From NCBI RefSeq assembly GCF_900198365.1, contig NZ_FZMS01000009.1, positions 62,001-126,000 of the forward strand: 64,000 nucleotides of DNA. Reading direction: 5' to 3'. Within the stretch, counting starts at the first letter, position 1. Each line of letters starts with the position of its first letter. This stretch comes from Helicobacter bilis (lineage in GTDB: Bacteria > Campylobacterota > Campylobacteria > Campylobacterales > Helicobacteraceae). The notes under the pieces are model-generated. The model had not been told where the DNA came from, did not search any database, and worked only from the letters and a program-made list of their open reading frames with translations. Below are positions 1 through 64,000 of this stretch, one piece after another. The translations under genes and the position numbers were made by a program.

Positions 1-1860
1 GCTATCTTGTAGATTATTTGTTTCTGGTATATCTTGTTGTAAAACTAGCTTACTTGGTTGTGAATCTAATGTGTTTTGTTGTAAAGTCTGTGTATTTAAA
101 TCATATTGCTGTGAAGTGTAATCTATATGTTGCGACTCTAAAGTCTGTGCTACATTGAGATGAGATTCTGTAATTTGTGTTTGATTAAGATTTGTAATCT
201 CTTGTGTAGTTTGGTTAAAGCCTGTGCTATTAGGCTGACTTAGCGTTGTTGTGCTTTCATTAATACTAGGATTTGTAGTTTTGTATTCTTTCTGTGTGAA
301 GCTCATGTCAAGCGTTTTGTAGTTTGCTTGTGCTGGCATTTGCTCTATTTTTGGCGTGTTAATCGCTTGGATTTTTATCGTTTTTTTTTGCTTGGTGTGT
401 TGTTGATTTGGATTTATTTCTAGCTTTGGCGTGTTTAAATGAGTATAGGTGCTATCCTTTATTTCTGGCTCTTTTATGCGTATAGTAGGGGATTCTTGTG
501 TGATGGTTTTTGGTTGCATTTGGGCTATATTATCTTCCTTAGAAGATTCTAAAACTTTTGGTGTAGTGGGTATCGCATTATCTCGTATTGTAACCCCCTC
601 TTTTATACTAAAAGTCTCTGTTTTTGGCTGCTCTCTTTCTTGTGTCTTTGGTTTGATTAGATTTGTAGTTTTTACCTCTCGTGGTGGTATATCTGTGGTT
701 TGCCAGTCATCTATTGTAGGTATTATCTTTGGAGGTTGAGTTTTTGCAAAGCTTTCAAGCGGATTTGCTTCACTCATTTCTTGCTTCAGTCTAAAAGTCA
801 TTGGAGAATCTGTGTGAAATGCTTGTTGGTCCTTTTGCTTTGGATAGAGATTTGCTTTTTGGAATCGCCTTAGAAGTTCTTCATCATTATTTTTCATTTG
901 TGTGCGTGGTGTGTGTGTGATAGGTGAGATATTGCTATCATCGTATTGCTGATATGAGAGTGTTTGTGTCGTATTTATGTTGTTGCTAGGTTTTACTTGA
1001 ATGCTAAACTCTTTAGAATCTTGTGGTGCTTCTTGTTTGTTTGTTGTTTGTGTGTTGCTAGATTGCATATCTTTGTTGTGTGCTAGATTCTCATTTTTTG
1101 CTAGATTTTGCATATTTGTATCTGTGTAACCATTGTTAGTATTTGTGCGTGGATATTCATCAAGGGCAGTCTCAAGCAATGGCTCACGATCTATATATTT
1201 ACTTTTTGTCGTCGTGGCTTTCTCACTTAACTCTTGATTGACTATCTTTCTCTTTTCCCTTTGTATAGAATCTAATTTAAAATCAGTATATTTTGATTTG
1301 AGTTGCTGAAACATTCTCTTTGCAAAATTACTTGTGGCAGAATAAGCCATTTGCAAACTTCCGCCAAGATAACCTAAAATAAAAGTCGCTGTGCGTTCAG
1401 CAATAAGTAGTAATGCAGTGCTAATACAAATAAATGTAAGTATCGCAACCCCAAATAGACCAATATAGGGCGTTAGCACCTCTTGCAGATAGTTACCAAA
1501 CTGACCGCTGTGAAATACAAGCGATTGCAAGAGTAATAGCCCGATAAAAAGCAATAAATACGCAAAGCTTAACTGAATCTTGCGAAAAGAATAACTTGTA
1601 TCATCATGTAATCTATAAATAGGCAATAAAAGTAAAGGCAAATAAATGTAAGCAAGATAACCAAACATACCGCGATTAAAGTTTGCAAAACTATTGCCAA
1701 AGCCACCTATTTTAAAGAAACTATTTGACACTGCAGCACCGCTTAAAGCCGCATCAGGCGGAGTGTAACCAAAGATAGTTGCTAACCATAAATACAACAC
1801 ACAACAGCTAATGAAAACGAATATATAGATTTTTTTTATGATAAATCCTTGTTGCAACAA
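1..1860 (-). CDS. ftsK: FtsK/SpoIIIE DNA translocase, 5' part (runs off the left edge)
   Basis: N-terminal part of the septal DNA translocase that pumps the chromosome termini through the closing septum. Reading leftward the frame is open to the window edge. About residues 8-175 are hydrophobic with several membrane segments (FtsK 4TM-type domain, including LSFAYLLLFIGLLLLQSLVF). This is followed by more than 400 residues of Gln/Thr/Asn/Lys-rich linker; the RecA-like motor with its Walker motifs lies outside the window. No in-frame ATG begins the protein. In-frame TTG codons occur at 1860 and 1857, but the only good ribosome site, AAGGA at 1850-1846, sits six bases before an ATA (1839), so the true start is uncertain. 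An in-frame TAA precedes the TTGs. Identification rests on domain layout, not on the motor itself. Confidence 0.8.
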   Translation of the reverse strand, partial: MLQQGFIIKKIYIFVFISCCVLYLWLATIFGYTPPDAALSGAAVSNSFFKIGGFGNSFANFNRGMFGYLAYIYLPLLLLPIYRLHDDTSYSFRKIQLSFAYLLLFIGLLLLQSLVFHSGQFGNYLQEVLTPYIGLFGVAILTFICISTALLLIAERTATFILGYLGGSLQMAYSATSNFAKRMFQQLKSKYTDFKLDSIQREKRKIVNQELSEKATTTKSKYIDREPLLETALDEYPRTNTNNGYTDTNMQNLAKNENLAHNKDMQSSNTQTTNKQEAPQDSKEFSIQVKPSNNINTTQTLSYQQYDDSNISPITHTPRTQMKNNDEELLRRFQKANLYPKQKDQQAFHTDSPMTFRLKQEMSEANPLESFAKTQPPKIIPTIDDWQTTDIPPREVKTTNLIKPKTQEREQPKTETFSIKEGVTIRDNAIPTTPKVLESSKEDNIAQMQPKTITQESPTIRIKEPEIKDSTYTHLNTPKLEINPNQQHTKQKKTIKIQAINTPKIEQMPAQANYKTLDMSFTQKEYKTTNPSINESTTTLSQPNSTGFNQTTQEITNLNQTQITESHLNVAQTLESQHIDYTSQQYDLNTQTLQQNTLDSQPSKLVLQQDIPETNNLQDS

Positions 1861-1938
1861 AATGTAATTTTTCTGTTAAAATTATAGCAATTTTTTGTCT
1901 TAAATGATTTACGATTTTTAGATTGATAAGGAGTTTTG

Positions 1939-3408
1939 ATGCACGGAAAAATAACGCGTTATACCGCTACGACTGGTTCAGGCGTCATTATGAATGCTTC
2001 AAAAAAGATTTTTGAGCTAAAAAAAGATGGTTGGCATGATGGCAGAAATCGTCCAGCCGTTGGTATGTATGTGGAATTTAGAACAAATGATGGTGGCATT
2101 CAAGTAACCGATGCGCGTGCTTCAAAATATCAATCTTTTCCGCCTGATGCGCTTATTAGAGAGATAGACTTTTGGAAAAGCAATACTGATGAAGAGCTGC
2201 AAAATAAAGAATCTGAATTGCGCGCAAAAGAAGTGCAAAAGATTTTCGCACAAACAAATTATTTGAAATTAACCGAGATTGAAATTAATCGCAGTGTGCA
2301 AGATTGTATCAAGGAATTTTTTGGTACAGAGCTTAGAAGTGTGGAGTTTTTAAAAGAGCTTGATTTATCAACGCTAACGCCACTTATTAATTTCTCAATT
2401 AGCAAAAGATTCTTAAATAAGGCATTAGATCACCTTATCTTTTCAGATAGAAAACTCAATATTGATATGTTTGCAGAGTATCACTCAAGGCTTGGCACAC
2501 TTGAATATTCTCATAACTTTTTTACAAAAAATGAGCTTAATCCAGAGAGAATCTTTGAAGAAGCATTTCTTGAATATCAGTTTAATTATAAAGGGGCAGT
2601 GCGTGCTGCAAATGGCATAAAAGAACGCATTATGCAACTTCAAAATAAAATCCGCACAACCGCACATGACCTAAAAATCCTTTATAAACGACTTGAAGCA
2701 AAAAAGGGCGATGAAAACGAGATAAAAGAAAAAATCGCAAGAATGAGGGCAAACTCCGATAAAGCGCATGAAGAGACAAAAACGCTTACAAAAGCACATG
2801 AGAATCTAGAAGGGCTATGCAAAAGTTTTGCAGAGAAAAATCTAAAAATCTTTGAAGCTGTGTTTAGAAAAACTATCAATATGCTAAGAGAAAAAACAGA
2901 AGAAGCATTAAATGTTACCGCTACACAGCTTGATAATCAGATATGGGAACTTGGCATGAAGTCAGTCTCTATACGCAATGTATTTTTCAAGCATGATATT
3001 AATGAGCCTTATTGCATGATGACTTTCTTAGGACAAACGATTAAAAAGCTTGATAAAGGAAAAATCACTGCAGCAAACGAACAGGCTATGTATAAATACT
3101 ACACAAGCCATCAAAAAAACTATGTCAAAAAGTTTCTTATTTTAACAAATCAGCCAAAAGTAGAAGTCAATGTAAAAATTGACATTATGAGTCAAAGTAA
3201 AAATCATAATGTTGTGATTGCTAAAAAAGATTCACAATTTTTTGTCGCTGTAAATAAAGAGAAGTTTGAGGGTATTTATATTGATACAACAGGGTTGGAT
3301 AAAACCGCCTTGCAACGCATTCTGGCTGACACTAAAGAATCCAAATATAATAAAGAGGCAAATATCTCGCTTATCACAAAAGAACAGATCGCTTCTATGA
3401 AGGAATAG
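1939..3408 (+). CDS. Coiled-coil protein with a cold-shock-like N-terminal domain, function unknown
   Basis: About 489 residues. The first 65 or so (HGKITRYTATTGSGVI, then a VGMYVEFRTN strand) resemble a cold-shock/OB-type beta barrel with the usual aromatic RNA-binding motifs degenerate. Residues about 225-310 are a charged helical coiled coil, and the C-terminal third is mixed alpha/beta without a family I recognise. No signal peptide or membrane segment, so cytoplasmic. ATG at 1939 is chosen because AAGGAG at 1928-1933 lies at ideal spacing; a TTG directly upstream (1936) is too close to that site. It is divergent from ftsK with 78 bases between them. Nucleic-acid binding is inference from the N-terminus only. 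Confidence 0.7.
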   Translation: MHGKITRYTATTGSGVIMNASKKIFELKKDGWHDGRNRPAVGMYVEFRTNDGGIQVTDARASKYQSFPPDALIREIDFWKSNTDEELQNKESELRAKEVQKIFAQTNYLKLTEIEINRSVQDCIKEFFGTELRSVEFLKELDLSTLTPLINFSISKRFLNKALDHLIFSDRKLNIDMFAEYHSRLGTLEYSHNFFTKNELNPERIFEEAFLEYQFNYKGAVRAANGIKERIMQLQNKIRTTAHDLKILYKRLEAKKGDENEIKEKIARMRANSDKAHEETKTLTKAHENLEGLCKSFAEKNLKIFEAVFRKTINMLREKTEEALNVTATQLDNQIWELGMKSVSIRNVFFKHDINEPYCMMTFLGQTIKKLDKGKITAANEQAMYKYYTSHQKNYVKKFLILTNQPKVEVNVKIDIMSQSKNHNVVIAKKDSQFFVAVNKEKFEGIYIDTTGLDKTALQRILADTKESKYNKEANISLITKEQIASMKE

Positions 3409-3885
3409 AGTTTTTGGGAACGATTTGAAAGATAAAGCCCAGTCTTTTTTTTTGGCGAAGATAAGGCAAGGAGTTGCAATCTGAAAATTACGATTGTGGG
3501 TTGTTAGCTTTTATGCAAACTTTTTTATAAAAATATAGTTTCATAATATCCGGTAAATGTTGGCATCATCAAGCATATTTTGTGAGTTTATATTCCCAAT
3601 TAATATCCAGATAGTATTTTAATAATGCGTATTTTTCTCCATATGAATTAAAACCTAAATGCTATATTCATAATATCTTATATCACTAAATACATGTTAT
3701 AGCCCATGTTATAATGTATTTTATTTTTATATTTGGTATAACTAAAATATGATAGAATATTCTTCACATATTTTATATCACTACATTATATAAAATATAT
3801 AATTTAATAACAAATATATAATTTAATAACAACTATAAAACAACATGCTACAATACAATTTTATGCTGTAATAAAAAGGAAAATT
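3409..3885. other. AT-rich non-coding gap with a short tandem repeat
   Basis: No convincing reading frame on either strand. Two head-to-tail copies of AAATATATAATTTAATAAC (19 bp) lie at 3793-3811 and 3812-3830, just upstream of the broken reductase gene. The composition is extremely AT-rich compared with the flanking genes and marks the left border of the eroded island. Confidence 0.5.
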
Positions 3886-4160
3886 ATGCAAACACTACTA
3901 CTTTTTTCACACACATTTTGGAAGGATTCTAAAGCCAATAGGGTGTTATTGGAATCTGCTAAAACACTCTCAAATGTAAAGATTCATAATCTCAGTGAGA
4001 CTTATAAAGATGGCGTGATAAACGCAGAATCTGAAATGGCGTTACTCAAAGATCCACAAAAATCATCTTTCAATTTCCGCTGTTTTGGTTTAGCACACCT
4101 GCACTTATGAAAGAGTGGCAAGATAGAGCTTTAACGCATATTTTACATGGTAAAGTTTCT
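3886..4160 (+). pseudogene. NAD(P)H oxidoreductase of the flavodoxin-like fold (KefF/MdaB type), frameshifted and truncated
   Basis: The first frame starts MQTLLLFSHTFWKDSKANR, the typical first strand and FMN-binding loop of small quinone reductases, with AAGGAAA before the ATG. Around 4052-4065 the frame is lost. The expected continuation (IIFQFPLFWFSTPALMKEW, then QDRALTHILHG) is present one frame over, up to about 4160, after which homology ends. Only about 90 of the usual 180-190 residues are recoverable, so the gene has both a frameshift and a 3' deletion. Family placement comes from the FQFPLFWFSTPA and KEWQD motifs, which are characteristic of this family. Confidence 0.75.
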
Positions 4161-4195
4161 AAAACCAATTGTTTTGCCTTTGTCTCGTCCAATGT

Positions 4196-4385
4196 GTTAA
4201 GTTGGTGTTTTCTTGTTATTATCTATCGCCTAAGCAATCACTTCAGCGTTAAGATTTTCCGCACCAATAAAAATCTTATCATCTCCTTTTTGTGGGCTTA
4301 TTTCTAGCATTTTATAACTTCTTGTGTATCCACTTTTTGCCTTACTTTTGTTATTTTACGTCATCATCTTTTTACATGGATTATC
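4196..4385 (-). pseudogene. Unidentified minus-strand coding remnant
   Basis: Read right to left there is a coding-like stretch, including MLEISPQKGDDKIFIGAEN, interrupted by TAG/TAA codons (for example after NAEVIA). Its codon use matches real genes here better than its surroundings do. I do not recognise the family. It is a scrap in the decayed island, with no start signal. Confidence is low because it is short. Confidence 0.3.
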
Positions 4386-4610
4386 ATTAATATATACATC
4401 ACATTTAATTTTTCTTTATTTTCATCTTTTTATTGAATTGGGTATTCTGCTCTGTAATAGTTTAAGTATATTTTCATGTCGTTTAGCTGTTTCAATCATT
4501 TTCTAAGAAAGATAGCAATATACAGCAATATAGTGTGTAAGCTGAATAGACACAAACGACTTAAATTATATCGAAAAAAGACTGAATTAAAATATAAGCT
4601 TATTTATGAC

Positions 4611-4652
4611 TTTTTTAAACAATACTTATTTTAATAAGTATTGTTTAAAAAA
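4611..4652. repeat. Perfect 20-bp inverted repeat with a 2-base centre
   Basis: Positions 4611-4630 and 4633-4652 are exact reverse complements (TTTTTTAAACAATACTTATT and its complement) separated by TT. The arms start with T6 and end with A6, so a transcript in either direction would form a hairpin followed by a U-run: a possible bidirectional terminator with an unusually AT-rich stem. It could instead be the remnant of a small mobile element. It lies between the reductase remnant and hcp. Confidence 0.6.
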
Positions 4653-4731
4653 TATCTTGGCAAGATAGGTAATTATCAATTTATCATTGCTTTTACTAAC
4701 ATATCAAAAAATGCATTTTTAACAAAGCGCA

Positions 4732-4743
4732 CCCCCCCCCCCC
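4732..4743. repeat. Poly-C tract (C12) upstream of hcp
   Basis: Twelve consecutive C residues in otherwise AT-rich DNA, about 165 bases upstream of the hcp start. Homopolymeric G/C runs of this length are slippage-prone contingency loci in Helicobacter and Campylobacter. Placed outside a reading frame, it could only affect promoter spacing or be a relic. Confidence 0.7.
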
Positions 4744-4907
4744 TGTAAATATGAAAACGCCAACTTTCAAACAAATTAAAATAATTTTTTAAATACATAT
4801 CTACACTCCGCAGAGTTTATCTTGACTTTTTTATAAAAAATATTACAATAGCAGTAGCTTGTTATATGCATCCAATATAGGAACAGAGGCACACACAAAG
4901 GATACAC

Positions 4908-5428
4908 ATGGCACAGCCAGCTTACATAAAGATTGAAGGTTCTACTCAAGGACTTATTTCAAGTGGTGCTTCCACACCAGAAAGTATAGGGAATCGTTAC
5001 CAATTAGGACACGAAGATGAAATTATGGCTCAAGAAGTCGCTCATATTGTAACCGTCCCAACAGACCCACAAAACAAAGCGGACAGCCAAGCGGACAAAG
5101 AGTGCATAAGCCATTTTCTTTTACTTGTTCATTAAATAAGGCTGTTCCACTCCTTTATAATGCTCTTACAAATGGAGAAAGATTGCCGATTGTGGAAGTT
5201 CATTGGTTTAGGACTTCTACAAGCGGAGGACAGGAGTATTACTTTACAACAAGATTAGAAGATGCCATCATTACAGATATTAATCTTGTAATGCCTAATG
5301 CGCAAGACCAAGACAATAACGACAAAACAGAACTTTTTAAAGTTTCTCTCAATTATAGAAAAGTGGTTTGGGAGCATATCGCTGCTGGAACAAGTGGGAG
5401 TGATGATTGGATAGAGACAAGGGTCTAG
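4908..5428 (+). pseudogene. hcp: Type VI secretion tube protein Hcp (TssD), frameshifted by a 5-bp duplication
   Basis: Hcp forms the hexameric tube expelled by the T6SS. The first frame (MAQPAYIKIEGSTQGLISSG, ..., GHEDEIMAQEVAHIVTVPTD) and the second (VHKPFSFTCSLNKAVPLLYN, ..., KVSLNYRKVVWEHIAAGTSG) are the two halves of a normal roughly 172-residue Hcp. The break is explained exactly by the tandem duplication ACAAA-ACAAA at 5069-5078. Deleting one copy restores DPQSGQPSGQRVHKPF, the expected family sequence. Start ATG 4908 has AAAGGA upstream. No other lesion is visible, so the gene is either recently inactivated, reversible by slippage, or carries a sequencing error. It heads the T6SS cargo cassette. 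Confidence 0.9.
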
Positions 5429-5597
5429 CCCCATTGTTTTTATGTGTTTGCGAGGGATTGCTTTTAGTTTTGCCTACCTTGTAATTACCTTTGGATAAAA
5501 TTTAAGATAGCTTGAATCTGTGCGGTGTTTATCTGCACGATTAAGCTAAGTGTTTTATGCCTTGCGGTAAAATGTATTCATCTTAAGGACACCTCCT

Positions 5598-6323
5598 ATG
5601 CCCATTCCACTCTTAGAATCTGATAAACTAGAATGTATCCATAAGGGTAAGGTATTATTACAATCTAGCATAAGCAATCTACTCTCAATCAATAATGCAG
5701 GTGCTATTACTTTACAAGATTTAGCACAAGTTAAGATTCTAGGCTGTCAAAATCAAATCTTAGGTGTATCTGCTCCTTGCACAAAACTCATAATAAGCAT
5801 ACCAGAATCTATTACTTCTACTCTCCTTGAAGTCAATAAAGAAAAGATTGTTCTAACAGAATATATTAATCAAGTCCTAACTGATAAAGGCTCTCCTTTA
5901 TTCTTACAAGAAAGCCCTAAAGCAAAAGGATTATGTGAAATAGAACAAAAGCTAGATTCTCATAACCCACACAATGCTAATACAGAATCTAGCACTGCTA
6001 TAAATGCAACAAACACAAATGTCAATGCAAAAGATTCTAATATGCGAGATAATGCAACAGAAAACAACACAAACTCCCAACAAACAAAGCAAATCCAAGA
6101 AAAACAAGTTTTAGAAATGTATTATTCCTATGGTGAAAATAAGCAAAAGCTAGATTCTATATCTAAACATACAGATGATATAAACTTACATATCATAACG
6201 CAAGGATATGAGAATGGAAAAATTATAGATGCGACATTGGAATTTCAAGGGGAATCTTTTCGAATTTCTGTAACTATACAAGATAATCAAGTTATCATTA
6301 TAAATATTCTCAATAAAGTCTAA
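5598..6323 (+). CDS. T6SS cassette protein, possibly PAAR-like spike-tip protein
   Basis: A 241-residue intact frame. Residues about 8-70 contain a Cys/Gly-spaced beta-rich segment (LECIHKGKVLLQSSISN, KILGCQNQILGVSAPCTKL) that recalls PAAR-like proteins capping the VgrG spike. The rest is low complexity (Asn/Thr-rich about 125-165) followed by a small beta-rich C-terminal part (about 170-241). No signal peptide. It lies between hcp and the effector gene and is spaced 10 bases before the latter, fitting an adaptor or spike-tip role. The PAAR assignment is inference from faint sequence pattern and context. It is one of the few intact genes in the cassette. Confidence 0.5.
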   Translation: MPIPLLESDKLECIHKGKVLLQSSISNLLSINNAGAITLQDLAQVKILGCQNQILGVSAPCTKLIISIPESITSTLLEVNKEKIVLTEYINQVLTDKGSPLFLQESPKAKGLCEIEQKLDSHNPHNANTESSTAINATNTNVNAKDSNMRDNATENNTNSQQTKQIQEKQVLEMYYSYGENKQKLDSISKHTDDINLHIITQGYENGKIIDATLEFQGESFRISVTIQDNQVIIINILNKV

Positions 6324-6333
6324 GGAGGGCAGA

Positions 6334-7108
6334 ATGTCAAATGTCTGCAGAGTAAAATGTGGCAATATGGAAGCAAGTATTAAGATTCAAAGACCAAGTT
6401 TTGATTGTCTAGAAAAGAAGTATAAGGAAATAAGTGAGTTTGACATTAAAATTTATGAAAAGCGCAAAAAGGATTTATATAATGAATTATATAAATGGGC
6501 TAAAAATCAAGGAAAAAGTGATGAATTGGCACACGAATTCGCAAAGAACGAATCTTTGTGGCTTGTATCAATAGAATTTGCTGAACCTAGATATAAACAA
6601 GTGGGTGGAAAAGTAGAATAGCTATTTAATAGCGATCAAAGAGCATATGTAAATAACCTGTGCTTTGCGTATTAGCTATGCACTTAATCATAGCACCCAC
6701 CCCATAAATACTATGGATAAGCAAGTTGTAGGAAGAGGTTATCAAGGAAAAGATAAGCAAACTTATTATTTAGGTGTCTTTGATATTATGAAGCTTTTAA
6801 AACTAAATTGGAAAGAATTGTCTTGGAAGAAATCCACTTACACTCAAATTATAGAAAAGATTAAGTATGGTTGCTCTGAAGATTTTTATCACAATATGAC
6901 TTCAAAAGATGAAAATAGACAATTTTTCAAAGAATTACAATCCATTCAAAGAAAGGGTATTGTGGCGATGATTGGCACAGATGGATTGCGACATACAACC
7001 TTGTGGAATGGAAATGATTTTGTGGATACAGCACTAGGAGTAAGTGGCGATTTTCTTAATCACCCCACATATATAATACGAGAGTTATATTTTTGGGATT
7101 TACTATGA
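6334..7108 (+). pseudogene. Tae4-family T6SS peptidoglycan amidase effector, broken by a stop codon and a 1-base insertion
   Basis: Tae4 enzymes cleave peptidoglycan peptide crosslinks in rival cells. The first frame has the N-terminal RPSFDCLEKKYKE motif and ends ...VGGKVE at a TAG (6619-6621). Reading through gives LFNSDQRAYVNN, and then a one-base shift gives CALRISYALNHSTHPI, the catalytic-Cys motif. The extra base is an A near 6655 (AATAACC where AATACC would encode NTC). The His motif RHTTLWNG lies near 6990-7015. All catalytic elements remain, but neither the start nor the SD is connected to them. Without those two lesions the product would be about 257 residues. The neighbouring immunity gene is also broken. 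Family identity is strong from the Cys and His motifs and gene order. Confidence 0.8.
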
Positions 7109-7117
7109 GGAGATTCT

Positions 7118-7481
7118 ATGAAAAAATTTATTTTACAATATTTGGTTATGAGTTATACACTCATATATGCTTCAGACCCCTTGGCTATAGCTAACGCAAT
7201 AACGAATAGAGAACAAACTTCTATCCTAGCTAAATGGGGATTGCAATATTGTTTGCAATATGATAAGGAAAATTTATTTAAACCCAATCAATATGGATTT
7301 TTGCGCGAAGATGTTGCTTTGGGCAAATTAGATTTACAAAAATATTTTGATGATAAATCTTTTTTTTAAAGAGCCTATGAATACTTATCGTTTTGATAGG
7401 TGCTTGAGCTTATATTGGTCAGAAGAGTATCGACTTAAAGTATATCACATAGTCAAAAAATACTGCGAGATATGTGAGTGA
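7118..7481 (+). pseudogene. Tai4-like periplasmic immunity protein, frameshifted at a T8 run
   Basis: Starts MKKFILQYLVMSYTLIYAS, a signal peptide, with GAGGAG upstream. This is followed by a Cys-containing helical protein (WGLQYCLQYDKE). The frame ends at 7369 inside T8 (7360-7367). With seven Ts it continues through KEPMNTYRFDRCLSLYWSEE to a TGA at 7479-7481, about 120 residues. The restored C-terminus matches the family pattern F-x-x-CLxxYxSxE of Tai4 immunity proteins. These sit in the periplasm and block the cognate Tae4 amidase. It follows the effector gene by 9 bases, as in other effector-immunity pairs. Family assignment is from motif recall and context. Confidence 0.7.
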
Positions 7482-8692
7482 AGTACTGCGAAATAATTAT
7501 TTACAAAACAATCAAGTTGCTAGCAATGTTAGCAATATTGTGAGTAGCAATAACAATGGCACAAATCAAACAAACACCGATCAAGAACATACTATTACAA
7601 TAATCAACCAAACACAACAAAATAAAGATAACACCAACACAAATGCTATACAAACGTATTCTAGCAATAACAAAAGATACTCTTATACTCCATTCCTTAA
7701 AGTAGCCTATCCTATTGCAAGTGCAAGTTCTAAATTCTACCATACACCAAGAGCTGGATATGAAGTTATAATATTTTTCTTAAATAATGATATAGATAAG
7801 CCCTATATCAGTGGTAGTCTCTATAATAAAAGTAATTCTGTCTCGCCTTCTTTGCCCTTAGCTTCTCATCAAACAAGTTTAAGTGCAAGAACTCTTAATA
7901 GCTTACAAAGCAATACAAAGGAAGCAGAGACTACACACTCTCATTACAATCCATTAGAATCTAGATTAAACGAAATAACTCTCTCCAACATAAAAGACAA
8001 TGAAGAAATCTATGTAAGAGCAGAGAAAGACTATAATGAATATATAAAGCATAACTTCTCTCAAAGGATACAAAATAATAAAGATTTTCTAGTTTTAGGA
8101 AGCTATACAGAATCTATTACTAAATATCATAAACAAGAAATACTAGGTTTAAAAGATGTCCGAGTTGGTGCAGAATACCTTACAAATGTAGTTTTATCTA
8201 AAGATACAATAATAGGACTTATCTCATACCTTAAATGTAGATGTAGATAATACGCTAAGAGTAGGAAAAAATTCTAGCGAATCTATTGGAGGGGATAAGA
8301 GTGTGGAGGTGGTGGGGAGTTTTACAGAATCTATACAGGGGGATTCTAGCAAGAATATAAAAGAAAATAGGAGTGAGGTTGTGGAGAACATTAAGTGTCC
8401 ATAGTAATCAGAATCCACATGTGAGTGCCAATGATGAGTTAGCCCTCATCTCACAAAACAATCACTTGGTTTAAGGAGTGATGAGAATTTTACTATCAAT
8501 ACTAAAGACTTATTTGCCACAAGTAAGCAGGATATGAGCTATAATGCTAGCAATAGTATTATGCTCTGTGTTGGGGATTCTTCAAGTATTGAGATACATA
8601 GAAATTCTATAAGACTTAAGATAAAATACAATGAACTGATCTTAGATGAAAGCAGATTGCATATCAATACAAAAAATGGAAATAAAAAATGA
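7474..8692 (+). pseudogene. vgrG: VgrG spike protein, C-terminal half only, several frameshifts
   Basis: The gp5-like OB-fold and beta-helix parts are recognisable: KVAYPIASASSKFYHTPRAG, DIDKPYISGSLYN, EITLSNIKDNEEIYVRAEKD and NFTINTKDLFATSKQDMSYN. The N-terminal gp27-like half is absent; homology begins right where the immunity gene ends, as if a deletion joined the two. A one-base change near 8217-8220 moves the frame from GLISYLK to SHTLNVDVDNTLRVG, and further shifts occur near 8395 and 8470. The last frame ends with TGA overlapping the ATG of the next gene (ATGA at 8689-8692), a preserved translational coupling. No functional spike can be made from this copy. Confidence 0.85.
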
Positions 8693-9228
8693 ATCTCTCC
8701 CTCCAACTCAAAGACTACAAAACCTCCAAAACTCTAGCTAATAAACAAATCCAACTCACTAATATAGATTCTAAACAAACCTATACACAAACAACAGATT
8801 CTAGAGGGTATGTAAGCTTTAGTAAGAGTCTAAAAAATGATAGAGAATCTAAGCATGAAACAATACAAACAGAATCCACAAGGCTAGAATCTAAAAGAGA
8901 TTCTAAAAACAAAAGAATGAAGTGAGATTAGATTCTAATGGTGATGAGATTGTGTGGAGCATATTTTTTGGATTTAGCATTTATCATATTTATAATACTT
9001 TATTTGGAATGGTTTGCTTTTATGTTACAAATAGTGGTATAGGCTTTGAGCGTAGAAGGCTATTTGGAATCCAAAAAAAAAATTAAATTTGGAGAAGTTG
9101 AAGTAAGTATAGGAGAATATGAAGTCTTTGTTTTATGTAATCACAACGAAATCTTTATTGCCCCCCCCCTTTTTTTAATTCAAAAGGTTGGTATAGGCGA
9201 AAAAATACTTATCGCTTACATTTTTTAA
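8689..9228 (+). pseudogene. VgrG-linked effector or adaptor, fragmented
   Basis: MNLSLQLKDYKTSKTLANK followed by a TDSRGYVSFSKSL turn looks like the small Ig/carboxypeptidase-regulatory-like N-terminal domain found on proteins encoded directly after VgrG. The frame closes at 8925. A GTG frame overlapping that stop (8922-9086, VRLDSNGDEIVWSIFFGFSI...) continues it, and a third frame (9046-9228, YLESKKKIKFGEVEVSIGEY) continues again after an A10 run (9073-9082). A C9 run (9161-9169) followed by T8 lies near the end. The product therefore appears split by homopolymer slippage. The toxic activity, if any, cannot be told. Confidence 0.45.
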
Positions 9229-9359
9229 TTTTTTTCTTAAATGATGATGAGAAAATTTATGAGATATGGGATTTTATAAGAAAAAAGAGTAAAATAGCCT
9301 TAGAATCTAAAAGCATTGATACTCATTCTATGAACCTTAATATGTTTTTTATCCGTTTT

Positions 9360-10136
9360 ATTAGGGAATGACTCATGAATCACAATAGTAACAACCCCAA
9401 CACAGCAGGTATTACAATAGGCTTACCAAACTCTAGCAACAAAGGTTTTGAGTAGAGAGGAGGTTTCGGGGATAAGTGGATAAGTTGCCTAGAAACCCTA
9501 AAGAGTTTCGTAGAAAATTAGTTGATTCTAAAAAAGAGCTTGATGGACTATGGGAAAGACTAACCAAAAACACTAAAGAACTAGAGCCTAAGCCAATATG
9601 CGATACGGTTTGCCAATTTATCGACGAGAATTAGATACATTAATGTTAATAAATACCTGCCATATAGACAAACTCGATGAGATTCTTTTTATAAATACTC
9701 CAAATCCAACCTACATAAGCGAATACATTAATGTTATAGGATAACTCTTTTTAACAGGATATATAGATTTTGGCTCATATTGCAACAATGACAACCGCGA
9801 TAAGATAGACTATCCCACCAATCTTTCCTATTACAAAGAGGATAAATACCAAGCGTGGATACACTTTAGGGATAATTTTTTTATGCCAATAGATTCAATA
9901 GGGACTTAGATGAGCTTGACACAACAGATGAGAGGGATATAGTCTTATTTTAGATGATGTTTCTTTTAGATGATGTTTCTTGGGATACTCCAAGATATTG
10001 GAGTCAGTATAATATTTGGGCAGCAAGAACCCCCAAAGGCACACAATACTTCAACAAAATCCTTTCCCTTAGATTCTATAATAAATACAAAGACTTAGAA
10101 GTGGATATAGATTCTAAAGGTGATATTGTGCGTTAG
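9360..10136 (+). pseudogene. Decayed unknown protein of the T6SS island
   Basis: Several consecutive frames together give one protein-like product: NHNSNNPNTAGITIGLPNSS; LPRNPKEFRRKLVDSKKELD; HIDKLDEILFINTPNPTYIS; IDFGSYCNNDNRDKIDYPTN; and, from 9954, VSWDTPRYWSQYNIWAARTP. The frames are broken by stops near 9453, 9633, 9740 and 9908 and by a 16-bp tandem duplication (9948-9979). I do not recognise the family. Position behind vgrG suggests an effector or immunity gene; this is inference. Confidence 0.45.
9948..9979. repeat. 16-bp tandem duplication
   Basis: TTTTAGATGATGTTTC occurs twice head to tail (9948-9963, 9964-9979). Sixteen is not a multiple of three, so it shifts the frame. Collapsing one copy joins upstream codons to LDDVSWDTPRYW in a single frame. 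Confidence 0.8.
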
Positions 10137-10153
10137 ATTGGAGAGATTAATAG

Positions 10154-10306
10154 ATGAGTTGCAAAGAAATATCGACTTATTGTAGCCCTAGTAGCAATAT
10201 AATACTTTATGACATAAAGAAACAATGTTTCACAATTGAAAGAGAAGAGAATATTACCTTTAATGTTATGTTTGCAAACTTTATCATGACTTGCAGAACA
10301 TACTAG
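10154..10306 (+). CDS. Small hypothetical protein (50 aa)
   Basis: ATG-started frame encoding MSCKEISTYCSPSSNIILYD..., ending ...NFIMTCRTY, with four Cys. No good Shine-Dalgarno. It may be a real small protein or another slice of the decayed gene to its left, whose frame (LERLIDELQRN) runs across its first codons. Low confidence. Confidence 0.25.
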   Translation: MSCKEISTYCSPSSNIILYDIKKQCFTIEREENITFNVMFANFIMTCRTY

Positions 10307-10449
10307 CAACTCTCATAAAAACTCTGAGAGTTGCTGATTTATTAATCAAAATCAAAACTTTAAAGATAGAGAACAAACAATAGTAATAGATAATATTTTA
10401 CAAGTCAGGCAAGAAAGATGTAAAAATTACCAACTATCCAATATAAAAC

Positions 10450-10758
10450 TTGTCAAAGGATTCTCTTGGAAAGATATATTATAAAAAAAATTATTTTTCG
10501 ATGATTATTGGCTTGTGCTTTGTGGTTGCTTTAATGCCTATTAGAATCTTGTTTAATATAGACTACTCCCTAATTTATGATATTTTGGCGGTGTGTTGCG
10601 GGTTTGTAGTAGCAATTATTTTTAGCAGTTTGACAAAGTTTAAAGCCTTGTGTATAGCAATTCTACTTTTTACACTATATTTTTATTTATTTAAAATCCC
10701 TATGATGTCGATAATTATCACATTAGTGGCTTTGGCTTTTCAAGTTTTGAGTTTATAA
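10450..10758 (+). CDS. Small membrane protein (about 100 aa), unknown
   Basis: Three or four hydrophobic segments (MIIGLCFVVALMPIRIL, YDILAVCCGFVVAIIFSSL, ALCIAILLFTLYFYLF, MMSIIITLVALAFQVL). The start is a TTG in context that continues upstream as NIKLVKGFSWKDIL, so the N-terminus may be damaged. Small polytopic proteins next to T6SS effectors are often immunity proteins, but nothing here proves that. Confidence 0.4.
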   Translation: MSKDSLGKIYYKKNYFSMIIGLCFVVALMPIRILFNIDYSLIYDILAVCCGFVVAIIFSSLTKFKALCIAILLFTLYFYLFKIPMMSIIITLVALAFQVLSL

Positions 10759-10929
10759 TTGCTCAATATAATAAAATTACCCATCATTATCTTGGGCTTT
10801 CTTATATTGGCATTTGTGGCATATAAAAATGGATCTATGAGACTTGCATTTTTCTTGCAATTCGTATTTTTGTGGCATATATTGTGGTTTATATTGTTGT
10901 GTATAGCCCTTAAGATTCTAAAGAAATAA
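10759..10929 (+). CDS. Small membrane protein (56 aa), unknown
   Basis: Begins with TTG directly after the stop of the preceding membrane protein (TAATTG) and encodes two hydrophobic segments (IIILGFLILAFVAYKN and LQFVFLWHILWFILLCIA) ending KILKK. It may be a separate gene coupled to the one before, or the detached C-terminal half of it after a nonsense mutation. Confidence 0.35.
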   Translation: MLNIIKLPIIILGFLILAFVAYKNGSMRLAFFLQFVFLWHILWFILLCIALKILKK

Positions 10930-11079
10930 TAAAATTGTAGATATGAGATTAAGTTTTTCTATGCGCAAACATATAAAATTATATCCCACACATTATGAAT
11001 GGGAGAATAGATTTAAATTCTTTTAGCTTTAGATTCTAATGACAAGGCGGTTTATGGATAAAAGTCCATTGCACTCTTT

Positions 11080-11390
11080 TTAAGTTTTTTATTTCTAGTC
11101 GCTATCAATTTTAGTATAGGCTTATTGGTTGCTGATTATGGCATTAAATTACTGGACTTTATATCCCTTGAATTGTTTAATAAGAAAGATTTATATGTTT
11201 GACACAAGAAGTAGTGGATTTGGTATTTTATGTGGTATTCAATCGCAACAACATTTTGGTTACTCTTTGCATACGGTATTCGTGATTAAAAGAGAATACT
11301 TGTATCGGCGATATATTCATCTATATTGCTATCCATTATATCAAACACCACATAGGAAAATTGCGTGATTGTTTATATCTTGCATCAGTA
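11080..11390 (+). pseudogene. Decayed polytopic membrane protein
   Basis: One frame reads SIGLLVADYGIKLLDFISLE..LFNKKDLYV, stop, then WIWYFMWYSIATTFWLLFAY, RILVSAIYSSILLSIISNTT and ENCVIVYILHQ with stops between (near 11200, 11289, 11353). The hydrophobic pattern is that of a multi-pass membrane protein. Unrecognised; probably another lost immunity gene of the island. Confidence 0.35.
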
Positions 11391-11479
11391 ATGTTTATCT
11401 GCGGCGTGAGAATTATAACATTGATTCCAATTTGCACTACAAGTTTTATTGCTTCATAATTAGATTTTAGCTTGCCCTG

Positions 11480-11930
11480 TATCTTGTTAAATCCTAAGTA
11501 TAGTTTACTAGATTTATATTCTTTGGTTTTTTGTGTTTTGTTTGAATGTTGGTTGTTGCGGCATATTGTGTTTTACTTAGCTCAAAGTTACTCTCACTTA
11601 AATTATCCCTACCCACTATAAAGATTAGTTTATCAATGCTTGTTTCTTATCCCATACTAACTCTATCTATTTTTAGAGAACCTTTAGAATTTATTGTGCC
11701 TTTTGCCACTACTCTTTGGATCCATGATTATAGATATAGATTGTTGTGTTTTTAATGGATTGCCTGTCTTAGAATCATAGCATTTTTGATTTGTAGTCTC
11801 AAGGGGATTGTATTGATTAAGGATTATATAAGGTTTCTTTAGAATCTTTTTGTATGTTTTGAAAAGGCTTATAAAATTTTGTATCTCTATCTGAGTAATT
11901 AGGAAAGATTAGTATTAAAAAGGATTGTTT
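11480..11930 (-). pseudogene. Decayed minus-strand protein of unknown family
   Basis: On the minus strand three frames in succession look coding: PNYSDRDTKFYKPFQNIQKD; NPLETTNQKCYDSKTGNPLK; and VVAKGTINSKGSLKIDRVSM, then IDKLIFIVGRDNLSESNFEL after one TAA. Codon use, including GATTCTAAA for DSK, is that of native genes, while the plus-strand ORF here is not. Family unknown. Its opposite orientation shows the island was assembled from more than one unit. Confidence 0.35.
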
Positions 11931-12092
11931 TGAAATAGTTACTACAAATATTGTTGCTTCTTTACATAGATTCTATAATTCCTAAATTTAAAAAAAATAG
12001 ATATCATTACGAATTCGATAAGTTTGATTAAGTTTCTACAAAATATATAAAACGAGTTAAAACTATAACAACAAAAATTACAAAGGACAAAT

Positions 12093-13292
12093 ATGAAAAA
12101 GTATGTAATGTGTTTTATCGCATATTTTGCCCTAATTAGTGTTATAAATGCTCAAACGCTTACTTTTTTAGAGCTTAATCCACAATATAAGCCATACATG
12201 GAACATGCGGTATTGCAAAATTATATGCAAGATTCTATGTTATTAAAGCAGTTAAAACACAAATGGAAAAGGCGTAAGGATTTGCGTATCCGTGTATTTG
12301 GAGATTCCCATGTTGCAAGTGATTTTATCACAAATGAGTTGCGAAGTATATTGGGAAATATTAATGCCATAGGTTTTACCTATCCGCTTATGCCCTCATA
12401 TCATCAAACCTTGCTTTTAGAATATCAAAATGATGGCTTTTTAGTGTTAGATTCAAGAAAACCTAGCGATTATACAGACTATCCTATGGGCGGTGTGATA
12501 GCCTACCCAGAATCTTTACCAGCAAGTATCAAGCTTAGCATAAATCCAAAGCAAATCCGTGCTTGGAATAATAACTTTATCGCACAAATTGTATTTAAAA
12601 ATAATGACACAAAAGAGGCATTAAGGATAGAAGATGCAGATTCTAAAAGTCATATATTGCGTGCAGATAAAAATGATACTTGGGAGATTGCGAATCTAAA
12701 GCTTAGATTTCCTATCACTATTCATGCTTTAAGCAAAGAGGTAAAACTTGGGGGTTATTTTATCTATAAGGAAAAAGAGAGCAATATTATCGAGCATTTG
12801 GGGATTAATGGGGTGCGTTCTGATATTTGGAAAAAGTGGAATAAAGAGATTCTAGAAAAAGAATTGCAAGTGCTTGATTATGACATTATCATGCTTTGTT
12901 ATGGCTCAAATGATGCAATGTATAATGTGCTAAAAGAAGATCGCTTTATTGAAAATTATAGAGAGTTTATATCTATGCTAAAAAAATATAATCCAAATGC
13001 AATTATTATTTTAATGTCGCCACCGCCGGTATTACTCCCTGTTGATGCTTCAAAAAAGCGATATAAGAGTGCAAAAACCTTTATGCCGGTAAAAGAGGCG
13101 ATACTAAAGGTTGCAAAGCTAGAGAATATCATGCTATTTGACATTGATGAATTTATTGAAAAAAATGGCACAAAACCCGCATGGACCGAGCTTAATCTAT
13201 CAAAACAAGATGTGCATTTAACCCCGCAAGGCTACAAACTCATCGCACATGGAATCTATCAAGCCCTAATCAATACAATAAAAGCAAATTAG
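12093..13292 (+). CDS. Secreted SGNH/GDSL hydrolase, probably peptidoglycan O-acetylesterase-like (Ape1-type)
   Basis: A 399-residue protein with a signal peptide (MKKYVMCFIAYFALISVINA) and the SGNH blocks: RVFGDSHVASDF (nucleophile Ser, block I, residue about 71), a central Gly/Asn region (LCYGSNDAM, block III) and DVHLTPQGY (catalytic Asp and His, residue about 375). Length and layout resemble the epsilonproteobacterial Ape1 periplasmic esterases that remove O-acetyl groups from peptidoglycan MurNAc. The substrate is inferred. AAAGGACAAAT precedes the ATG. rsmG follows after 17 bases. It marks the return to intact core genes after the T6SS island. Confidence 0.7.
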   Translation: MKKYVMCFIAYFALISVINAQTLTFLELNPQYKPYMEHAVLQNYMQDSMLLKQLKHKWKRRKDLRIRVFGDSHVASDFITNELRSILGNINAIGFTYPLMPSYHQTLLLEYQNDGFLVLDSRKPSDYTDYPMGGVIAYPESLPASIKLSINPKQIRAWNNNFIAQIVFKNNDTKEALRIEDADSKSHILRADKNDTWEIANLKLRFPITIHALSKEVKLGGYFIYKEKESNIIEHLGINGVRSDIWKKWNKEILEKELQVLDYDIIMLCYGSNDAMYNVLKEDRFIENYREFISMLKKYNPNAIIILMSPPPVLLPVDASKKRYKSAKTFMPVKEAILKVAKLENIMLFDIDEFIEKNGTKPAWTELNLSKQDVHLTPQGYKLIAHGIYQALINTIKAN

Positions 13293-13309
13293 GCATAATA
13301 TAGGAGAAT

Positions 13310-13894
13310 ATGATGCAGCACATTGACTATGACATACAAGCCATTATATCGCAGCCACACATTGCAGAGCCACTAGAAAGATTCAGTAATATCTTGCTTC
13401 AATGGGCAAAGATTCATAATCTAACCGCGATAAAAGATTCTAAAGAGCTATATCATCAAATAGCAGATAGCTTGCTTCCTATATCATTTTTAAAGCCATT
13501 TCATACCTGCATTGATATAGGTAGTGGAGCTGGATTCCCTGCTTTGATTCTTGCGTGTTATTATACTGATAGCAAGTTTTATCTATTAGAGCCGCGTAAG
13601 AAAAGAGTATCATTTTTAGAAAATGCGATTATTAGCATGGGCTTATCACATGTCAAAGTGATTGCAGATTACTCATATAATGTGAAGGATATAAAAGGGG
13701 ATTTAATCACATCTCGTGCAGTGTGTAGAAGTGATACTTTAGTGCGTGATAGCAGACATTTATTAGAATCTAGCGGACATTATCTGCTTTACAAAGGCAC
13801 AAATACTGCAAATGAAAAAGATTTATTAGATGATATGCAAACACAAATCTTTACAAACACCAATCGTACGTATATTTATGCAAGTTTTGTTTGA
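13310..13894 (+). CDS. rsmG: 16S rRNA (guanine527-N7)-methyltransferase RsmG
   Basis: A 194-residue SAM-dependent methyltransferase. ILLQWAKIHNLTAIKDSKEL is the family's N-terminal motif, CIDIGSGAGFPALILA is the SAM-binding loop, and LLEPRKKRVSFLENA the following acidic motif. It methylates N7 of G527 in 16S rRNA, the site linked to streptomycin sensitivity. GGAGAATATG gives the start; a second ATG follows immediately. It is slightly shorter than the E. coli enzyme (207 residues). Confidence 0.92.
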   Translation: MMQHIDYDIQAIISQPHIAEPLERFSNILLQWAKIHNLTAIKDSKELYHQIADSLLPISFLKPFHTCIDIGSGAGFPALILACYYTDSKFYLLEPRKKRVSFLENAIISMGLSHVKVIADYSYNVKDIKGDLITSRAVCRSDTLVRDSRHLLESSGHYLLYKGTNTANEKDLLDDMQTQIFTNTNRTYIYASFV

Positions 13895-14212
13895 GATTGT
13901 TTTATTATCCACGATTGCAAAACTTCTTTTAATGTTTATCTCAGTCTTTAGGCATGGTTGTTTTTATATACCTTATTGAATCTCTAAGTCAATCTCACCC
14001 ACATTCTTAGCTTCGTGAAATTAATGTGAGATCAGGCTAACACACAGCTTTTCATATTAAGTTAGGCATGAGAATCGCGGAATATATTAAATAATATGGA
14101 TTGTAGAAATTTGTCATTTTAATTCTTTAAAAAAGTGAGTATTCCATTTGGTATCTATTGTATCTATACCAATAAATGTTTAACTATACTAAACATAACA
14201 AAACTTACAAGC
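13895..14212. other. Convergent intergenic region, nothing recognised
   Basis: Separates rsmG from the convergent pflA gene. No tRNA, long ORF or clear GC-stem terminator was found. Confidence 0.4.
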
Positions 14213-16621
14213 CTACTCAAAACCATTATCATGCAAGGAAAGGGCGTTATTACAGAGAGTTCCCCAAGCAGAAGTTGTGCCGAGTTCTACACAAGCATCA
14301 AGGGCTTTTTTGCTATTGTCCATATATTTTAGCGTATAGTTAATCGTAGCGATTTTATAGAATCTTTGCTGCCTATCATCAGTTGTCATTTTAAAATCTT
14401 TAATGCGGTCTAGCTGCTTTAGGGCTTCTGTATAGTTATTCTCATTCATCAAAGTATTCACATAAATAAAATTTACATAAGGGCTGCAATCATATTCTTT
14501 TATCTTATCCTGCAAAGCCATAATTATGCGTGCTTCTGTGCTTGTGGCAAGGGGGTCTTTTTTATGTTCGGCTTCATTTAATAATGTGAAATGCACCTCT
14601 AGCATTCTTCTATCTGTTGGAAACCATTTATCCATTTTCTTGCTTAGATTTATCGCTTCATGTCTTGTTGCTTCATCGTTATAAAAGGCATGAAACATTT
14701 TAAAGCTAATATCATAATACTGCGTTTGTCCCATAGCAAAGGCTAGGTCCATAACATCTCGCCCTGCTTTGATTGCCTCTTTATTCTGCCCAAGTGCAAA
14801 AAGCGTATTAGATTCCAAATAAAGCCATTTTAGCTGTTCTCCACCATCTTGTATATGCTTATATAATCCAGAGAAAAGATCATGTGCCTTTTTAAATGCG
14901 GTTTGATTATAAAGGCATTCAAAGGCTTGCAAACTCTCACTTGTGCTAAGTTTTACCTTATTTGCACGGCTAAGCACACCCGCTACACCATCGCAATTAT
15001 TCTCTTTCAAAAAGATTGCAACTTGATTATCAATAGCCGCTTGGACGACTTCAGAATCTTTTGGTAAAAGAGACTGCATTTGTAAAATCTCTTCATATTT
15101 TTTGTTTTCAAGATAGAGCTTTGCTTTTAATTCTAAGGCTTTTTTCGCACTCTCTGTATTTGGATAGCTGGCAAGGACATAGTCATATCGCTCAAGCTTT
15201 GTTTTATAATCGCCTGTTACTTGGAATAATAGAGAGTCATCTCTTTGTTTGACTTTTTGGGCTAACTTGTCATTTGGGTGATAATGCAAGAAGTCTAAAT
15301 GCAATTTGTGCGCCATATCAAAATCCCCGATTTTTGTATAAAACTCTGAAGATTTATTTAAAAGCTTTGCGTGCAACTCGCTATTATAAGGCACATTTCC
15401 ACTTAGATATGCAGCAATGGGTGCTGCCATAGTGTATTGCTCTACTTCCTCTAACTCATCTAAAAGCTCCATTGTAGCGTCTTTGTCGATAAGGAAAAAT
15501 GCAGGAAATACGCTATATACCTTATGTAATAGCTCATTTGCATATTCTGTATCTTCATCTCTTAAGCTAAATTTCGCCCATGATACAGCTATCTCCGCTG
15601 CGGCTTCAAGGTCTTGTGCCTCTTGATAGGCTTCTGTATAAATGAGTGGTGCGCGTTTTATATCGCTTGGAGATTTTAGCGTATTTGCGATTTGCATTTT
15701 TGAGAGTGCGGCATAGCGAGTTTTTGGATACTCTTCAATGGTTCTATTAAGATAATAGTAAGCTTCTTTCATCTTATTTTGGGCTAAAAGAGTTTTAGAT
15801 AAAAGATACATAACTTCTGGAATCTTATCATCACTTGCATAGGCTTTTATCCATGGGATTGCGGCTTCTGCTAAATAAGATTGAGATTCTTTACTTTTAG
15901 AATGGCTTAGGGCAATGATTGTATAATACACCATATCTTTTGCAAAAAGGCTATTTGGATACATTTTCAATGCTTTTGCTATTTTCTCAAGGGCTTCTGG
16001 ATACTTTCTAGCATTCATGAGTTCTCGTATCTCTAAAAACGCATCAAGGTCTTTACCAGCGATATAATCAAGCGGTTTGCGATTTATATCAAGCTCACTA
16101 ATAGTGGGCGTTGCAGTCTTTGGTATAGATACAGGGAAGTTAATGGAATCTCTTTTTTCAAGATTTTCATCAGGTCGTAAAAATGGGAGTTTTTTATAAT
16201 AGGCGACTATTTGATAACTTTTAGAATCTGTCTGCCTTGTTACAGGGATTGGATTCTCTGTTTTTAGATCGCTAAAGACAGAGAATAACTGCATTTTTAC
16301 CCCTTTTGTTGGGGTAATCTCTATAATCATAGCCCTTTTTTCATCATCTTCTTTTTTTGCTTCCATAGTGTAGCTAAAGCTTAGCATTGGGCTTTTTGTG
16401 GGGTTAAATCCACTTTGTGGGATACCTACTATTCTGCATAGAATCTTTTCTACATCACCATTTATTTTTAGCTTAGATTCACAGCTGAATGGATGCTCAT
16501 TACGCAGGTTTAAAACTGCAAAAGTCTCTTTATCTTCTTTGCCATAATTCAGTTTCATATCTAAGCCAAAAAGCGGCATAAAACAGCATAATAATAGAAT
16601 AATAGAATGTGTGAGTCGCAA
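14213..16621 (-). CDS. pflA: PflA-like TPR protein (paralysed flagellum protein A)
   Basis: About 800 residues. The N-terminal signal peptide RLTHSIILLLCCFMPLFGLD is followed by LNYGKEDKETFAVLNLRNEH, the beta domain typical of PflA. From about residue 190 on there are many degenerate TPR/alpha-solenoid repeats (ALEKIAKALKMYPNSLF, AYYYLNRTIEEYPKTRYAAL). In Campylobacter PflA is part of the periplasmic scaffold around the flagellar motor that recruits stators. I place the start at TTG 16621 because AAGGA (16633-16629) lies 7 bases upstream and the protein then begins with the signal peptide; a longer TTG frame to 16669 lacks this. It is divergent from fabG. Confidence 0.75.
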   Translation of the reverse strand: MRLTHSIILLLCCFMPLFGLDMKLNYGKEDKETFAVLNLRNEHPFSCESKLKINGDVEKILCRIVGIPQSGFNPTKSPMLSFSYTMEAKKEDDEKRAMIIEITPTKGVKMQLFSVFSDLKTENPIPVTRQTDSKSYQIVAYYKKLPFLRPDENLEKRDSINFPVSIPKTATPTISELDINRKPLDYIAGKDLDAFLEIRELMNARKYPEALEKIAKALKMYPNSLFAKDMVYYTIIALSHSKSKESQSYLAEAAIPWIKAYASDDKIPEVMYLLSKTLLAQNKMKEAYYYLNRTIEEYPKTRYAALSKMQIANTLKSPSDIKRAPLIYTEAYQEAQDLEAAAEIAVSWAKFSLRDEDTEYANELLHKVYSVFPAFFLIDKDATMELLDELEEVEQYTMAAPIAAYLSGNVPYNSELHAKLLNKSSEFYTKIGDFDMAHKLHLDFLHYHPNDKLAQKVKQRDDSLLFQVTGDYKTKLERYDYVLASYPNTESAKKALELKAKLYLENKKYEEILQMQSLLPKDSEVVQAAIDNQVAIFLKENNCDGVAGVLSRANKVKLSTSESLQAFECLYNQTAFKKAHDLFSGLYKHIQDGGEQLKWLYLESNTLFALGQNKEAIKAGRDVMDLAFAMGQTQYYDISFKMFHAFYNDEATRHEAINLSKKMDKWFPTDRRMLEVHFTLLNEAEHKKDPLATSTEARIIMALQDKIKEYDCSPYVNFIYVNTLMNENNYTEALKQLDRIKDFKMTTDDRQQRFYKIATINYTLKYMDNSKKALDACVELGTTSAWGTLCNNALSLHDNGFE

Positions 16622-16746
16622 GTAAGTATCCTTTATTTCTACGCTTTTTATGTGGTTTAATGTATGCAATTATACGATAAAACATTATGTTTTTCTACTA
16701 TTTTTTCTTGCATTTTATAAAGGGTATTTTATTTTTTTTGCTATAC

Positions 16747-16752
16747 TATAAT
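16747..16752 (+). promoter_or_regulatory. Sigma-70 -10 box of fabG
   Basis: TATAAT about 54 bases upstream of the fabG ATG in the AT-rich divergent region. No clear -35, as is usual in Helicobacter. Confidence 0.55.
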
Positions 16753-16805
16753 CCTTTTTTTGTAAAAATTTGCAAAAAGATATTTTGTTTTAAAGGAAAG
16801 ATATA

Positions 16806-17549
16806 ATGCAGTTTAGCGGTAAGAATGTTTTAATCACGGGTGCAAGTAAGGGTATTGGTGCAGAAATCGCACGGACTTTAGCGGGTTTTGGTTTGAAAGT
16901 GTGGATTAACTATCGTAGTAAGCCAGAGATTGCAAACGCACTCAAAGACGAGATAGAATCTAAAGGCGGAAAGGCAGCAGTAATCGCCTTTGATGCGACA
17001 GATGAAGAGGCTTTCATTAAGGCTTTAAATCTCATTAAAGAGAGTGATGGGGAGCTTTCATATCTTGTGAATAATGCGGGTATTACAAATGATAAACTTG
17101 CTTTGCGTATGAGTATAGATGACTTTTCAAGTGTGATTGATGCGAATTTGAAGTCTTGCTTTATTGGTTGTAGAGAAGCATTAAAAATTATGGGTAGGCA
17201 AAGACATGGGAGTGTCGTAAATATCGCTTCAATCGTTGGAGAAAAAGGAAATCCCGGGCAGACAAACTATGCAGCGAGTAAAGGCGGTATGATAGCAATG
17301 ACTAAAAGCTTTGCACTTGAATCTGGCTCTAGAAATGTCCGCTTTAATGTCGTTACACCCGGCTTTATTGAGACAGATATGACTGCTGGACTAAGTGAAG
17401 AAGTAAGAGCCGAATATACAAAAAATATCCCACTTTCAAGGCTTGGCAAACCAGAAGAGATCGCAAATGCAGTTGCGTTTTTATTAAGCGATTATTCTAC
17501 CTATATCACAGGCGAAGTGTTAAAAGTAAATGGTGGGTTGTATACGTAG
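16806..17549 (+). CDS. fabG: 3-oxoacyl-[acyl-carrier-protein] reductase FabG
   Basis: 247-residue classical short-chain dehydrogenase: the NADPH-binding TGASKGIGAEIA (residues 11-22), NNAG (about 92), catalytic Ser in NIASIVGEKGN, YAASKGG (Tyr/Lys) and the terminal TGEVLKVNGGLYT. FabG reduces beta-ketoacyl-ACP in each round of fatty acid elongation. The ATG has AAAGGAAAG upstream. It stands alone here, away from acpP/fabF as far as visible. Confidence 0.92.
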   Translation: MQFSGKNVLITGASKGIGAEIARTLAGFGLKVWINYRSKPEIANALKDEIESKGGKAAVIAFDATDEEAFIKALNLIKESDGELSYLVNNAGITNDKLALRMSIDDFSSVIDANLKSCFIGCREALKIMGRQRHGSVVNIASIVGEKGNPGQTNYAASKGGMIAMTKSFALESGSRNVRFNVVTPGFIETDMTAGLSEEVRAEYTKNIPLSRLGKPEEIANAVAFLLSDYSTYITGEVLKVNGGLYT

Positions 17550-17665
17550 TATAGAATCTTGTAAGCGTTCCCTACTAATCTAGCATTTTTAAGTCATAAC
17601 TAAAAACATGAAACACACATAAACATGCTAATATTACAGATTTAAAAGCTAGTGAAAGGAATACA

Positions 17666-18556
17666 ATGAGTTATGCGATCGATGAGGTTATAGCAGCATT
17701 ACAGATAGGTGCAGTCCAAGTTGCAAATCTATTGCAAAAAAGAAATGTCGAATATAGCGATACAGAGAATACAAGCGGTGATAATCAATTAAAAGTTGAC
17801 ATCCTTGCAGACAAACTTTTTGGCGATATTTTAGGGGAGCTAAATATCAAGGGATTTGCTAGTGAAGAGAGAGATGAAGCTACCCTTTTAAAACAGAATC
17901 AATACGGCTATGATAATGATACGCTGAATAAATCACAATCGCTTCTTGTCGCTTACGATCCGCTTGATGGCTCATCGCTTATGGATAGCAATCTCACTAT
18001 CGGCAGTATTTTTGGAATATATGCAAATGAATTTCAAGGGAAAAATCTTGTAGCTTCACTCTATTTTCTCTATGGTCCGCGTTTAGAAATGGTTGTAGCA
18101 AAAGATTCTAAAAGTATGCACTATTTGTATGACTACACAAAGCATACATGGGAGTTTATACAGAATCTAAAGCTAAGAGATGAAGGCAAACTAAACTCAC
18201 CCGGTGGCACACAGAAGAATTGGTATCCAAAGCATAAAGAGTTAGTAGAAAGCTTTTTTCTCAAAGGGTATAGACTGCGATATAGTGGCGGTATGGTAGC
18301 AGACTTGCATCAGATTCTATGTAAGGGCGGGGGCATTTTTAGCTATCCTGCTACAACAGATTCTAAGCAAGGCAAACTTAGGAATCTTTTTGAGATATTC
18401 CCGTTTGCTTATATCTTTGAGTGTGCTGGTGGCATGGCGAGTAATGGTAGTGAAAGGCTGCTTGATATACACACAGATTCTATACATGCAAGCACACCTT
18501 GCTTTTTTGGCAGTAATAATGAAATGCAAATCGTGCAAAACGCCTATAAATCATAA
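17666..18556 (+). CDS. fbp: Fructose-1,6-bisphosphatase, class I
   Basis: 296 residues. The metal-binding motif AYDPLDGSSLMDSNLTIGSI and the earlier ASEERDEA, plus RYSGGMVADLHQIL and the C-terminal ECAGGMASNG, are diagnostic. It hydrolyses fructose-1,6-bisphosphate in gluconeogenesis, which these bacteria need because glycolysis is incomplete in most relatives. GAAAGGAATACA precedes the ATG. The next gene starts 24 bases after its stop, suggesting co-transcription. Length is a little under that of E. coli (332). Confidence 0.93.
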   Translation: MSYAIDEVIAALQIGAVQVANLLQKRNVEYSDTENTSGDNQLKVDILADKLFGDILGELNIKGFASEERDEATLLKQNQYGYDNDTLNKSQSLLVAYDPLDGSSLMDSNLTIGSIFGIYANEFQGKNLVASLYFLYGPRLEMVVAKDSKSMHYLYDYTKHTWEFIQNLKLRDEGKLNSPGGTQKNWYPKHKELVESFFLKGYRLRYSGGMVADLHQILCKGGGIFSYPATTDSKQGKLRNLFEIFPFAYIFECAGGMASNGSERLLDIHTDSIHASTPCFFGSNNEMQIVQNAYKS

Positions 18557-18580
18557 CTTTTAGAATCATTAGAGGAAGTA

Positions 18581-20761
18581 ATGCAGCAAAAACCACAAGA
18601 AACGATTGAAGAAGTTTTATTTATCGGTGATCCATCACAGCAAATTCAAATACATAAACATGACACAGAAAATAATACGCTAGAAAACACACAAATCTTG
18701 CAATGTGTATTTACCTTTGTGCGTAAGGATAGCCCATATAGCAAGGCATTAAAGGGCATTCTTATCCGCTTATTATGTGAATTTAAGAGTGAAAATATCA
18801 AAGAATTATTTTATAGCGATAATGAAAAAGGCAAATTTCACATTTATATACAAGCAGATTCTAATACTATATTAAATCTAGCAGACACTCTTAGTTCCAA
18901 ATTACCACTAGGGCTTGACTTTACCTTTAGAGACATTGCACAGCTTAGTATAGATGAATTTAATAGTATAAAATCTAGTGATTGTGTAATGATACAAACA
19001 AGTAAAAATAACTTAGAATCTAGCCTTATAGATTCTATATCTACAAATGCACAAAATAATAGCATAAACAACACACAAGCAAAAACTCTAAATTCTAAAC
19101 AAAATCATTCTCTTTTAATACCAAATGTAGATGAAATGCACGCATTGATTTATAAGGATTTAGAATCCACTTGTAATGTTGAGCAAAGCGAAACATCTAG
19201 TCATACAGAATCTAGCATGACAGCTTGTCATGCTGAGCCTTTATATGAAGTATCTAGTGTGGAGACTAGAGAAGATTTTTCGCTTGTTTCAAAAGCTCAA
19301 AATGACAAGATTGTAGAATCTACAAACACAGCAAAATTAACACAAAACACTCCACAACTTACAAACTTTTTATATTTAGAATCTATCAATCTAAACATAA
19401 TACATACAAGCACATTAAACGCACTAAGCAAAGCACAAATGCAGCATTTCATAAAATACGAACTTATAGAATCTCTTGCTAAAATACTTTTAGATAACAC
19501 AAAGATTACATTACAGCGAAACTCTATCTCTTTCACACTCTCACTAAAAAATACAGCACAAAGCAAAAAAGAAATTCCATTCATTCTCTTTAGCACATTA
19601 GATTCTGCTCAAAGCTACTTGCGTATGAGTGAAGCACAAAAAAGCATGTTAGCAAGTTTTGAAAAGCCATTTATAAGCATACAATGTAAAGAAGTCTTCA
19701 TAAAAGAGTTTAGCTCAAATACGATATTTGCAGGACTATCTTGTGATATTATAGTGCTTTTACTGCTTTCATATCTACAAAAAAATCATGAAATATCCTA
19801 TCTATTTTATACGCCCCAAGTAGATTTTATAGAATCAGATTCTATAACACAAGATTCTAATCAACAAAACTCAAACAAAAGTCCTTTAGAATCTAAAGCC
19901 CTTTTGTGCTACAAAGATGCCTATCCATACAGCTATACAGATAAAACTAAAATGTTAGAATCTACTTATAGCGTAGCAGAGCATATCTATCTAAGCCACC
20001 TGCAAACGCATAAAAATCTCTCTTCTTTACTCACAAGCAATAAGGCAAAATCTGCTAGATTTATCCCCTTTTTATCCACCACGCATAAGAGTGAATTTTT
20101 AATCGAAAAGCCACAAGATACAGAATCTAGTCTGCAACGCATTTTAGATATTTCCTTTTCCACTGATTTATACACGCATTTAGAGACTTTGCATAGCTAT
20201 AAAAATGGCGATAAATTGATTGCTAACTTCACAAAGGCAAACAAGGACATTGTATCACAATGGAATCTAACACAAAGTGAGCTAGAAAAGCTTGGCTTGC
20301 TTAGTCTTATCACGCCCTCAAGTGTAATGAGAGAGAGTAAAATCACAACTAATTTACTTGATATTTCACTGCTTATAGAACAGATTCTAGGGATAGAATC
20401 GAGTGTGCTAGAGTATGCGAGTCGTTGCGTAAGGGATAGGGGACCACGCATTGATTATAAGCTTATTAGAATGGGAGATTCTATCGTGCTTGATTATGCG
20501 AGAATCTTGCGTAGTGTGATGAGCTTTCAGCTTGCTGGAGTGGAAAACGAGCTATTGTGCTATGGAGTTATAGATTCTTTGGCGGAGTTTATCGGCACAT
20601 TAGCGGGTGATATGATGCTAAATTATGGGATACAAGAAGTCTTTATTTGCGGGGATTTACTGTTAAAGCAGTGCTTCCTTGATAAGATTATAAAGGCTAT
20701 CCCAAAGAATATGGAAGTAAGTTTTGCTAAACTTGGCGGCACGGATTATTTAGACTTATGA
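18581..20761 (+). CDS. Large protein with a HypF/Kae1-like C-terminus; possible hydrogenase-associated HydE-type protein
   Basis: 726 residues. The last 200 ([49 protein letters not shown]) look like the terminal part of carbamoyltransferase HypF/Kae1 folds, as I recall for HydE of Wolinella and Helicobacter, a protein linked to NiFe hydrogenase. Residues about 130-270 are Ser/Asn/Glu-rich, vary in composition and contain an in-frame palindromic repeat (19168-19308). The stop overlaps the ruvC start (ATGA). The HydE assignment is tentative; the alternative is an uncharacterised epsilonproteobacterial protein. GAGGAAGTA precedes the ATG. Confidence 0.5.
19168..19308 (+). repeat. In-frame palindromic repeat element inside a coding sequence
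   Basis: Contains TGTTGAGCAAAGCGAAACAT, TTGTCATGCTGAGC and, at the far end, GATTTTTCGCTTGTTTC...GCTCAAAATGACAAG. The ends are inverted repeats of each other, of the type TTGTCATNNTGAGC-AGCGAAANATCT. The insertion keeps the host frame and adds about 45 residues (EQSETSS..., ACHAEPLYE..., [14 protein letters not shown]). A related element lies at 39966-40128. Confidence 0.65.
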
Positions 20762-21234
20762 TTATTTTAGGGATTGATCCGGGCAGCAGGAATTGCGGCT
20801 ATGGCGTGATTAATGTAGAATCTGGAAAAGCTAGTCTGCTTAATGCGGGTATTATTAAGATTGAGACAAGAAAGCTGCAAAGCCAGATTGTAGAATTTAT
20901 CGAGGGCATTGATCTTATCTTAAAGAATTATGAAATCGATGAGGTAGCAATGGAAGATATTTTCTATGCGTATAATCCAAAAAGTGTGATTAAACTCGCA
21001 CAATTTCGCGGGGCAATCAGTCTAAAAATCCTGCAAGATTTAGGCAACTTTGCAGAATACACCCCCCTGCAAGTTAAAAAGTCTCTAACAGGCAATGGCA
21101 AAGCCGATAAAAAGCAAGTCGCCTATATGGTAAAAGTTTTGTTACGACTGCAATGCGATATTAAACCGCTTGATATTAGCGATGCCCTAGCCGTAGCCCT
21201 AACTCACGCACAAGCATTACGATATGGGAGATAA
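20758..21234 (+). CDS. ruvC: Crossover junction endodeoxyribonuclease RuvC
   Basis: 158 residues. [18 protein letters not shown] holds the first catalytic Asp. [20 protein letters not shown] (with the Glu just before) and [18 protein letters not shown] are family motifs, and [13 protein letters not shown] carries the last acidic residues. It cuts Holliday junctions after RuvAB branch migration. The ATG overlaps the preceding stop by four bases, so translation is coupled to the 726-residue protein. Confidence 0.93.
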
Positions 21235-21337
21235 AACTCAATACTTTTTACTAAAAGCAAAACTTGAAAATATATGAAAATAACCTGGCGTATAAAATGT
21301 AAATTTTTGTGAATCTTAATCTTGCAAAGCTTAGTAT

Positions 21338-21368
21338 ATCTAAAAAGAGTTTTTATCTCTTTAGATAC
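21338..21368. repeat. Hairpin between ruvC and the convergent small-peptide locus
   Basis: TATCTAAAAAGAG and CTCTTTAGATA form an imperfect stem around a short AT loop. It could terminate transcription from either side, since ruvC and the peptide cluster converge here. Confidence 0.35.
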
Positions 21369-21417
21369 AAAGCAAGTAGCTATAATCTCGTGTTATAATG
21401 AAATGATTCTAAAGTGA

Positions 21418-21686
21418 TTATTCAAGCACAAGCATTTCTTTATCACCAAAACTTTGCTCTAAATCAGAATCTAGCGTTTTTACAATATAAGCTTTTGTAT
21501 TAGGTGTAGTTATAATCTTTTTTTCTTTTGAGTTAAATAGCGTGAGAATAACCCTTATATTACCATCATTCATTTTATTACGCATGGCAATGGCTAATAA
21601 AACCGCATCGTTTATATTAGTGTTTAAAAATGTGAAATTAAACCTTATAAATGCTATGAAATTGTAGCAAGTGAAGTATCTAGCAT
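21418..21686 (-). pseudogene. Unknown small protein downstream of the peptide array, apparently frameshifted
   Basis: A short ATG frame (MLDTSLATIS, stop) is followed one frame over by a long coding-like stretch: FNFTFLNTNINDAVLLAIAM, RNKMNDGNIRVILTLFNSKE, IITTPNTKAYIVKTLDSDLE, ending GDKEMLVLE. The longer frame has no start codon before an internal ATG, and a TAG precedes it. Either one base is lost near 21655 or the gene starts at a rare codon. Family unknown. Its position, directly after the peptides and the poly-C tract, makes it a candidate accessory or immunity gene, but this is conjecture. Confidence 0.45.
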
Positions 21687-21710
21687 TCTAGCTTTATTTC
21701 ACATATAAAT

Positions 21711-21723
21711 GGGGGGGGGGGGG
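21711..21723. repeat. 13-base homopolymer (G13 on plus, C13 on minus)
   Basis: On the minus strand it comes one base after the TAA of the 46-residue peptide and about 25 bases before the next ATG. Such tracts change length by slippage. Here it lies in the transcript between two genes and could change mRNA structure rather than a frame. Confidence 0.8.
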
Positions 21724-21724
21724 A

Positions 21725-21865
21725 TTATTTTCCACCCGTGATAGTTCTCCAGCAAAGCCCAGCAGCACCAAGTATTATGGCACCAGCTATTGAGTATTCT
21801 ACCACTGGATTATCCGTTTCAAATGGTCCCCAAGGACCCTCGCCTTTTGTCAAACCAACTACCAT
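21725..21865 (-). CDS. Small hydrophobic peptide E (46 aa)
   Basis: Fifth of the array. AAGGAG lies six bases before the ATG. The product begins MVVGLTKGEGPWGPFETDN, followed by one hydrophobic helix (YSIAGAIILGAAGLCW) and RTITGGK. Unlike the others it has a longer polar Gly/Pro-rich head and a Cys/Trp pair at the end of the helix. Topology suggests a single-span membrane peptide. No family recognised. Ends directly before the 13-base C tract. Confidence 0.65.
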   Translation of the reverse strand: MVVGLTKGEGPWGPFETDNPVVEYSIAGAIILGAAGLCWRTITGGK

Positions 21866-21969
21866 AATATTCTCCTTACTTAAAAATCAATCATAATGCA
21901 AACAATAATATTGAACTCATTTGCATACCTAAAACCCTAAACCTTTAGCTTTGCTATATAAAGATACTT

Positions 21970-22065
21970 TTATTTAAGCACTTTTTTAGTAACACTTCGA
22001 GCAGCCGCTCCTGCCACAGCACCAGCTACCATAGGAAGTGCCGCTACCAAAAATGGTAATGGCAT
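21970..22065 (-). CDS. Small hydrophobic peptide D (31 aa)
   Basis: AAGGAG, five bases, ATG. Begins MPLPFLVAALPMVAGAV and ends with the basic RSVTKKVLK. Ala/Val/Gly-rich with a cationic tail, like peptides A and B; the start M(A/P)LP is shared by A-D. There is no cleavable leader or double-Gly motif, so if secreted it would be leaderless. Function unknown. Confidence 0.7.
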   Translation of the reverse strand: MPLPFLVAALPMVAGAVAGAAARSVTKKVLK

Positions 22066-22101
22066 GTTTTCTCCTTATATCACTATTAATAAACTTATTG
22101 C

Positions 22102-22188
22102 TTAATCCAAAATAGAATCTATTGCAGATGCTGCTGCTTTACTTACAACCATTGAAATGGCTGCTGCAGCTAACATTGGTAATGCCAT
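22102..22188 (-). CDS. Small hydrophobic peptide C (28 aa)
   Basis: AAAGGATAGATT precedes the ATG. Begins MALPMLAAAAISMVVSKA and ends SAIDSILD, so unlike its sisters the tail is acidic. The shared MALP start, the own ribosome site and the regular spacing to the neighbours argue for real translation in spite of its size. Confidence 0.7.
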   Translation of the reverse strand: MALPMLAAAAISMVVSKAAASAIDSILD

Positions 22189-22235
22189 AATCTATCCTTT
22201 CATATTCAAATATAAACGATTTCTACTAAGAAACA

Positions 22236-22316
22236 CTATTTTTTCAATAATGCTTCAACGCCAATCTGTGCCACTTTACTTGCAATTATTCCTGCAACTA
22301 TTACTGGTAACGCCAT
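22236..22316 (-). CDS. Small hydrophobic peptide B (26 aa)
   Basis: AAAAGGAGATGTT before the ATG. Begins MALPVIVAGIIASKVAQIG and ends EALLKK. Hydrophobic residues and a few polar ones alternate as in an amphipathic helix. Same length and layout as peptide A. Confidence 0.7.
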   Translation of the reverse strand: MALPVIVAGIIASKVAQIGVEALLKK

Positions 22317-22346
22317 AACATCTCCTTTTTATGTTAAAAGATAAAT

Positions 22347-22427
22347 CTATCGACCTTTTTTTATCATTATGTCAATTCCAATCTTTATCGTTGTAGCAGC
22401 CGCAGCAGCTAATAATGGTAATGCCAT
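22347..22427 (-). CDS. Small hydrophobic peptide A (26 aa)
   Basis: First of the array in the direction of transcription, 48 bases after the stop of the YkgJ fragment. GAAAGGATAAATT precedes the ATG. Begins MALPLLAAAAATTIKIG and ends DIMIKKGR. The five peptides share start motif, ribosome site type and size but differ in sequence, which points to an old duplicated family under selection rather than chance ORFs. Confidence 0.7.
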   Translation of the reverse strand: MALPLLAAAAATTIKIGIDIMIKKGR

Positions 22428-22475
22428 AATTTATCCTTTCTTAAACACAACTGAGTAAAAAATAAATCAAAATTT

Positions 22476-22691
22476 CTACAATCTTAACTCATCTCTTACC
22501 AACTCTTTTTCCTGCAAAGCCCTACAAGCTTCTACATTTAGCCTGTAAAACTCTTCCTTACTATAATGCTTGAAATACACTTTTTCAAACATTATATCCA
22601 CCCTGCAAATACTAGGACGAGAATCATAAATACTGCACATATTATTAGAATCTAAACTCATAGTTAAAGAGAAGTCGGGGTTTGTTGCCAT
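22476..22691 (-). CDS. YkgJ-family cysteine cluster protein, N-terminally truncated
   Basis: NMCSIYDSRPSICRVD, then FYRLNVEACRALQ, is the C-terminal half of YkgJ/UPF0153 zinc- or iron-binding proteins. The N-terminal CxxCxxCC part is missing: the frame starts inside the end of the outer-membrane protein gene, overlapping it by 47 bases, with no good ribosome site. It is therefore probably a remnant, though a short functional form translated by coupling cannot be excluded. Confidence 0.6.
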   Translation of the reverse strand: MATNPDFSLTMSLDSNNMCSIYDSRPSICRVDIMFEKVYFKHYSKEEFYRLNVEACRALQEKELVRDELRL

Positions 22692-23418
22692 AGATTTTTG
22701 AGTGCCTTATGCTAAGTTCGAGTGCATTATAGCGGTTTAATAGGAATGTTAGCCCATAACCAAATGCCATGCCTTTATCTGCATAGATGACTTCTTCCTT
22801 TGAGCTTGGGAGAAAATCATTGCCAACAGAGAGCATTTCATAGCCAATATTTATATGTGGTAAGACATATTTGTATCCCGCATGGATTTGGAAAAATGCC
22901 CCACCACTGCGGAATGCCATCGTATTTTCACCAAGAGATTTTACGCCGACTTCATAGGATAGCTGTATTTTATAGCCCATATTTACACCTAACATATAAT
23001 ATTGCTGTTGAAAGCCTACGCCAATCATAAATGTCGGGATAGTAGATTCTGTAATTGTGCTATTTTTTTGTGCTATTTTTTCTGTATTAGCTGCACCCAT
23101 GCCAACTTGTGCATGAAAATAGGGCAATATATAAAGATCATGATTAAATACTTCTGTTTTTCTATCATCTTCTGGTATGCCTATTAAGCCATTTGCTTCT
23201 GTAACTTTTTCTTGTGAGTTTTTAAGCCCTTTTTCAGTATCCTTTGCATATATAGATGAAAAAGTGCTTAAGAGTAACATGAAGAGTAGGGCAAGTATTT
23301 GAGAGATTTTATTCAAGATTCTATAAAAAGCATTTGAAAAAGCATTTAACTGAAAGCAATAGCCTTTATGGAATCTTAGATGATTAAAAGGTTGTGTAAA
23401 GAAAGATGATAGCTTCAT
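22645..23418 (-). CDS. Outer-membrane beta-barrel protein
   Basis: 257 residues. A long N-terminal region of about 60 residues holds the hydrophobic signal segment ILALLFMLLLSTFSSIYAK. The mature part has alternating amphipathic strands with aromatic girdles (YYMLGVNMGYKIQLSYEVGV, FFQIHAGYKYVLPHINIGYE) and ends in YEFRF with the terminal Phe needed for BAM insertion. The ATG overlaps the stop of the response regulator, with GAGGAG upstream, so it is co-translated with the two-component system. Ligand unknown; a Helicobacter small OMP is the best description. Confidence 0.7.
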   Translation of the reverse strand: MKLSSFFTQPFNHLRFHKGYCFQLNAFSNAFYRILNKISQILALLFMLLLSTFSSIYAKDTEKGLKNSQEKVTEANGLIGIPEDDRKTEVFNHDLYILPYFHAQVGMGAANTEKIAQKNSTITESTIPTFMIGVGFQQQYYMLGVNMGYKIQLSYEVGVKSLGENTMAFRSGGAFFQIHAGYKYVLPHINIGYEMLSVGNDFLPSSKEEVIYADKGMAFGYGLTFLLNRYNALELSIRHSKIYGNKPRLLFNYEFRF

Positions 23419-24125
23419 ATTTGCTCCTCATCGTAATTAGATTCTAATATGGTTGTATGTGTAAAATCTTCTATATGTCCTAGTTTATAGGCTTTGTTTC
23501 GAATCTTTTGTAGCAAACCTTTTTGAGTTAAATCTTTAAAGCATTGCGCCACAGTTTGTCGTGTCGTATTTAAATGTTCAGCAATCTCATCATGTGTGCC
23601 ATAAAAGATTTGTTCATTATCACAATGTGTGAAGAGATACTGCACGATTTCTACCTTTTTACCACCAAAAAGTGTATTTAAGGCTAGAAGTAATTGATTT
23701 TGCATTTCAATAATTTTATTTTGTGCAAAGGGCAATACCGCATTATGCAGTGTGTCTGTCAGCTCATCTATCTTTATAGGTTTTAATAAATAGCCATTGC
23801 AACCAAGCTTAATCGCCTCAAGAAAGTAATGCGTCTCTGTCAAAGCACTAATAAGCACAATAGGTATATCTTTCTTTGCATTGTAGCGAATCTGTCGCAT
23901 AAGCTTTATGCCATCAAAGCGTGGCATGACAATATCTGTCAAAACAATATCAATATGATTTGCCTGAAATATCTCCCATGCTTCTAACCCATCTTTTGCA
24001 ACCATAACATTGCCAAAATAATCCTCCAATATTGAAGCAAGTGTTTGCCTTGCTGTATAGTCATCTTCTGCATAAAGGATTGTGAGCTGTTTTAGAATCT
24101 CAATCTCTTTTAATCTCTCGTTCAT
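23415..24125 (-). CDS. Response regulator with Crp-type winged-helix output
   Basis: Receiver domain: LYAEDDYTARQTL (acidic pair), DIVLTDIVMPRFDGIKLM (phospho-acceptor Asp) and LLKPI (Lys). The C-terminal HDEIAEHLNTTRQTVAQCFK is a Crp/Fnr-like helix-turn-helix, an uncommon output for this receiver type. I use ATG 24125 (GGGAGAAGTCGGCG upstream); a longer GTG frame begins at 24152. It overlaps the kinase gene by about 26 bases and the OMP gene by 4, so the three form one translational unit. Confidence 0.85.
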   Translation of the reverse strand: MNERLKEIEILKQLTILYAEDDYTARQTLASILEDYFGNVMVAKDGLEAWEIFQANHIDIVLTDIVMPRFDGIKLMRQIRYNAKKDIPIVLISALTETHYFLEAIKLGCNGYLLKPIKIDELTDTLHNAVLPFAQNKIIEMQNQLLLALNTLFGGKKVEIVQYLFTHCDNEQIFYGTHDEIAEHLNTTRQTVAQCFKDLTQKGLLQKIRNKAYKLGHIEDFTHTTILESNYDEEQI

Positions 24126-25680
24126 CGCCGACTTCTCCCTCCATCGTGTCACTAAGCTGCAATTCTAGCACAAATAATGCCCCTTTACAATAATCCCCAT
24201 CGCAATTAAAGGTAATGTTTCTTGCGTATATATTGCCTTGTAAATATTTTGTTAGCATTTCTTTTGCCATATAGAGTCCTATGCCTGTTCCCATCTTTTT
24301 TGTTGTAACATAAATATCAAAGATTCTATCAATAATATGTGGATTAATCCCACCCGCATTATCATATATATCTAAATGCAGGATAGAATCTTTTTTCTCA
24401 AGTGCGATAAAGCAATGCGGATTTTTTATCTTTCTTTCAGTAAATACATCTTTTATATTGCCAAGTAGCACAAGCACAATCTGCATAAACGCATGTTTAT
24501 TACCAAAGATTCTATATTCTTCTTGTGTGTCATATTCGATATGAATCTGTATGTTTAAGGCTTGTAATAATGGCTCATAAATAATGACTACTTCATGAAT
24601 TGCATCTTTTATGTCAAAGTTTTCAAAACTATTGTCTAAGCGGAAGAAATTGTGAAAAATATCAATGGTATTACTCATATTATCTGCGAGTGCTAGAGAG
24701 GTTGTTATATGCTTATTTAATATCTCTTTTGTAAGAGAGTTTTTATTAAATTTTTGTTGTATATCTTGCATGACTAAGCCTAGTGAATTGAGCGGATTTC
24801 TCCATTGATGTGCGATGTTTTGCACCATTTCTCCCATTGCTGCAAGTTTTGATTGTGCGTATATGGCTATATCTTTTTTGCGTATATCTTCGACTTTTTT
24901 TGCGATTTCATTTTGCAAATGTGCGTTTAATTTGCGTAAATCTGCCGTTGCATTATTAAACTGCTCTTCTAAATACTGATTTAATCGGCGGATAAAACCA
25001 ATCACAACAATATAAATACATACAACAATAATAAATACAAGCAGCGTTATCATACACAATAGCCCTATCGTTGCGTTATGAAAATGATCTGTTACCTCTT
25101 TTTCAAGTGTATGCAGGGCAACTTGTGTATTAATGATATTTGCACTAATGCTATTTACCTTTTTTGCATGTTCGTATAAGAGATCTCTATCTGCTTTTAG
25201 GATATTTGCTGCCTCAAGGGTAATGGTTTTTTCTACTTCTTCCACTAATTGTTGCTTTTTCTTTTGATATGCTAGAATCATTTCATTTTGTTTTGTTAAA
25301 AAAGTAGTTTTATAAATATGTCTTAAAAAGCTAAACACACCCCTTTGCTCACTCAAAGATTGTGAGAGATTTTTATAAAGACTCCATTGATAAAAGCTTG
25401 TAGCATAGGTTTTAGTCCCTTTTGGATTATCTTGTAGTATATCAATTGTTTCAAGCATATATTGACTTTGAAAGTCATTTAATAGGCTTAATTCACTTAG
25501 TGGTTCTGGCACACTCCCATCAAAATCATCTTTTAACCCCTTAATCGATAAATATGCGACAAGAAATAATGTAAAAAGCCCGACAGAAAAAACAAAGGGC
25601 AGAAACTTCGCATAAAAGGTAAAGCCCAAACGGCTATTACCCATACTATTTGCTATACCAAATTGATTATGACTTTGCAT
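24100..25680 (-). CDS. Sensor histidine kinase
   Basis: 526 residues. Membrane segments at about 25-48 (FLPFVFSVGLFTLFLVAYLS) and 205-230 (LLCMITLLVFIIVVCIYIVV) enclose a helical periplasmic sensor of about 150 residues. A coiled coil leads to the H box IAHQWRNPLNSLGLVMQD (phosphorylated His), followed by the ATPase motifs (NAGGINPHIIDRIFDIYVTT, KMGTGIGLYMAKEM). It is the partner of the overlapping response regulator. The signal is unknown. Divergent from pepF. Confidence 0.88.
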   Translation of the reverse strand: MQSHNQFGIANSMGNSRLGFTFYAKFLPFVFSVGLFTLFLVAYLSIKGLKDDFDGSVPEPLSELSLLNDFQSQYMLETIDILQDNPKGTKTYATSFYQWSLYKNLSQSLSEQRGVFSFLRHIYKTTFLTKQNEMILAYQKKKQQLVEEVEKTITLEAANILKADRDLLYEHAKKVNSISANIINTQVALHTLEKEVTDHFHNATIGLLCMITLLVFIIVVCIYIVVIGFIRRLNQYLEEQFNNATADLRKLNAHLQNEIAKKVEDIRKKDIAIYAQSKLAAMGEMVQNIAHQWRNPLNSLGLVMQDIQQKFNKNSLTKEILNKHITTSLALADNMSNTIDIFHNFFRLDNSFENFDIKDAIHEVVIIYEPLLQALNIQIHIEYDTQEEYRIFGNKHAFMQIVLVLLGNIKDVFTERKIKNPHCFIALEKKDSILHLDIYDNAGGINPHIIDRIFDIYVTTKKMGTGIGLYMAKEMLTKYLQGNIYARNITFNCDGDYCKGALFVLELQLSDTMEGEVGDEREIKRD

Positions 25681-25721
25681 ATTGCAACCCTATTTTAAGC
25701 TAAAACAAAACTATAACATAT

Positions 25722-25727
25722 TATAAT
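25722..25727 (+). promoter_or_regulatory. -10 box of pepF
   Basis: TATAAT 28 bases before the pepF ATG, in the short divergent gap with the kinase gene. Confidence 0.5.
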
Positions 25728-25755
25728 GTAGATTATAAGATTTTACTAAAAGGGT

Positions 25756-27735
25756 ATGGCTATGGCAAAAGATTCCATGAAGAATAAGGAAAGCACAGAA
25801 ACTAAGGACAAAGGCACAAAAGAGATTCTAAAAAAAGAAAAAGTAGCACCAGATGAGTTAAGTAGGGATAAAAAAGACTTAAAATCCCCAAAAGATAAAA
25901 AGCAAGATTCTAAGCCTAAAGATTCTAAAATCAGTGATAAAAAGACAAAAATTGTTGAAAAAAAGGCTTTACCAAAAACACTTGATTTTGATTTAAACGC
26001 ACTTTTTAAAGATGAAGAATCTTTAGAATCTTTCGCAAAAGAGCTTGATAAAAAATTGCAAACTTTCAATGATAGCTATGCAGGGAAGCTATCTACACTC
26101 AAAGCTGAAGAGTTTTCTAAAGCATTGCAAACTTATGATTCATTTAGTGAAGGCTTAGGCTCTATTATGACCTATGTCTTTTTAAAATTTGCCATAGATA
26201 GTAAGAAATACGGGGCATTATATGCTGATTATGAAATGAAATGCAATGCTATGTATGCAAAGGTTATGTTTTTTGAGCTTGAGTTTGCTGACTTAGATTC
26301 TACTAAAATGAATGAATTTATAAAAGCAAATGAAAAATACGCCTTTTTCTTACAAACTATTGAAGCAAATAAGAAATATAAACTCAGCTTAAAAGAAGAG
26401 CAAATATTGCTGAATGTATCGCCTGTTGGCGTTGATGCTTTCAAAAGATTATTTGATGAGAGTTTTGCAAATATGCGTTTTAAAGGCGTAATGAATGATG
26501 AAGAGATAGGCGAAGAAGAGATACTAGGATTCTTACATGTAAGGAATAGAAAGCTAAGAAAACTCGCACAAAAAAACTTTACAAAAGGTTTGCGTAAAAA
26601 CTCTCATTTATTAACCTACATTTTAAATATGGTGCGTAAAGATGTCGCTATAACACAGAATCTAAGGGGCTATGAAAAGCCAGAATCTTTCCGTCATATT
26701 AGCAATCAAACGACACAAGAAAGCGTTGATAGCATGATTGATTGTGTCAATGCGAATATGAATCTCGTGCATGGATACTATCGCGTAAAAGCACAACTTT
26801 TAGGACATAAACTTAAAGATTACGATCGCTATGCACCATTAGGACTTACTAAGGAAAACTCTAAAAAAGCGGAAGTCGAGTTTCAAGACGCCTTGTATGA
26901 TACATTAGAATCTTTTTATAAATTTAGCCCAAGATTCTATGAGATTGCAAAAGAAGCTATCTTTAATGGCTGGATAGATTCTCACCCAAAACCCGCAAAA
27001 AGAGGCGGGGCATTTAGTCATGGAAGTGTGCCAAGTGCTCACCCCTATGTTATGCTAAACTTCACAGGCAATAGACGCGATGCTTTTACAATCGCACATG
27101 AATTAGGACATGCAATCCATCAGGAACTAAGCAAGATTCAAGGCACACTAAACCACGACACACCGCTTACAACCGCAGAGACTGCTTCAGTATTTGCTGA
27201 AATGCTTTTATTTGATAGCATGAAAAAGACCTTAAAAGGCAGAGAATTGCTTGATATATATGCAGGTAAAATTGAAGATATTTTTTCAACTCTATTTAGA
27301 CAGATTGTAATGACAAACTTTGAGAGGGCAATCCATGAAAGAGAGGGAGAGCTAAAAAGTGAAGATTTTGATAGAATCTGGCTTGATGAAAATAAAAAAA
27401 TGTTTGGCGATAGCGTGCATTTGACAAAAAAATATGCAAAATGGTGGAGCTATATCCCGCATTTTATCCATTCGCCATTTTATTGTTATGCTTATTCTTA
27501 TGGACAGCTTTTGGTTTTAGCACTTTTTGGACTTTATAAAAGAAGTGAAGATAAAGAAAAATTTATACAAACTTACATAGATTTCTTAAGTGCTGGTGGT
27601 AGTAAAAGCCCAAGAGATTTAATCCTTACCTTTGGATTTGATGTCAATGAAAGTGCATTTTGGGAAATCGGTATGAATGAAGTAAAGAATCTTTTGAGTG
27701 AATTTGAAGATTTACTCAATAGCACGAGACTATAA
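25756..27735 (+). CDS. pepF: Oligoendopeptidase F (M3 family metallopeptidase)
   Basis: 659 residues. The zinc site is IAHELGHAIHQE (residue about 448) with the downstream Glu in TAETASVFAEMLLFD. A cytoplasmic peptidase of 7-17-residue peptides. Its N-terminus carries an unusual extension of about 75 Lys/Asp/Ser residues (DSKPKDSKISDKKTKIVEKK), absent from typical PepF of about 600 residues, which starts near LPKTLDFDLNALF. The extension is made largely of GATTCTAAA-type codons. GTATGGCT start: two nearby ATGs (25756, 25762). Confidence 0.9.
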   Translation: MAMAKDSMKNKESTETKDKGTKEILKKEKVAPDELSRDKKDLKSPKDKKQDSKPKDSKISDKKTKIVEKKALPKTLDFDLNALFKDEESLESFAKELDKKLQTFNDSYAGKLSTLKAEEFSKALQTYDSFSEGLGSIMTYVFLKFAIDSKKYGALYADYEMKCNAMYAKVMFFELEFADLDSTKMNEFIKANEKYAFFLQTIEANKKYKLSLKEEQILLNVSPVGVDAFKRLFDESFANMRFKGVMNDEEIGEEEILGFLHVRNRKLRKLAQKNFTKGLRKNSHLLTYILNMVRKDVAITQNLRGYEKPESFRHISNQTTQESVDSMIDCVNANMNLVHGYYRVKAQLLGHKLKDYDRYAPLGLTKENSKKAEVEFQDALYDTLESFYKFSPRFYEIAKEAIFNGWIDSHPKPAKRGGAFSHGSVPSAHPYVMLNFTGNRRDAFTIAHELGHAIHQELSKIQGTLNHDTPLTTAETASVFAEMLLFDSMKKTLKGRELLDIYAGKIEDIFSTLFRQIVMTNFERAIHEREGELKSEDFDRIWLDENKKMFGDSVHLTKKYAKWWSYIPHFIHSPFYCYAYSYGQLLVLALFGLYKRSEDKEKFIQTYIDFLSAGGSKSPRDLILTFGFDVNESAFWEIGMNEVKNLLSEFEDLLNSTRL

Positions 27736-27751
27736 CATATAAGGGAGTATT

Positions 27752-28375
27752 ATGCTTGTTGTTTTTGATTTTGATTCAACGCTTATGGATGGCGAGAGTA
27801 TTGACATTTTTGCAAAGCGATATAAGGTAGAATCTGCTGTTGCCTATATCACTAGAGAAGCTATGGAGGGCAGACTTGACTTTTTTGAAAGTCTGTTAAA
27901 GCGAGTGGCGCTTTTAGAGAATATGCCTTTAAGTCTAGTCCAAGAGAGTGTAGAAAACGATTTTCATCTCATGCAAGGGGCTATTGAATGCGTAAAAGAG
28001 CTAAGAAAAAGGGGGCATATTGTTGTTTGCTTTAGTGGTGGATTTCGCATTGTTACAGAATATTTCAAACCGATTTTAGGACTAAATGCTACTTTTAGCA
28101 ATATCTTGCACCATAAAGATTCTAAACTTACAGGAAGAGTTGGCGGGGATATGATGTTTGCAGATTCTAAGGGTAATATGTTGCAGAACTTGCAAGGTGT
28201 TTTGGGCTTAACTTCTAAAGATTGTGCGGTCATTGGTGATGGTGCAAATGATTTATCCATGTTTGCTTATGCTGATACAAAGATCGCATTCTGTGCGAAA
28301 GATATATTAAAAAAGAGTGCTACACATTGCATTGATACAAAAGACTTAAGAGAAGTGCTAGAGATTATAGACTAG
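27752..28375 (+). CDS. serB: Phosphoserine phosphatase SerB
   Basis: 207 residues, HAD superfamily: VVFDFDSTLMDGESI (DxDST nucleophile), CFSGGFRIV (Ser motif II), the Lys motif and VIGDGANDLSMF (motif III). It dephosphorylates phosphoserine in the last step of serine synthesis. GGGAGTATT precedes the ATG; the gene lies 17 bases after pepF and is probably co-transcribed. Confidence 0.92.
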   Translation: MLVVFDFDSTLMDGESIDIFAKRYKVESAVAYITREAMEGRLDFFESLLKRVALLENMPLSLVQESVENDFHLMQGAIECVKELRKRGHIVVCFSGGFRIVTEYFKPILGLNATFSNILHHKDSKLTGRVGGDMMFADSKGNMLQNLQGVLGLTSKDCAVIGDGANDLSMFAYADTKIAFCAKDILKKSATHCIDTKDLREVLEIID

Positions 28376-28923
28376 ATGATTCTACTTTGCAATCTAGTTA
28401 TTCTCGATCTTTACATAATTGTAGTTTTTAGAATCTTACAAAAAACCATAAGAAGCATAACACCTAGTGAAGTTATTCACGCATTTAAAAGACATGGATA
28501 AAACTCACCTCCTATGGTAAAGAATGGCAACCAAAAAGGCGATTATACTTGCTTTTATTTTCGTTTGCTTTCTTTTTCTTTTTCTTCTTTTAAGATTTTG
28601 TATTGTTTATAAAAGAAGTGTAAAAATTACCTATCATAGCAAGAGCATTAATCCACACTATTATTTGATTCCATGTATATTCCATAATTTCCATTTCTTT
28701 TTGCCTATCCTTTAAGCTGTTTTTTTAGATTACTTATAGCATTATTTATCACTATTTACGCTAAAACACTTCACTATAATTTAAAATACTATTCACAAAA
28801 CAAAAGACTATAAAAGATGATTTAAAGATATATTAGCTATACTTATGCTTTTATTAAAATATAAACATGGCTAAACATATAGATAGCAAGATTCTATAAA
28901 TAACACTACAAGCAGGAGAATGT
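28376..28923. other. Intergenic region with two doubtful small ORFs
   Basis: Between serB and the restriction island. On the minus strand a perfect AGGAGGTG (28513-28506) lies 10 bases before an ATG that opens a 19-residue frame (28495-28436, MSFKCVNNFTRCYASYGFL). On the plus strand 28524-28715 could encode a hydrophobic peptide starting MATKKAIILAFIFVCF, without a good ribosome site. Neither is secure. The rest is AT-rich with no recognised feature. Confidence 0.35.
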
Positions 28924-31020
28924 ATGAAAAATGAATTATTGCAAGATTTAGAAAATCGCTTTGAAACTTTAAATCATATTAGAAATTTAGCACAAAGCTA
29001 TGATGAAAAATTGTTTTGTTATCTTTTAGACCAAAGCACATACAAAGATGAGTTTAAGAATAGATTCTTTATTATGCGAAATAACACTTATATTTTTAAG
29101 CTTAATGACTTTTTAACCTTTTTAGACCTTAGAAATTTAAGCGGTAGCTTCACAAGTTATACAAATAAAATAGGACTAGGATTTAAAACAAAAAGCTTTT
29201 TAAAAACAAACAATGAAGTCGTGCTAAATTTTGCTTACAAAGATGGCGTTCTAAAAGGCGGACAAAGTAAAGATGAGAAGCAAAAGACTAAAGAGATATT
29301 TTTCAATGAGATTTTAGCAAAAGATGAAATAGATGTGCTATTTGCAAGAAAAGCTTTACAAAACTTTGAACTCATAGGGCATTCAGCTTGTGGCGACTTT
29401 TCGGGGAATGCGGCGGACGCTTCATTGCGGCGTATGTCTAATACGCCTCATTCGCTTACCTTGCATAACCCCAAAAATTCACTCACAATCTTAGAATGCC
29501 AAGATTCTAAGCAAGATTCTAGCACGCAAAACGAGAGAGACAACGATAAGCTTAAAAATAGCTTAAAAGCAGGGGCTAATCTCTTAATCAAAGGCAATAA
29601 CCTTTTAGCCTTGCACTCTTTAAAAAAGAAGTTTGCAAATAAAATAAAACTTATTTATATTGACCCGCCGTATAATACAGGCAATGATAGCTTTAATTAT
29701 AATGACAACTTTAACCACTCTACTTGGCTTACCTTTATGAAAAATCGCCTTGAGATTGCAAGGGAATTTTTAAGAGATGATGGCGTGATATTTATACAAT
29801 GTGATGACAACGAACAGGCATATTTAAAAGTGCTAATGGATGAGATTTTTGGGAGAGATAATTTTGTAGGGTGTTGCCCTGTTATCGTAAATCGTGGCGG
29901 TAGGGATTATGGGGGAATAGCAAAAACACACGATTATCTTTTAATCTATGGAAAAACATTATTGACAGAGCTTTATCAAATTGAAGATAAAGACAAAAAG
30001 TTTCAATTTAGCGATGAAAATGGTGGATTTAATTTAATGGAATTGAGAAACAGAAATATACGATTTAATAAGGAAAATCGCCCTAACTTGTATTATCCAT
30101 TCTATATAAATCCAAATAATGCCGATGAAAATGAATTACTTGAAATTTCACTAGAATCAAAAAATAATTTTATAGAGTTGTATCCTCTTAAATCGCAAGA
30201 TATTGATACCGTGTGGCGTTGGGGAAAAGAAAAAGCAGAAAAATTTTTAAATACCCAAATAAAAGGCAAGAGAAAACAAGATGGCGGATTTATGATAGTT
30301 CAAAAAAATAGGTTATCTCTAAAAAGGCAAAGAAGTATTTGGGATAATAGGGAATTTGTAAATGAAAGGGGAACAGAACACATTAAGCAAATGTTGGGTA
30401 GAGATTCTTTTTCATATCCAAAAAGCGAATTTTTACTTCAAAGAATTATAGAAATATCTACAAATGAAAACGATTTAGTAATGGACTTTTTCGCAGGAAG
30501 TGGAACGACTCTAGCAGTAGCTATGAAAATGAAAAGGCAATTTATAGGGATTGAACAAATGGAGTATATAGAATCTATCACAAAAGAGCGACTTAAAAAA
30601 GTGATAAATGGGGAGCAAGGGGGGATTAGCAAAGCGGTAGATTGGCAAGGAGGCGGAAGCTTTATCTATGCAGAGCTTATGCCTTTAAATGCAATATATA
30701 AAGAGAGAATAAAAAATATAAATGATGAAAAAATGCTAGATTCTATTTACAAAGATTTAGAATCTAAAGCTTTTTTGGATTATCGTATAGATTTAGATAG
30801 TATTTTAAAAGATAAAGAGTTTAAAGAATTAGATTTAAAAAATAAAAAAGAAGTTTTACTAAACATTTTAGATTCTAATATGGACTATGTGCTGTATGGG
30901 GATATAGAAGATGAGGATTATGCAATAAGCGATGAAACAATAGAGCTAAATAGAATCTTTTATGGGGATTGCCACGATTTTGCTAACGCAAAATCTCGCA
31001 ATGACAAAAAAGGAAAATAA
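28924..31020 (+). CDS. mod: Type III restriction-modification system, Mod DNA methyltransferase
   Basis: 698 residues. Motif IV LIYIDPPYNTGND and motif I VMDFFAGSGTTLAVAM in the beta-class order, with a variable central region (about 300-500) that recognises DNA. It methylates adenine and directs Res. GGAGAATGT precedes the ATG. The stop overlaps the res start (TAATG). A GC-rich stretch (29385-29475) adds an in-frame insertion (SGNAADASLRRMSNTPHSLT) ahead of the catalytic domain. No repeat tract for phase variation was seen. Confidence 0.92.
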   Translation: MKNELLQDLENRFETLNHIRNLAQSYDEKLFCYLLDQSTYKDEFKNRFFIMRNNTYIFKLNDFLTFLDLRNLSGSFTSYTNKIGLGFKTKSFLKTNNEVVLNFAYKDGVLKGGQSKDEKQKTKEIFFNEILAKDEIDVLFARKALQNFELIGHSACGDFSGNAADASLRRMSNTPHSLTLHNPKNSLTILECQDSKQDSSTQNERDNDKLKNSLKAGANLLIKGNNLLALHSLKKKFANKIKLIYIDPPYNTGNDSFNYNDNFNHSTWLTFMKNRLEIAREFLRDDGVIFIQCDDNEQAYLKVLMDEIFGRDNFVGCCPVIVNRGGRDYGGIAKTHDYLLIYGKTLLTELYQIEDKDKKFQFSDENGGFNLMELRNRNIRFNKENRPNLYYPFYINPNNADENELLEISLESKNNFIELYPLKSQDIDTVWRWGKEKAEKFLNTQIKGKRKQDGGFMIVQKNRLSLKRQRSIWDNREFVNERGTEHIKQMLGRDSFSYPKSEFLLQRIIEISTNENDLVMDFFAGSGTTLAVAMKMKRQFIGIEQMEYIESITKERLKKVINGEQGGISKAVDWQGGGSFIYAELMPLNAIYKERIKNINDEKMLDSIYKDLESKAFLDYRIDLDSILKDKEFKELDLKNKKEVLLNILDSNMDYVLYGDIEDEDYAISDETIELNRIFYGDCHDFANAKSRNDKKGK
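29385..29475 (+). repeat. GC-rich palindromic insertion inside mod
   Basis: Much richer in G+C than the gene around it. Contains a perfect stem GGCGTAT-GTCTA-ATACGCC (29429-29447) and imperfect outer arms GGGAATGCGG / CCTCATTCGC (29404-29413 / 29446-29455). It remains in frame with mod. Looks like a mobile palindromic element tolerated within a linker. Confidence 0.6.
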
Positions 31021-33560
31021 TGTTTAATAAAAAGTTATATGAGACCTTACTAGAAGAGTTTGGAAAAAGAGGGTTGGAAGATATAGAGATACCTTTTTAT
31101 ATCAAAGAAAATTTATCCAAAGAGTTAAGAATCTACCAAGAAAAAGCACTGAAATATTATTATGCTAACATAGATTCTATAAAACAAAATCATTTAATGT
31201 TTAATATGGCAACAGGCAGTGGGAAAACGCTGATAATGGCGGCTTTAATACTTGACTGCTATAAAAGGGGATATAGAGATTTTATTTTCTTTGTAAATAC
31301 TAATTCTATATTGGAAAAAACTAAGGCGAATTTTGCTGATAAATATTCAAGTAAATACCTTTTTAAAGAGAGTATCAATATAGATTCTGAAAATGTAGAG
31401 ATTAATATTATTAATAATCTAAGTGAAAGTAAAGATGAATGTATCAATATACATTTTACGACTATACAGGCTCTATACTCTTTGTTTAAAAATGAAAAGG
31501 AAAATTCTTTAAGCTTTAGTGATTTAGTGGATAAAAAGATTGTGTTATTAGCTGATGAAGCACATCATTTAAATAGTGATACTAAAAGTAAAAGTGAAAA
31601 GGAAAATAAAGAGGGTTGGGAGACAATCATAACAAAGGCTTATGAAAGCAATAAAGAAAATTTATTATTTGAATTTAGTGCTACGATACCACAAGAGGCT
31701 AATGTTTTAGAAAAATATACAAATAAAATAATTTATGAATATGCTTTAAAAGAGTTTTGCAAAGACGGCTATTCTAAACGGATATTTCTAACAAAATATA
31801 ACAATGAAACTTTAGAGTATAGAATCTTAGGAAGTATGCTAACAAGCCTTTATAGAGAGCTACTCGCACAAAAGCATAATATAATACTAAAACCTGTAAT
31901 AATGTATAAAAGTGAATCTATAAATGAATCAAAGCAAAATGAAAAGTTTTTTATAAATTTTTTAGAAAATTTAGAAACTTCTCAAATAAGTAGCTTTTAT
32001 GAAAGTATTAACAAAGAGAGTGAGCTTTTACATAAAAGCTTAGAATTTTTTAAAAGAGAATATGGCTTGTCGTATGCAAATAGCATTATCAACTTTTTAA
32101 AGAATAATTTTAAATCATTGTATATATTAAATACAAATGATGAAAAAGAGCTTGAAAAAAATCAAGTATTATTAAATACTTTGGAGGATACAAGCAATGA
32201 AATAAGAGTGATTTTTTCAGTAGATAAACTCAATGAGGGTTGGGATGTGCTAAACCTTTTTGATATAGTTAGACTTGGGGGTAGTAAAGTTAGCAAAGCT
32301 ATTACGACTAAGGAAGTGCAACTCATAGGAAGAGGTGCTAGATATTATCCCTTTAAAGACCACTCATTTGAGCTTGATAGTGATTCTATTTATGTAAGAA
32401 AATATGATAACGACTTAGATAATGAGCTAAACGCATTAGAGAGACTAAGTTATCATACCATTAATGATGTTGCATTTATTGAAAATCTTAATGAAAGTAT
32501 GAATAAGCAAGGCTTGCTATTTGAAGAAGAAAAAAAGCGTGTAGATTTAATTGTCAATGAAAAGATAAAGCCTATTATTAATAATAACAAAATTTATTAT
32601 GCCAATAATAAAAGGATTAGAAGAGGGGATTTAACACTTCCTTTTACACCATTTGAAATAAAGCAGAAAATAAAAGGACTACAAATTCCACTTTTTTCAA
32701 ACTCCATAAAAGAAAGTGAAGAGAAATTTGAGATTGTGAAAGAAGAATATGATTTACAAAACTCTTCAACACTTGAATTTATAGATACTAAATATTTTCT
32801 TAAAGCAATGAATATGTTAGGGCTTAGTTTTAAAGAAATTAATGAGAATCTTGACTTTAAAAGCAAAAGGGATTTTATAGAAAATTATTTAAAAAAAATA
32901 TATGTATGCTTTTCAAAAAAACAAACATTTAATGTGGAAAATAAACTTGAAATAGCAAAGTATGTTTTGGAAAATTTTAAATCCTTAAAGCAAAGTATCA
33001 AGCAAGAATATGAAGTAAGTGAGTTTCAGTCTCATAAATTTAATATAAGCGATAGAATAATCTTTAAAAATGATGATAATTTTGAAGATTCTCAATTTGC
33101 TTGGCTATATCATAAGACATTTTGTTATGATAGTAAGCTAGAAAGAGAATTTTTGGAATTTATAGAGAGCAGAAAAAATGATATTGATAAGATGTTTTCT
33201 CAATGGTTTATTATAAGAAATGAGGGATTTAAAGAATTTAAAATTTATGATAATCGCGTAAATGAAGTAACTTATGGAATGGGCTTTGAGCCTGATTTTA
33301 TTTTCTTTGGTAAAAGAAAAGATGAAGAGGATAACAAATTTTTAAGCATTCAATGTTTTATGGAAACAAAGGGTGAGCATTTAGCTCCTAAAGATAGTTG
33401 GAAAGAGGATTTTCTAGCAATGCTAAAGGGCAAAAAGATTAACACAGATACAAATCAAATATTGACATTAGAATCTTTACCATTTTTTATAAATAAAGAT
33501 ATAAGCAAAAATCAAACATTTATTGATGAATTTGATGGGTTTTTAAATAAGCAGAAATAA
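31020..33560 (+). CDS. res: Type III restriction enzyme, Res helicase-endonuclease subunit
   Basis: 846 residues. SF2 helicase: MATGSGKTLIMAAL (Walker A, residue about 65), LLADEAHHLNSD (DEAH box), FEFSATIP (motif III), and QLIGRGARYYPF (motif VI). C-terminal nuclease PD-(D/E)xK: GFEPDFIFFGK...CFMETKGEHL. It translocates on DNA and cleaves with Mod when two unmethylated sites face each other. It starts inside the mod stop codon. Appears complete. Confidence 0.93.
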   Translation: MFNKKLYETLLEEFGKRGLEDIEIPFYIKENLSKELRIYQEKALKYYYANIDSIKQNHLMFNMATGSGKTLIMAALILDCYKRGYRDFIFFVNTNSILEKTKANFADKYSSKYLFKESINIDSENVEINIINNLSESKDECINIHFTTIQALYSLFKNEKENSLSFSDLVDKKIVLLADEAHHLNSDTKSKSEKENKEGWETIITKAYESNKENLLFEFSATIPQEANVLEKYTNKIIYEYALKEFCKDGYSKRIFLTKYNNETLEYRILGSMLTSLYRELLAQKHNIILKPVIMYKSESINESKQNEKFFINFLENLETSQISSFYESINKESELLHKSLEFFKREYGLSYANSIINFLKNNFKSLYILNTNDEKELEKNQVLLNTLEDTSNEIRVIFSVDKLNEGWDVLNLFDIVRLGGSKVSKAITTKEVQLIGRGARYYPFKDHSFELDSDSIYVRKYDNDLDNELNALERLSYHTINDVAFIENLNESMNKQGLLFEEEKKRVDLIVNEKIKPIINNNKIYYANNKRIRRGDLTLPFTPFEIKQKIKGLQIPLFSNSIKESEEKFEIVKEEYDLQNSSTLEFIDTKYFLKAMNMLGLSFKEINENLDFKSKRDFIENYLKKIYVCFSKKQTFNVENKLEIAKYVLENFKSLKQSIKQEYEVSEFQSHKFNISDRIIFKNDDNFEDSQFAWLYHKTFCYDSKLEREFLEFIESRKNDIDKMFSQWFIIRNEGFKEFKIYDNRVNEVTYGMGFEPDFIFFGKRKDEEDNKFLSIQCFMETKGEHLAPKDSWKEDFLAMLKGKKINTDTNQILTLESLPFFINKDISKNQTFIDEFDGFLNKQK

Positions 33561-33572
33561 AGATTGCTAATA

Positions 33573-34339
33573 AACGCGATAAAACCTATACATTATGAAC
33601 TCACACGCATTAAACCTGCACAGATTTTAGAGCGTATATATAAAAAATTCCAAAATTGAAACCACAGAAGATAATACACAAAAACCCTTTATCCTAATCA
33701 TTGATGAAATCAATCGTGGAAATATCTCTAAGATTCTAGGAGAGCTTATTACCTTGCTAGAGCCTAGCAAACGAAAGGTGAAAAAGAAGCCCGTGAAGTG
33801 AAGCTGCCCTATAGCCAAGAGCCTTTTAGTGTGCCAAATAATCCCTACATTATCGGCACGATGAATACTGCTTGATAGAAGTATCGCATTGCTTGATACT
33901 GCATTGCGTAGGCGATTTGAGTTTATAGAAATGTTACCAGATTCTAACAAGCTGGAAAAAATCTCTTGTGAAAATGGCGAGATAGATTTACAAAAGCTAT
34001 TAGAAGCGATGAATACCCGCATAGAATTTTTGCTTGATAGAGAGAGAAGCATAGGACACGCATTTTTTTATAGATGTAGAAAATCTTAATGATTTACAAG
34101 CAGTGTTTAAAAATAAGATTCTACCGCTTTTACAAGAATATTTCTATGATGATTATGCCAAGATAAATGCTGTGCTGAATAATAACGGAATGCTAGAATC
34201 TAAAACAATGAGTGATATGAAAATTTCTTTAAGCGATGATTTTGTAGATAGTGAAAAGAAAATATGGACAATCACAGATTCTAGCAAGTGGGATATTGAA
34301 ACTTTTCAAACAATTTATAACAACGCAGAATCTAGCTAA
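33573..34339 (+). pseudogene. mcrB: McrB-type AAA+ restriction motor, 5'-truncated and frameshifted
   Basis: The remaining frames give [20 protein letters not shown] (Walker B), [25 protein letters not shown] and DRSIALLDTALRRRFEFIEM (sensor and Arg finger), all McrB hallmarks. Frameshifts are near 33778, 33869 and 34070, and the N-terminal part with the Walker A loop is missing. In the intact system McrB hexamers power McrC to cut DNA with modified cytosine. The upstream end abuts res. Confidence 0.85.
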
Positions 34340-34348
34340 GGCGAATCT

Positions 34349-35443
34349 GTGCCTACACTTTATATCGCTGAATATCAAAGCTTTGGAGTAGAAGATATAC
34401 AAAAGACTTTAGAATATTGTAAGACAAAAGATTCTAAGCAAAAAGCACAAAAGATTTTTAATGAGCTAAAAGACTTTGCTAGTGATGAAAAGCACAACCA
34501 TTTGTAGAAATTTTTGTGCGTATGTTTTTGAATGAATGTGAAAAACTCATCAAAGCTGGACTAAAAAGCGATTATCTTTGTATGACACAAAATAGGGTAT
34601 TCCTTAAAGGTAAATTAGAGCTTAAAGAACATATCACACAAAATCTTATCCATAAAGAGAGATTTTTCACAAGTAGTGATGAATACACACAAGACATAAC
34701 CCCAAACCGCCTGATACAATCAACACTTCATATTCTATCACGCTTAAGCCTTAGCCCTAGCACACAAACAAAGCTAGATTCTATGCGATTTATCTTTGCT
34801 GATATTAGCTCGAGTGAGAATATAGAATCTGACTTTATAAAATGTAATAATATGGGTAGGGCTAAAGAATATAAAATGATTATATTGTGGTGCAAGGTAT
34901 TTTTAGGACAAAAAGCTTTTAGCCCTTATGTTGGAAGCGATAAGGCGATCGCATTTTTATTCCCGATGGAAAAACTTTTTGAATCTTTTGTGGGATTCTG
35001 GCTTAAAAAATGTGCTAAAGGCTTTGAAGTAAAAACACAAGAGAGTAGAAAATATCTACTACAAGATGAGAATAAAAACAATATATTTTGCTTAAAGCCT
35101 GATATTATAATGCGTAGTAAGGATAGAATTATCACTGTAGATACAAAGTGGAAAATCCCAGATTCTAACTCTAGTGAGAAAAAATATGGAATCTCACAAA
35201 GCGATCTCTATCAAATGTGGGCGTATGCGAGTAAGTATCGCTTAGAATCTAAAAAAGTTAGTGCAGTGCTTATCTATCCACAATGTGAAAGAACAAAAGA
35301 CATAGAAGAGTTATGGAAAAATAAAAAATGCAGAATCCAGTAAAGATTCTATAAAGCTAGATTCTAATCAAAATAAAGATGCTATGCCAGAATCTAGCAT
35401 TTCTATATCCCTTGCCTTTGCTCCATTATGCATGATGGATTAG
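34349..35443 (+). pseudogene. mcrC: McrC-type nuclease subunit, frameshifted twice
   Basis: A GTG frame starts VPTLYIAEYQSFGVEDIQKT and breaks near 34497. The main frame from 34516 (RMFLNECEKLIKAGLKSDYL) carries the PD-(D/E)xK nuclease core LKPDIIMRSKDRIITVDTKW and YQMWAYASKY. A second one-base slip in the A-run near 35330 hides the natural C-terminus (ESSKDSIKLDSNQ...LCMMD), which ends at 35443. Partner of the mcrB remnant. Because the active-site core is undamaged, a shortened product might persist, but without McrB it would be idle. Confidence 0.8.
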
Positions 35444-35548
35444 AAATAATTTTTACAAAATAGACAAACAATCACAAAAAACAAACTTTAAATTCTAAAC
35501 ACAATGCAAACTCATAAAAAATTCAAGCAATAATTACAAAAAATTCGA

Positions 35549-35554
35549 TATAAT
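35549..35554 (+). promoter_or_regulatory. -10 box of the Na/Pi cotransporter gene
   Basis: TATAAT preceded by TTCGA, 23 bases before the first possible ATG (35577) and 47 before the second (35601). Confidence 0.45.
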
Positions 35555-35576
35555 GACAGCTTTATGACTATATGTA

Positions 35577-37388
35577 ATGTTAAATTATGGTGGTGTGGCT
35601 ATGTTGGCTAGGTTTCAATCTTTAATACGACAATATTCTATAACTATAATGGTGATTATTGTAATCTATGCGTTGTCAGTGAATGAGCAGCTTGGAAAAT
35701 TATGTGCTGGGGTTGCTATTTTGCTTTTTGGTATGCTTTTTTTAGGCGATGGGTTTAAGGCATTTTCTGGTGGATTTTTGGAAAAAACACTTACAAATTC
35801 CACAAAGACATCGCTTCGTAGCGTAATATTTGGCACGATCGTTACCACGCTTATGCAGTCATCAAGCCTTGTTTCAGTTTTATCTATCTCATTTGTGAGT
35901 GCCTCTTTAATCACTTTGATACAGGGTATTGGCGTGATGTTTGGGGCAAATCTTGGCAATACGACTGGTTCATGGCTTATCGCTGGGGCTTCTTCAATCA
36001 GCATTTCATCACTTGCCCTGCCGCTTATTGTCGGTGGTTTGCTTTTTAACTTTCAAAGCAATTTACTCTATAAAGGTGTGGGTAAGATTCTAGCGGGGCT
36101 TGGCTTCTTTTTCTTAGGCGTGTTTTATATTAAGGCTGGTTTTGAGGGTTTTAAAGATGTTATGGACTTATCTCAATATGAGTTTGAGGGTTATAAGGCG
36201 GTGCTTGGCTTCCTTTTTATAGGCGCATTGATTACTTCAATTATTCAAAGCTCACATGCTACACTTGCGATCATTATTACCGCATATTTTGAGCAGCAGA
36301 TAGGCTATGAGCAGGCTTTAGCTGCGGTGCTTGGCACAAGTGTTGGTGGGGTGGTAACTGCTCTTGTGGCTTCAATTAGCACAAATATTGAGGGGAGAAG
36401 ATTAGCGGTTGCAAATTGTATTTTTAACTTTACGACCGTGTTTATTGTCGCAGTGTTTTTTAACTACTTTGTGATGATAAATAATGCGATTTCTGATGCT
36501 ATTGGCTTGGAGCAAGATTCTATTCTTAGACTTGCCGTATTTCATACGCTTTTTAACCTTTTTGGTGTTGTGTTACTTATCGCATTTATACCAAAGATTG
36601 CTAACTTTCTCACTAAAACTTTAAAAGGACACAATACAGGCGAGAATGTGCCTTTATTTATCAATGATAGCATATTGCCATATAAAGATACTGCGCTTGA
36701 AGCACTTGATAATGAAGTCAAGCATCTCTATGATAATGCGTTTGCAATCATTTCTCATACGATAGGATTCTCTAGAGCAGACATTCGCTCCACAAAAGAG
36801 TTTGATGAGATAAAAAATAATAAAGACTGGTTTAAGCAAACCTTTAATGTTACCGAGCTTTACAACACGCAAATTAAAGTATTATTTAATGCAATCATGG
36901 ACTTTTCTACAAAGTTACAAACTTTTGCAAATGAAACACAATATGTTGAACGCATTGTGGTATTACAGATTGCCTCAAGGAAAATCGCAGAAGCGACCAA
37001 AAATATCGGTTTATTACAAGCAAATATGAAAAAACATGCAACAGGTAATAATCCTGCATTGCAAAAAGAATATGATGATATGCGTTTGGAGTTAGGACAG
37101 CTTTTGCGTATGATTGAAGAGATTAAACACGCACCAAAAGAAAGTCTGGAAGCCCTAAAAGATGACCTTAAAAAACAAAAGAAGTTTTTTAAACAACAGG
37201 ATAAAGACGCCTTTAATGTCGTAGAAAAGCTGATACAAGAAAATGCAATTAATGCGGCTAATGGCACTTCGCTTTTGAATGATTTATCATTTATCCACAA
37301 TGTAGCAAAAGAACTCATTAGTGCGGCAAATCATATCTATGGCATGTCAGATATTAAGGCAGTTGGCAAAGCAAATATACAGGATTAG
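35577..37388 (+). CDS. Na+/phosphate cotransporter family protein (NptA/YjbB type) with PhoU-like C-terminus
   Basis: 603 residues. About 9 membrane helices in two inverted repeats carry the signature QSSSLVSVLSISFVSASLIT and QSSHATLAIIITAYFEQQIG (QSSS/QSSH loops), with GANLGNTTGSWLIAG. The C-terminal 230 residues are helical like PhoU. It exports or imports phosphate with Na+. The start is uncertain between ATG 35577 and ATG 35601 (GGTGGTGTGGCT upstream of the latter). Confidence 0.85.
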   Translation: MLNYGGVAMLARFQSLIRQYSITIMVIIVIYALSVNEQLGKLCAGVAILLFGMLFLGDGFKAFSGGFLEKTLTNSTKTSLRSVIFGTIVTTLMQSSSLVSVLSISFVSASLITLIQGIGVMFGANLGNTTGSWLIAGASSISISSLALPLIVGGLLFNFQSNLLYKGVGKILAGLGFFFLGVFYIKAGFEGFKDVMDLSQYEFEGYKAVLGFLFIGALITSIIQSSHATLAIIITAYFEQQIGYEQALAAVLGTSVGGVVTALVASISTNIEGRRLAVANCIFNFTTVFIVAVFFNYFVMINNAISDAIGLEQDSILRLAVFHTLFNLFGVVLLIAFIPKIANFLTKTLKGHNTGENVPLFINDSILPYKDTALEALDNEVKHLYDNAFAIISHTIGFSRADIRSTKEFDEIKNNKDWFKQTFNVTELYNTQIKVLFNAIMDFSTKLQTFANETQYVERIVVLQIASRKIAEATKNIGLLQANMKKHATGNNPALQKEYDDMRLELGQLLRMIEEIKHAPKESLEALKDDLKKQKKFFKQQDKDAFNVVEKLIQENAINAANGTSLLNDLSFIHNVAKELISAANHIYGMSDIKAVGKANIQD

Positions 37389-37393
37389 GGGCT

Positions 37394-37423
37394 AATAAGT
37401 GTTGCTTTAGACGCTTATTTTTT
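37394..37423 (+). terminator. Rho-independent terminator after the cotransporter
   Basis: AATAAGTG / CGCTTATT form an 8-bp stem (one G-U pair) with a 10-base loop, directly followed by a run of T. Confidence 0.65.
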
Positions 37424-37685
37424 GCAGATTCTCTAGTTTTGATTTATCGCTATGCTTTCTTACACTTAATTCCATGTTTTGCTATCTTTTTGCAATTTTG
37501 CTTTATTGTTCATAAACTTTCATATATTTACTTCTAAACTCACATTTAAAGCAATGTGGATTTGATTTTTTTTAATTCCACTTTTACACAAGCTAATACA
37601 AAACAAAGAAAAAGTAAAAATATACAAAACTCTAACATTTTTTAGGTATTATAACGGCTATTTGCCTATGAAAAGTGAGGAATAT

Positions 37686-38582
37686 ATGCCATTAGGTGCG
37701 ATGAGTGCATTAATCACCCCATTTAAGAATGGAAAAATAGACACGCAGACTTACGAGTATCTTATCAAGCGACAAATCAAATATGGTATGGACGCATGTG
37801 TGCCAGCAGGCACAACTGGTGAGAGTGCTACTATGAGTCATAGCGAACATAAAGAGTGTATAGAAATTGCCGTGCAGACATGTAAAAACACAGGCATAAA
37901 GGTATTGGCAGGGGCTGGAAGTAATAATACGACTGAAGCCGTTGAGTTAGCACAATTTGCAGAAAAGTGTGGTGCAGATGCTATATTATCAGTTGCCCCA
38001 TATTACAATAAGCCCACGCAAGAGGGCATTTATAGACACTATAAGGCAATAGCAGATTCTGTAAATATACCTATTATGCTTTATAATGTCCCATCACGCA
38101 CAGGCTGTAATATCGAGGTAGAAACAGCAATAAGGCTTTTTAAATCAGTAAAAAATATATATGCGATTAAGGAAGCAAGTGGTATGCTTGATAAAGTGTA
38201 TTCACTTATGAATATGCAAGAGAGTAATTCACAAAAGAGATTGCATATTTTAAGCGGTGATGATGCGCTTAATTATGGGATTTTATGCAGTGGTGGAAGT
38301 GGCGTTGTATCAGTAACGGGCAATATTTTCCCACAAGATATTGCTAACCTTTGTCATTTTGCAATAGAGCAAAAAAATGATGAGAGTTTAGCTATTTCTA
38401 ATAAACTTTATGATATAAATAAAGCTTTGTTTTTTGAAAGCAATCCCATCCCGATTAAAGCGGCGATGTTTTTGCAGGGGCTTATCCCTACTTTGGAATA
38501 TCGACTGCCATTGTGTGAGCCAAGCAAGGAATGCAAAGCGTTGCTTGAGAAAACTTTACAACATTATGAGGTGCAAAAATGA
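37686..38582 (+). CDS. dapA: 4-hydroxy-tetrahydrodipicolinate synthase
   Basis: 298 residues from ATG 37686. Motifs: [39 protein letters not shown] (active-site Tyr), [12 protein letters not shown], and AIKEASG (Schiff-base Lys). It condenses pyruvate with aspartate semialdehyde for lysine and meso-diaminopimelate of peptidoglycan. GTGAGGA lies 5 bases before this ATG; a longer TTG frame starts at 37662. The stop overlaps the next gene (ATGA). The dapA-SDR order is the same in H. pylori and Campylobacter. Confidence 0.93.
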
Positions 38583-39376
38583 AAGAACAACTTACAAGTG
38601 AATACATGAAAGGCAAGACTCTGGTTATAAGTGGTGCTACTCGGGGTATCGGCAAGGCTATTCTTTATCGCTTTGCACGAGAAGGTGTGAATGTAGCTTT
38701 TACTTATAATAAGAATGAAGAGGAAGCACAAAAAATCGCACAAGATTTAGAATCTAAGTATCAAATCAAGGCAAGATATTATCCGCTTAATGTATTAGAG
38801 CCAGAGCAGTATGTAGGGCTATTTGAGCAGATTGATAAAGATTTTGATCGAGTGGATTTCTTTATATCAAATGCTATTATTTATGGACGAAGTGTTGTTG
38901 GTGGGTTTGCACCATTTATGCGTTTAAAGCCTAAAGGGTTAAATAATATTTACACAGCAACCGTGTTAGCCTTTGTCGTAGGTGCACAAGAGGCAGTTAA
39001 GCGTATGCAAAAAGTAGGCGGTGGCAATATTGTAACACTTAGCTCCACAGGAAATCTTGTCTATATGCCAAACTATGCAGGGCATGGTAACTCTAAAAAT
39101 GCGGTAGAAACAATGGTAAAATACGCCGCACAAGATTTAGGCGAGTTTAATATCCGCGTAAATGCAGTGAGTGGCGGACCCATTGACACAGATGCACTAA
39201 AAGCTTTCCCAGATTATGATGAGGTAAAAGCAAAGGTTGAAGAACAAAGTCCATTAAAAAGAATGGGAACGCCAAATGACTTAGCAGGGGCTGCATTCTT
39301 CCTTTGTGATAATACGCAAAGCTCTTGGCTAACGGGACAAACTATTGTAATTGATGGTGGCACAACTTTCGTATAA
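38579..39376 (+). CDS. Short-chain dehydrogenase (HdhA/FabL-like)
   Basis: 265 residues. Rossmann motif [13 protein letters not shown], then SNAI in place of NNAG, catalytic SSTGN with [14 protein letters not shown] (Tyr-x-x-x-x-x-Lys spacing rather than YxxxK), and the C-terminal [14 protein letters not shown]. The wider Tyr-Lys spacing recalls enoyl-ACP reductases of the FabI/FabL group, so fatty acid synthesis is as likely as the traditional 7-alpha-hydroxysteroid dehydrogenase label of its homologue next to dapA. Translationally coupled to dapA. Confidence 0.8.
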
Positions 39377-39411
39377 GATTGAAGTTTTAAAGTGTGTATT
39401 TTGGGTGCATA

Positions 39412-41349
39412 ATGCAGATATTGAATGCAATTATACGCAAGTATAGGGCATTTAGGGACTTTTGGCATACGCATATTGCTACTTATACTTACATCGACTT
39501 GTATCCGCATTTAAAGACTCCCTTAGATACTAACAATTCTGCACCAAATAAAAACAACTCAATAGATTCTGCATGCAATACTGCCCGCAATAAAGAGAGA
39601 GAAACTATAGAATCTATCCAACCTTATGTAGCACAAAATGAAACAGGTCTAGAATCTAGCATAAGTTTCGATAGGTTAAGTGATTCTAAGGATAGTAATG
39701 AGAAGTTAGAATCTAATAATTATGATTCAAGATTTAGTGCTAATTTAAATAATAGTGAAAGTTTAGATTCTATACACTCCACATTACAAAACTCCGCTTT
39801 CGCACAAACCACTATCACGCAAACAACAGAGAGTTTAGAGTCTAGTCCAAATGGGTGGGTGCAGGGTGCAGTAGTGCAAAATAAGGAAAATCTAAAACCT
39901 AGCCCTAGTGTCAGCAAATCGCAAGATTTCATAAGTAAATCAACACAGCATCTAGATTTCAATACGACGGCTTGTCATATTAACCTTGAGCAAAGCGAAA
40001 GGGAAATATCTAGCATAGAGTTAGAACAGAATCTAGATTCTAAACCAGCTTGTTATGTTGAGCGTAGCGAAACATCTAATATAGAATCTAAAACAGATTT
40101 TTCGCTTAACGCTCAAAATGACAATAAACAAAATCTAGATTCTATAAAATCTATGCCCCAAAGTTCAACATCCGCACAAGTAGCACAAAACCTAGATTCC
40201 AAAAATCATGCCCTAAACTCCCAGCCCCAAGCAGATTTAACACGAAATTTATACTCCACACAAACAACAAATAAAAATCCCAGCACAAAAGATACAATCC
40301 ATTCCACACAGAATCTAACTCAAGCAAATCTAACCCCCTTGCTCCACGCCCTAAAAAAGCCCTATATCACATTAAATCAATTAAATAGCAATCACACAAA
40401 GCCACACCCACTAGCAAATATATTTCATTGCAAGAAAAGTATGCGAATGTATTATACAATCCTGCCGCTAAACTCATTAGAAGCAAGTAATATTGACATT
40501 GAAAAAAGCGAGTTAAAAAGCCCAAATATGCTAGATTCCATCGTGCCACTAAAAGCAAAAAGCAATGGATTAATACCTTACAACTATGAATGCAAATATT
40601 TCTTACAGAATCAAAACAAAACACATTTTAACTTTCAGCTTTTTGCGATAAAAAGTGAAGTTCTAGAATCTTATGCCCTAAAGTATTCAGGCAAGATTCT
40701 ATGCTTAAACCCACTTGAAATGTTTTCATCGCTTTTCACACTCTACCCGCATTTAAAACGCTACACCATCATTTTTCAAGATTCTAACAAACATGCCTCA
40801 TGCCATTACACACAGGGCTTTTTAACCATAAGTGTTGTGTTGGAACGCACTGAAGCCTTGCAGAATTATTATTCATTGATTGAGGATTTTGGTGAGATTT
40901 TTTATTGTGATTTTAGTGGCAAGGCAGATTTATTGCTAGATTTTAAGGACATTGCAAGCCTATTTAACCTGCCTTTGAAAGAATGTTTGCAGCTACTTGC
41001 ATTAGAGTATATCCGCACAAAACCAGCTTATATTCACTTTTACGCAAGGGCATTTTATAGTATGCGTTCATTCCTAAAAATGCTTTTATTTGCAACTTTA
41101 TGTATATTTATATTCTATTTTTTAGCACTTTTTTATCATAAATATGAGTATTTTCAATATCTAAGGCATGAAGCCCTTACACATAGCACGCAAATAGATT
41201 CCCTCTATCACAAAAAGCAGCAATATCCACTCATGTATGAAAAACTTTTTGAAAATCTTTTAACTAAGCAAAGCCTAAATTTTTGCTTGCAACAAGACTA
41301 TAACGAGATAGAATCTACATGGATACAAACAGATTGTAATAAACCTTGA
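39412..41349 (+). CDS. Ser/Asn-rich membrane-anchored protein of unknown function
   Basis: About 645 residues. Residues 30-310 are low complexity (Ser, Asn, Gln, Asp/Glu-Ser pairs) and contain an in-frame palindromic repeat. About 315-540 is a folded domain (LHALKKPYITLNQLNSNHTK, IDEFGEIFY-like LIEDFGEIFYCDFSGKADLL). A membrane helix follows (KMLLFATLCIFIFYFLALFY, about 555-575), then an 80-residue tail. By position it equals the uncharacterised gene after the SDR in H. pylori. Start uncertain: ATG 39412 or GTG 39394, neither with a strong ribosome site. Confidence 0.6.
   Translation: MQILNAIIRKYRAFRDFWHTHIATYTYIDLYPHLKTPLDTNNSAPNKNNSIDSACNTARNKERETIESIQPYVAQNETGLESSISFDRLSDSKDSNEKLESNNYDSRFSANLNNSESLDSIHSTLQNSAFAQTTITQTTESLESSPNGWVQGAVVQNKENLKPSPSVSKSQDFISKSTQHLDFNTTACHINLEQSEREISSIELEQNLDSKPACYVERSETSNIESKTDFSLNAQNDNKQNLDSIKSMPQSSTSAQVAQNLDSKNHALNSQPQADLTRNLYSTQTTNKNPSTKDTIHSTQNLTQANLTPLLHALKKPYITLNQLNSNHTKPHPLANIFHCKKSMRMYYTILPLNSLEASNIDIEKSELKSPNMLDSIVPLKAKSNGLIPYNYECKYFLQNQNKTHFNFQLFAIKSEVLESYALKYSGKILCLNPLEMFSSLFTLYPHLKRYTIIFQDSNKHASCHYTQGFLTISVVLERTEALQNYYSLIEDFGEIFYCDFSGKADLLLDFKDIASLFNLPLKECLQLLALEYIRTKPAYIHFYARAFYSMRSFLKMLLFATLCIFIFYFLALFYHKYEYFQYLRHEALTHSTQIDSLYHKKQQYPLMYEKLFENLLTKQSLNFCLQQDYNEIESTWIQTDCNKP
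39966..40128 (+). repeat. In-frame palindromic repeats, two related units
   Basis: Unit 1 begins GGCTTGTCATATTAACCTTG and includes GAGCAAAGCGAAAGGGAAAT. Unit 2 runs from TTGTTATGTTGAGCGTAGCG (about 40051) to CGCTTAACGCTCAAAATGAC (about 40125). The two ends of unit 2 are near inverted repeats. Both stay in frame and encode CHINLEQSERE and CYVERSETSN...DFSLNAQNDN. Same family as the element at 19168-19308. Confidence 0.65.
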
Positions 41350-41358
41350 TAGCTAATA

Positions 41359-41397
41359 ATGTAAAGTTTTTACTATTTTTGTAAAAATATTTTACAT
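41359..41397 (+). promoter_or_regulatory. Imperfect palindromic operator upstream of the HTH gene
   Basis: ATGTAAAGTTTTTAC and GTAAAAATATTTTACAT face each other across 7 bases. Another half-site ATGTAAAG follows at about 41413, and a possible -10 (TAATAT) near 41425. Likely binding site of the regulator encoded 56 bases downstream (autoregulation, inference). Confidence 0.5.
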
Positions 41398-41452
41398 TTA
41401 TATTGACAATATATGTAAAGTATGCTAATATTCTAAGCATAAAGGACATAAT

Positions 41453-41908
41453 ATGGATAAAAACAGCACATTAAGAGATCGCCTGCGGGAGTTAGGCATA
41501 AAGATTGTAGATTTAGCAAATATGCTAGATATATCACGCCCCACACTCTATAAGCATATAGAATCTTATGAGACAAATGCGTTAGAAAATCTTGATTCTA
41601 GCTATATCGCATTGTTTAATTACATTACGCAAAATGAGTTTATCAATGCGAAAAATGTCTTTATCTATATCACGCAAAATATCTTAAGACTTAAAGAGAA
41701 AGATTTTCAGAACAAGGTAACAATCACAGGCAACGCACAAAAAGATGCTTTCATTACCTTGCTTTTAGAATCTAATCGCTTTGATGACTTACTTGGCTAT
41801 TTTATTTCATGTTATGAACTTTTAGAGAAAGACACATTAAGCGATGAAAGCAAGGCATTTTTGCAACCACTTTTAAAGCTTTATGAAAGTCTTGGTTTAA
41901 AACTTTAA
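41453..41908 (+). CDS. Helix-turn-helix transcriptional regulator
   Basis: 151 residues. The N-terminus LRDRLRELGIKIVDLANMLD, ISRPTLYKHIESYE is a compact HTH (about 8-40). The rest is helical and may dimerise. AAAGGACATAAT precedes the ATG, and a palindrome lies upstream. It is 21 bases before a small gene, giving a two-gene unit reminiscent of regulator-effector or antitoxin-toxin pairs; nothing in the partner shows a known toxin fold. Confidence 0.65.
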   Translation: MDKNSTLRDRLRELGIKIVDLANMLDISRPTLYKHIESYETNALENLDSSYIALFNYITQNEFINAKNVFIYITQNILRLKEKDFQNKVTITGNAQKDAFITLLLESNRFDDLLGYFISCYELLEKDTLSDESKAFLQPLLKLYESLGLKL

Positions 41909-41929
41909 TTTTATTATAAGGAGCATATT

Positions 41930-42226
41930 ATGGCAAAGAAAGAAACACAGCAAAGAGTTTTGGTAATCAAAAACCTTAAAAATATCGGCGTTAGTCAAAT
42001 GGATTCTGATTATAACTTAAGCGATAAACCAGAAGAATTAGTTCTAAATACAAGCTATACAGGCGATCATCATGGCGGCTTAGTAACATCACTATTGAAA
42101 AAAATTGACTATATTGCCTGTGAAACACATGCTAGATTTTTTGAAGATGGGGAAGAAAGACTTGCCAAACTAAGAGAGTTAATCACAGAGGCTGGTGCCA
42201 ACAATATTCTTTTAGACTGGATATAG
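41930..42226 (+). CDS. Small hypothetical protein (98 aa) paired with the HTH gene
   Basis: MAKKETQQRVLVIKNLKNIG..., ending GANNILLDWI. Soluble, acidic, with a His-rich turn (TGDHHGGLVTSLLKKI) and a helical C-terminus. AAGGAGCATATT precedes the ATG. Not recognised. Shares the operator of the preceding regulator gene. Confidence 0.6.
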   Translation: MAKKETQQRVLVIKNLKNIGVSQMDSDYNLSDKPEELVLNTSYTGDHHGGLVTSLLKKIDYIACETHARFFEDGEERLAKLRELITEAGANNILLDWI

Positions 42227-42384
42227 AATCCTTCTTTATAATTACAAAAAAAATTCGATAAGATTTATACATAAGTCTATACTTTTGCTTTTTTTGTATT
42301 AATAAAGGAATGATACTTCAGGCAAATTTTAGACTATTCGTTGCTTTGATATTTCACACATGATATATAAGAACTTGTTTTTTA

Positions 42385-43791
42385 TCACTTATACCACTTA
42401 GGGAGCTTTTCCATACCAGAATCTTTAAACATATCTATTTTGCTTTTAGCATTTATCTCCCAGTAATCTAAGTCTTGATTAAAGCTTGTAGCACTCTCGA
42501 ACATTCTATCCATATATCTTACATTGTGCATACGCCAGAATCTTAACTCTTGATTAAAAGAAGTTGCATTTCTAAACATTTCGCTAGTATTCCACACATC
42601 AGCAAGATTCCATTTATTTAAGGGCTGATTAAACTCTTTTGCATTTTTAAACATAGCACTCATGCTTGTTACATGGCTTACATTCCATGTGTTTAGGCTT
42701 TGATTAAATTTCAATGCCCCTTCAAACATAGATCGCATTTCACGCACTTTTGACACATTCCAAGATTCTAAAGGTTGGTTAAACTCTTTTGCATTTTTAA
42801 ACATAGCAAACATACTTTCCACTCTACCTACATTCCAAGAATTTAGGGGTTGATTAAAGCTTATTGCATTTTCAAACATATTTTCCATATATTTTACTTT
42901 ACTTACATTCCAAGCGTTAATATTTTGATTAAAAGAAGTAGCAAAAGCAAACATGGCATTCATATTGATGACATTTGCCACATTAAGAGATTCTAAAGCG
43001 CCATTAAAAGACTTTGCACCAAAAAACATCTCACGCATACTTTCGACATTTCTTGTGTCCCATTTATTTAGACTTTGGTTAAAACTTTCTGCTTCAAAAA
43101 ACATGGCATTCATATAACGCACATTCGCCACATTCCAAGATTCTAAAGACTGATTAAAAGCTTTAGCTCTTGCAAACATGTTATTCATGCTTTCAACTTT
43201 AGCTACATTCCATCGTGAAATATCTTGATTAAACTGCATGGCATCAGCAAACATAAAGTCCATATTTGTAACATTTGCTACATTCCATTTAGAAATATCA
43301 TGGTTGAAATACTTTGCATGATCAAACATTGCATACATATTGGTAACATTTTTGACATTCCAAGATTCTATACCGCTAAAATCTCTCCGCATCGAGTTTT
43401 TAAATAACGCACTCATGTCTGTAACCGCACTTGTATCAATGTCGCCTAGCTTTATGGTATTATTATCCACAAGGGCTTTTAGCTCGTTTTTTGTCTGCGG
43501 TGCGTGAAGTTTTTTTGTAGTTTTTGGTTTTGTAGCTTTTTGTTTAGAAACTAGCTTTTCTTCTGTGTCTTTTAGATTAGATTCTAGGCTTGTATCTTGT
43601 GTTTTTGTGTCTTGTTTTTTATCTTTATTTACATTGCTTTTAGAATCTTCTGTGTTTGGGTCAGCTTTAGAATCTTTTTCTGTTTTACTCGTAGTTTCTT
43701 TAGAATCTTTAGAATCCGGTGTTGTATTTTTCACACAACCTAGCATTACAATATGACAAAAAAATAAAGTGGCAATAAAGATAAAACGCAT
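42385..43791 (-). CDS. BspA-type (DUF285) repeat lipoprotein
   Basis: 468 residues. The lipoprotein signal MRFIFIATLFFCHIVMLGC carries the lipobox Cys at 19. A Lys/Asp/Ser/Thr-rich linker (20-95) is followed by about 13 repeats of 25 residues of the pattern M-x-x-MF-x-x-A-x-x-FNQ-x-L-x-x-WNV-x-x-V (about 125-455). Such leucine-rich-like surface proteins mediate adhesion in other bacteria. AAAGGAATAGTT precedes the ATG. Repeats differ at many positions, so recent expansion is unlikely. Confidence 0.85.
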   Translation of the reverse strand: MRFIFIATLFFCHIVMLGCVKNTTPDSKDSKETTSKTEKDSKADPNTEDSKSNVNKDKKQDTKTQDTSLESNLKDTEEKLVSKQKATKPKTTKKLHAPQTKNELKALVDNNTIKLGDIDTSAVTDMSALFKNSMRRDFSGIESWNVKNVTNMYAMFDHAKYFNHDISKWNVANVTNMDFMFADAMQFNQDISRWNVAKVESMNNMFARAKAFNQSLESWNVANVRYMNAMFFEAESFNQSLNKWDTRNVESMREMFFGAKSFNGALESLNVANVINMNAMFAFATSFNQNINAWNVSKVKYMENMFENAISFNQPLNSWNVGRVESMFAMFKNAKEFNQPLESWNVSKVREMRSMFEGALKFNQSLNTWNVSHVTSMSAMFKNAKEFNQPLNKWNLADVWNTSEMFRNATSFNQELRFWRMHNVRYMDRMFESATSFNQDLDYWEINAKSKIDMFKDSGMEKLPKWYK

Positions 43792-43838
43792 AACTATTCC
43801 TTTACTTTATAGATTCTAAAACTTAGCATGATTTAGGG

Positions 43839-46130
43839 CTATATAATCTCTTGCCTTTGTTTTTGTATATCAAACACAAGGGTATTATTTTTTACATTAA
43901 TATGGGCTACCCCGCCTTTACGCAGTTCTCCAAATAGCATGGCATTGCTTAAAGGAAGCTTAATAGCAGAATCTATAGTTTTTTTAATCTCCCTTGCCCC
44001 AAGTGCTTTATCAATAGATTGTTGCGCTATAAATTGTGCGGCTTTTGTGCTAAGCTTTAGCGTAATATGCTTTTCTTTTAGCGTTTCGTTTAAATCGGCG
44101 ATATATTTTTGTGCGATTTTTTGCAGTTCATTCACACCAAGTGGCATAAAGGGGATAATCGCATCAAGCCTACTGCGAAACTCTGGGCTAAAAGTATCCT
44201 TAATCGCCATGCCAACTCTATGCTCACTTGTATCAAGGAATCCCACAGAGTTACCCTCTTTACTCCCTGCATTACTCGTCATAATCAAAATCACATTTTT
44301 AAAGTCAGCTTTATTATTTTGATTATCCGTTAATGTCGCAGAATCCATGATTTGCAACAAAATATTATACACATCGCTGTGTGCCTTTTCAATCTCATCA
44401 AGCAATAATACACAATGCGGATTTATGCGTATTTTATTGATTAAAAGCCCACCTTCTTCATAGCCTACATATCCAGCAGGAGAGCCAATCAGCTTACTAA
44501 TGCTATGAGATTCTGCGTATTCACTCATATCGATTCGCTCAAATTTAATGCCAAGTATTTTTGCTAATTCCTTGCTTAACTCAGTCTTGCCAACACCAGA
44601 AGGACCAGTGAAGAGAAAACTTGCAATTGGGCGGTGCAATTCACCCAAACCAGCCTTATTAATTTTTATCTTTTCTACGATTTTCTCAATTGCTTTATCT
44701 TGAGAAAAAATGCGTTTTTTAAGTTTTGATTCTAGATTCTTTAATAGCATACTTTCATCGGCATTAATCGTTGATTTTGGAATGTTTGTAATTGAAGCCA
44801 TAAGCGATTCAATATGCTCTTTGGTGATGATTTTATGCTGTGTTTTAGAATCTTTTTTTGTTTTCTTTGTCTTTGTTAGCTTCTCTAAAGTCTCATTTTT
44901 TTTCTCATCATTGCATAAAAACTCGTTTAATTGTGCCTTTGCTCCAGCCTCATCCATTAAATCTATGGCTTTATCGGGCAAATGTCTCTCTGTGATATAC
45001 TTGCTTGATAGGCTCACACAGGCTTTTATCGCTTCATTTTCATAGGTTACATTATGAAACTTTTCATAAAGCGGTGCGATTTTCTCAAGGATTAATAGGC
45101 ATTCATCTTCACTTGGCTCTTCGACTTTTATCTGCGTAAAACGGCGTGCTAATGCCTTATCCTTATCAAATGAGTTTTTATAATCATGACTTGTAGTCGC
45201 ACCAATGCAACGCAGTCTCCCACTAGCAAGCATAGGCTTTAAAAGATTTGAAAAGTCCATGCCACCGCTATTTGACTGACCCGCTCCAACAATCATGTGA
45301 ATCTCATCAAAGAAAATAATGATATTCTTATCTTTCTCCACTTCAGCTAGAATCTTTTTAATACGCGTTTCAAACTCGCCACGATACTTTGTCCCCGCCA
45401 CAACAGAGCTTACATCAACCGCATAAATCACATTGTTAAGCAATTTTGCAGGCACACTTCCCTCTACGATACGCAATGCTAAGCCCTCCACAATGGCACT
45501 TTTGCCAACTCCAGCCTCACCTATTAACATAGGATTATTTTTCTTGCGACGGCATAGCACTTGTGCGATTTGATTGATCTCTAAATCTCTACCTATAAGC
45601 GGATCAATTTTTCCTTCAATAGCTAATTGATTAAGATTTTTTGCGTATTTTTCAAGCTGACTTTGAGAATCTTTTGTTTTTTCCCTAGAGACATGCTCAT
45701 CAAAATCTACCACAATACGCATTACATCTTCTATTTGAATGCCTTGTGCTTTTAATAATCTCGCACAATAGCAATCCTCTTCTTGCATAAGGGCTACAAA
45801 AAAATCACCAATTCCAACACTAGCCTTTTGTGCGTTTTTTGCATGTGAAATCATGTGATCAAATACACGCATAAAGGCTGGTGTTTGGTGTGGTGCTTCT
45901 AATTCTTTTAGGGCTCTTCCCTTTGGTATATGTTTTTCTAAATACGCACTAAGAGAATCCATTAAAATCTTTGTATTTGCCCCAGTTGCTTCGACGAGTT
46001 CTCTACCCAAAGGATTCTCAAGCATGACATAAAAAGCATGCTCAATCGTTAAAACATTATGTCGCATATCTTCTACAAAATGAAGTGTTTTTTGAAAAAT
46101 GTTTGATAAAGTCGAATTTAGCTCATCCAT
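43839..46130 (-). CDS. clpA: ATP-dependent Clp protease ATP-binding subunit ClpA
   Basis: 763 residues. N-domain with Clp repeats (1-150), first AAA+ ([34 protein letters not shown]), second AAA+ ([45 protein letters not shown]) and the C-terminal D2-small domain. It unfolds substrates, with ClpS as N-end-rule adaptor, and feeds ClpP. The gene lies 8 bases after clpS, one operon. Confidence 0.95.
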
Positions 46131-46138
46131 TTTAACCC

Positions 46139-46462
46139 CTACATAACATCACGCAAAACAAGTCGCAATGGCATACCACTATCTCGTATAAAATTTGTCG
46201 CCATGCTAAACTTTAGCTCCGCAATATCATAGGGATACACACCGCAACTTCCCTCGCCTGTGTTATGCACAAACTGCGTGATTGTTTGTGCATCAAGCAT
46301 ACTCTTGTTAAACACACGCATAAGCAAGGTAATAACAAAATCAACGCTTGTATAATCATCATTTAGCAGGATAATCTCTTGCATTCTGGGCTGGGCTATC
46401 TCTACCTCATGCAATGTTTCAAAATTAGCAGAATCTGAATATTCATATTTATTATCTGGCAT
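46139..46462 (-). CDS. clpS: ClpS adaptor protein
   Basis: About 107 residues from ATG 46462 (GTGGAGTTTATA upstream; a longer frame to 46489 uses TTG). ILLNDDYTSVDFVITLLMRV is the substrate-binding signature, and HNTGEGSCGVYPYDIAELK the second conserved block. It binds N-degron residues and hands them to ClpA. Confidence 0.93.
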   Translation of the reverse strand: MPDNKYEYSDSANFETLHEVEIAQPRMQEIILLNDDYTSVDFVITLLMRVFNKSMLDAQTITQFVHNTGEGSCGVYPYDIAELKFSMATNFIRDSGMPLRLVLRDVM

Positions 46463-46693
46463 TATAAACTCCACTTGTTGATTCAACAAAGCTTCATTTT
46501 ATCAAAAATTCACTTAGTTTTTGCAATTATTTTTATATTTTAAATGATTATATTGAGCTTAAATTGCGATATTAAATGCAAGTTATATAACGTTGTAAAA
46601 CATAAATTTATGCTTTTTTGAATTTTTAGGATAAAATGTTAGAAATGTAAAGAATATAAAACATGAAACATACGCACATTAAAAGGAAAAGCG

Positions 46694-47185
46694 ATGAAAG
46701 CACAAGGATTTATCCATAAATACGGCGACAATGTAGATACTGATGTTATTATTCCCGCAAGGTATTTAAACACCGCAGATCATAGGGAGCTTGCAAGTCA
46801 TTGTATGGAGGACATTGATAAGGATTTTGTGAAAAAAGTGAAGAATGGCGATATTATGGTGGGCGGATGGAACTTTGGCTGTGGGAGTAGCAGGGAACAC
46901 GCACCTATTGCGATTAAGGCAAGTGGGATAAGCTGCATTATCGCAAAAAGCTTTGCTAGAATCTTTTACCGCAATGCGATTAATATCGGCTTAGCGATTA
47001 TTGAATCTGAAGAGATAGCAGACTTTTTACAAGATGGCGATAGTGTAAGCATTGACTTTGATAAAGGTGAAATTATAGAATCTAAAAGCCAAAAAAGCTT
47101 TAGCACAACGCCCTTTCCACCTTTTATACAAGAGATTATCAACGCAAATGGGTATTTGAACTGGATAGCGAAAAATAAGAAGTAG
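46694..47185 (+). CDS. leuD: 3-isopropylmalate dehydratase small subunit
   Basis: 163 residues of the short (archaeal-type) Leu[20 protein letters not shown] and [20 protein letters not shown] (swivel domain). With LeuC it isomerises isopropylmalate in leucine synthesis. AAAAGGAAAAGCG precedes the ATG. leuC and leuB are not adjacent within the window. Confidence 0.9.
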
Positions 47186-47422
47186 GTTGTGTATTTATTT
47201 TTTACTAAGCATAAAAACCTCACGACTCACAAAACGAAGCGTCTTTAGAAAATTTCTTAGAAAAATTTTGAAAAGAGATTGGATATTTGATGCTTTTAAT
47301 TTGCCTCCATCATTTGTGAAACATGTTAAAACAAGCATCAAGAATAAACATCACATGATTTTATTTAAGATCCATGTGGTATAGACAGCGTTTTCTCTTG
47401 ATGCTTTTATGAAATCTTAACT

Positions 47423-48286
47423 CTATTTCTTAATATTTGTTTTCAAAGTCCCAATACCTTGTATTTCACATACGACTTCATCACCTATTTTTAAAAACTT
47501 AGGCGGTGTAAATCCCATGCCAACGCCACTTGGAGTCCCCATAGATATGATACTACCCGCCTTTAATGTAAAATATGAGGATAATTCAGCAATGACATGT
47601 GGCACATCAAAAATTAGCTTAGAAGTGTTGCTATTTTGCCGCAACTCACCATTCACATAACTTTTAATATCAAGGTTTGTAATATCCAAATCATCACGCA
47701 AAACAATACATGGACCCATAGGAAATGCACCCTCTAAACTTTTACCCGCATACCACTGCTTATGCTTTTGTTGCAAATCCCTTGCGGAAATATCATTGCC
47801 TATCGTGTATCCAAATACAAAATTAAGCGCATTTTCTCTTGTTGCATGGCGACAATCCTTGCCGATGATTACCACAAGCTCAACTTCATAATCTAGCTGA
47901 TTTGTATTATTTGTGATGAAAAAATCACCATTTGGTGCGTTGCACTCATTAATGCGTTTGCTAAAATAGACTGCCTCTTCGCGTTTGCCATCGAATGCTT
48001 CATTCTTAAAACGCATAGATTCTACTGCGTGTTCCATGTAATTAATGCCAAGACAGATAACATCTTGCATAGGCGTTTTAATAGGTGCGAGTAGCGTTAT
48101 ATCGCTAAGTGGTATGAGTGGATTTGGCTTATTTAGATATTGCTTGAAGCTATTATAATGCACGATAAAATCGTTCATATTATTGCTTATATCAAGTGGC
48201 ATAACCATTGCATCATTCTCACATAAGATTCCCAAAAATTCAATGCCTTTATCTAAGAATCTTACAAGCTTACCATGTAATTCCAT
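47423..48286 (-). CDS. Fumarylacetoacetate hydrolase family protein
   Basis: 287 residues. The FAH core YEVELVVIIGKDCRHATREN binds metal (Glu-x-Glu), GYTIGNDISARDLQ follows, and GSIISMGTPSGVGMGF is the C-terminal motif. Family members hydrolyse or decarboxylate beta-diketo acids (2-hydroxyhepta-2,4-diene-dioate isomerase, oxaloacetate decarboxylase). The substrate cannot be told. AAAAGGATAAAGA precedes the ATG. Confidence 0.85.
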   Translation of the reverse strand: MELHGKLVRFLDKGIEFLGILCENDAMVMPLDISNNMNDFIVHYNSFKQYLNKPNPLIPLSDITLLAPIKTPMQDVICLGINYMEHAVESMRFKNEAFDGKREEAVYFSKRINECNAPNGDFFITNNTNQLDYEVELVVIIGKDCRHATRENALNFVFGYTIGNDISARDLQQKHKQWYAGKSLEGAFPMGPCIVLRDDLDITNLDIKSYVNGELRQNSNTSKLIFDVPHVIAELSSYFTLKAGSIISMGTPSGVGMGFTPPKFLKIGDEVVCEIQGIGTLKTNIKK

Positions 48287-48522
48287 TCTTTATCCTTTTG
48301 TGATTTTATTACAAACCTTAATGATAGCATATAAGTGGGTAGTATTATTGTATAGTCAAGTCTTTTTGGAATTTCTTGTGTGCGAATGCAGACACAATAT
48401 ATTCAAATATTTGTTATTAATTATTTACAAGAAAACTGCTAAATCATGAAAAAATGGAGAGGGGATAACTAGAATCATAAAGTATCGCAGTTAAATGATT
48501 TTATTAAGATCTAACAAAAAAA

Positions 48523-48610
48523 TGGCCGGGAGAGAGGGATTCGAACCCCCGGAGGTGTGACCCTCAACGGTTTTCAAGACCGCCGCTTTCGACCACTCAG
48601 CCATCTCCCG
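48523..48610 (-). tRNA. tRNA-Ser (anticodon TGA)
   Basis: Class II tRNA with a long variable arm. 7-bp acceptor CGGGAGA/TCTCCCG, TGGCTGAGTGG D arm, anticodon loop CTTGAAA, GGTTCGAATCC T arm. The CCA end is encoded. Confidence 0.95.
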
Positions 48611-48640
48611 CATACTCTAAAACATAGCAAACACTTTTTA

Positions 48641-48715
48641 TGGAGGCGACACTCGGATTCGAACCGAGGAATCAAAGCTTTGCAGGCTCATGCCTTACCA
48701 CTTGGCTATGTCGCC
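48641..48715 (-). tRNA. tRNA-Cys (anticodon GCA)
   Basis: GGCGACA/TGTCGCC acceptor, anticodon loop CTGCAAA, GGTTCGAATCC T loop, encoded CCA. Confidence 0.95.
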
Positions 48716-48737
48716 GATTATCTCATACATATAAAAG

Positions 48738-48823
48738 TGGTGCCCAAGACCGGACTTGAACCGGTACGGACTATGTCCGAGGGATTTTAAGTCCCTTGTG
48801 TCTACCATTTCCACCACCTGGGC
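48738..48823 (-). tRNA. tRNA-Leu (anticodon TAA)
   Basis: GCCCAGG acceptor, anticodon loop CTTAAAA, long variable arm, GGTTCAAGTCC T arm, encoded CCA. Confidence 0.95.
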
Positions 48824-48883
48824 AAACAAGTCTATGATGACAAAAACCATCATAGACTCTCTAGTCATATTTTCAAGGGTATA

Positions 48884-49195
48884 TTAGTTACCCTTTACGA
48901 TAGTGGTGTATTGACCATACAGACCAAGATAATTTTTAGCCTCTTGATCTATAAGCTTGATATCAGTGATACCACCAGCTTTAGCGGCAGCCTCCACAGA
49001 ACAATCACCGAAAGCCACAAGACTTAAAATGCTTGTGCATGTAGCCGTGCCCTCTTTAGAATACTTAGCACTATCACCACCAACACCCTGTTTTACGCCT
49101 GTATATAAAGAACCCATAGGATATGGTGCAGCACAACCACTAATCAACAACGAACCAGCTAATAAAGAAGCAACTAACAACCCTTTTTTCATCAT
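48884..49195 (-). CDS. TRL-like family lipoprotein
   Basis: 103 residues. The lipoprotein signal KKGLLVASLLAGSLLISGC is followed by APYPMGSLYTGVKQG and ATCTSILSLVAFGDCSVEAA, the pattern of the tRNA-associated-locus (TRL) proteins. True to the name it lies between tRNA-Gly and tRNA-Leu on the same strand. AAGGATAAG precedes ATG-ATG. Function of the family is not known. Confidence 0.85.
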   Translation of the reverse strand: MMKKGLLVASLLAGSLLISGCAAPYPMGSLYTGVKQGVGGDSAKYSKEGTATCTSILSLVAFGDCSVEAAAKAGGITDIKLIDQEAKNYLGLYGQYTTIVKGN

Positions 49196-49223
49196 CTTAT
49201 CCTTACAAAAAAATTAACAAAAA

Positions 49224-49298
49224 TGGAGCGGGAAACGGGGATCGAACCCGCGGCCCCAACCTTGGCAAGGTTGTGCTCTACCACTGAGCTATTCCCGC
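49224..49298 (-). tRNA. tRNA-Gly (anticodon GCC)
   Basis: GCGGGAA/TTCCCGC acceptor, anticodon loop TTGCCAA, GGGTTCGATCCC T arm, encoded CCA. Confidence 0.95.
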
Positions 49299-49360
49299 AA
49301 AACAAATGAGGGTGAAGAATTATAGCATAAAAAACGATATTTTACAAAAAAAATATAAAA

Positions 49361-49445
49361 TGGTGCGGAAGAGAGGAATCGAACCTCCATGCCTTGCGGC
49401 GCTAGATCCTAAGTCTAGTGCGTCTGCCAATTTCGCCACTTCCGC
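49361..49445 (-). tRNA. tRNA-Leu (anticodon TAG)
   Basis: GCGGAAG/CTTCCGC acceptor, anticodon loop CTTAGGA, long variable arm, GGTTCGATTCC T arm, encoded CCA. First tRNA of the cluster in transcription order. Confidence 0.95.
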
Positions 49446-49729
49446 ATAAAAACAAATTGAGATTATACCACAATAAACTTAAAATAAAATAAAATTTCTA
49501 GTAATTATTTGATTTTAATGCGGAATAAGATTGACACTTCTTTTTGTGTGAGTATAAATTTTTTAAATATATCATGCGTAGAAAACACGAACTTATGTTT
49601 GACTCTGAAAATAATATGAAAGATTAAGTATAAAGTCATATTGGGCTGATAAGCTGTGTTGGTCTTACATAAAAGACTATTGAGACGACTTTGCGTTACA
49701 AATCATCTCTCTTTTCATAGGACTTATGC
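49446..49729. other. Intergenic region before comM, nothing recognised besides its promoter
   Basis: Divergent region between the tRNA cluster and comM. No ORF or RNA gene evident. Confidence 0.4.
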
Positions 49730-49735
49730 TATAAT
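49730..49735 (+). promoter_or_regulatory. -10 box of comM
   Basis: TATAAT (as TGCTATAATCC) 36 bases before the comM ATG. Confidence 0.5.
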
Positions 49736-49770
49736 CCAAACATTGTTTCAAAAATAGTGGTAAGAAAAAC

Positions 49771-51303
49771 ATGGTAAATAGAATATATTGTGCGACACAA
49801 GATGGACTAAATTCTAAAATCATTGAAGTTGAGGCGACTTTTACGCGTGGATTACCTACCTTTAATATCACAGGACTTGCTTCAAGCTCTATTAAGGAAT
49901 CTCAACACCGCGTTACAAGCGCACTTGCTAATCTCTCCATAGATTTTCCACCGCTAAAGCTAACCATCAATCTCTCACCTTCAGATTTACCAAAAAATGG
50001 CAGCCATTTTGACTTACCCATCGCACTTTTGATAGCTGCGAGTAAAGAGAGTATTGTGCTTGATACATGGTTTGCCTTTGGTGAGTTAGGGCTATCTGGT
50101 GTGATAAAAAATGTGCCCTTAATCTATCCTATGCTACTTGATATTTCCCTGCAAAAGCCAAACGCAAAGGTTATTTTACCAAGTGAGGCAAGGTCGCTTT
50201 ATAGCAAGATTCCAAATCTATCTATGTATTTTGCCAGTGATATATTAGAGGCACTTGAGATTCTAAGGGGGAATATAGCACAGGCAGATACAAGCAGTGA
50301 TTTTGAGTTTAAATCTTTTAAGATTAATGATATGCCATTTTATTATGATACTTCTTTTGAGTTAGATTTTGCTGATGTGAAAAGTCAAGAAAGGGCAGTG
50401 AGGGCGGCATTAATTGCTGCATGTGGATTCCATAATATCTTGTTTGAAGGGAGTCCAGGCTGTGGTAAAAGTATGATTGCAAAGCGTATGCAATACATTC
50501 TCCCGCCACTTAGTCTAAAAGAGATGATAGAGAGTGTGAAACTACAAGCCTATAACGAGCAAACACTATGCTATAAGCCTATACGGAATTTTCGATCGCC
50601 CCATCAAAGTGCATCAAAAGCTAGTATTCTAGGCAGTGCGACGCACCTTAAGGTAAATCCGGGCGAGATCGCCCTAGCACATAATGGCATTATATTTTTT
50701 GATGAATTGCCATATTTCAAGCGAGATATTTTAGAATCTTTGCGAGAGCCACTTGAGAATAATCAGTTAGCTATCTCAAGAGTGCATTCAAAGGTTATAT
50801 ATGATACTTCATTTCTCTTTATCGGTGCGATGAACCCTTGCCCTTGTGGGAATCTACTTTCACCCACAAAAGAGTGTCGGTGCAAGGATTCTGAAATTAG
50901 AAGCTATCGAAATAATCTAAGTGAGCCATTTTTAGATAGAATAGACCTTTATATACAAATGCAAGAGCATATAGATACACCAAAACAAACTAGTGTTATA
51001 GAATCTAAAGATATGCAAAAAATTGTCTTTAGCGTATTTAAGCGACAAGTTGAGCGAGGGCAAATGGATACAAAGGGAAATATTATCTTTAATGGTAAGC
51101 TATCGCCTTTGCAAGTGGAGCAATACTGCCCGCTTAGCCCAGAGTGCAAGAATCTTTTAGACCAAGCAAAAGCAAGGTTTAATCTAAGCTATCGAGGCGA
51201 ACAAAAGATAAGAAAAGTCGCTAGAACCCTTGCTGATATGCAAGATTCTAATAACATACAAAAAGAGCATATTTTAGAAGCCCTAAGCTATCGTAAGGTG
51301 TGA
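49771..51303 (+). CDS. comM: ComM/YifB family Mg-chelatase-like AAA+ helicase
   Basis: 510 residues. N-terminal Lon-like domain (EVEATFTRGLPTFNITGLAS), Walker A LFEGSPGCGKSMIAKRM, GEIALAHNGIIFFDELPYF (Walker B), then a Cys-rich NPCPCGNLLSPTKECRC zinc motif and Mg-chelatase C-terminal domain. ComM is a hexameric helicase that promotes branch migration during natural transformation. Helicobacter is often competent, so the role fits. Confidence 0.9.
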   Translation: MVNRIYCATQDGLNSKIIEVEATFTRGLPTFNITGLASSSIKESQHRVTSALANLSIDFPPLKLTINLSPSDLPKNGSHFDLPIALLIAASKESIVLDTWFAFGELGLSGVIKNVPLIYPMLLDISLQKPNAKVILPSEARSLYSKIPNLSMYFASDILEALEILRGNIAQADTSSDFEFKSFKINDMPFYYDTSFELDFADVKSQERAVRAALIAACGFHNILFEGSPGCGKSMIAKRMQYILPPLSLKEMIESVKLQAYNEQTLCYKPIRNFRSPHQSASKASILGSATHLKVNPGEIALAHNGIIFFDELPYFKRDILESLREPLENNQLAISRVHSKVIYDTSFLFIGAMNPCPCGNLLSPTKECRCKDSEIRSYRNNLSEPFLDRIDLYIQMQEHIDTPKQTSVIESKDMQKIVFSVFKRQVERGQMDTKGNIIFNGKLSPLQVEQYCPLSPECKNLLDQAKARFNLSYRGEQKIRKVARTLADMQDSNNIQKEHILEALSYRKV

Positions 51304-51394
51304 GTGATTCTAGTGATATGTTGATATTTGCCTATTATCCTTAGCTTTGTGTTACACTAACGGTTTGCTTGGATTATTACACAAAAGGTAAAAC

Positions 51395-52189
51395 ATGAAA
51401 GATGTAAATATACAGGATTTTAGTGGATCTGTTGCGATATTGCAACTTGGCGATTTACAGAATAAAGAGCGGGTAACAACATATATAAAAAGCATACCAA
51501 AACACAGCATTGTGCTTATTGGAGAATATGTTGTTGATAGCTTTTTTTCACAAGATTGGGGAATGAAGCCAGAATCTTGTCTTAAGGATAAACATAAACT
51601 TGATATATTTATGCATTTTTCAAAAAAATACGGACATACATTCATCGTGCCTTTTATACAGCATAAAAACAAGGGCTATTATAAGCAAATGGCAATAATC
51701 ACGCAAGATGGCTTTGCCACCTACACACAACAGCGACTGATACAATATCCACATTGGAATGAGGCAAACTTTTTTTCTAATGATACAAAAAAGCTGCCAA
51801 AGTTACCCATGACTTTCATGGCAAATGGTATAAAATTTGGTATTTTATTTGGCTTTGAAGCACATTTTGATGAGTTTTGGATGGAGTTTAAGAAAGATTC
51901 TGTTGATGTTGTGTTGGTCGCAAGTGCAAGCACCTTTACTTCACAAAAGCGTTGGCAGAATCTACTCACAACACACGCTTTTACAAATTCCTGCTATGTG
52001 TTTAGGGCAAATCGCATAGGCACACATCATGCAAGCGATGGGCAAACATGGGATTTTTACGGACATAGCTTTGTGAGCTTAGGACAAGATATTATAGATT
52101 CTCTATTAAATGAAGAAGGCATGCTTTGTGTAGAGATTGACAAAGCTGCCTTAGAAGCACTTAAAAAAGAATGGGGGTTTAGAAGTTAA
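51395..52189 (+). CDS. Carbon-nitrogen hydrolase (nitrilase) superfamily protein, probable pseudoenzyme
   Basis: 264 residues with the nitrilase fold order: a Glu early (IVLIGEYVVD), the region YKQMAIITQDGFATYTQQRL, and FGILFGFEAHFDEFW, then VLVASAS. In active enzymes the second region holds a Lys (YRKxxL) and the third a Cys (ICYE). Here the Lys aligns with Gln and the Cys with Gly (FGFE), so two of three catalytic residues seem lost. It may have kept a binding or structural role. AAAAGGTAAAAC precedes the ATG. H. pylori has a homologue annotated as beta-alanine synthetase-like. Confidence 0.75.
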   Translation: MKDVNIQDFSGSVAILQLGDLQNKERVTTYIKSIPKHSIVLIGEYVVDSFFSQDWGMKPESCLKDKHKLDIFMHFSKKYGHTFIVPFIQHKNKGYYKQMAIITQDGFATYTQQRLIQYPHWNEANFFSNDTKKLPKLPMTFMANGIKFGILFGFEAHFDEFWMEFKKDSVDVVLVASASTFTSQKRWQNLLTTHAFTNSCYVFRANRIGTHHASDGQTWDFYGHSFVSLGQDIIDSLLNEEGMLCVEIDKAALEALKKEWGFRS

Positions 52190-52236
52190 CCCATTGTGAT
52201 AGTTTGGGTTTAACAAAATATTTTTATATTGTTGTA

Positions 52237-52300
52237 GATTATACTTTTAGCTTAAAATTGTTGTGGTTAGAAAAACTTGAAAAGGAGGCAAGCAATAGAC
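52237..52300 (+). pseudogene. Decayed copy of a small hydrophobic peptide gene
   Basis: AGATTATACTTTTAGCTTAA and AATTGTTGTGGTT repeat, with small changes, the core of the 32-residue ORF at 52389 (AGATTATACTTGTGAGCTTA, AGATTGTTGCAGTT), but with stop codons. Suggests tandem duplication followed by loss. Confidence 0.4.
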
Positions 52301-52337
52301 GGCATGATGAGGGAAGTTGATAATCCTTTATTTACAT

Positions 52338-52365
52338 TGTAACAAGTTAGAGATAGCTTGTTACA
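52338..52365 (+). repeat. Hairpin upstream of the 32-residue ORF
   Basis: TGTAACAAG and CTTGTTACA (9 bp perfect) enclose a 10-base loop, ending 23 bases before the ATG at 52389. Could be the leader of a structured small mRNA. Confidence 0.5.
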
Positions 52366-52388
52366 TGATTTTCTATAAAGGTTATCTT

Positions 52389-52487
52389 ATGAGGAAACTT
52401 AAGAAAATCAAACTAATTTTACAGATTATACTTGTGAGCTTAAAGATTGTTGCAGTTTTGAGCTTAATTGTTAAAATGTGGAATTAG
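52389..52487 (+). CDS. Small cationic hydrophobic peptide (32 aa)
   Basis: MRKLKKIKLILQIILVSLKI and on to VKMWN: a basic head and one hydrophobic helix, the layout of type I toxins and phage small membrane proteins. Ribosome site AAAGG is 10-12 bases upstream, after a hairpin. A decayed relative lies 150 bases upstream. Next to a truncated recT, so probably prophage-derived. Function not known. Confidence 0.45.
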   Translation: MRKLKKIKLILQIILVSLKIVAVLSLIVKMWN

Positions 52488-52555
52488 GTTTGACGTCCCC
52501 AAAAATAAAGGGGAGGGGGAATGAAGAAATGCTATTATAGCAGAAAGGTTGAAAC

Positions 52556-52690
52556 ATGAATAGTTTTTTGATTGTTTTGTTAATTCTTATACTTGTTGTC
52601 TCAATCATACTAGACATTATAAGAATAAAAACTGATAAGGAAGTTGAAAAGCGATTAGACAAGCTAGAGAAAGGAGCTAACAATGAGTAA
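52556..52690 (+). CDS. Small membrane protein (44 aa), phage-associated
   Basis: MNSFLIVLLILILVVSIILD is a membrane helix, followed by a charged tail DKEVEKRLDKLEKG. GAAAGG lies upstream, and its end overlaps the recT start by 8 bases. Its tail also contains the ribosome site of recT (GAGAAAGGAG). Family unknown. Confidence 0.5.
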   Translation: MNSFLIVLLILILVVSIILDIIRIKTDKEVEKRLDKLEKGANNE

Positions 52691-53126
52691 TAACATGATA
52701 CAGCAACGCAAAAATGAAGTTATGGTTTTGCTTGAGAATAAAGAGATACAAGAGCGTTTATGTGCTTTATGCGGTAATGAAGCAAGTAAAGATAAGTTTA
52801 AAGCAAGTTTATTAAATATTGCATTAGATTCCAATTTATCTGCTTGTAGTATGCAAAGCATAGTTAAAGCAAGTTTAGATATAGCAGGGTTAAAGCTAAA
52901 TCTAAATAAGAATTTAGGTAAAGCTTATATTGTGCCACGCAGTGTAAGGCAGGGCAATAGTTATGTAACTGAAGCTAGAATCGATATAGGCTATAAAGGT
53001 TGGCTAGAGTTAGCAAAGCGTAGCAAGTTAAGCGTAAAAGCACATAGCGTATTTGATTGCGATGAGTTTAGCTATAATGTAGTAGGTGTTGATGAGAATA
53101 TGACATTAATCCCTAAATATGCTTAG
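52683..53126 (+). CDS. RecT family single-strand annealing protein, C-terminally truncated
   Basis: 147 residues. AALDSNLSACSMQSIVKASL-type motif, LDIAGLKLNLNKNLGKAYIV and IDIGYKGWLELAKRS are the N-terminal half of RecT, a phage recombinase that anneals complementary strands. The normal length is about 270-300 residues; the gene ends at TAG 53126 after LIPKYA and no continuation is found. No exonuclease gene is adjacent. A prophage scrap between core genes. Confidence 0.8.
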   Translation: MSNNMIQQRKNEVMVLLENKEIQERLCALCGNEASKDKFKASLLNIALDSNLSACSMQSIVKASLDIAGLKLNLNKNLGKAYIVPRSVRQGNSYVTEARIDIGYKGWLELAKRSKLSVKAHSVFDCDEFSYNVVGVDENMTLIPKYA

Positions 53127-53287
53127 ATGAAACATGATTTTCTAAGCTATCTTGGCGTATGAAGTTATAAAACTTTGAAAACGAACTTATAAGATTACAC
53201 ACCTTCTAGCAAAAAAGGATTAAAAATGCTTATATAATGCAGGATAATTATCCCTGCACTAGACAAAGTAAAATTACACAAAGAATC

Positions 53288-53998
53288 TTATTTATATTTA
53301 TTTAGTTGTAATTCATAACACGAGTCACCATCGCCAAGATTACAGCCCTTCTTATAAAACTCATGCGCTTTAACTATGTCATCTTCGCCCCCTTTCTCTG
53401 CATACATACTACCAGCAAAGTAGCAACTTGCCGCTTCACTCTTACCGCAATCTTGCAAAAGAATACTTAAAGCCTTTTCTTCAATCTCTTTTGCCCTCTC
53501 TATATCTTCATCAATGACAAAATCCCTTGCTAAACGATAACAGCCCCAGCCATCACCAAGATTACACGCACGATTATAAAGCTCTTGCTCACTCTCCACT
53601 ATATCCGCCTTATTATTCGATACCATAATGCCAAGATATGTGCAAGATTCCCCATTATACTTATCTGCTACCGGACTAAAACAAGACTTTTGTAGCACTG
53701 CTTGTGCGTGTGAAATATCGGCCTCTTCCAGCGTCTCATAGGCATAATACCAGCATGCACGACCATATTCAAGATTACAAGCTTCCCGCAATAACTCCAA
53801 TCCAAGATCTTCATTATGTTCTATCACACTTGCATACGAGCTTTGCGATACAAGTTTTGCTGCCTTATCACGCTTTTCATCTTGTAGGGTTTGCACTCTA
53901 TTTTGCGACAACAATGTATTTACCCTAGCTTGTAAAGCCATGTCATCTTGTGTTAAAATCGCACTAGAAAGTAGCAATGTCTTTAATGTAAATAGCAT
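53288..53998 (-). CDS. Sel1-repeat, cysteine-rich secreted protein (Hcp family of Helicobacter)
   Basis: 236 residues from ATG 53998 (AAAGGAGAAAAC upstream). Signal peptide LFTLKTLLLSSAILT. Five Cys-paired Sel1-like repeats, for example ACNLEYGRACWYYAYE, CNLGDGWGCYRLARDF and CNLGDGDSCYEL, each with two Cys about 8 apart, typical of the Helicobacter cysteine-rich proteins (unrelated to T6SS Hcp). These are exported, disulphide-bonded and immunogenic in H. pylori. A longer frame starts at 54016 without a signal-peptide start. Confidence 0.82.
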   Translation of the reverse strand: MLFTLKTLLLSSAILTQDDMALQARVNTLLSQNRVQTLQDEKRDKAAKLVSQSSYASVIEHNEDLGLELLREACNLEYGRACWYYAYETLEEADISHAQAVLQKSCFSPVADKYNGESCTYLGIMVSNNKADIVESEQELYNRACNLGDGWGCYRLARDFVIDEDIERAKEIEEKALSILLQDCGKSEAASCYFAGSMYAEKGGEDDIVKAHEFYKKGCNLGDGDSCYELQLNKYK

Positions 53999-54113
53999 GT
54001 TTTCTCCTTTCACCATCGTAGAATATAAGAATGCAATTATAGCTTAAATTCTATCGCAATTATTAAAAATACAACCTTAACACACATGTTATAGAAAATA
54101 GGTTTAATTCTGC

Positions 54114-54119
54114 TATAAT
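54114..54119 (+). promoter_or_regulatory. -10 box of telA
   Basis: TATAAT (TGCTATAATTT) 31 bases before the telA ATG. Confidence 0.5.
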
Positions 54120-54149
54120 TTTTCTATTTAAAGGATAAAGGGGGCTATA

Positions 54150-55292
54150 ATGGCACAGACAAATACACTTCTAAGTGATTTACAATCAGCAATCAAAGGC
54201 AATACAATAAATCGTGATATGGTTGATAGATTCGCAGAACAAGAAAAGAATGAAAGCATACAAATCAGTCAAATGGTGCGTGGAAATCTAGCGAATTTTG
54301 AAGCAACAGATAAGCCTGTCTATAATGCACTAAGTGCGTTGAAAAATGCGGTAAATGACATTAATCCAAGTAATTTTAAACTTTCATTTTTTGATAAATT
54401 ATTTGGTAAAAGTAATTTTATGCAAAAATATTTTGATAAATTTCAAGAAAATCAAGCCTTGCTTGATGAGCTGATAAAAAAACTTGAAGAAGGCAAACAA
54501 ATCCTTTTAAGAGACAATGTTGCCTTAGAGATTGAAGCAACAAAAAACGCAGAACTTGCAGAAAAAATAAAAGCACAACTACAACTCGCCCTAGAAGCTA
54601 ATAACTATATAGAATCTTTACTAGCTGAAGGGGCAAATAATCAAAACATAGCTACACAAAACACACAACTACTCGCACAGAATCTAACTCCACAAAATAC
54701 AGAATCTAGCACAGCCATCACGCAGACAAGCACACAAGATTCTATACGAGATGTTTATGCGGTGGTTACTTCACAAGAGATTAGCCCAGAAAAACGCCTA
54801 GAAATACAAAATCAAATCCTTTTTCCATTGAAGCAAAAAATCACAGACTTTCAACAACAAATCCTAGTCCATACGCAAGGTGAAATCGCCATTAAAACAC
54901 TTATTAATAATAATAAAGAGCTTGCAAATAGCGTAGATAGGACAAAAAGCGTAACGCTTAATGCCCTAAATGTCGCAATTATTACCGCACAAGGGCTAGA
55001 CCAGCAGCAAAGAGTGTTAAAAGCAGTCAATGATATTAACGCAACAACAAGTGATTTACTCGCACAAAATGCTGCAAACCTAAAGCAGCAGGGCGTAGCT
55101 ATACAGCAAGGTGCTGCAAATGCAATGCTTGATATGGAAAAACTTAAAAAAGCATTTGATGATGTGCTAAGTGCGATGGAAGATACACAAAACTTTAGAA
55201 TCAACGCCTTGCCAAAAATGCAAGAAAACATTCAACTCTACAATCAATACATTGATGAAATGAGCGAAAAAAAGAAAAAGGTGATGGGGTAG
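54150..55292 (+). CDS. Toxic anion resistance protein TelA family
   Basis: 380 residues, all alpha-helical. Motifs SNFMQKYFDKFQENQALLDE, KLEEGKQILLRDNVALEIEA and the C-terminal LDMEKLKKAFDDVLSAMEDT are TelA (PF05816). Members are linked to tellurite and to cell-envelope stress; the mechanism is unknown. A Gln/Thr/Asn-rich insert lies at about 165-200. AAAGGATAAAGG precedes the ATG. Confidence 0.85.
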   Translation: MAQTNTLLSDLQSAIKGNTINRDMVDRFAEQEKNESIQISQMVRGNLANFEATDKPVYNALSALKNAVNDINPSNFKLSFFDKLFGKSNFMQKYFDKFQENQALLDELIKKLEEGKQILLRDNVALEIEATKNAELAEKIKAQLQLALEANNYIESLLAEGANNQNIATQNTQLLAQNLTPQNTESSTAITQTSTQDSIRDVYAVVTSQEISPEKRLEIQNQILFPLKQKITDFQQQILVHTQGEIAIKTLINNNKELANSVDRTKSVTLNALNVAIITAQGLDQQQRVLKAVNDINATTSDLLAQNAANLKQQGVAIQQGAANAMLDMEKLKKAFDDVLSAMEDTQNFRINALPKMQENIQLYNQYIDEMSEKKKKVMG

Positions 55293-55554
55293 TTTAGCTA
55301 TATATTAATCGTGTGAAAATAGGCGTTTGGAAATCCGATTTTGCTATGTTTTGGTTATATAAGTGTAAGCGTGGAATATAAAAGTTATATACTTTATATA
55401 TAGTTTTTACCGAATCAAGACTAGGATTAAAGCTATTTGTATTTAAGTCCTACAATATCTCATGTCGCCTTTCCGGTAGGGTTTCCATTCTATTTTAGTC
55501 GGGCTAACAATAAATATGCTATAATTAATCTCATTATTATTCTAAGGATATGCT

Positions 55555-56052
55555 ATGACAAGATACATGCGGATATTTGATTCTTTTTATTTATTATTGC
55601 TTGGTGTTGGGGTTGGCGGTATTATTGCCTGTGGGGCGTTTGCTGCACCGATTATTTTTAATATCAATAAGTTTATCCCTACATTTTCAGAGATGGATAG
55701 TGGGCTTGTTATGGGGAAAATATTTGTGCGTTTGAATGCGTATTTGATGTTTTTAGCGATTATTATGGCGTTATATGAGGGCTTTAGCTTTTTTGCGAAG
55801 ATTCTAAAATGTGATATTTTGTATTCAAATTTTTGGCTTATTTTAGGTGTGCTTAATATTGTGCTTATCGTCTTATTTGTGTATTATTATACGCCTTTTA
55901 TTTTAGACACACAGAATCTTTTGAGTGAAAATTTTGCGAGTATGCACGAACAAAGTGTGTGGGTATTTAAAGCTTTAATGTTTGGCTTAAGCGTATTGCT
56001 TATATGGAGGGCTTATCTTCTGCACTATATTCCACAAAGCCCTAAAAAGTAG
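55555..56052 (+). CDS. DUF4149-type membrane protein
   Basis: 165 residues with four membrane helices: FYLLLLGVGVGGIIACGAFA, LMFLAIIMALYEGFSFF, FWLILGVLNIVLIVLFVYYY and WVFKALMFGLSVLLIWRA. Matches the DUF4149 layout. A TATAAT lies at 55520-55525 and AAGGATATGCT before the ATG. Role unknown. Confidence 0.7.
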   Translation: MTRYMRIFDSFYLLLLGVGVGGIIACGAFAAPIIFNINKFIPTFSEMDSGLVMGKIFVRLNAYLMFLAIIMALYEGFSFFAKILKCDILYSNFWLILGVLNIVLIVLFVYYYTPFILDTQNLLSENFASMHEQSVWVFKALMFGLSVLLIWRAYLLHYIPQSPKK

Positions 56053-56118
56053 TTTTAATGTTGTAGCTTATTAATTATTTTATTCTACAATATGTGAATT
56101 TAAATTTAAGGAGAAGTC

Positions 56119-56349
56119 ATGTTTCATGAATACAGAGAAGAGACTACATATCTCAAACAGCACAACGCACATTTTGAAAAGATTTTTAATGAGCATAATG
56201 ACTTAGACCAAAAGATACAGAATGCGGAAAATGGTATAGAACATCTAAGCAATCAAGAAATCGAAGTGCTAAAAAAGCAAAAACTGCATTTGAAAGACCA
56301 AGCTTATGCAATGATACTTGAGCATAGAAAAGCCCATCCAAAAGCCTAG
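56119..56349 (+). CDS. YdcH family (DUF465) small protein
   Basis: 76 residues: MFHEYREETTYLKQHNAHFE...IFNEHNDLDQKI...LKKQKLHLKDQAYAMI, a short coiled coil typical of DUF465. AAGGAGAAGTC precedes the ATG. Function unknown. Confidence 0.85.
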   Translation: MFHEYREETTYLKQHNAHFEKIFNEHNDLDQKIQNAENGIEHLSNQEIEVLKKQKLHLKDQAYAMILEHRKAHPKA

Positions 56350-56469
56350 CATACGCGACACACAACCATAAGATAGCAGAATCTGCTATCGCCCTGATTT
56401 ACTCCAAACTCTCATGCAATTTTGAAGCTTTTATATAATATCAGTTTTCACACAACACTAAGGAAAGAC

Positions 56470-57297
56470 ATGAACTTTATCATTTTATTTAGTCCCAGTG
56501 AAGATAAGATTCTAAACAATGATGATTTTCTCAAAGAAGTATCTATGCCAGAGATAATGCCACCCGCTTTTTTAGAATCTTTATGGGAAAATGAGATGTT
56601 AAATACTCATAGAACAAATATTATGCAACGCTATTATGAAAACTTATGTAAGATTTTAGAACATAGAGATAAGGCTTTGCTAGAATCTCTATATGGTGCA
56701 AAAGGATTTAATGATAAAAATATTTTTGATTTATATGCCGCCTTGCATTCTAAAAAACTATTAAAGGCGATAGAGATTTATAGTGGCGTAGCATTTCAAG
56801 GATTATCTTTTAGCACATTAGCACAGAATGCCAAAGATTTTATCTTAGAAAATGTGCTTATTTTTAGCAATCTATTTGGTGTGATAAGGGCTAGTGATTT
56901 GATCCCCTATTATAAACTAAAGCAAGGCACAAAGACAAAGTCTCTCACATTAAAAGACATTTATGCCCCATTTATCCTACCTTTAGAAAAAGCAATGCAA
57001 ACAAAAGATTATGTGATTGATTTGCGTGCTGGAATCTATACGAAACTTTTTAAGCCAAAGTTACCCCATTTCTTTTTTGAGTTTCAAAAAAATGGAAAAA
57101 CCATAAGTCATTATGCAAAGCTATATCGCGGAAAAATATTGCACTCAATCGCACAAGATGGGTGCAATCAATCTGCATTAGAATCTTTTGAAAAGTGCTT
57201 TGAATATCTTTGCTCTGTACATAACACAGACTTTAGATTCCATAGCTATACGCAAAAGGCTAATTGTTCTACTCTGTGTTATGAGATTCTATCTTAA
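56470..57297 (+). CDS. yaaA: YaaA/UPF0246 family protein (peroxide stress)
   Basis: 275 residues from ATG 56470 (AAGGAAAGAC upstream; a longer frame reaches 56422). FIILFSPSEDKIL is the start motif, SGVAFQGLSF and VIDLRAGIYTKLF further family blocks. In E. coli YaaA lowers free iron under peroxide stress and binds DNA. The Helicobacter version is divergent but collinear. Confidence 0.75.
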   Translation: MNFIILFSPSEDKILNNDDFLKEVSMPEIMPPAFLESLWENEMLNTHRTNIMQRYYENLCKILEHRDKALLESLYGAKGFNDKNIFDLYAALHSKKLLKAIEIYSGVAFQGLSFSTLAQNAKDFILENVLIFSNLFGVIRASDLIPYYKLKQGTKTKSLTLKDIYAPFILPLEKAMQTKDYVIDLRAGIYTKLFKPKLPHFFFEFQKNGKTISHYAKLYRGKILHSIAQDGCNQSALESFEKCFEYLCSVHNTDFRFHSYTQKANCSTLCYEILS

Positions 57298-57304
57298 AGA
57301 GAGA

Positions 57305-58684
57305 TTATATAGTCTTACTAAACCGCTTTGTGATATTTTTCACAAGATAAGTATCAAAAACCATTGCAATATTTCTAATCAGCATTTTTCCCGTTGGGCT
57401 TATTTGAATGCTATTAGAATCTATTGTAAGCAACCCAAGCTCACACATAGGCTTTAAAGATTCAAATTCACTTGAAAAATGCGTGATGCAATCAATACCA
57501 AAACTCTCATTAATCGCTTTAAAATCAAGCTTTGCATTATTCATTAAACTCATAATCACTTCTTTACGCAATATATCTTCAGGACTTAAAAGAATGCCTT
57601 GTGCTACAGGCAAAATGTTGTTATCAAGGCTATTTTCATAATTCATCATGTCTTTGTGATTTTGCGTATAGTAATCCACCCCTTCGCCAATAGAAGTCAG
57701 CCCAATCCCAATAGTCTGTGAAAAGCCCTTTGTTGTGTAACCTTGAAAATTCCTACGCAATTCCCCCTTATTTTTTGCGATAGATATGCTATCACTCTTT
57801 TTTGCAAAGTGATCCATACCTATCATTTCATAGTCATTAGCATGTAAAAATTCAATGGTATTTTGCAGAATCTTTAGCTTCTCTTCTGGGCTAGGCAGGG
57901 TCGTCTCATCGATTTTACGCATACTCTTTTTCACCCATGGGACATGTGCGTAATTAAAAATTGCAAGTCTTTCTGGGCTAAGTTTTATAACAGATTCTAA
58001 AGTATTTGCAAAGCTTTTTTCACTTTGATAGGGCAAACCATAAATAAGATCAAAATTAATAGAATCTATACCATATTTTCTAGCCAACGCCACGCTACTT
58101 TCTACAAGGCTAAAGGGTTGGATTCTATTAATATGCTGCTGCACATTTACATCAAAGTCTTGCACACCAAAGCTTATGCGATTAAAGCCACAATCCTTTA
58201 GCACACGCATTTGGTCTTCACCAAAATGGCGAGGGTCTATCTCACAGCTTATTTCACAAGATTTGGCAAAATTTGGGAAAGTGTGCTTTATCATTTGTGT
58301 AATGATTTGTAATTGCTTTGCATCAAAAAATGTGGGCGTGCCACCACCAAAATGAAACTGCGCCACCTTTCTCTTTGTATCCATAGAATCTTTAAGCAAA
58401 GCTAGCTCTTTTTCTAAATACTTTATATACCGCTCTTTTTTATCCTCTTTGCTTGTATATATCACATTACAACCACAAAAATAACACGCGCTTTTACAAA
58501 ATGGCAAATGCGTATATAGCGATAAATCCTTGTCTTTATACTTAGAATCTGCTCGACTAAAAGATTCTAAAAGAGTGTTTGCATTAAAGTCTTTATTAAA
58601 CTCATTTGCAGTAGGATAGCTTGTATATCTTGGTCCGGGCTTTGAGTGCTTTGCTAATGTTGAAAAATCAATAGATTCATACAT
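57305..58684 (-). CDS. hemN: Oxygen-independent coproporphyrinogen III oxidase
   Basis: 459 residues, radical SAM. CKSACYFCGC binds the 4Fe-4S cluster, with PRYTSYPTANEF before and FHFGGGTPTFFD after; GVQDFDVNVQQHINRIQP and the C-terminal HemN domain follow. It decarboxylates coproporphyrinogen III to protoporphyrinogen IX without oxygen, as needed in a microaerophile. AAAGGAATGAT precedes the ATG. Confidence 0.93.
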   Translation of the reverse strand: MYESIDFSTLAKHSKPGPRYTSYPTANEFNKDFNANTLLESFSRADSKYKDKDLSLYTHLPFCKSACYFCGCNVIYTSKEDKKERYIKYLEKELALLKDSMDTKRKVAQFHFGGGTPTFFDAKQLQIITQMIKHTFPNFAKSCEISCEIDPRHFGEDQMRVLKDCGFNRISFGVQDFDVNVQQHINRIQPFSLVESSVALARKYGIDSINFDLIYGLPYQSEKSFANTLESVIKLSPERLAIFNYAHVPWVKKSMRKIDETTLPSPEEKLKILQNTIEFLHANDYEMIGMDHFAKKSDSISIAKNKGELRRNFQGYTTKGFSQTIGIGLTSIGEGVDYYTQNHKDMMNYENSLDNNILPVAQGILLSPEDILRKEVIMSLMNNAKLDFKAINESFGIDCITHFSSEFESLKPMCELGLLTIDSNSIQISPTGKMLIRNIAMVFDTYLVKNITKRFSKTI

Positions 58685-58870
58685 ATCATTCCTTTATTGC
58701 CTGTTGAATACTTTTTGGGTTTAAGATTTGTAATTATATCTAAAGCAAAAAGGAATGTGTTAATACGCAAAAGAAACATAAGAAAGCATTGGGGTTTTGT
58801 TTTTTAGTTTCTGTGTAGTTATTATGTCTTATAAAAATTGCAATATTTACAAGCAAACGACTCGCGTTAG

Positions 58871-59653
58871 CTATTCTAAACACATACTATAATCTGCCTG
58901 TTTTATCTTATAAAAATCTTTGTTTGAGACTAGTTTGCCATTACCACATACTGCTTGTATTATCGCATTATTTTCATACAGAATTTCAATGTTAAGTTTT
59001 TCATTCTCATCATAAAATTTTGTAACGCCGTTTAGTTTTCCGTCTTTAAAAGTTTGTTCTATTATAATCTTTGCATTTTCATCATAGGTTATTGTAAGCC
59101 CATGTAGTTTATCATTAGAAAATGTTGCACTCTCTTGTAAGATTCCATTTTGATAGTAACTTCTTCTCACACCTTCTGCCTTATGATTCTTATATATAGT
59201 TGTTTCTTGTATCTCTCCATTTTCATAATAGAGAGTTTCAATACCTTCTTTATTATTATTTTTATATCTTGTTTCACTGGCAATATTCCCATTTTCATAA
59301 TAGCATGTCACTACACCATCAAGCATATCATGATGATAAGTCGCCTTGCATTCGATATTCCCATTTTCATGATAAAATATTGCTTCACCATGCATTTTGC
59401 CATTATGATAGGGTATCATGTCTGCCAACTTCCCATTTTTATAATATCCTTTAAAAATGCCATTTATTTCATTGTTTTTAAACGGCAACTCTTCCTCAAT
59501 CACACCATTTTCATAAAATTTTCGCTCAACACAGCCTATTTGCTTGTCGTTATAGCTTTGACATTCTTTTAAGCTGTGGTATTCTTGTTGGTATTCGCTT
59601 GGGCTTTGTAAAAACAAAAGTGTATAAAAAGCCTTTAGAATTATGTGTTGCAT
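58871..59653 (-). CDS. MORN/YwqK-type repeat protein
   Basis: 260 residues. A short hydrophobic N-terminus (IILKAFYTLLFLQSPSEY) and then about nine repeats of roughly 22 residues with Y-x-ENG-x-I or Y-x-NGKL (YYKNGKLADMIPYHNGKMHG, YYENGNIASETRYKNNNKEG). Databases label such proteins YwqK family antitoxin or MORN-variant; a toxin partner is not seen nearby. Probably periplasmic or surface. AAGGAATTTACA precedes the ATG. Confidence 0.75.
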   Translation of the reverse strand: MQHIILKAFYTLLFLQSPSEYQQEYHSLKECQSYNDKQIGCVERKFYENGVIEEELPFKNNEINGIFKGYYKNGKLADMIPYHNGKMHGEAIFYHENGNIECKATYHHDMLDGVVTCYYENGNIASETRYKNNNKEGIETLYYENGEIQETTIYKNHKAEGVRRSYYQNGILQESATFSNDKLHGLTITYDENAKIIIEQTFKDGKLNGVTKFYDENEKLNIEILYENNAIIQAVCGNGKLVSNKDFYKIKQADYSMCLE

Positions 59654-59883
59654 TGTAAATTCCTTATATTAAATGGATTTAAATTATAATCAAAGATTCT
59701 AAAATTCATCTTTACACCACACACTTATAAAATTGTGGATTTAAGTTTTTGTTATTTTAAGCTATGGTTGAAAAATCTCCTTTAGATTCTATATTAGATA
59801 TTTAGCTATGCTTAATGACAATCTATCAAATCTAAACAGATTCTAAAATATTTCCTAAGATTCAAATATGTTTTTTACTCATT

Positions 59884-60624
59884 CTACTTTTTCGTAATAA
59901 TATATCCATCTCCAAAGAGACCGGGCTGCATAGAATCTGGCACAATAGCTTCAGCACTCACCTTTCTTGTATTCACATCAACAGCTGGGTATATCTTATA
60001 AATCTTTGCTTCTCTCTCCACGCCTTTGCCATCGATTTTATAGCGATAAATATCACCGACTTTTACATCTGGTAAATATTTAGAATCAAACTGGATAATC
60101 ATCTTTTTTTCATTGCTAATCAGGCGAAAAAGCTTCGTTTGATTTGCCCCCACACCATCGCCTAGCTCGATATTGCGACTAGCGATCACCCCATCAAATG
60201 GTGCGATAAGTGTTGTCCGCCGTAAAAGCTCACTTTGATATTTAAGACTATATTGCAGGTTATTATAGGTGCTCTCAAGATTCTTGTAGTTTGAGTAGTT
60301 TTGCTCTAGTGTATTTTTATCGATAGCATTTCCACTCTTTTTGAATCTTTCATATTGTTTTTTTGCAAAAATGTATTGTGCCTTTGCACCCTCTAGCTGT
60401 GCTTTTTGCATATTGACATTTTGTATTTTATCTTCATTTGAGAGTGAGAGAAGTGCATCATCTTTTTTGACTTCTGTCCCCACATCAACATAGATATTTG
60501 ACACAATGCCGCTTGTATCCATCATGAGATTAGAATCTCTTACTGCTGCCACATTAAACACCCCATAAACTTCTGCTCCAAGCATAATCTGCATACTTAC
60601 AAAAAATGTGATAAATAACCGCAT
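59884..60624 (-). CDS. Periplasmic adaptor (membrane fusion protein) of an efflux pump
   Basis: 246 residues. Signal peptide RLFITFFVSMQIMLGA. Biotinyl-lipoyl halves SGIVSNIYVDVGTEVKKDDA and APFDGVIASRNIELGDG flank a helical hairpin, then a beta-barrel domain. It would link an inner-membrane pump to an outer-membrane channel. Shorter than RND adaptors of 350-400 residues, and no pump gene is adjacent, so its partner is elsewhere. AAGGAATAGT precedes the ATG. Confidence 0.8.
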   Translation of the reverse strand: MRLFITFFVSMQIMLGAEVYGVFNVAAVRDSNLMMDTSGIVSNIYVDVGTEVKKDDALLSLSNEDKIQNVNMQKAQLEGAKAQYIFAKKQYERFKKSGNAIDKNTLEQNYSNYKNLESTYNNLQYSLKYQSELLRRTTLIAPFDGVIASRNIELGDGVGANQTKLFRLISNEKKMIIQFDSKYLPDVKVGDIYRYKIDGKGVEREAKIYKIYPAVDVNTRKVSAEAIVPDSMQPGLFGDGYIITKK

Positions 60625-60911
60625 ACTATTCCTTATGTATAGAATCTATGTTGATTCTATTATGTCTTTGAAAGTGTTATTATATACAAAAATTTGCGAT
60701 AGATTTTAAATTTTAGAATGTAAAAGTTATGCTTCATCATAGTCTAAATAAGGCTTGTTTAATAGCTTTATATATGTTTTGTCTGTATTAATTCTTTTAT
60801 GGGTTATATTCTTTATTAGCTTTTTATTCTCTTTATAGATTCTAAGCTTTCGCTTTCTTTTTGGATTATTTTTTGCTTGTATGAGTGAGATTTTATAAAC
60901 AAGGATATGTG

Positions 60912-61082
60912 ATGAGACTACTTTTTATTATTGGTTGTATTGCAAGTGTTATAGCACTCTCTGGTTGTGCTGCAAAAAAGCAAAAGCCCTCTGGTGTGTT
61001 TGTCAGCACAAAATGCGATATGGTATGTAGCAACACAGAATGTAATCAAGTTTGCACACAAGTTGAAGGCACTTTGAAATAG
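60912..61082 (+). CDS. Small Cys-rich lipoprotein (56 aa)
   Basis: MRLLFIIGCIASVIALSGC is a lipoprotein signal with lipobox. The mature part has KCDMVCSNTECNQVCTQVEG, four Cys in a short span that may bind metal or form disulphides. AAGGATATGTG precedes ATG 60912. Family unknown. Confidence 0.65.
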   Translation: MRLLFIIGCIASVIALSGCAAKKQKPSGVFVSTKCDMVCSNTECNQVCTQVEGTLK

Positions 61083-61286
61083 AGAATATTTAAGTTCTGT
61101 GTTAGAAACATACTTTTTTGTGAGTAAGGGTTTTAGATTCTACGCCTTTACTAGGTAGCATGAGGCTTCCTGTGTATTTTGGCAAGATTTTAGAATAAAA
61201 TCCTTAATTTTAAATGAGTTTAGAAAATAGGCTAGGAATTGTATATACAAGCTTACACAATCTAAAATGGGTGCATATTTAGAATC

Positions 61287-61785
61287 TTAGATTTTTCCAT
61301 TTTGTATTAATATATCTCGACATTCATTTACTGCTGATACAAATTCATTGCCATTGTGTATATTGCTGATGAAAATTCTGCTAGATTCTGTGTATTTATT
61401 ATTTATTGAGATTTTGTAAGCATGTAGTATGTATGCAAAAAAGCCGGTATAAAATGAAGCACCGCCAAAATCACTCCAAAGTAATACCACGAATGCCCTT
61501 AGTCCATGGTAAAAAGCCATTATAATACCACACACCCCTTGTGTCAAAATAGACATACTGCACACGATATGATATAAAAGTTAGAGCGACTATGATTATC
61601 TGTATAAGTGCTAGACACATTAAGATAAATGTATGTGAATACAAAGTATAATACAATACCATGAACAAAAAGGCATGTATAAGACCAACTTTAACATACG
61701 CAATAAAAGATATGCCATACTTTTTAGAGACAAAATTATCTAAATCAAATGCTTGATTTGAGTTTAGTGCTTCTGTATTTTCCAT
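61287..61785 (-). pseudogene. Membrane protein with two helices, split by a one-base insertion
   Basis: The first frame (ATG 61785, AAGGATTAAAGC upstream) has two helices (LIHAFLFMVLYYTLYSHTFI, LALIQIIIVALTFISY) and ends ...RGITLE at TGA 61471-61473. The next frame carries on DFGGASFYTGFFAYILHAYK to NECRDILIQNGKI, ending at 61287. Removing one base near 61474 joins them as ITLEDFGGAS, giving about 165 residues. The layout (two helices, then a PH-like beta part) recalls bacterial PH-domain membrane proteins. Function unknown. Confidence 0.6.
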
Positions 61786-61853
61786 GCTTTAATCCTTGTG
61801 TTAAAATATTAAAGCAGCGATTTTACAAAAAAAAAAAAACAAGTCAAGCGATT

Positions 61854-62669
61854 TTAGTCGTTATCTTCTGGTTTCAATATATTTGTATTTAAATTTGTTG
61901 TTTGCGGGATTTTGGTATCAATGAGCCATACATAACTCAAGCGATTACTGAATCTATGCGGTTTTAATTCGGCATGTAAATAACCATTCTCTGGTTTAAT
62001 ACTGCCGATTGTGCCAACTTGCACATCTTCAAAAAAGATTCCATCTAGCCCACTTGTTACCACACTATCCCCACTTTTAATGCTCTGCCATGCAGGGATA
62101 TAATCAATGACAATCTCGCCATTCTCCATGGTGCGCAAGGTCCCCGGGACTCGATTTTCCCCAATATATACGCTATAACTGCAATCTTCATCGCCATTTA
62201 AGATTCCAAGCATGTGATTATCCACCATTTTAGCAATGCCGATTGCATAGCCATCTTTTACAAGTCCAAATATCTTTGGCTCATCACTTATATATGTATA
62301 ATCCATCCAAATCTTTGTATATGTCCCAAGTGTCTTGTAGGATAGCACTTTTACTAAATGCACATCGGGGTCTAGATAATGTCTCTCACTCTCAAGGGCG
62401 TAATAAAGATTATCAAACTCTGCTTGCAGTGCTTTGTATTTTATAGAATCTGTTTCTAATTGTGTGATTTTTTCTCGCATATCTTTTATTTGTGCGGCTT
62501 GATTCATATAATCATTAATAAAGAGTGTTATGCCCTCTTTTTTATCGTTGTAGTATTTTTTGATTTGTAGTGAAATACTAAGGGTGTATTGTTGTAAAAA
62601 TGGCACATATCCAAATGCTATGGCTATAATAAGGCATAGTGTAGCAATAATAACATAGAATCTTCTCAC
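61854..62669 (-). CDS. mreC: Rod shape-determining protein MreC
   Basis: 271 residues. One membrane helix at the N-terminus (FYVIIATLCLIIAIAFGYVP), a coiled coil (residues 60-95), then the beta-rich MreC domain with SYKTLGTYTKIWMDYTYISD and SGDSVVTSGLDGIFFEDVQV. It couples MreB filaments to the wall-synthesis complex. GTG start at 62669, 21 bases after the mreB stop; the ribosome site is weak. Confidence 0.92.
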   Translation of the reverse strand: MRRFYVIIATLCLIIAIAFGYVPFLQQYTLSISLQIKKYYNDKKEGITLFINDYMNQAAQIKDMREKITQLETDSIKYKALQAEFDNLYYALESERHYLDPDVHLVKVLSYKTLGTYTKIWMDYTYISDEPKIFGLVKDGYAIGIAKMVDNHMLGILNGDEDCSYSVYIGENRVPGTLRTMENGEIVIDYIPAWQSIKSGDSVVTSGLDGIFFEDVQVGTIGSIKPENGYLHAELKPHRFSNRLSYVWLIDTKIPQTTNLNTNILKPEDND

Positions 62670-62690
62670 ACTACATGCCTATTTTAGAAT

Positions 62691-63728
62691 CTAACTTCTT
62701 GCTGCAATCTTTTCAAGCATGTCTAAATTACCCATCGCTTCACCCGTGCCTTTTGCCACAGCGAGTAAAGGCTCATCACCGACATATACAGGAAGCTTTA
62801 CAATGTCTGAAAAATATTTATCAAGATTGCGTATTAAAGCACCACCACCAGTTAGCACAATGCCATTTTCTACAATATCCCCTGCTAAATCTGGTGGGAC
62901 TTCCTCTAGCACGCCCCTTAGGGCACTTCCCATTTCTTTAATAGGATCTTTGATCGCTTCTCTTATATCTTCACTTGTTAATTCAATAGAATTTAAAAGC
63001 CCGCTTACTTGATCTCTACCCTTTACTAACTTCACTAAAGGTGTATCAAGTGGTGCGGCACAACCAATCTCTATCTTAATCTCTTCCGCGGTTCTATCAC
63101 CAATAAGCAGGTTAAACTTTTTACGGACATATTCCATAATCGCTGTATCGAGTTTATCTCCTGCGATTCTAATCGATTTTGAGATAACAAGCCCACCAAG
63201 TGAAAGCACACCAATTTCAGTTGTCCCACCGCCAATATCAACGACAAGGCTGCCTTGTGGCTCTTGTATAGGTAATCCCGCACCAATGGCTGCTGCAAGT
63301 GGCTCTTCTATAAGAAATACTTCTCTAGCCCCAGCACTCATAGCAGATTCTTTAACTGCCTTTCTCTCAACAGAGGTAAGCCCATAAGGCACACACACCA
63401 TAATTCTAGGTCTAACAAAGGACTTTCTTTTATGCGCCCTTTCTATGAAGTATCGTATCATCTTTTCAGTAATCTCAAAATCTGCGATAACACCATCACG
63501 CAAAGGTCGTATAGCACGGATATTATCCGGTGTCTTTCCTATCATTTCCTTTGCTTCTTTACCAACTGCTAGAATCTCTCCATCGCGATATTTATCGACT
63601 TTCACTGCTACGATGGAGGGCTCATTGATTAGAATCTCATGTCCTTTTATCATCACAATCGTATTTGCAGTCCCCAAATCGATCGCAATATCATGTGAAA
63701 ACCAACCGACTAATTTATTTAAAAACAC
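62691..63728 (-). CDS. mreB: Rod shape-determining protein MreB
   Basis: 345-residue bacterial actin: IAIDLGTANTIVMIKG (phosphate 1), VVDIGGGTTEIGVLSLGG (phosphate 2) and VLTGGGALIRNLD (adenosine). GTG start with AAGGAG eight bases upstream. Order clpX-mreB-mreC is the same as in H. pylori. Confidence 0.96.
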   Translation of the reverse strand: MFLNKLVGWFSHDIAIDLGTANTIVMIKGHEILINEPSIVAVKVDKYRDGEILAVGKEAKEMIGKTPDNIRAIRPLRDGVIADFEITEKMIRYFIERAHKRKSFVRPRIMVCVPYGLTSVERKAVKESAMSAGAREVFLIEEPLAAAIGAGLPIQEPQGSLVVDIGGGTTEIGVLSLGGLVISKSIRIAGDKLDTAIMEYVRKKFNLLIGDRTAEEIKIEIGCAAPLDTPLVKLVKGRDQVSGLLNSIELTSEDIREAIKDPIKEMGSALRGVLEEVPPDLAGDIVENGIVLTGGGALIRNLDKYFSDIVKLPVYVGDEPLLAVAKGTGEAMGNLDMLEKIAARS

Positions 63729-63750
63729 TTTGTAATCTCCTTATTAATAA

Positions 63751-64000
63751 CTATATAGCTTTTGTCTTTTTCTTTTTGATTAAAATAGGCTTTTCAAGCT
63801 TATCTACGCATTTGCGTGTAATGATGACTTCATATCCGCTAAGATTGGGCAGGTCAAACATAATATCAAGGCTAAAGTCTTCAACAATAGCACGCAATCC
63901 TCTAGCACCCGTCTTTCTCTCCATAGCAAGTTCTGCAATCCGTTCAATCGCTTCATCTTCAAATACAAGCTTTGCCCCATCAAGCTCAAATAGCTTTTGA
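63751..64000 (-). CDS. clpX: ClpX ATPase, C-terminal end (continues beyond the right edge)
   Basis: The last 82 or so residues: [40 protein letters not shown] (sensor-2 Arg region) and the tail [14 protein letters not shown]. ClpX unfolds substrates for ClpP. The stop lies 22 bases before the mreB start. Only the C-terminal small domain is in the window. Confidence 0.92.

Follow-up and report, generated by a model that had tools for sequence, protein, structure and literature searches.

Four tiny Helicobacter genes best read as stand-alone versions of a membrane-anchoring N-terminus, and the AAA+ ATPase cassette found around them in relatives

A 64,000-nucleotide stretch of Helicobacter bilis DNA, referred to here as the window, was analysed. 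Five minus-strand ORFs starting with ATG lie at 21725-22427, with the positions and sizes given by the first-pass annotation of the same DNA. These are P1 (22347-22427, 26 aa, MALPLLAAAAATTIKIGIDIMIKKGR), P2 (22236-22316, 26 aa, MALPVIVAGIIASKVAQIGVEALLKK), P3 (22102-22188, 28 aa, MALPMLAAAAISMVVSKAAASAIDSILD), P4 (21970-22065, 31 aa, MPLPFLVAALPMVAGAVAGAAARSVTKKVLK) and P5 (21725-21865, 46 aa). AAGGA or AAGGAG stands just 5' of the ATG of each ORF (AAGGA for P1 and P3, AAGGAG for P2 and P4), so that the good Shine-Dalgarno (SD) sites and the four M(A/P)LP starts claimed in that annotation were confirmed. It had also described one array of five tiny hydrophobic peptide genes; P1-P4 are related and P5 is of a different kind, so that the array is better described as four plus one. 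In P1-P4 a hydrophobic stretch comes after the SD-led M(A/P)LP start, and all four have in common a repeat of 45 nt that surrounds the start codon. Their GRAVY values are 1.0-1.4 and their net charges are +3, +2, -1 and +4. Basic C-termini are present in three of the four (KKGR, LLKK and KKVLK), while P3 ends in SILD. P5 lacks the start motif and has no kinship to P1-P4; its C-terminal half is conserved and transmembrane-like and its N-terminal half is variable.

Both strands of the window were scanned with the start pattern AGGA-N3-9-ATG-(G/C)CN-(C/T)TN-CCN. The minus strand gave four matches, all of them in the array, and the plus strand gave none. First-order Markov shuffles gave 0.025 matches per strand, with no pair 400 bp or less apart, and on this comparison chance ORFs were ruled out. 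A reversed control pattern matched once across 14 genomes of the genus. Directly 3' of the P5 stop lies a poly-C tract (21711-21723, minus strand) with 13 C in the window and 13-15 in the relatives. The tract is found behind the P5 stop in all four known arrays (window, L006 and L007) and its length varies; it is a possible phase-variable repeat, by which the downstream genes would be phase-varied.

Several other genes of the window were recorded. A response regulator with a Crp-like helix-turn-helix and a histidine kinase (23415-25680) lie next to the array locus. Type III restriction-modification genes (mod and res) and a McrC-like gene (28924-33560 and 34516-35340) are located 6-13 kb from the array. 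An Hcp-like type VI secretion protein and a VgrG/gp5-like protein are encoded at 5102-5425 and 7474-8247, and the gene at 42385-43788 encodes a protein made almost entirely of DUF285 repeats, a family named from Mycoplasma.

The conservation of the array was analysed in related genomes. A 100% identical P1 peptide was found in G002 and G013, which belong to the same genus, and the full P1-P5 array occurs in the same order once in G002 and twice in G013, with all five frames intact. The tiny array itself is thereby known from three genomes only (the window strain, G002 and G013), in four arrays; a tblastn match in G034 (L004) lies opposite a chemoreceptor-type gene and was rejected as chance. 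The P1 protein is 100% identical in the G002 array and in both G013 arrays, the P2 peptide is likewise identical with one third-position change in its gene, P3 is conserved with three residue changes, and P4 is conserved, beginning MALPLL in the relatives. P5 is 91% identical in G002 and in one G013 copy; in the other G013 copy its N-terminus is replaced, with an in-frame length change that is the sole length change inside any gene. Frame-breaking indels occur between the genes only. The five genes (162 codons) of the window and G002 differ by 7, 2 and 11 substitutions at codon positions 1, 2 and 3, a statistic that is thin as the substitutions are few, and the intergenic regions differ by 16-18 changes plus small indels. 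The five small genes are very probably real, since the changes are biased to third positions and the indels fall between genes. Both the intact frames in related strains and the favoured third positions, the latter from a small number of changes, are in accordance with the earlier claim of small protein genes. As a separate observation, the two G013 arrays (L003 and L006) have exchanged N-terminal halves of P5, as if P5 were a variable component. Weak and uninformative matches only were obtained for P4 and P5 in Pfam and NCBIfam and for P1, P2, P4 and P5 in PHROGs, and the literature searches returned no description of the array or of the cassette that surrounds it.

The locus in the window is a broken copy. 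A remnant of a CxxCxxCC (PF03692) gene lies at 22476-22691 on the minus strand and consists of the C-terminal part only (A2 profile positions 40-99; partial Pfam match, E=3e-4). Its N-terminus is replaced by the end of an outer-membrane-like protein gene, and the same junction is present in one G013 array. This outer-membrane-like gene (22645-23418, minus strand) flanks the array, overlaps the remnant with its 3' end and stands outside the cassette. A second remnant (21418-21600, minus strand) derives from p3, the last tail protein of the cassette; it covers residues 65-124 with the tail FGDKEMLVLE and is 93% identical to a p3 of H. bilis (L017, E=3e-39). A matching first part of a CxxCxxCC gene was located on the same contig at a distance of about 75 kb, where it follows a TerB-like gene; this placement suggests that a rearrangement took place within the CxxCxxCC gene. 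No intact CxxCxxCC gene was found in this genome; truncated pieces were seen at G000:C87:9888-10013, G000:C4:3391-3519 and G000:C69:10577-10723. It also gave no match to the cassette ATPase at E<=1e-40 and no PDC-M09A gene at E<=1e-8. Judged from the sequence, the window array is an orphan yet intact, because the ATPase part of the cassette has been deleted there and most of the cassette has been lost. The first-pass statement that no modification enzyme lies nearby is correct for the window alone, owing to the broken copy: the whole CxxCxxCC gene stands beside the array in G002 and in one G013 array, and a remnant only is left in the window and in the other G013 array.

The clearly rearranged locus and its two gene remnants raise the explanation that P1-P4 are themselves decaying fragments of the M(A/P)LP protein of 105 aa that persist by chance. 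This was rejected, and is considered very improbable, as the four are separate genes with their own ribosome sites and with intact frames in three genomes and four arrays. Moreover, the two G013 arrays do not differ in P1-P4, and P1 and P2 are identical in the window strain.

The cassette order in the relatives is TerB-like gene, CxxCxxCC (PF03692) gene, M(A/P)LP small protein(s), Vps4/IetA-like AAA+ ATPase and p1-p3. In G013 and G002 a TerB-like gene (weak PF05099 match) is followed by a CxxCxxCC gene (PF03692, above cut-off) and then by an array. Further on lie a second TerB/CxxCxxCC pair, a protein of 105-107 aa that starts MPLPFLAAIPALIAA, a 437 aa AAA+ ATPase and p1-p3. In the intact loci an M(A/P)LP protein of 64-107 aa is present alongside the array, the ATPase and the three tail proteins. 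The C-terminal tail FG(D/N)K(D/E/N)M(I/L)(V/I)(I/L)(K/E/Q) is common to p1, p2 and p3. The TerB/CxxCxxCC/MxLP/AAA/p1-p3 cassette was found in about ten Helicobacter genomes from several genera, with related cassettes in H. bilis, H. labacensis, H. salomonis, H. bizzozeronii, H. saguini, H. didelphidarum, H. brantae and a MAG, and a small MxLP gene lies directly upstream of the AAA gene in every cassette whose upstream side could be read. The distribution is sporadic and at different chromosomal places, and of the 399 genomes sampled from the order no more than 2 have the ATPase.

The cassette ATPase scored best with the IetA and CdvC models, although far below the NCBIfam cut-offs (score 80 against a cut-off of 510 for IetA), and it also scored with CDC48-type structures. 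It resembles IetA of the ietAS system and the CdvC/Vps4-type AAA+ proteins. Unlike ietAS, the cassette has no gene for the subtilisin-like protease IetS among its ORFs, and its ATPase carries its own N-terminal domain and is accompanied by small tail proteins. On a Planktothrix agardhii plasmid (L061) a relative of the ATPase is preceded by five small proteins, several of them clearly p2-like and one p3-like, so that the ATPase/tail-protein half of the cassette extends beyond Helicobacter. A HerA-like ATPase lies downstream on the same plasmid, as in a wider undescribed system, and on the Moraxella osloensis and Comamonas plasmids (L058 and L059) the ATPase relatives are each followed by three small hypothetical proteins. 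The AAA alignment gave one weak match only among viral contigs, p3 had no match among plasmids, and p1-p3 gave weak, uninformative matches only in Pfam, NCBIfam, PHROGs and PADLOC. The AlphaFold models were poor (mean pLDDT of 62 for the 105 aa MxLP protein and 54 for p2).

These data also bear on the explanation that P1-P4 are non-toxic membrane partners or regulator subunits of an AAA+ machine, serving as its structural anchors or substrates and playing no part in defence; repair of membranes or quality control of proteins would be examples. The similarity of the ATPase to the CdvC/Vps4 and CDC48 types is consistent with it, and small proteins having a common C-terminal tail are as expected of ATPase substrates. 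Against this, the array is kept in the window though its genome lacks the AAA gene at the above threshold, and the cassette, like defence genes, is sporadic and varies in its chromosomal location. Such a housekeeping role is a rival to be taken seriously, with a modest probability.

The association of the start motif with CxxCxxCC genes was analysed for the 32 distinct CxxCxxCC genes in the loci examined. An SD-led M(A/P)LP ORF lies 140 bp or less downstream of 23 of them. Five more, which are the H. pylori-group loci, have an MPLP gene immediately upstream, and for three more an MxLP gene stands in the same operon. Across the Campylobacterales, the M(A/P)LP-start products encoded beside CxxCxxCC genes are otherwise unrelated and include a 205 aa GTPase-like protein, the 340 aa PDC-M09A type, the cassette proteins of 50-107 aa and the tiny peptides. 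In an operon setting like that of the array, the motif is found at the start of proteins of 50-380 aa. It is not exclusive to this setting, because another genus of the family has conserved YtxH-like proteins (L135-L138, 84-92 aa) that start with M(A/P)LPF and have no CxxCxxCC neighbour in the stretch seen.

The 340 aa glycine-rich MxLP proteins match the candidate defence protein PDC-M09A with E-values down to 1e-16. Among the PDC-M09A homologues of the order, a CxxCxxCC neighbour was present for 10 of 11 with an M(A/P)(L/V/I)P start and for 0 of 4 with other starts (Fisher p=0.004, with related H. pylori-group rows included that are not fully independent). Two homologues without an MxLP start (L128 and L129) have a TerB-like gene nearby and no CxxCxxCC gene. 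PDC-M09, a PADLOC candidate, thereby resembles the array in that its homologues of about 340 aa in Helicobacter and the Campylobacterales start M(A/P)(L/V/I)P followed by a hydrophobic stretch and adjoin CxxCxxCC genes and often TerB-like genes. The array differs in that its peptides of 26-31 aa hold the start only and lack the body of PDC-M09A, and further PDC-M09 genes were not identified; the two are linked only through the N-terminus and the neighbouring genes. The candidate system is only a sister of the array's cassette; PADLOC candidates are themselves unvalidated (PMC12988326), and the PDC-M09A-type protein had no match among plasmids. Taken with the conserved frames, the wider M(A/P)LP membrane-protein family bears out the earlier suggestion of a membrane-acting small-protein family. 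The most fitting reading of P1-P4 is that of a minimal version of an N-terminal membrane module, which consists of M(A/P)LP plus a hydrophobic helix.

The first-pass annotation had also proposed leaderless bacteriocins or PSM-like peptides, and this part of the proposal was not supported. A leaderless multi-peptide bacteriocin like aureocin A70 would leave the cell without a leader and kill competitors by forming pores. The array resembles aureocin A70 and garvicin KS in being a series of short leaderless hydrophobic peptides, four in tandem of 26-31 aa, three of them net cationic (+2 to +4). Leaderless bacteriocins are mostly highly cationic (review PMC6131525). Against this reading, P3 has a net charge of -1, neither the window locus nor the intact loci contained a transporter, export or immunity gene, array DNA had no match in plasmid DNA, P1 had none in phages by tblastn, and PHROGs gave no informative match. 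The bacteriocin explanation also leaves unexplained why the same start is found on the 50-380 aa proteins in the same operon setting; this common N-terminus indicates an intracellular membrane module and not a secreted toxin. The bacteriocin reading is accordingly very unlikely.

Type I toxins like AapA, which are toxic membrane peptides silenced by antisense RNAs, are known from Helicobacter (PMC8322730, PMC8309996), and their membrane-type peptides of about 30 aa with basic ends agree with P1-P4 in size, hydrophobicity and termini. However, no Rfam match at E<=1 was obtained in 21300-22800, and promoter-like sites on the plus strand were at chance level, so that no sign of an antisense RNA was seen. 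The start motif is different, all the genes have strong ribosome sites with operon-like spacing in a polycistronic setting, and the recurring CxxCxxCC/TerB link is foreign to type I modules. A toxin-antitoxin role is therefore improbable.

High confidence is placed in the anatomy of the system, namely the membership of P1-P4 in the family by motif and context, the conserved frames, the structure of the cassette and its decay in the window. The array probably encodes genuine small inner-membrane proteins, the genes being presumably translated and the location being suggested by composition, and the module of P1-P4 elsewhere starts larger proteins encoded beside TerB-like and CxxCxxCC genes. Ala or Pro at position 2 predicts removal of the initiator Met under the methionine aminopeptidase rule, and such removal would expose an (A/P)LP N-terminus on the module proteins. 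Owing to the tight conservation of this end and the CxxCxxCC partner, the CxxCxxCC and TerB partners may recognise it, modify it or help to insert it.

The analogy here is with FliB, the flagellin lysine methyltransferase, to whose motif the cysteine cluster of the partner (above the Pfam cut-off) is related. In FliB a similar cluster serves the transfer of a methyl group in a [4Fe-4S]-dependent reaction (PMC8598068); the partner differs in its length of about 97 aa, holding the cluster domain only, and it survives as a remnant in the window. The AAA+ ATPase would then remodel or trigger a membrane assembly of the array peptides, the MxLP protein and the tail proteins. This assembly would most likely be a phage- or stress-responsive effector, given the IetA-like ATPase, the link to PDC-M09A and a distribution that is sporadic and changes in chromosomal place. 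As a whole, the explanation that the array encodes real small inner-membrane proteins, that the module of P1-P4 is handled by CxxCxxCC/TerB and that they form a likely ATPase-linked phage or stress effector is given an even chance. The membrane-effector or defence role of P1-P4 and the cassette, taken for itself, is put forward tentatively. A more specific form, an ESCRT-like or pore-forming anti-phage membrane system in which CxxCxxCC/TerB modifies or inserts the M(A/P)LP proteins and the Vps4-like ATPase assembles or releases them through the tail proteins, is rather unlikely.

Genes of 26-31 codons are below the usual gene-calling limits, and the array would for this reason be missed in every genome that carries one. 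The rule that M(A/P)LP starts lie next to CxxCxxCC genes gives a simple search route to such small genes. The shared N-terminus joins a candidate defence protein, a GTPase-like protein, an AAA+ cassette and tiny peptides in one family, and it leads to the testable claim that the small CxxCxxCC proteins act on the (A/P)LP N-terminus. Four of the five small genes are best read as stand-alone versions of the membrane-anchoring N-terminal part of larger proteins, and the cassette with its M(A/P)LP proteins may be a previously undescribed membrane system with a possible role in phage defence.
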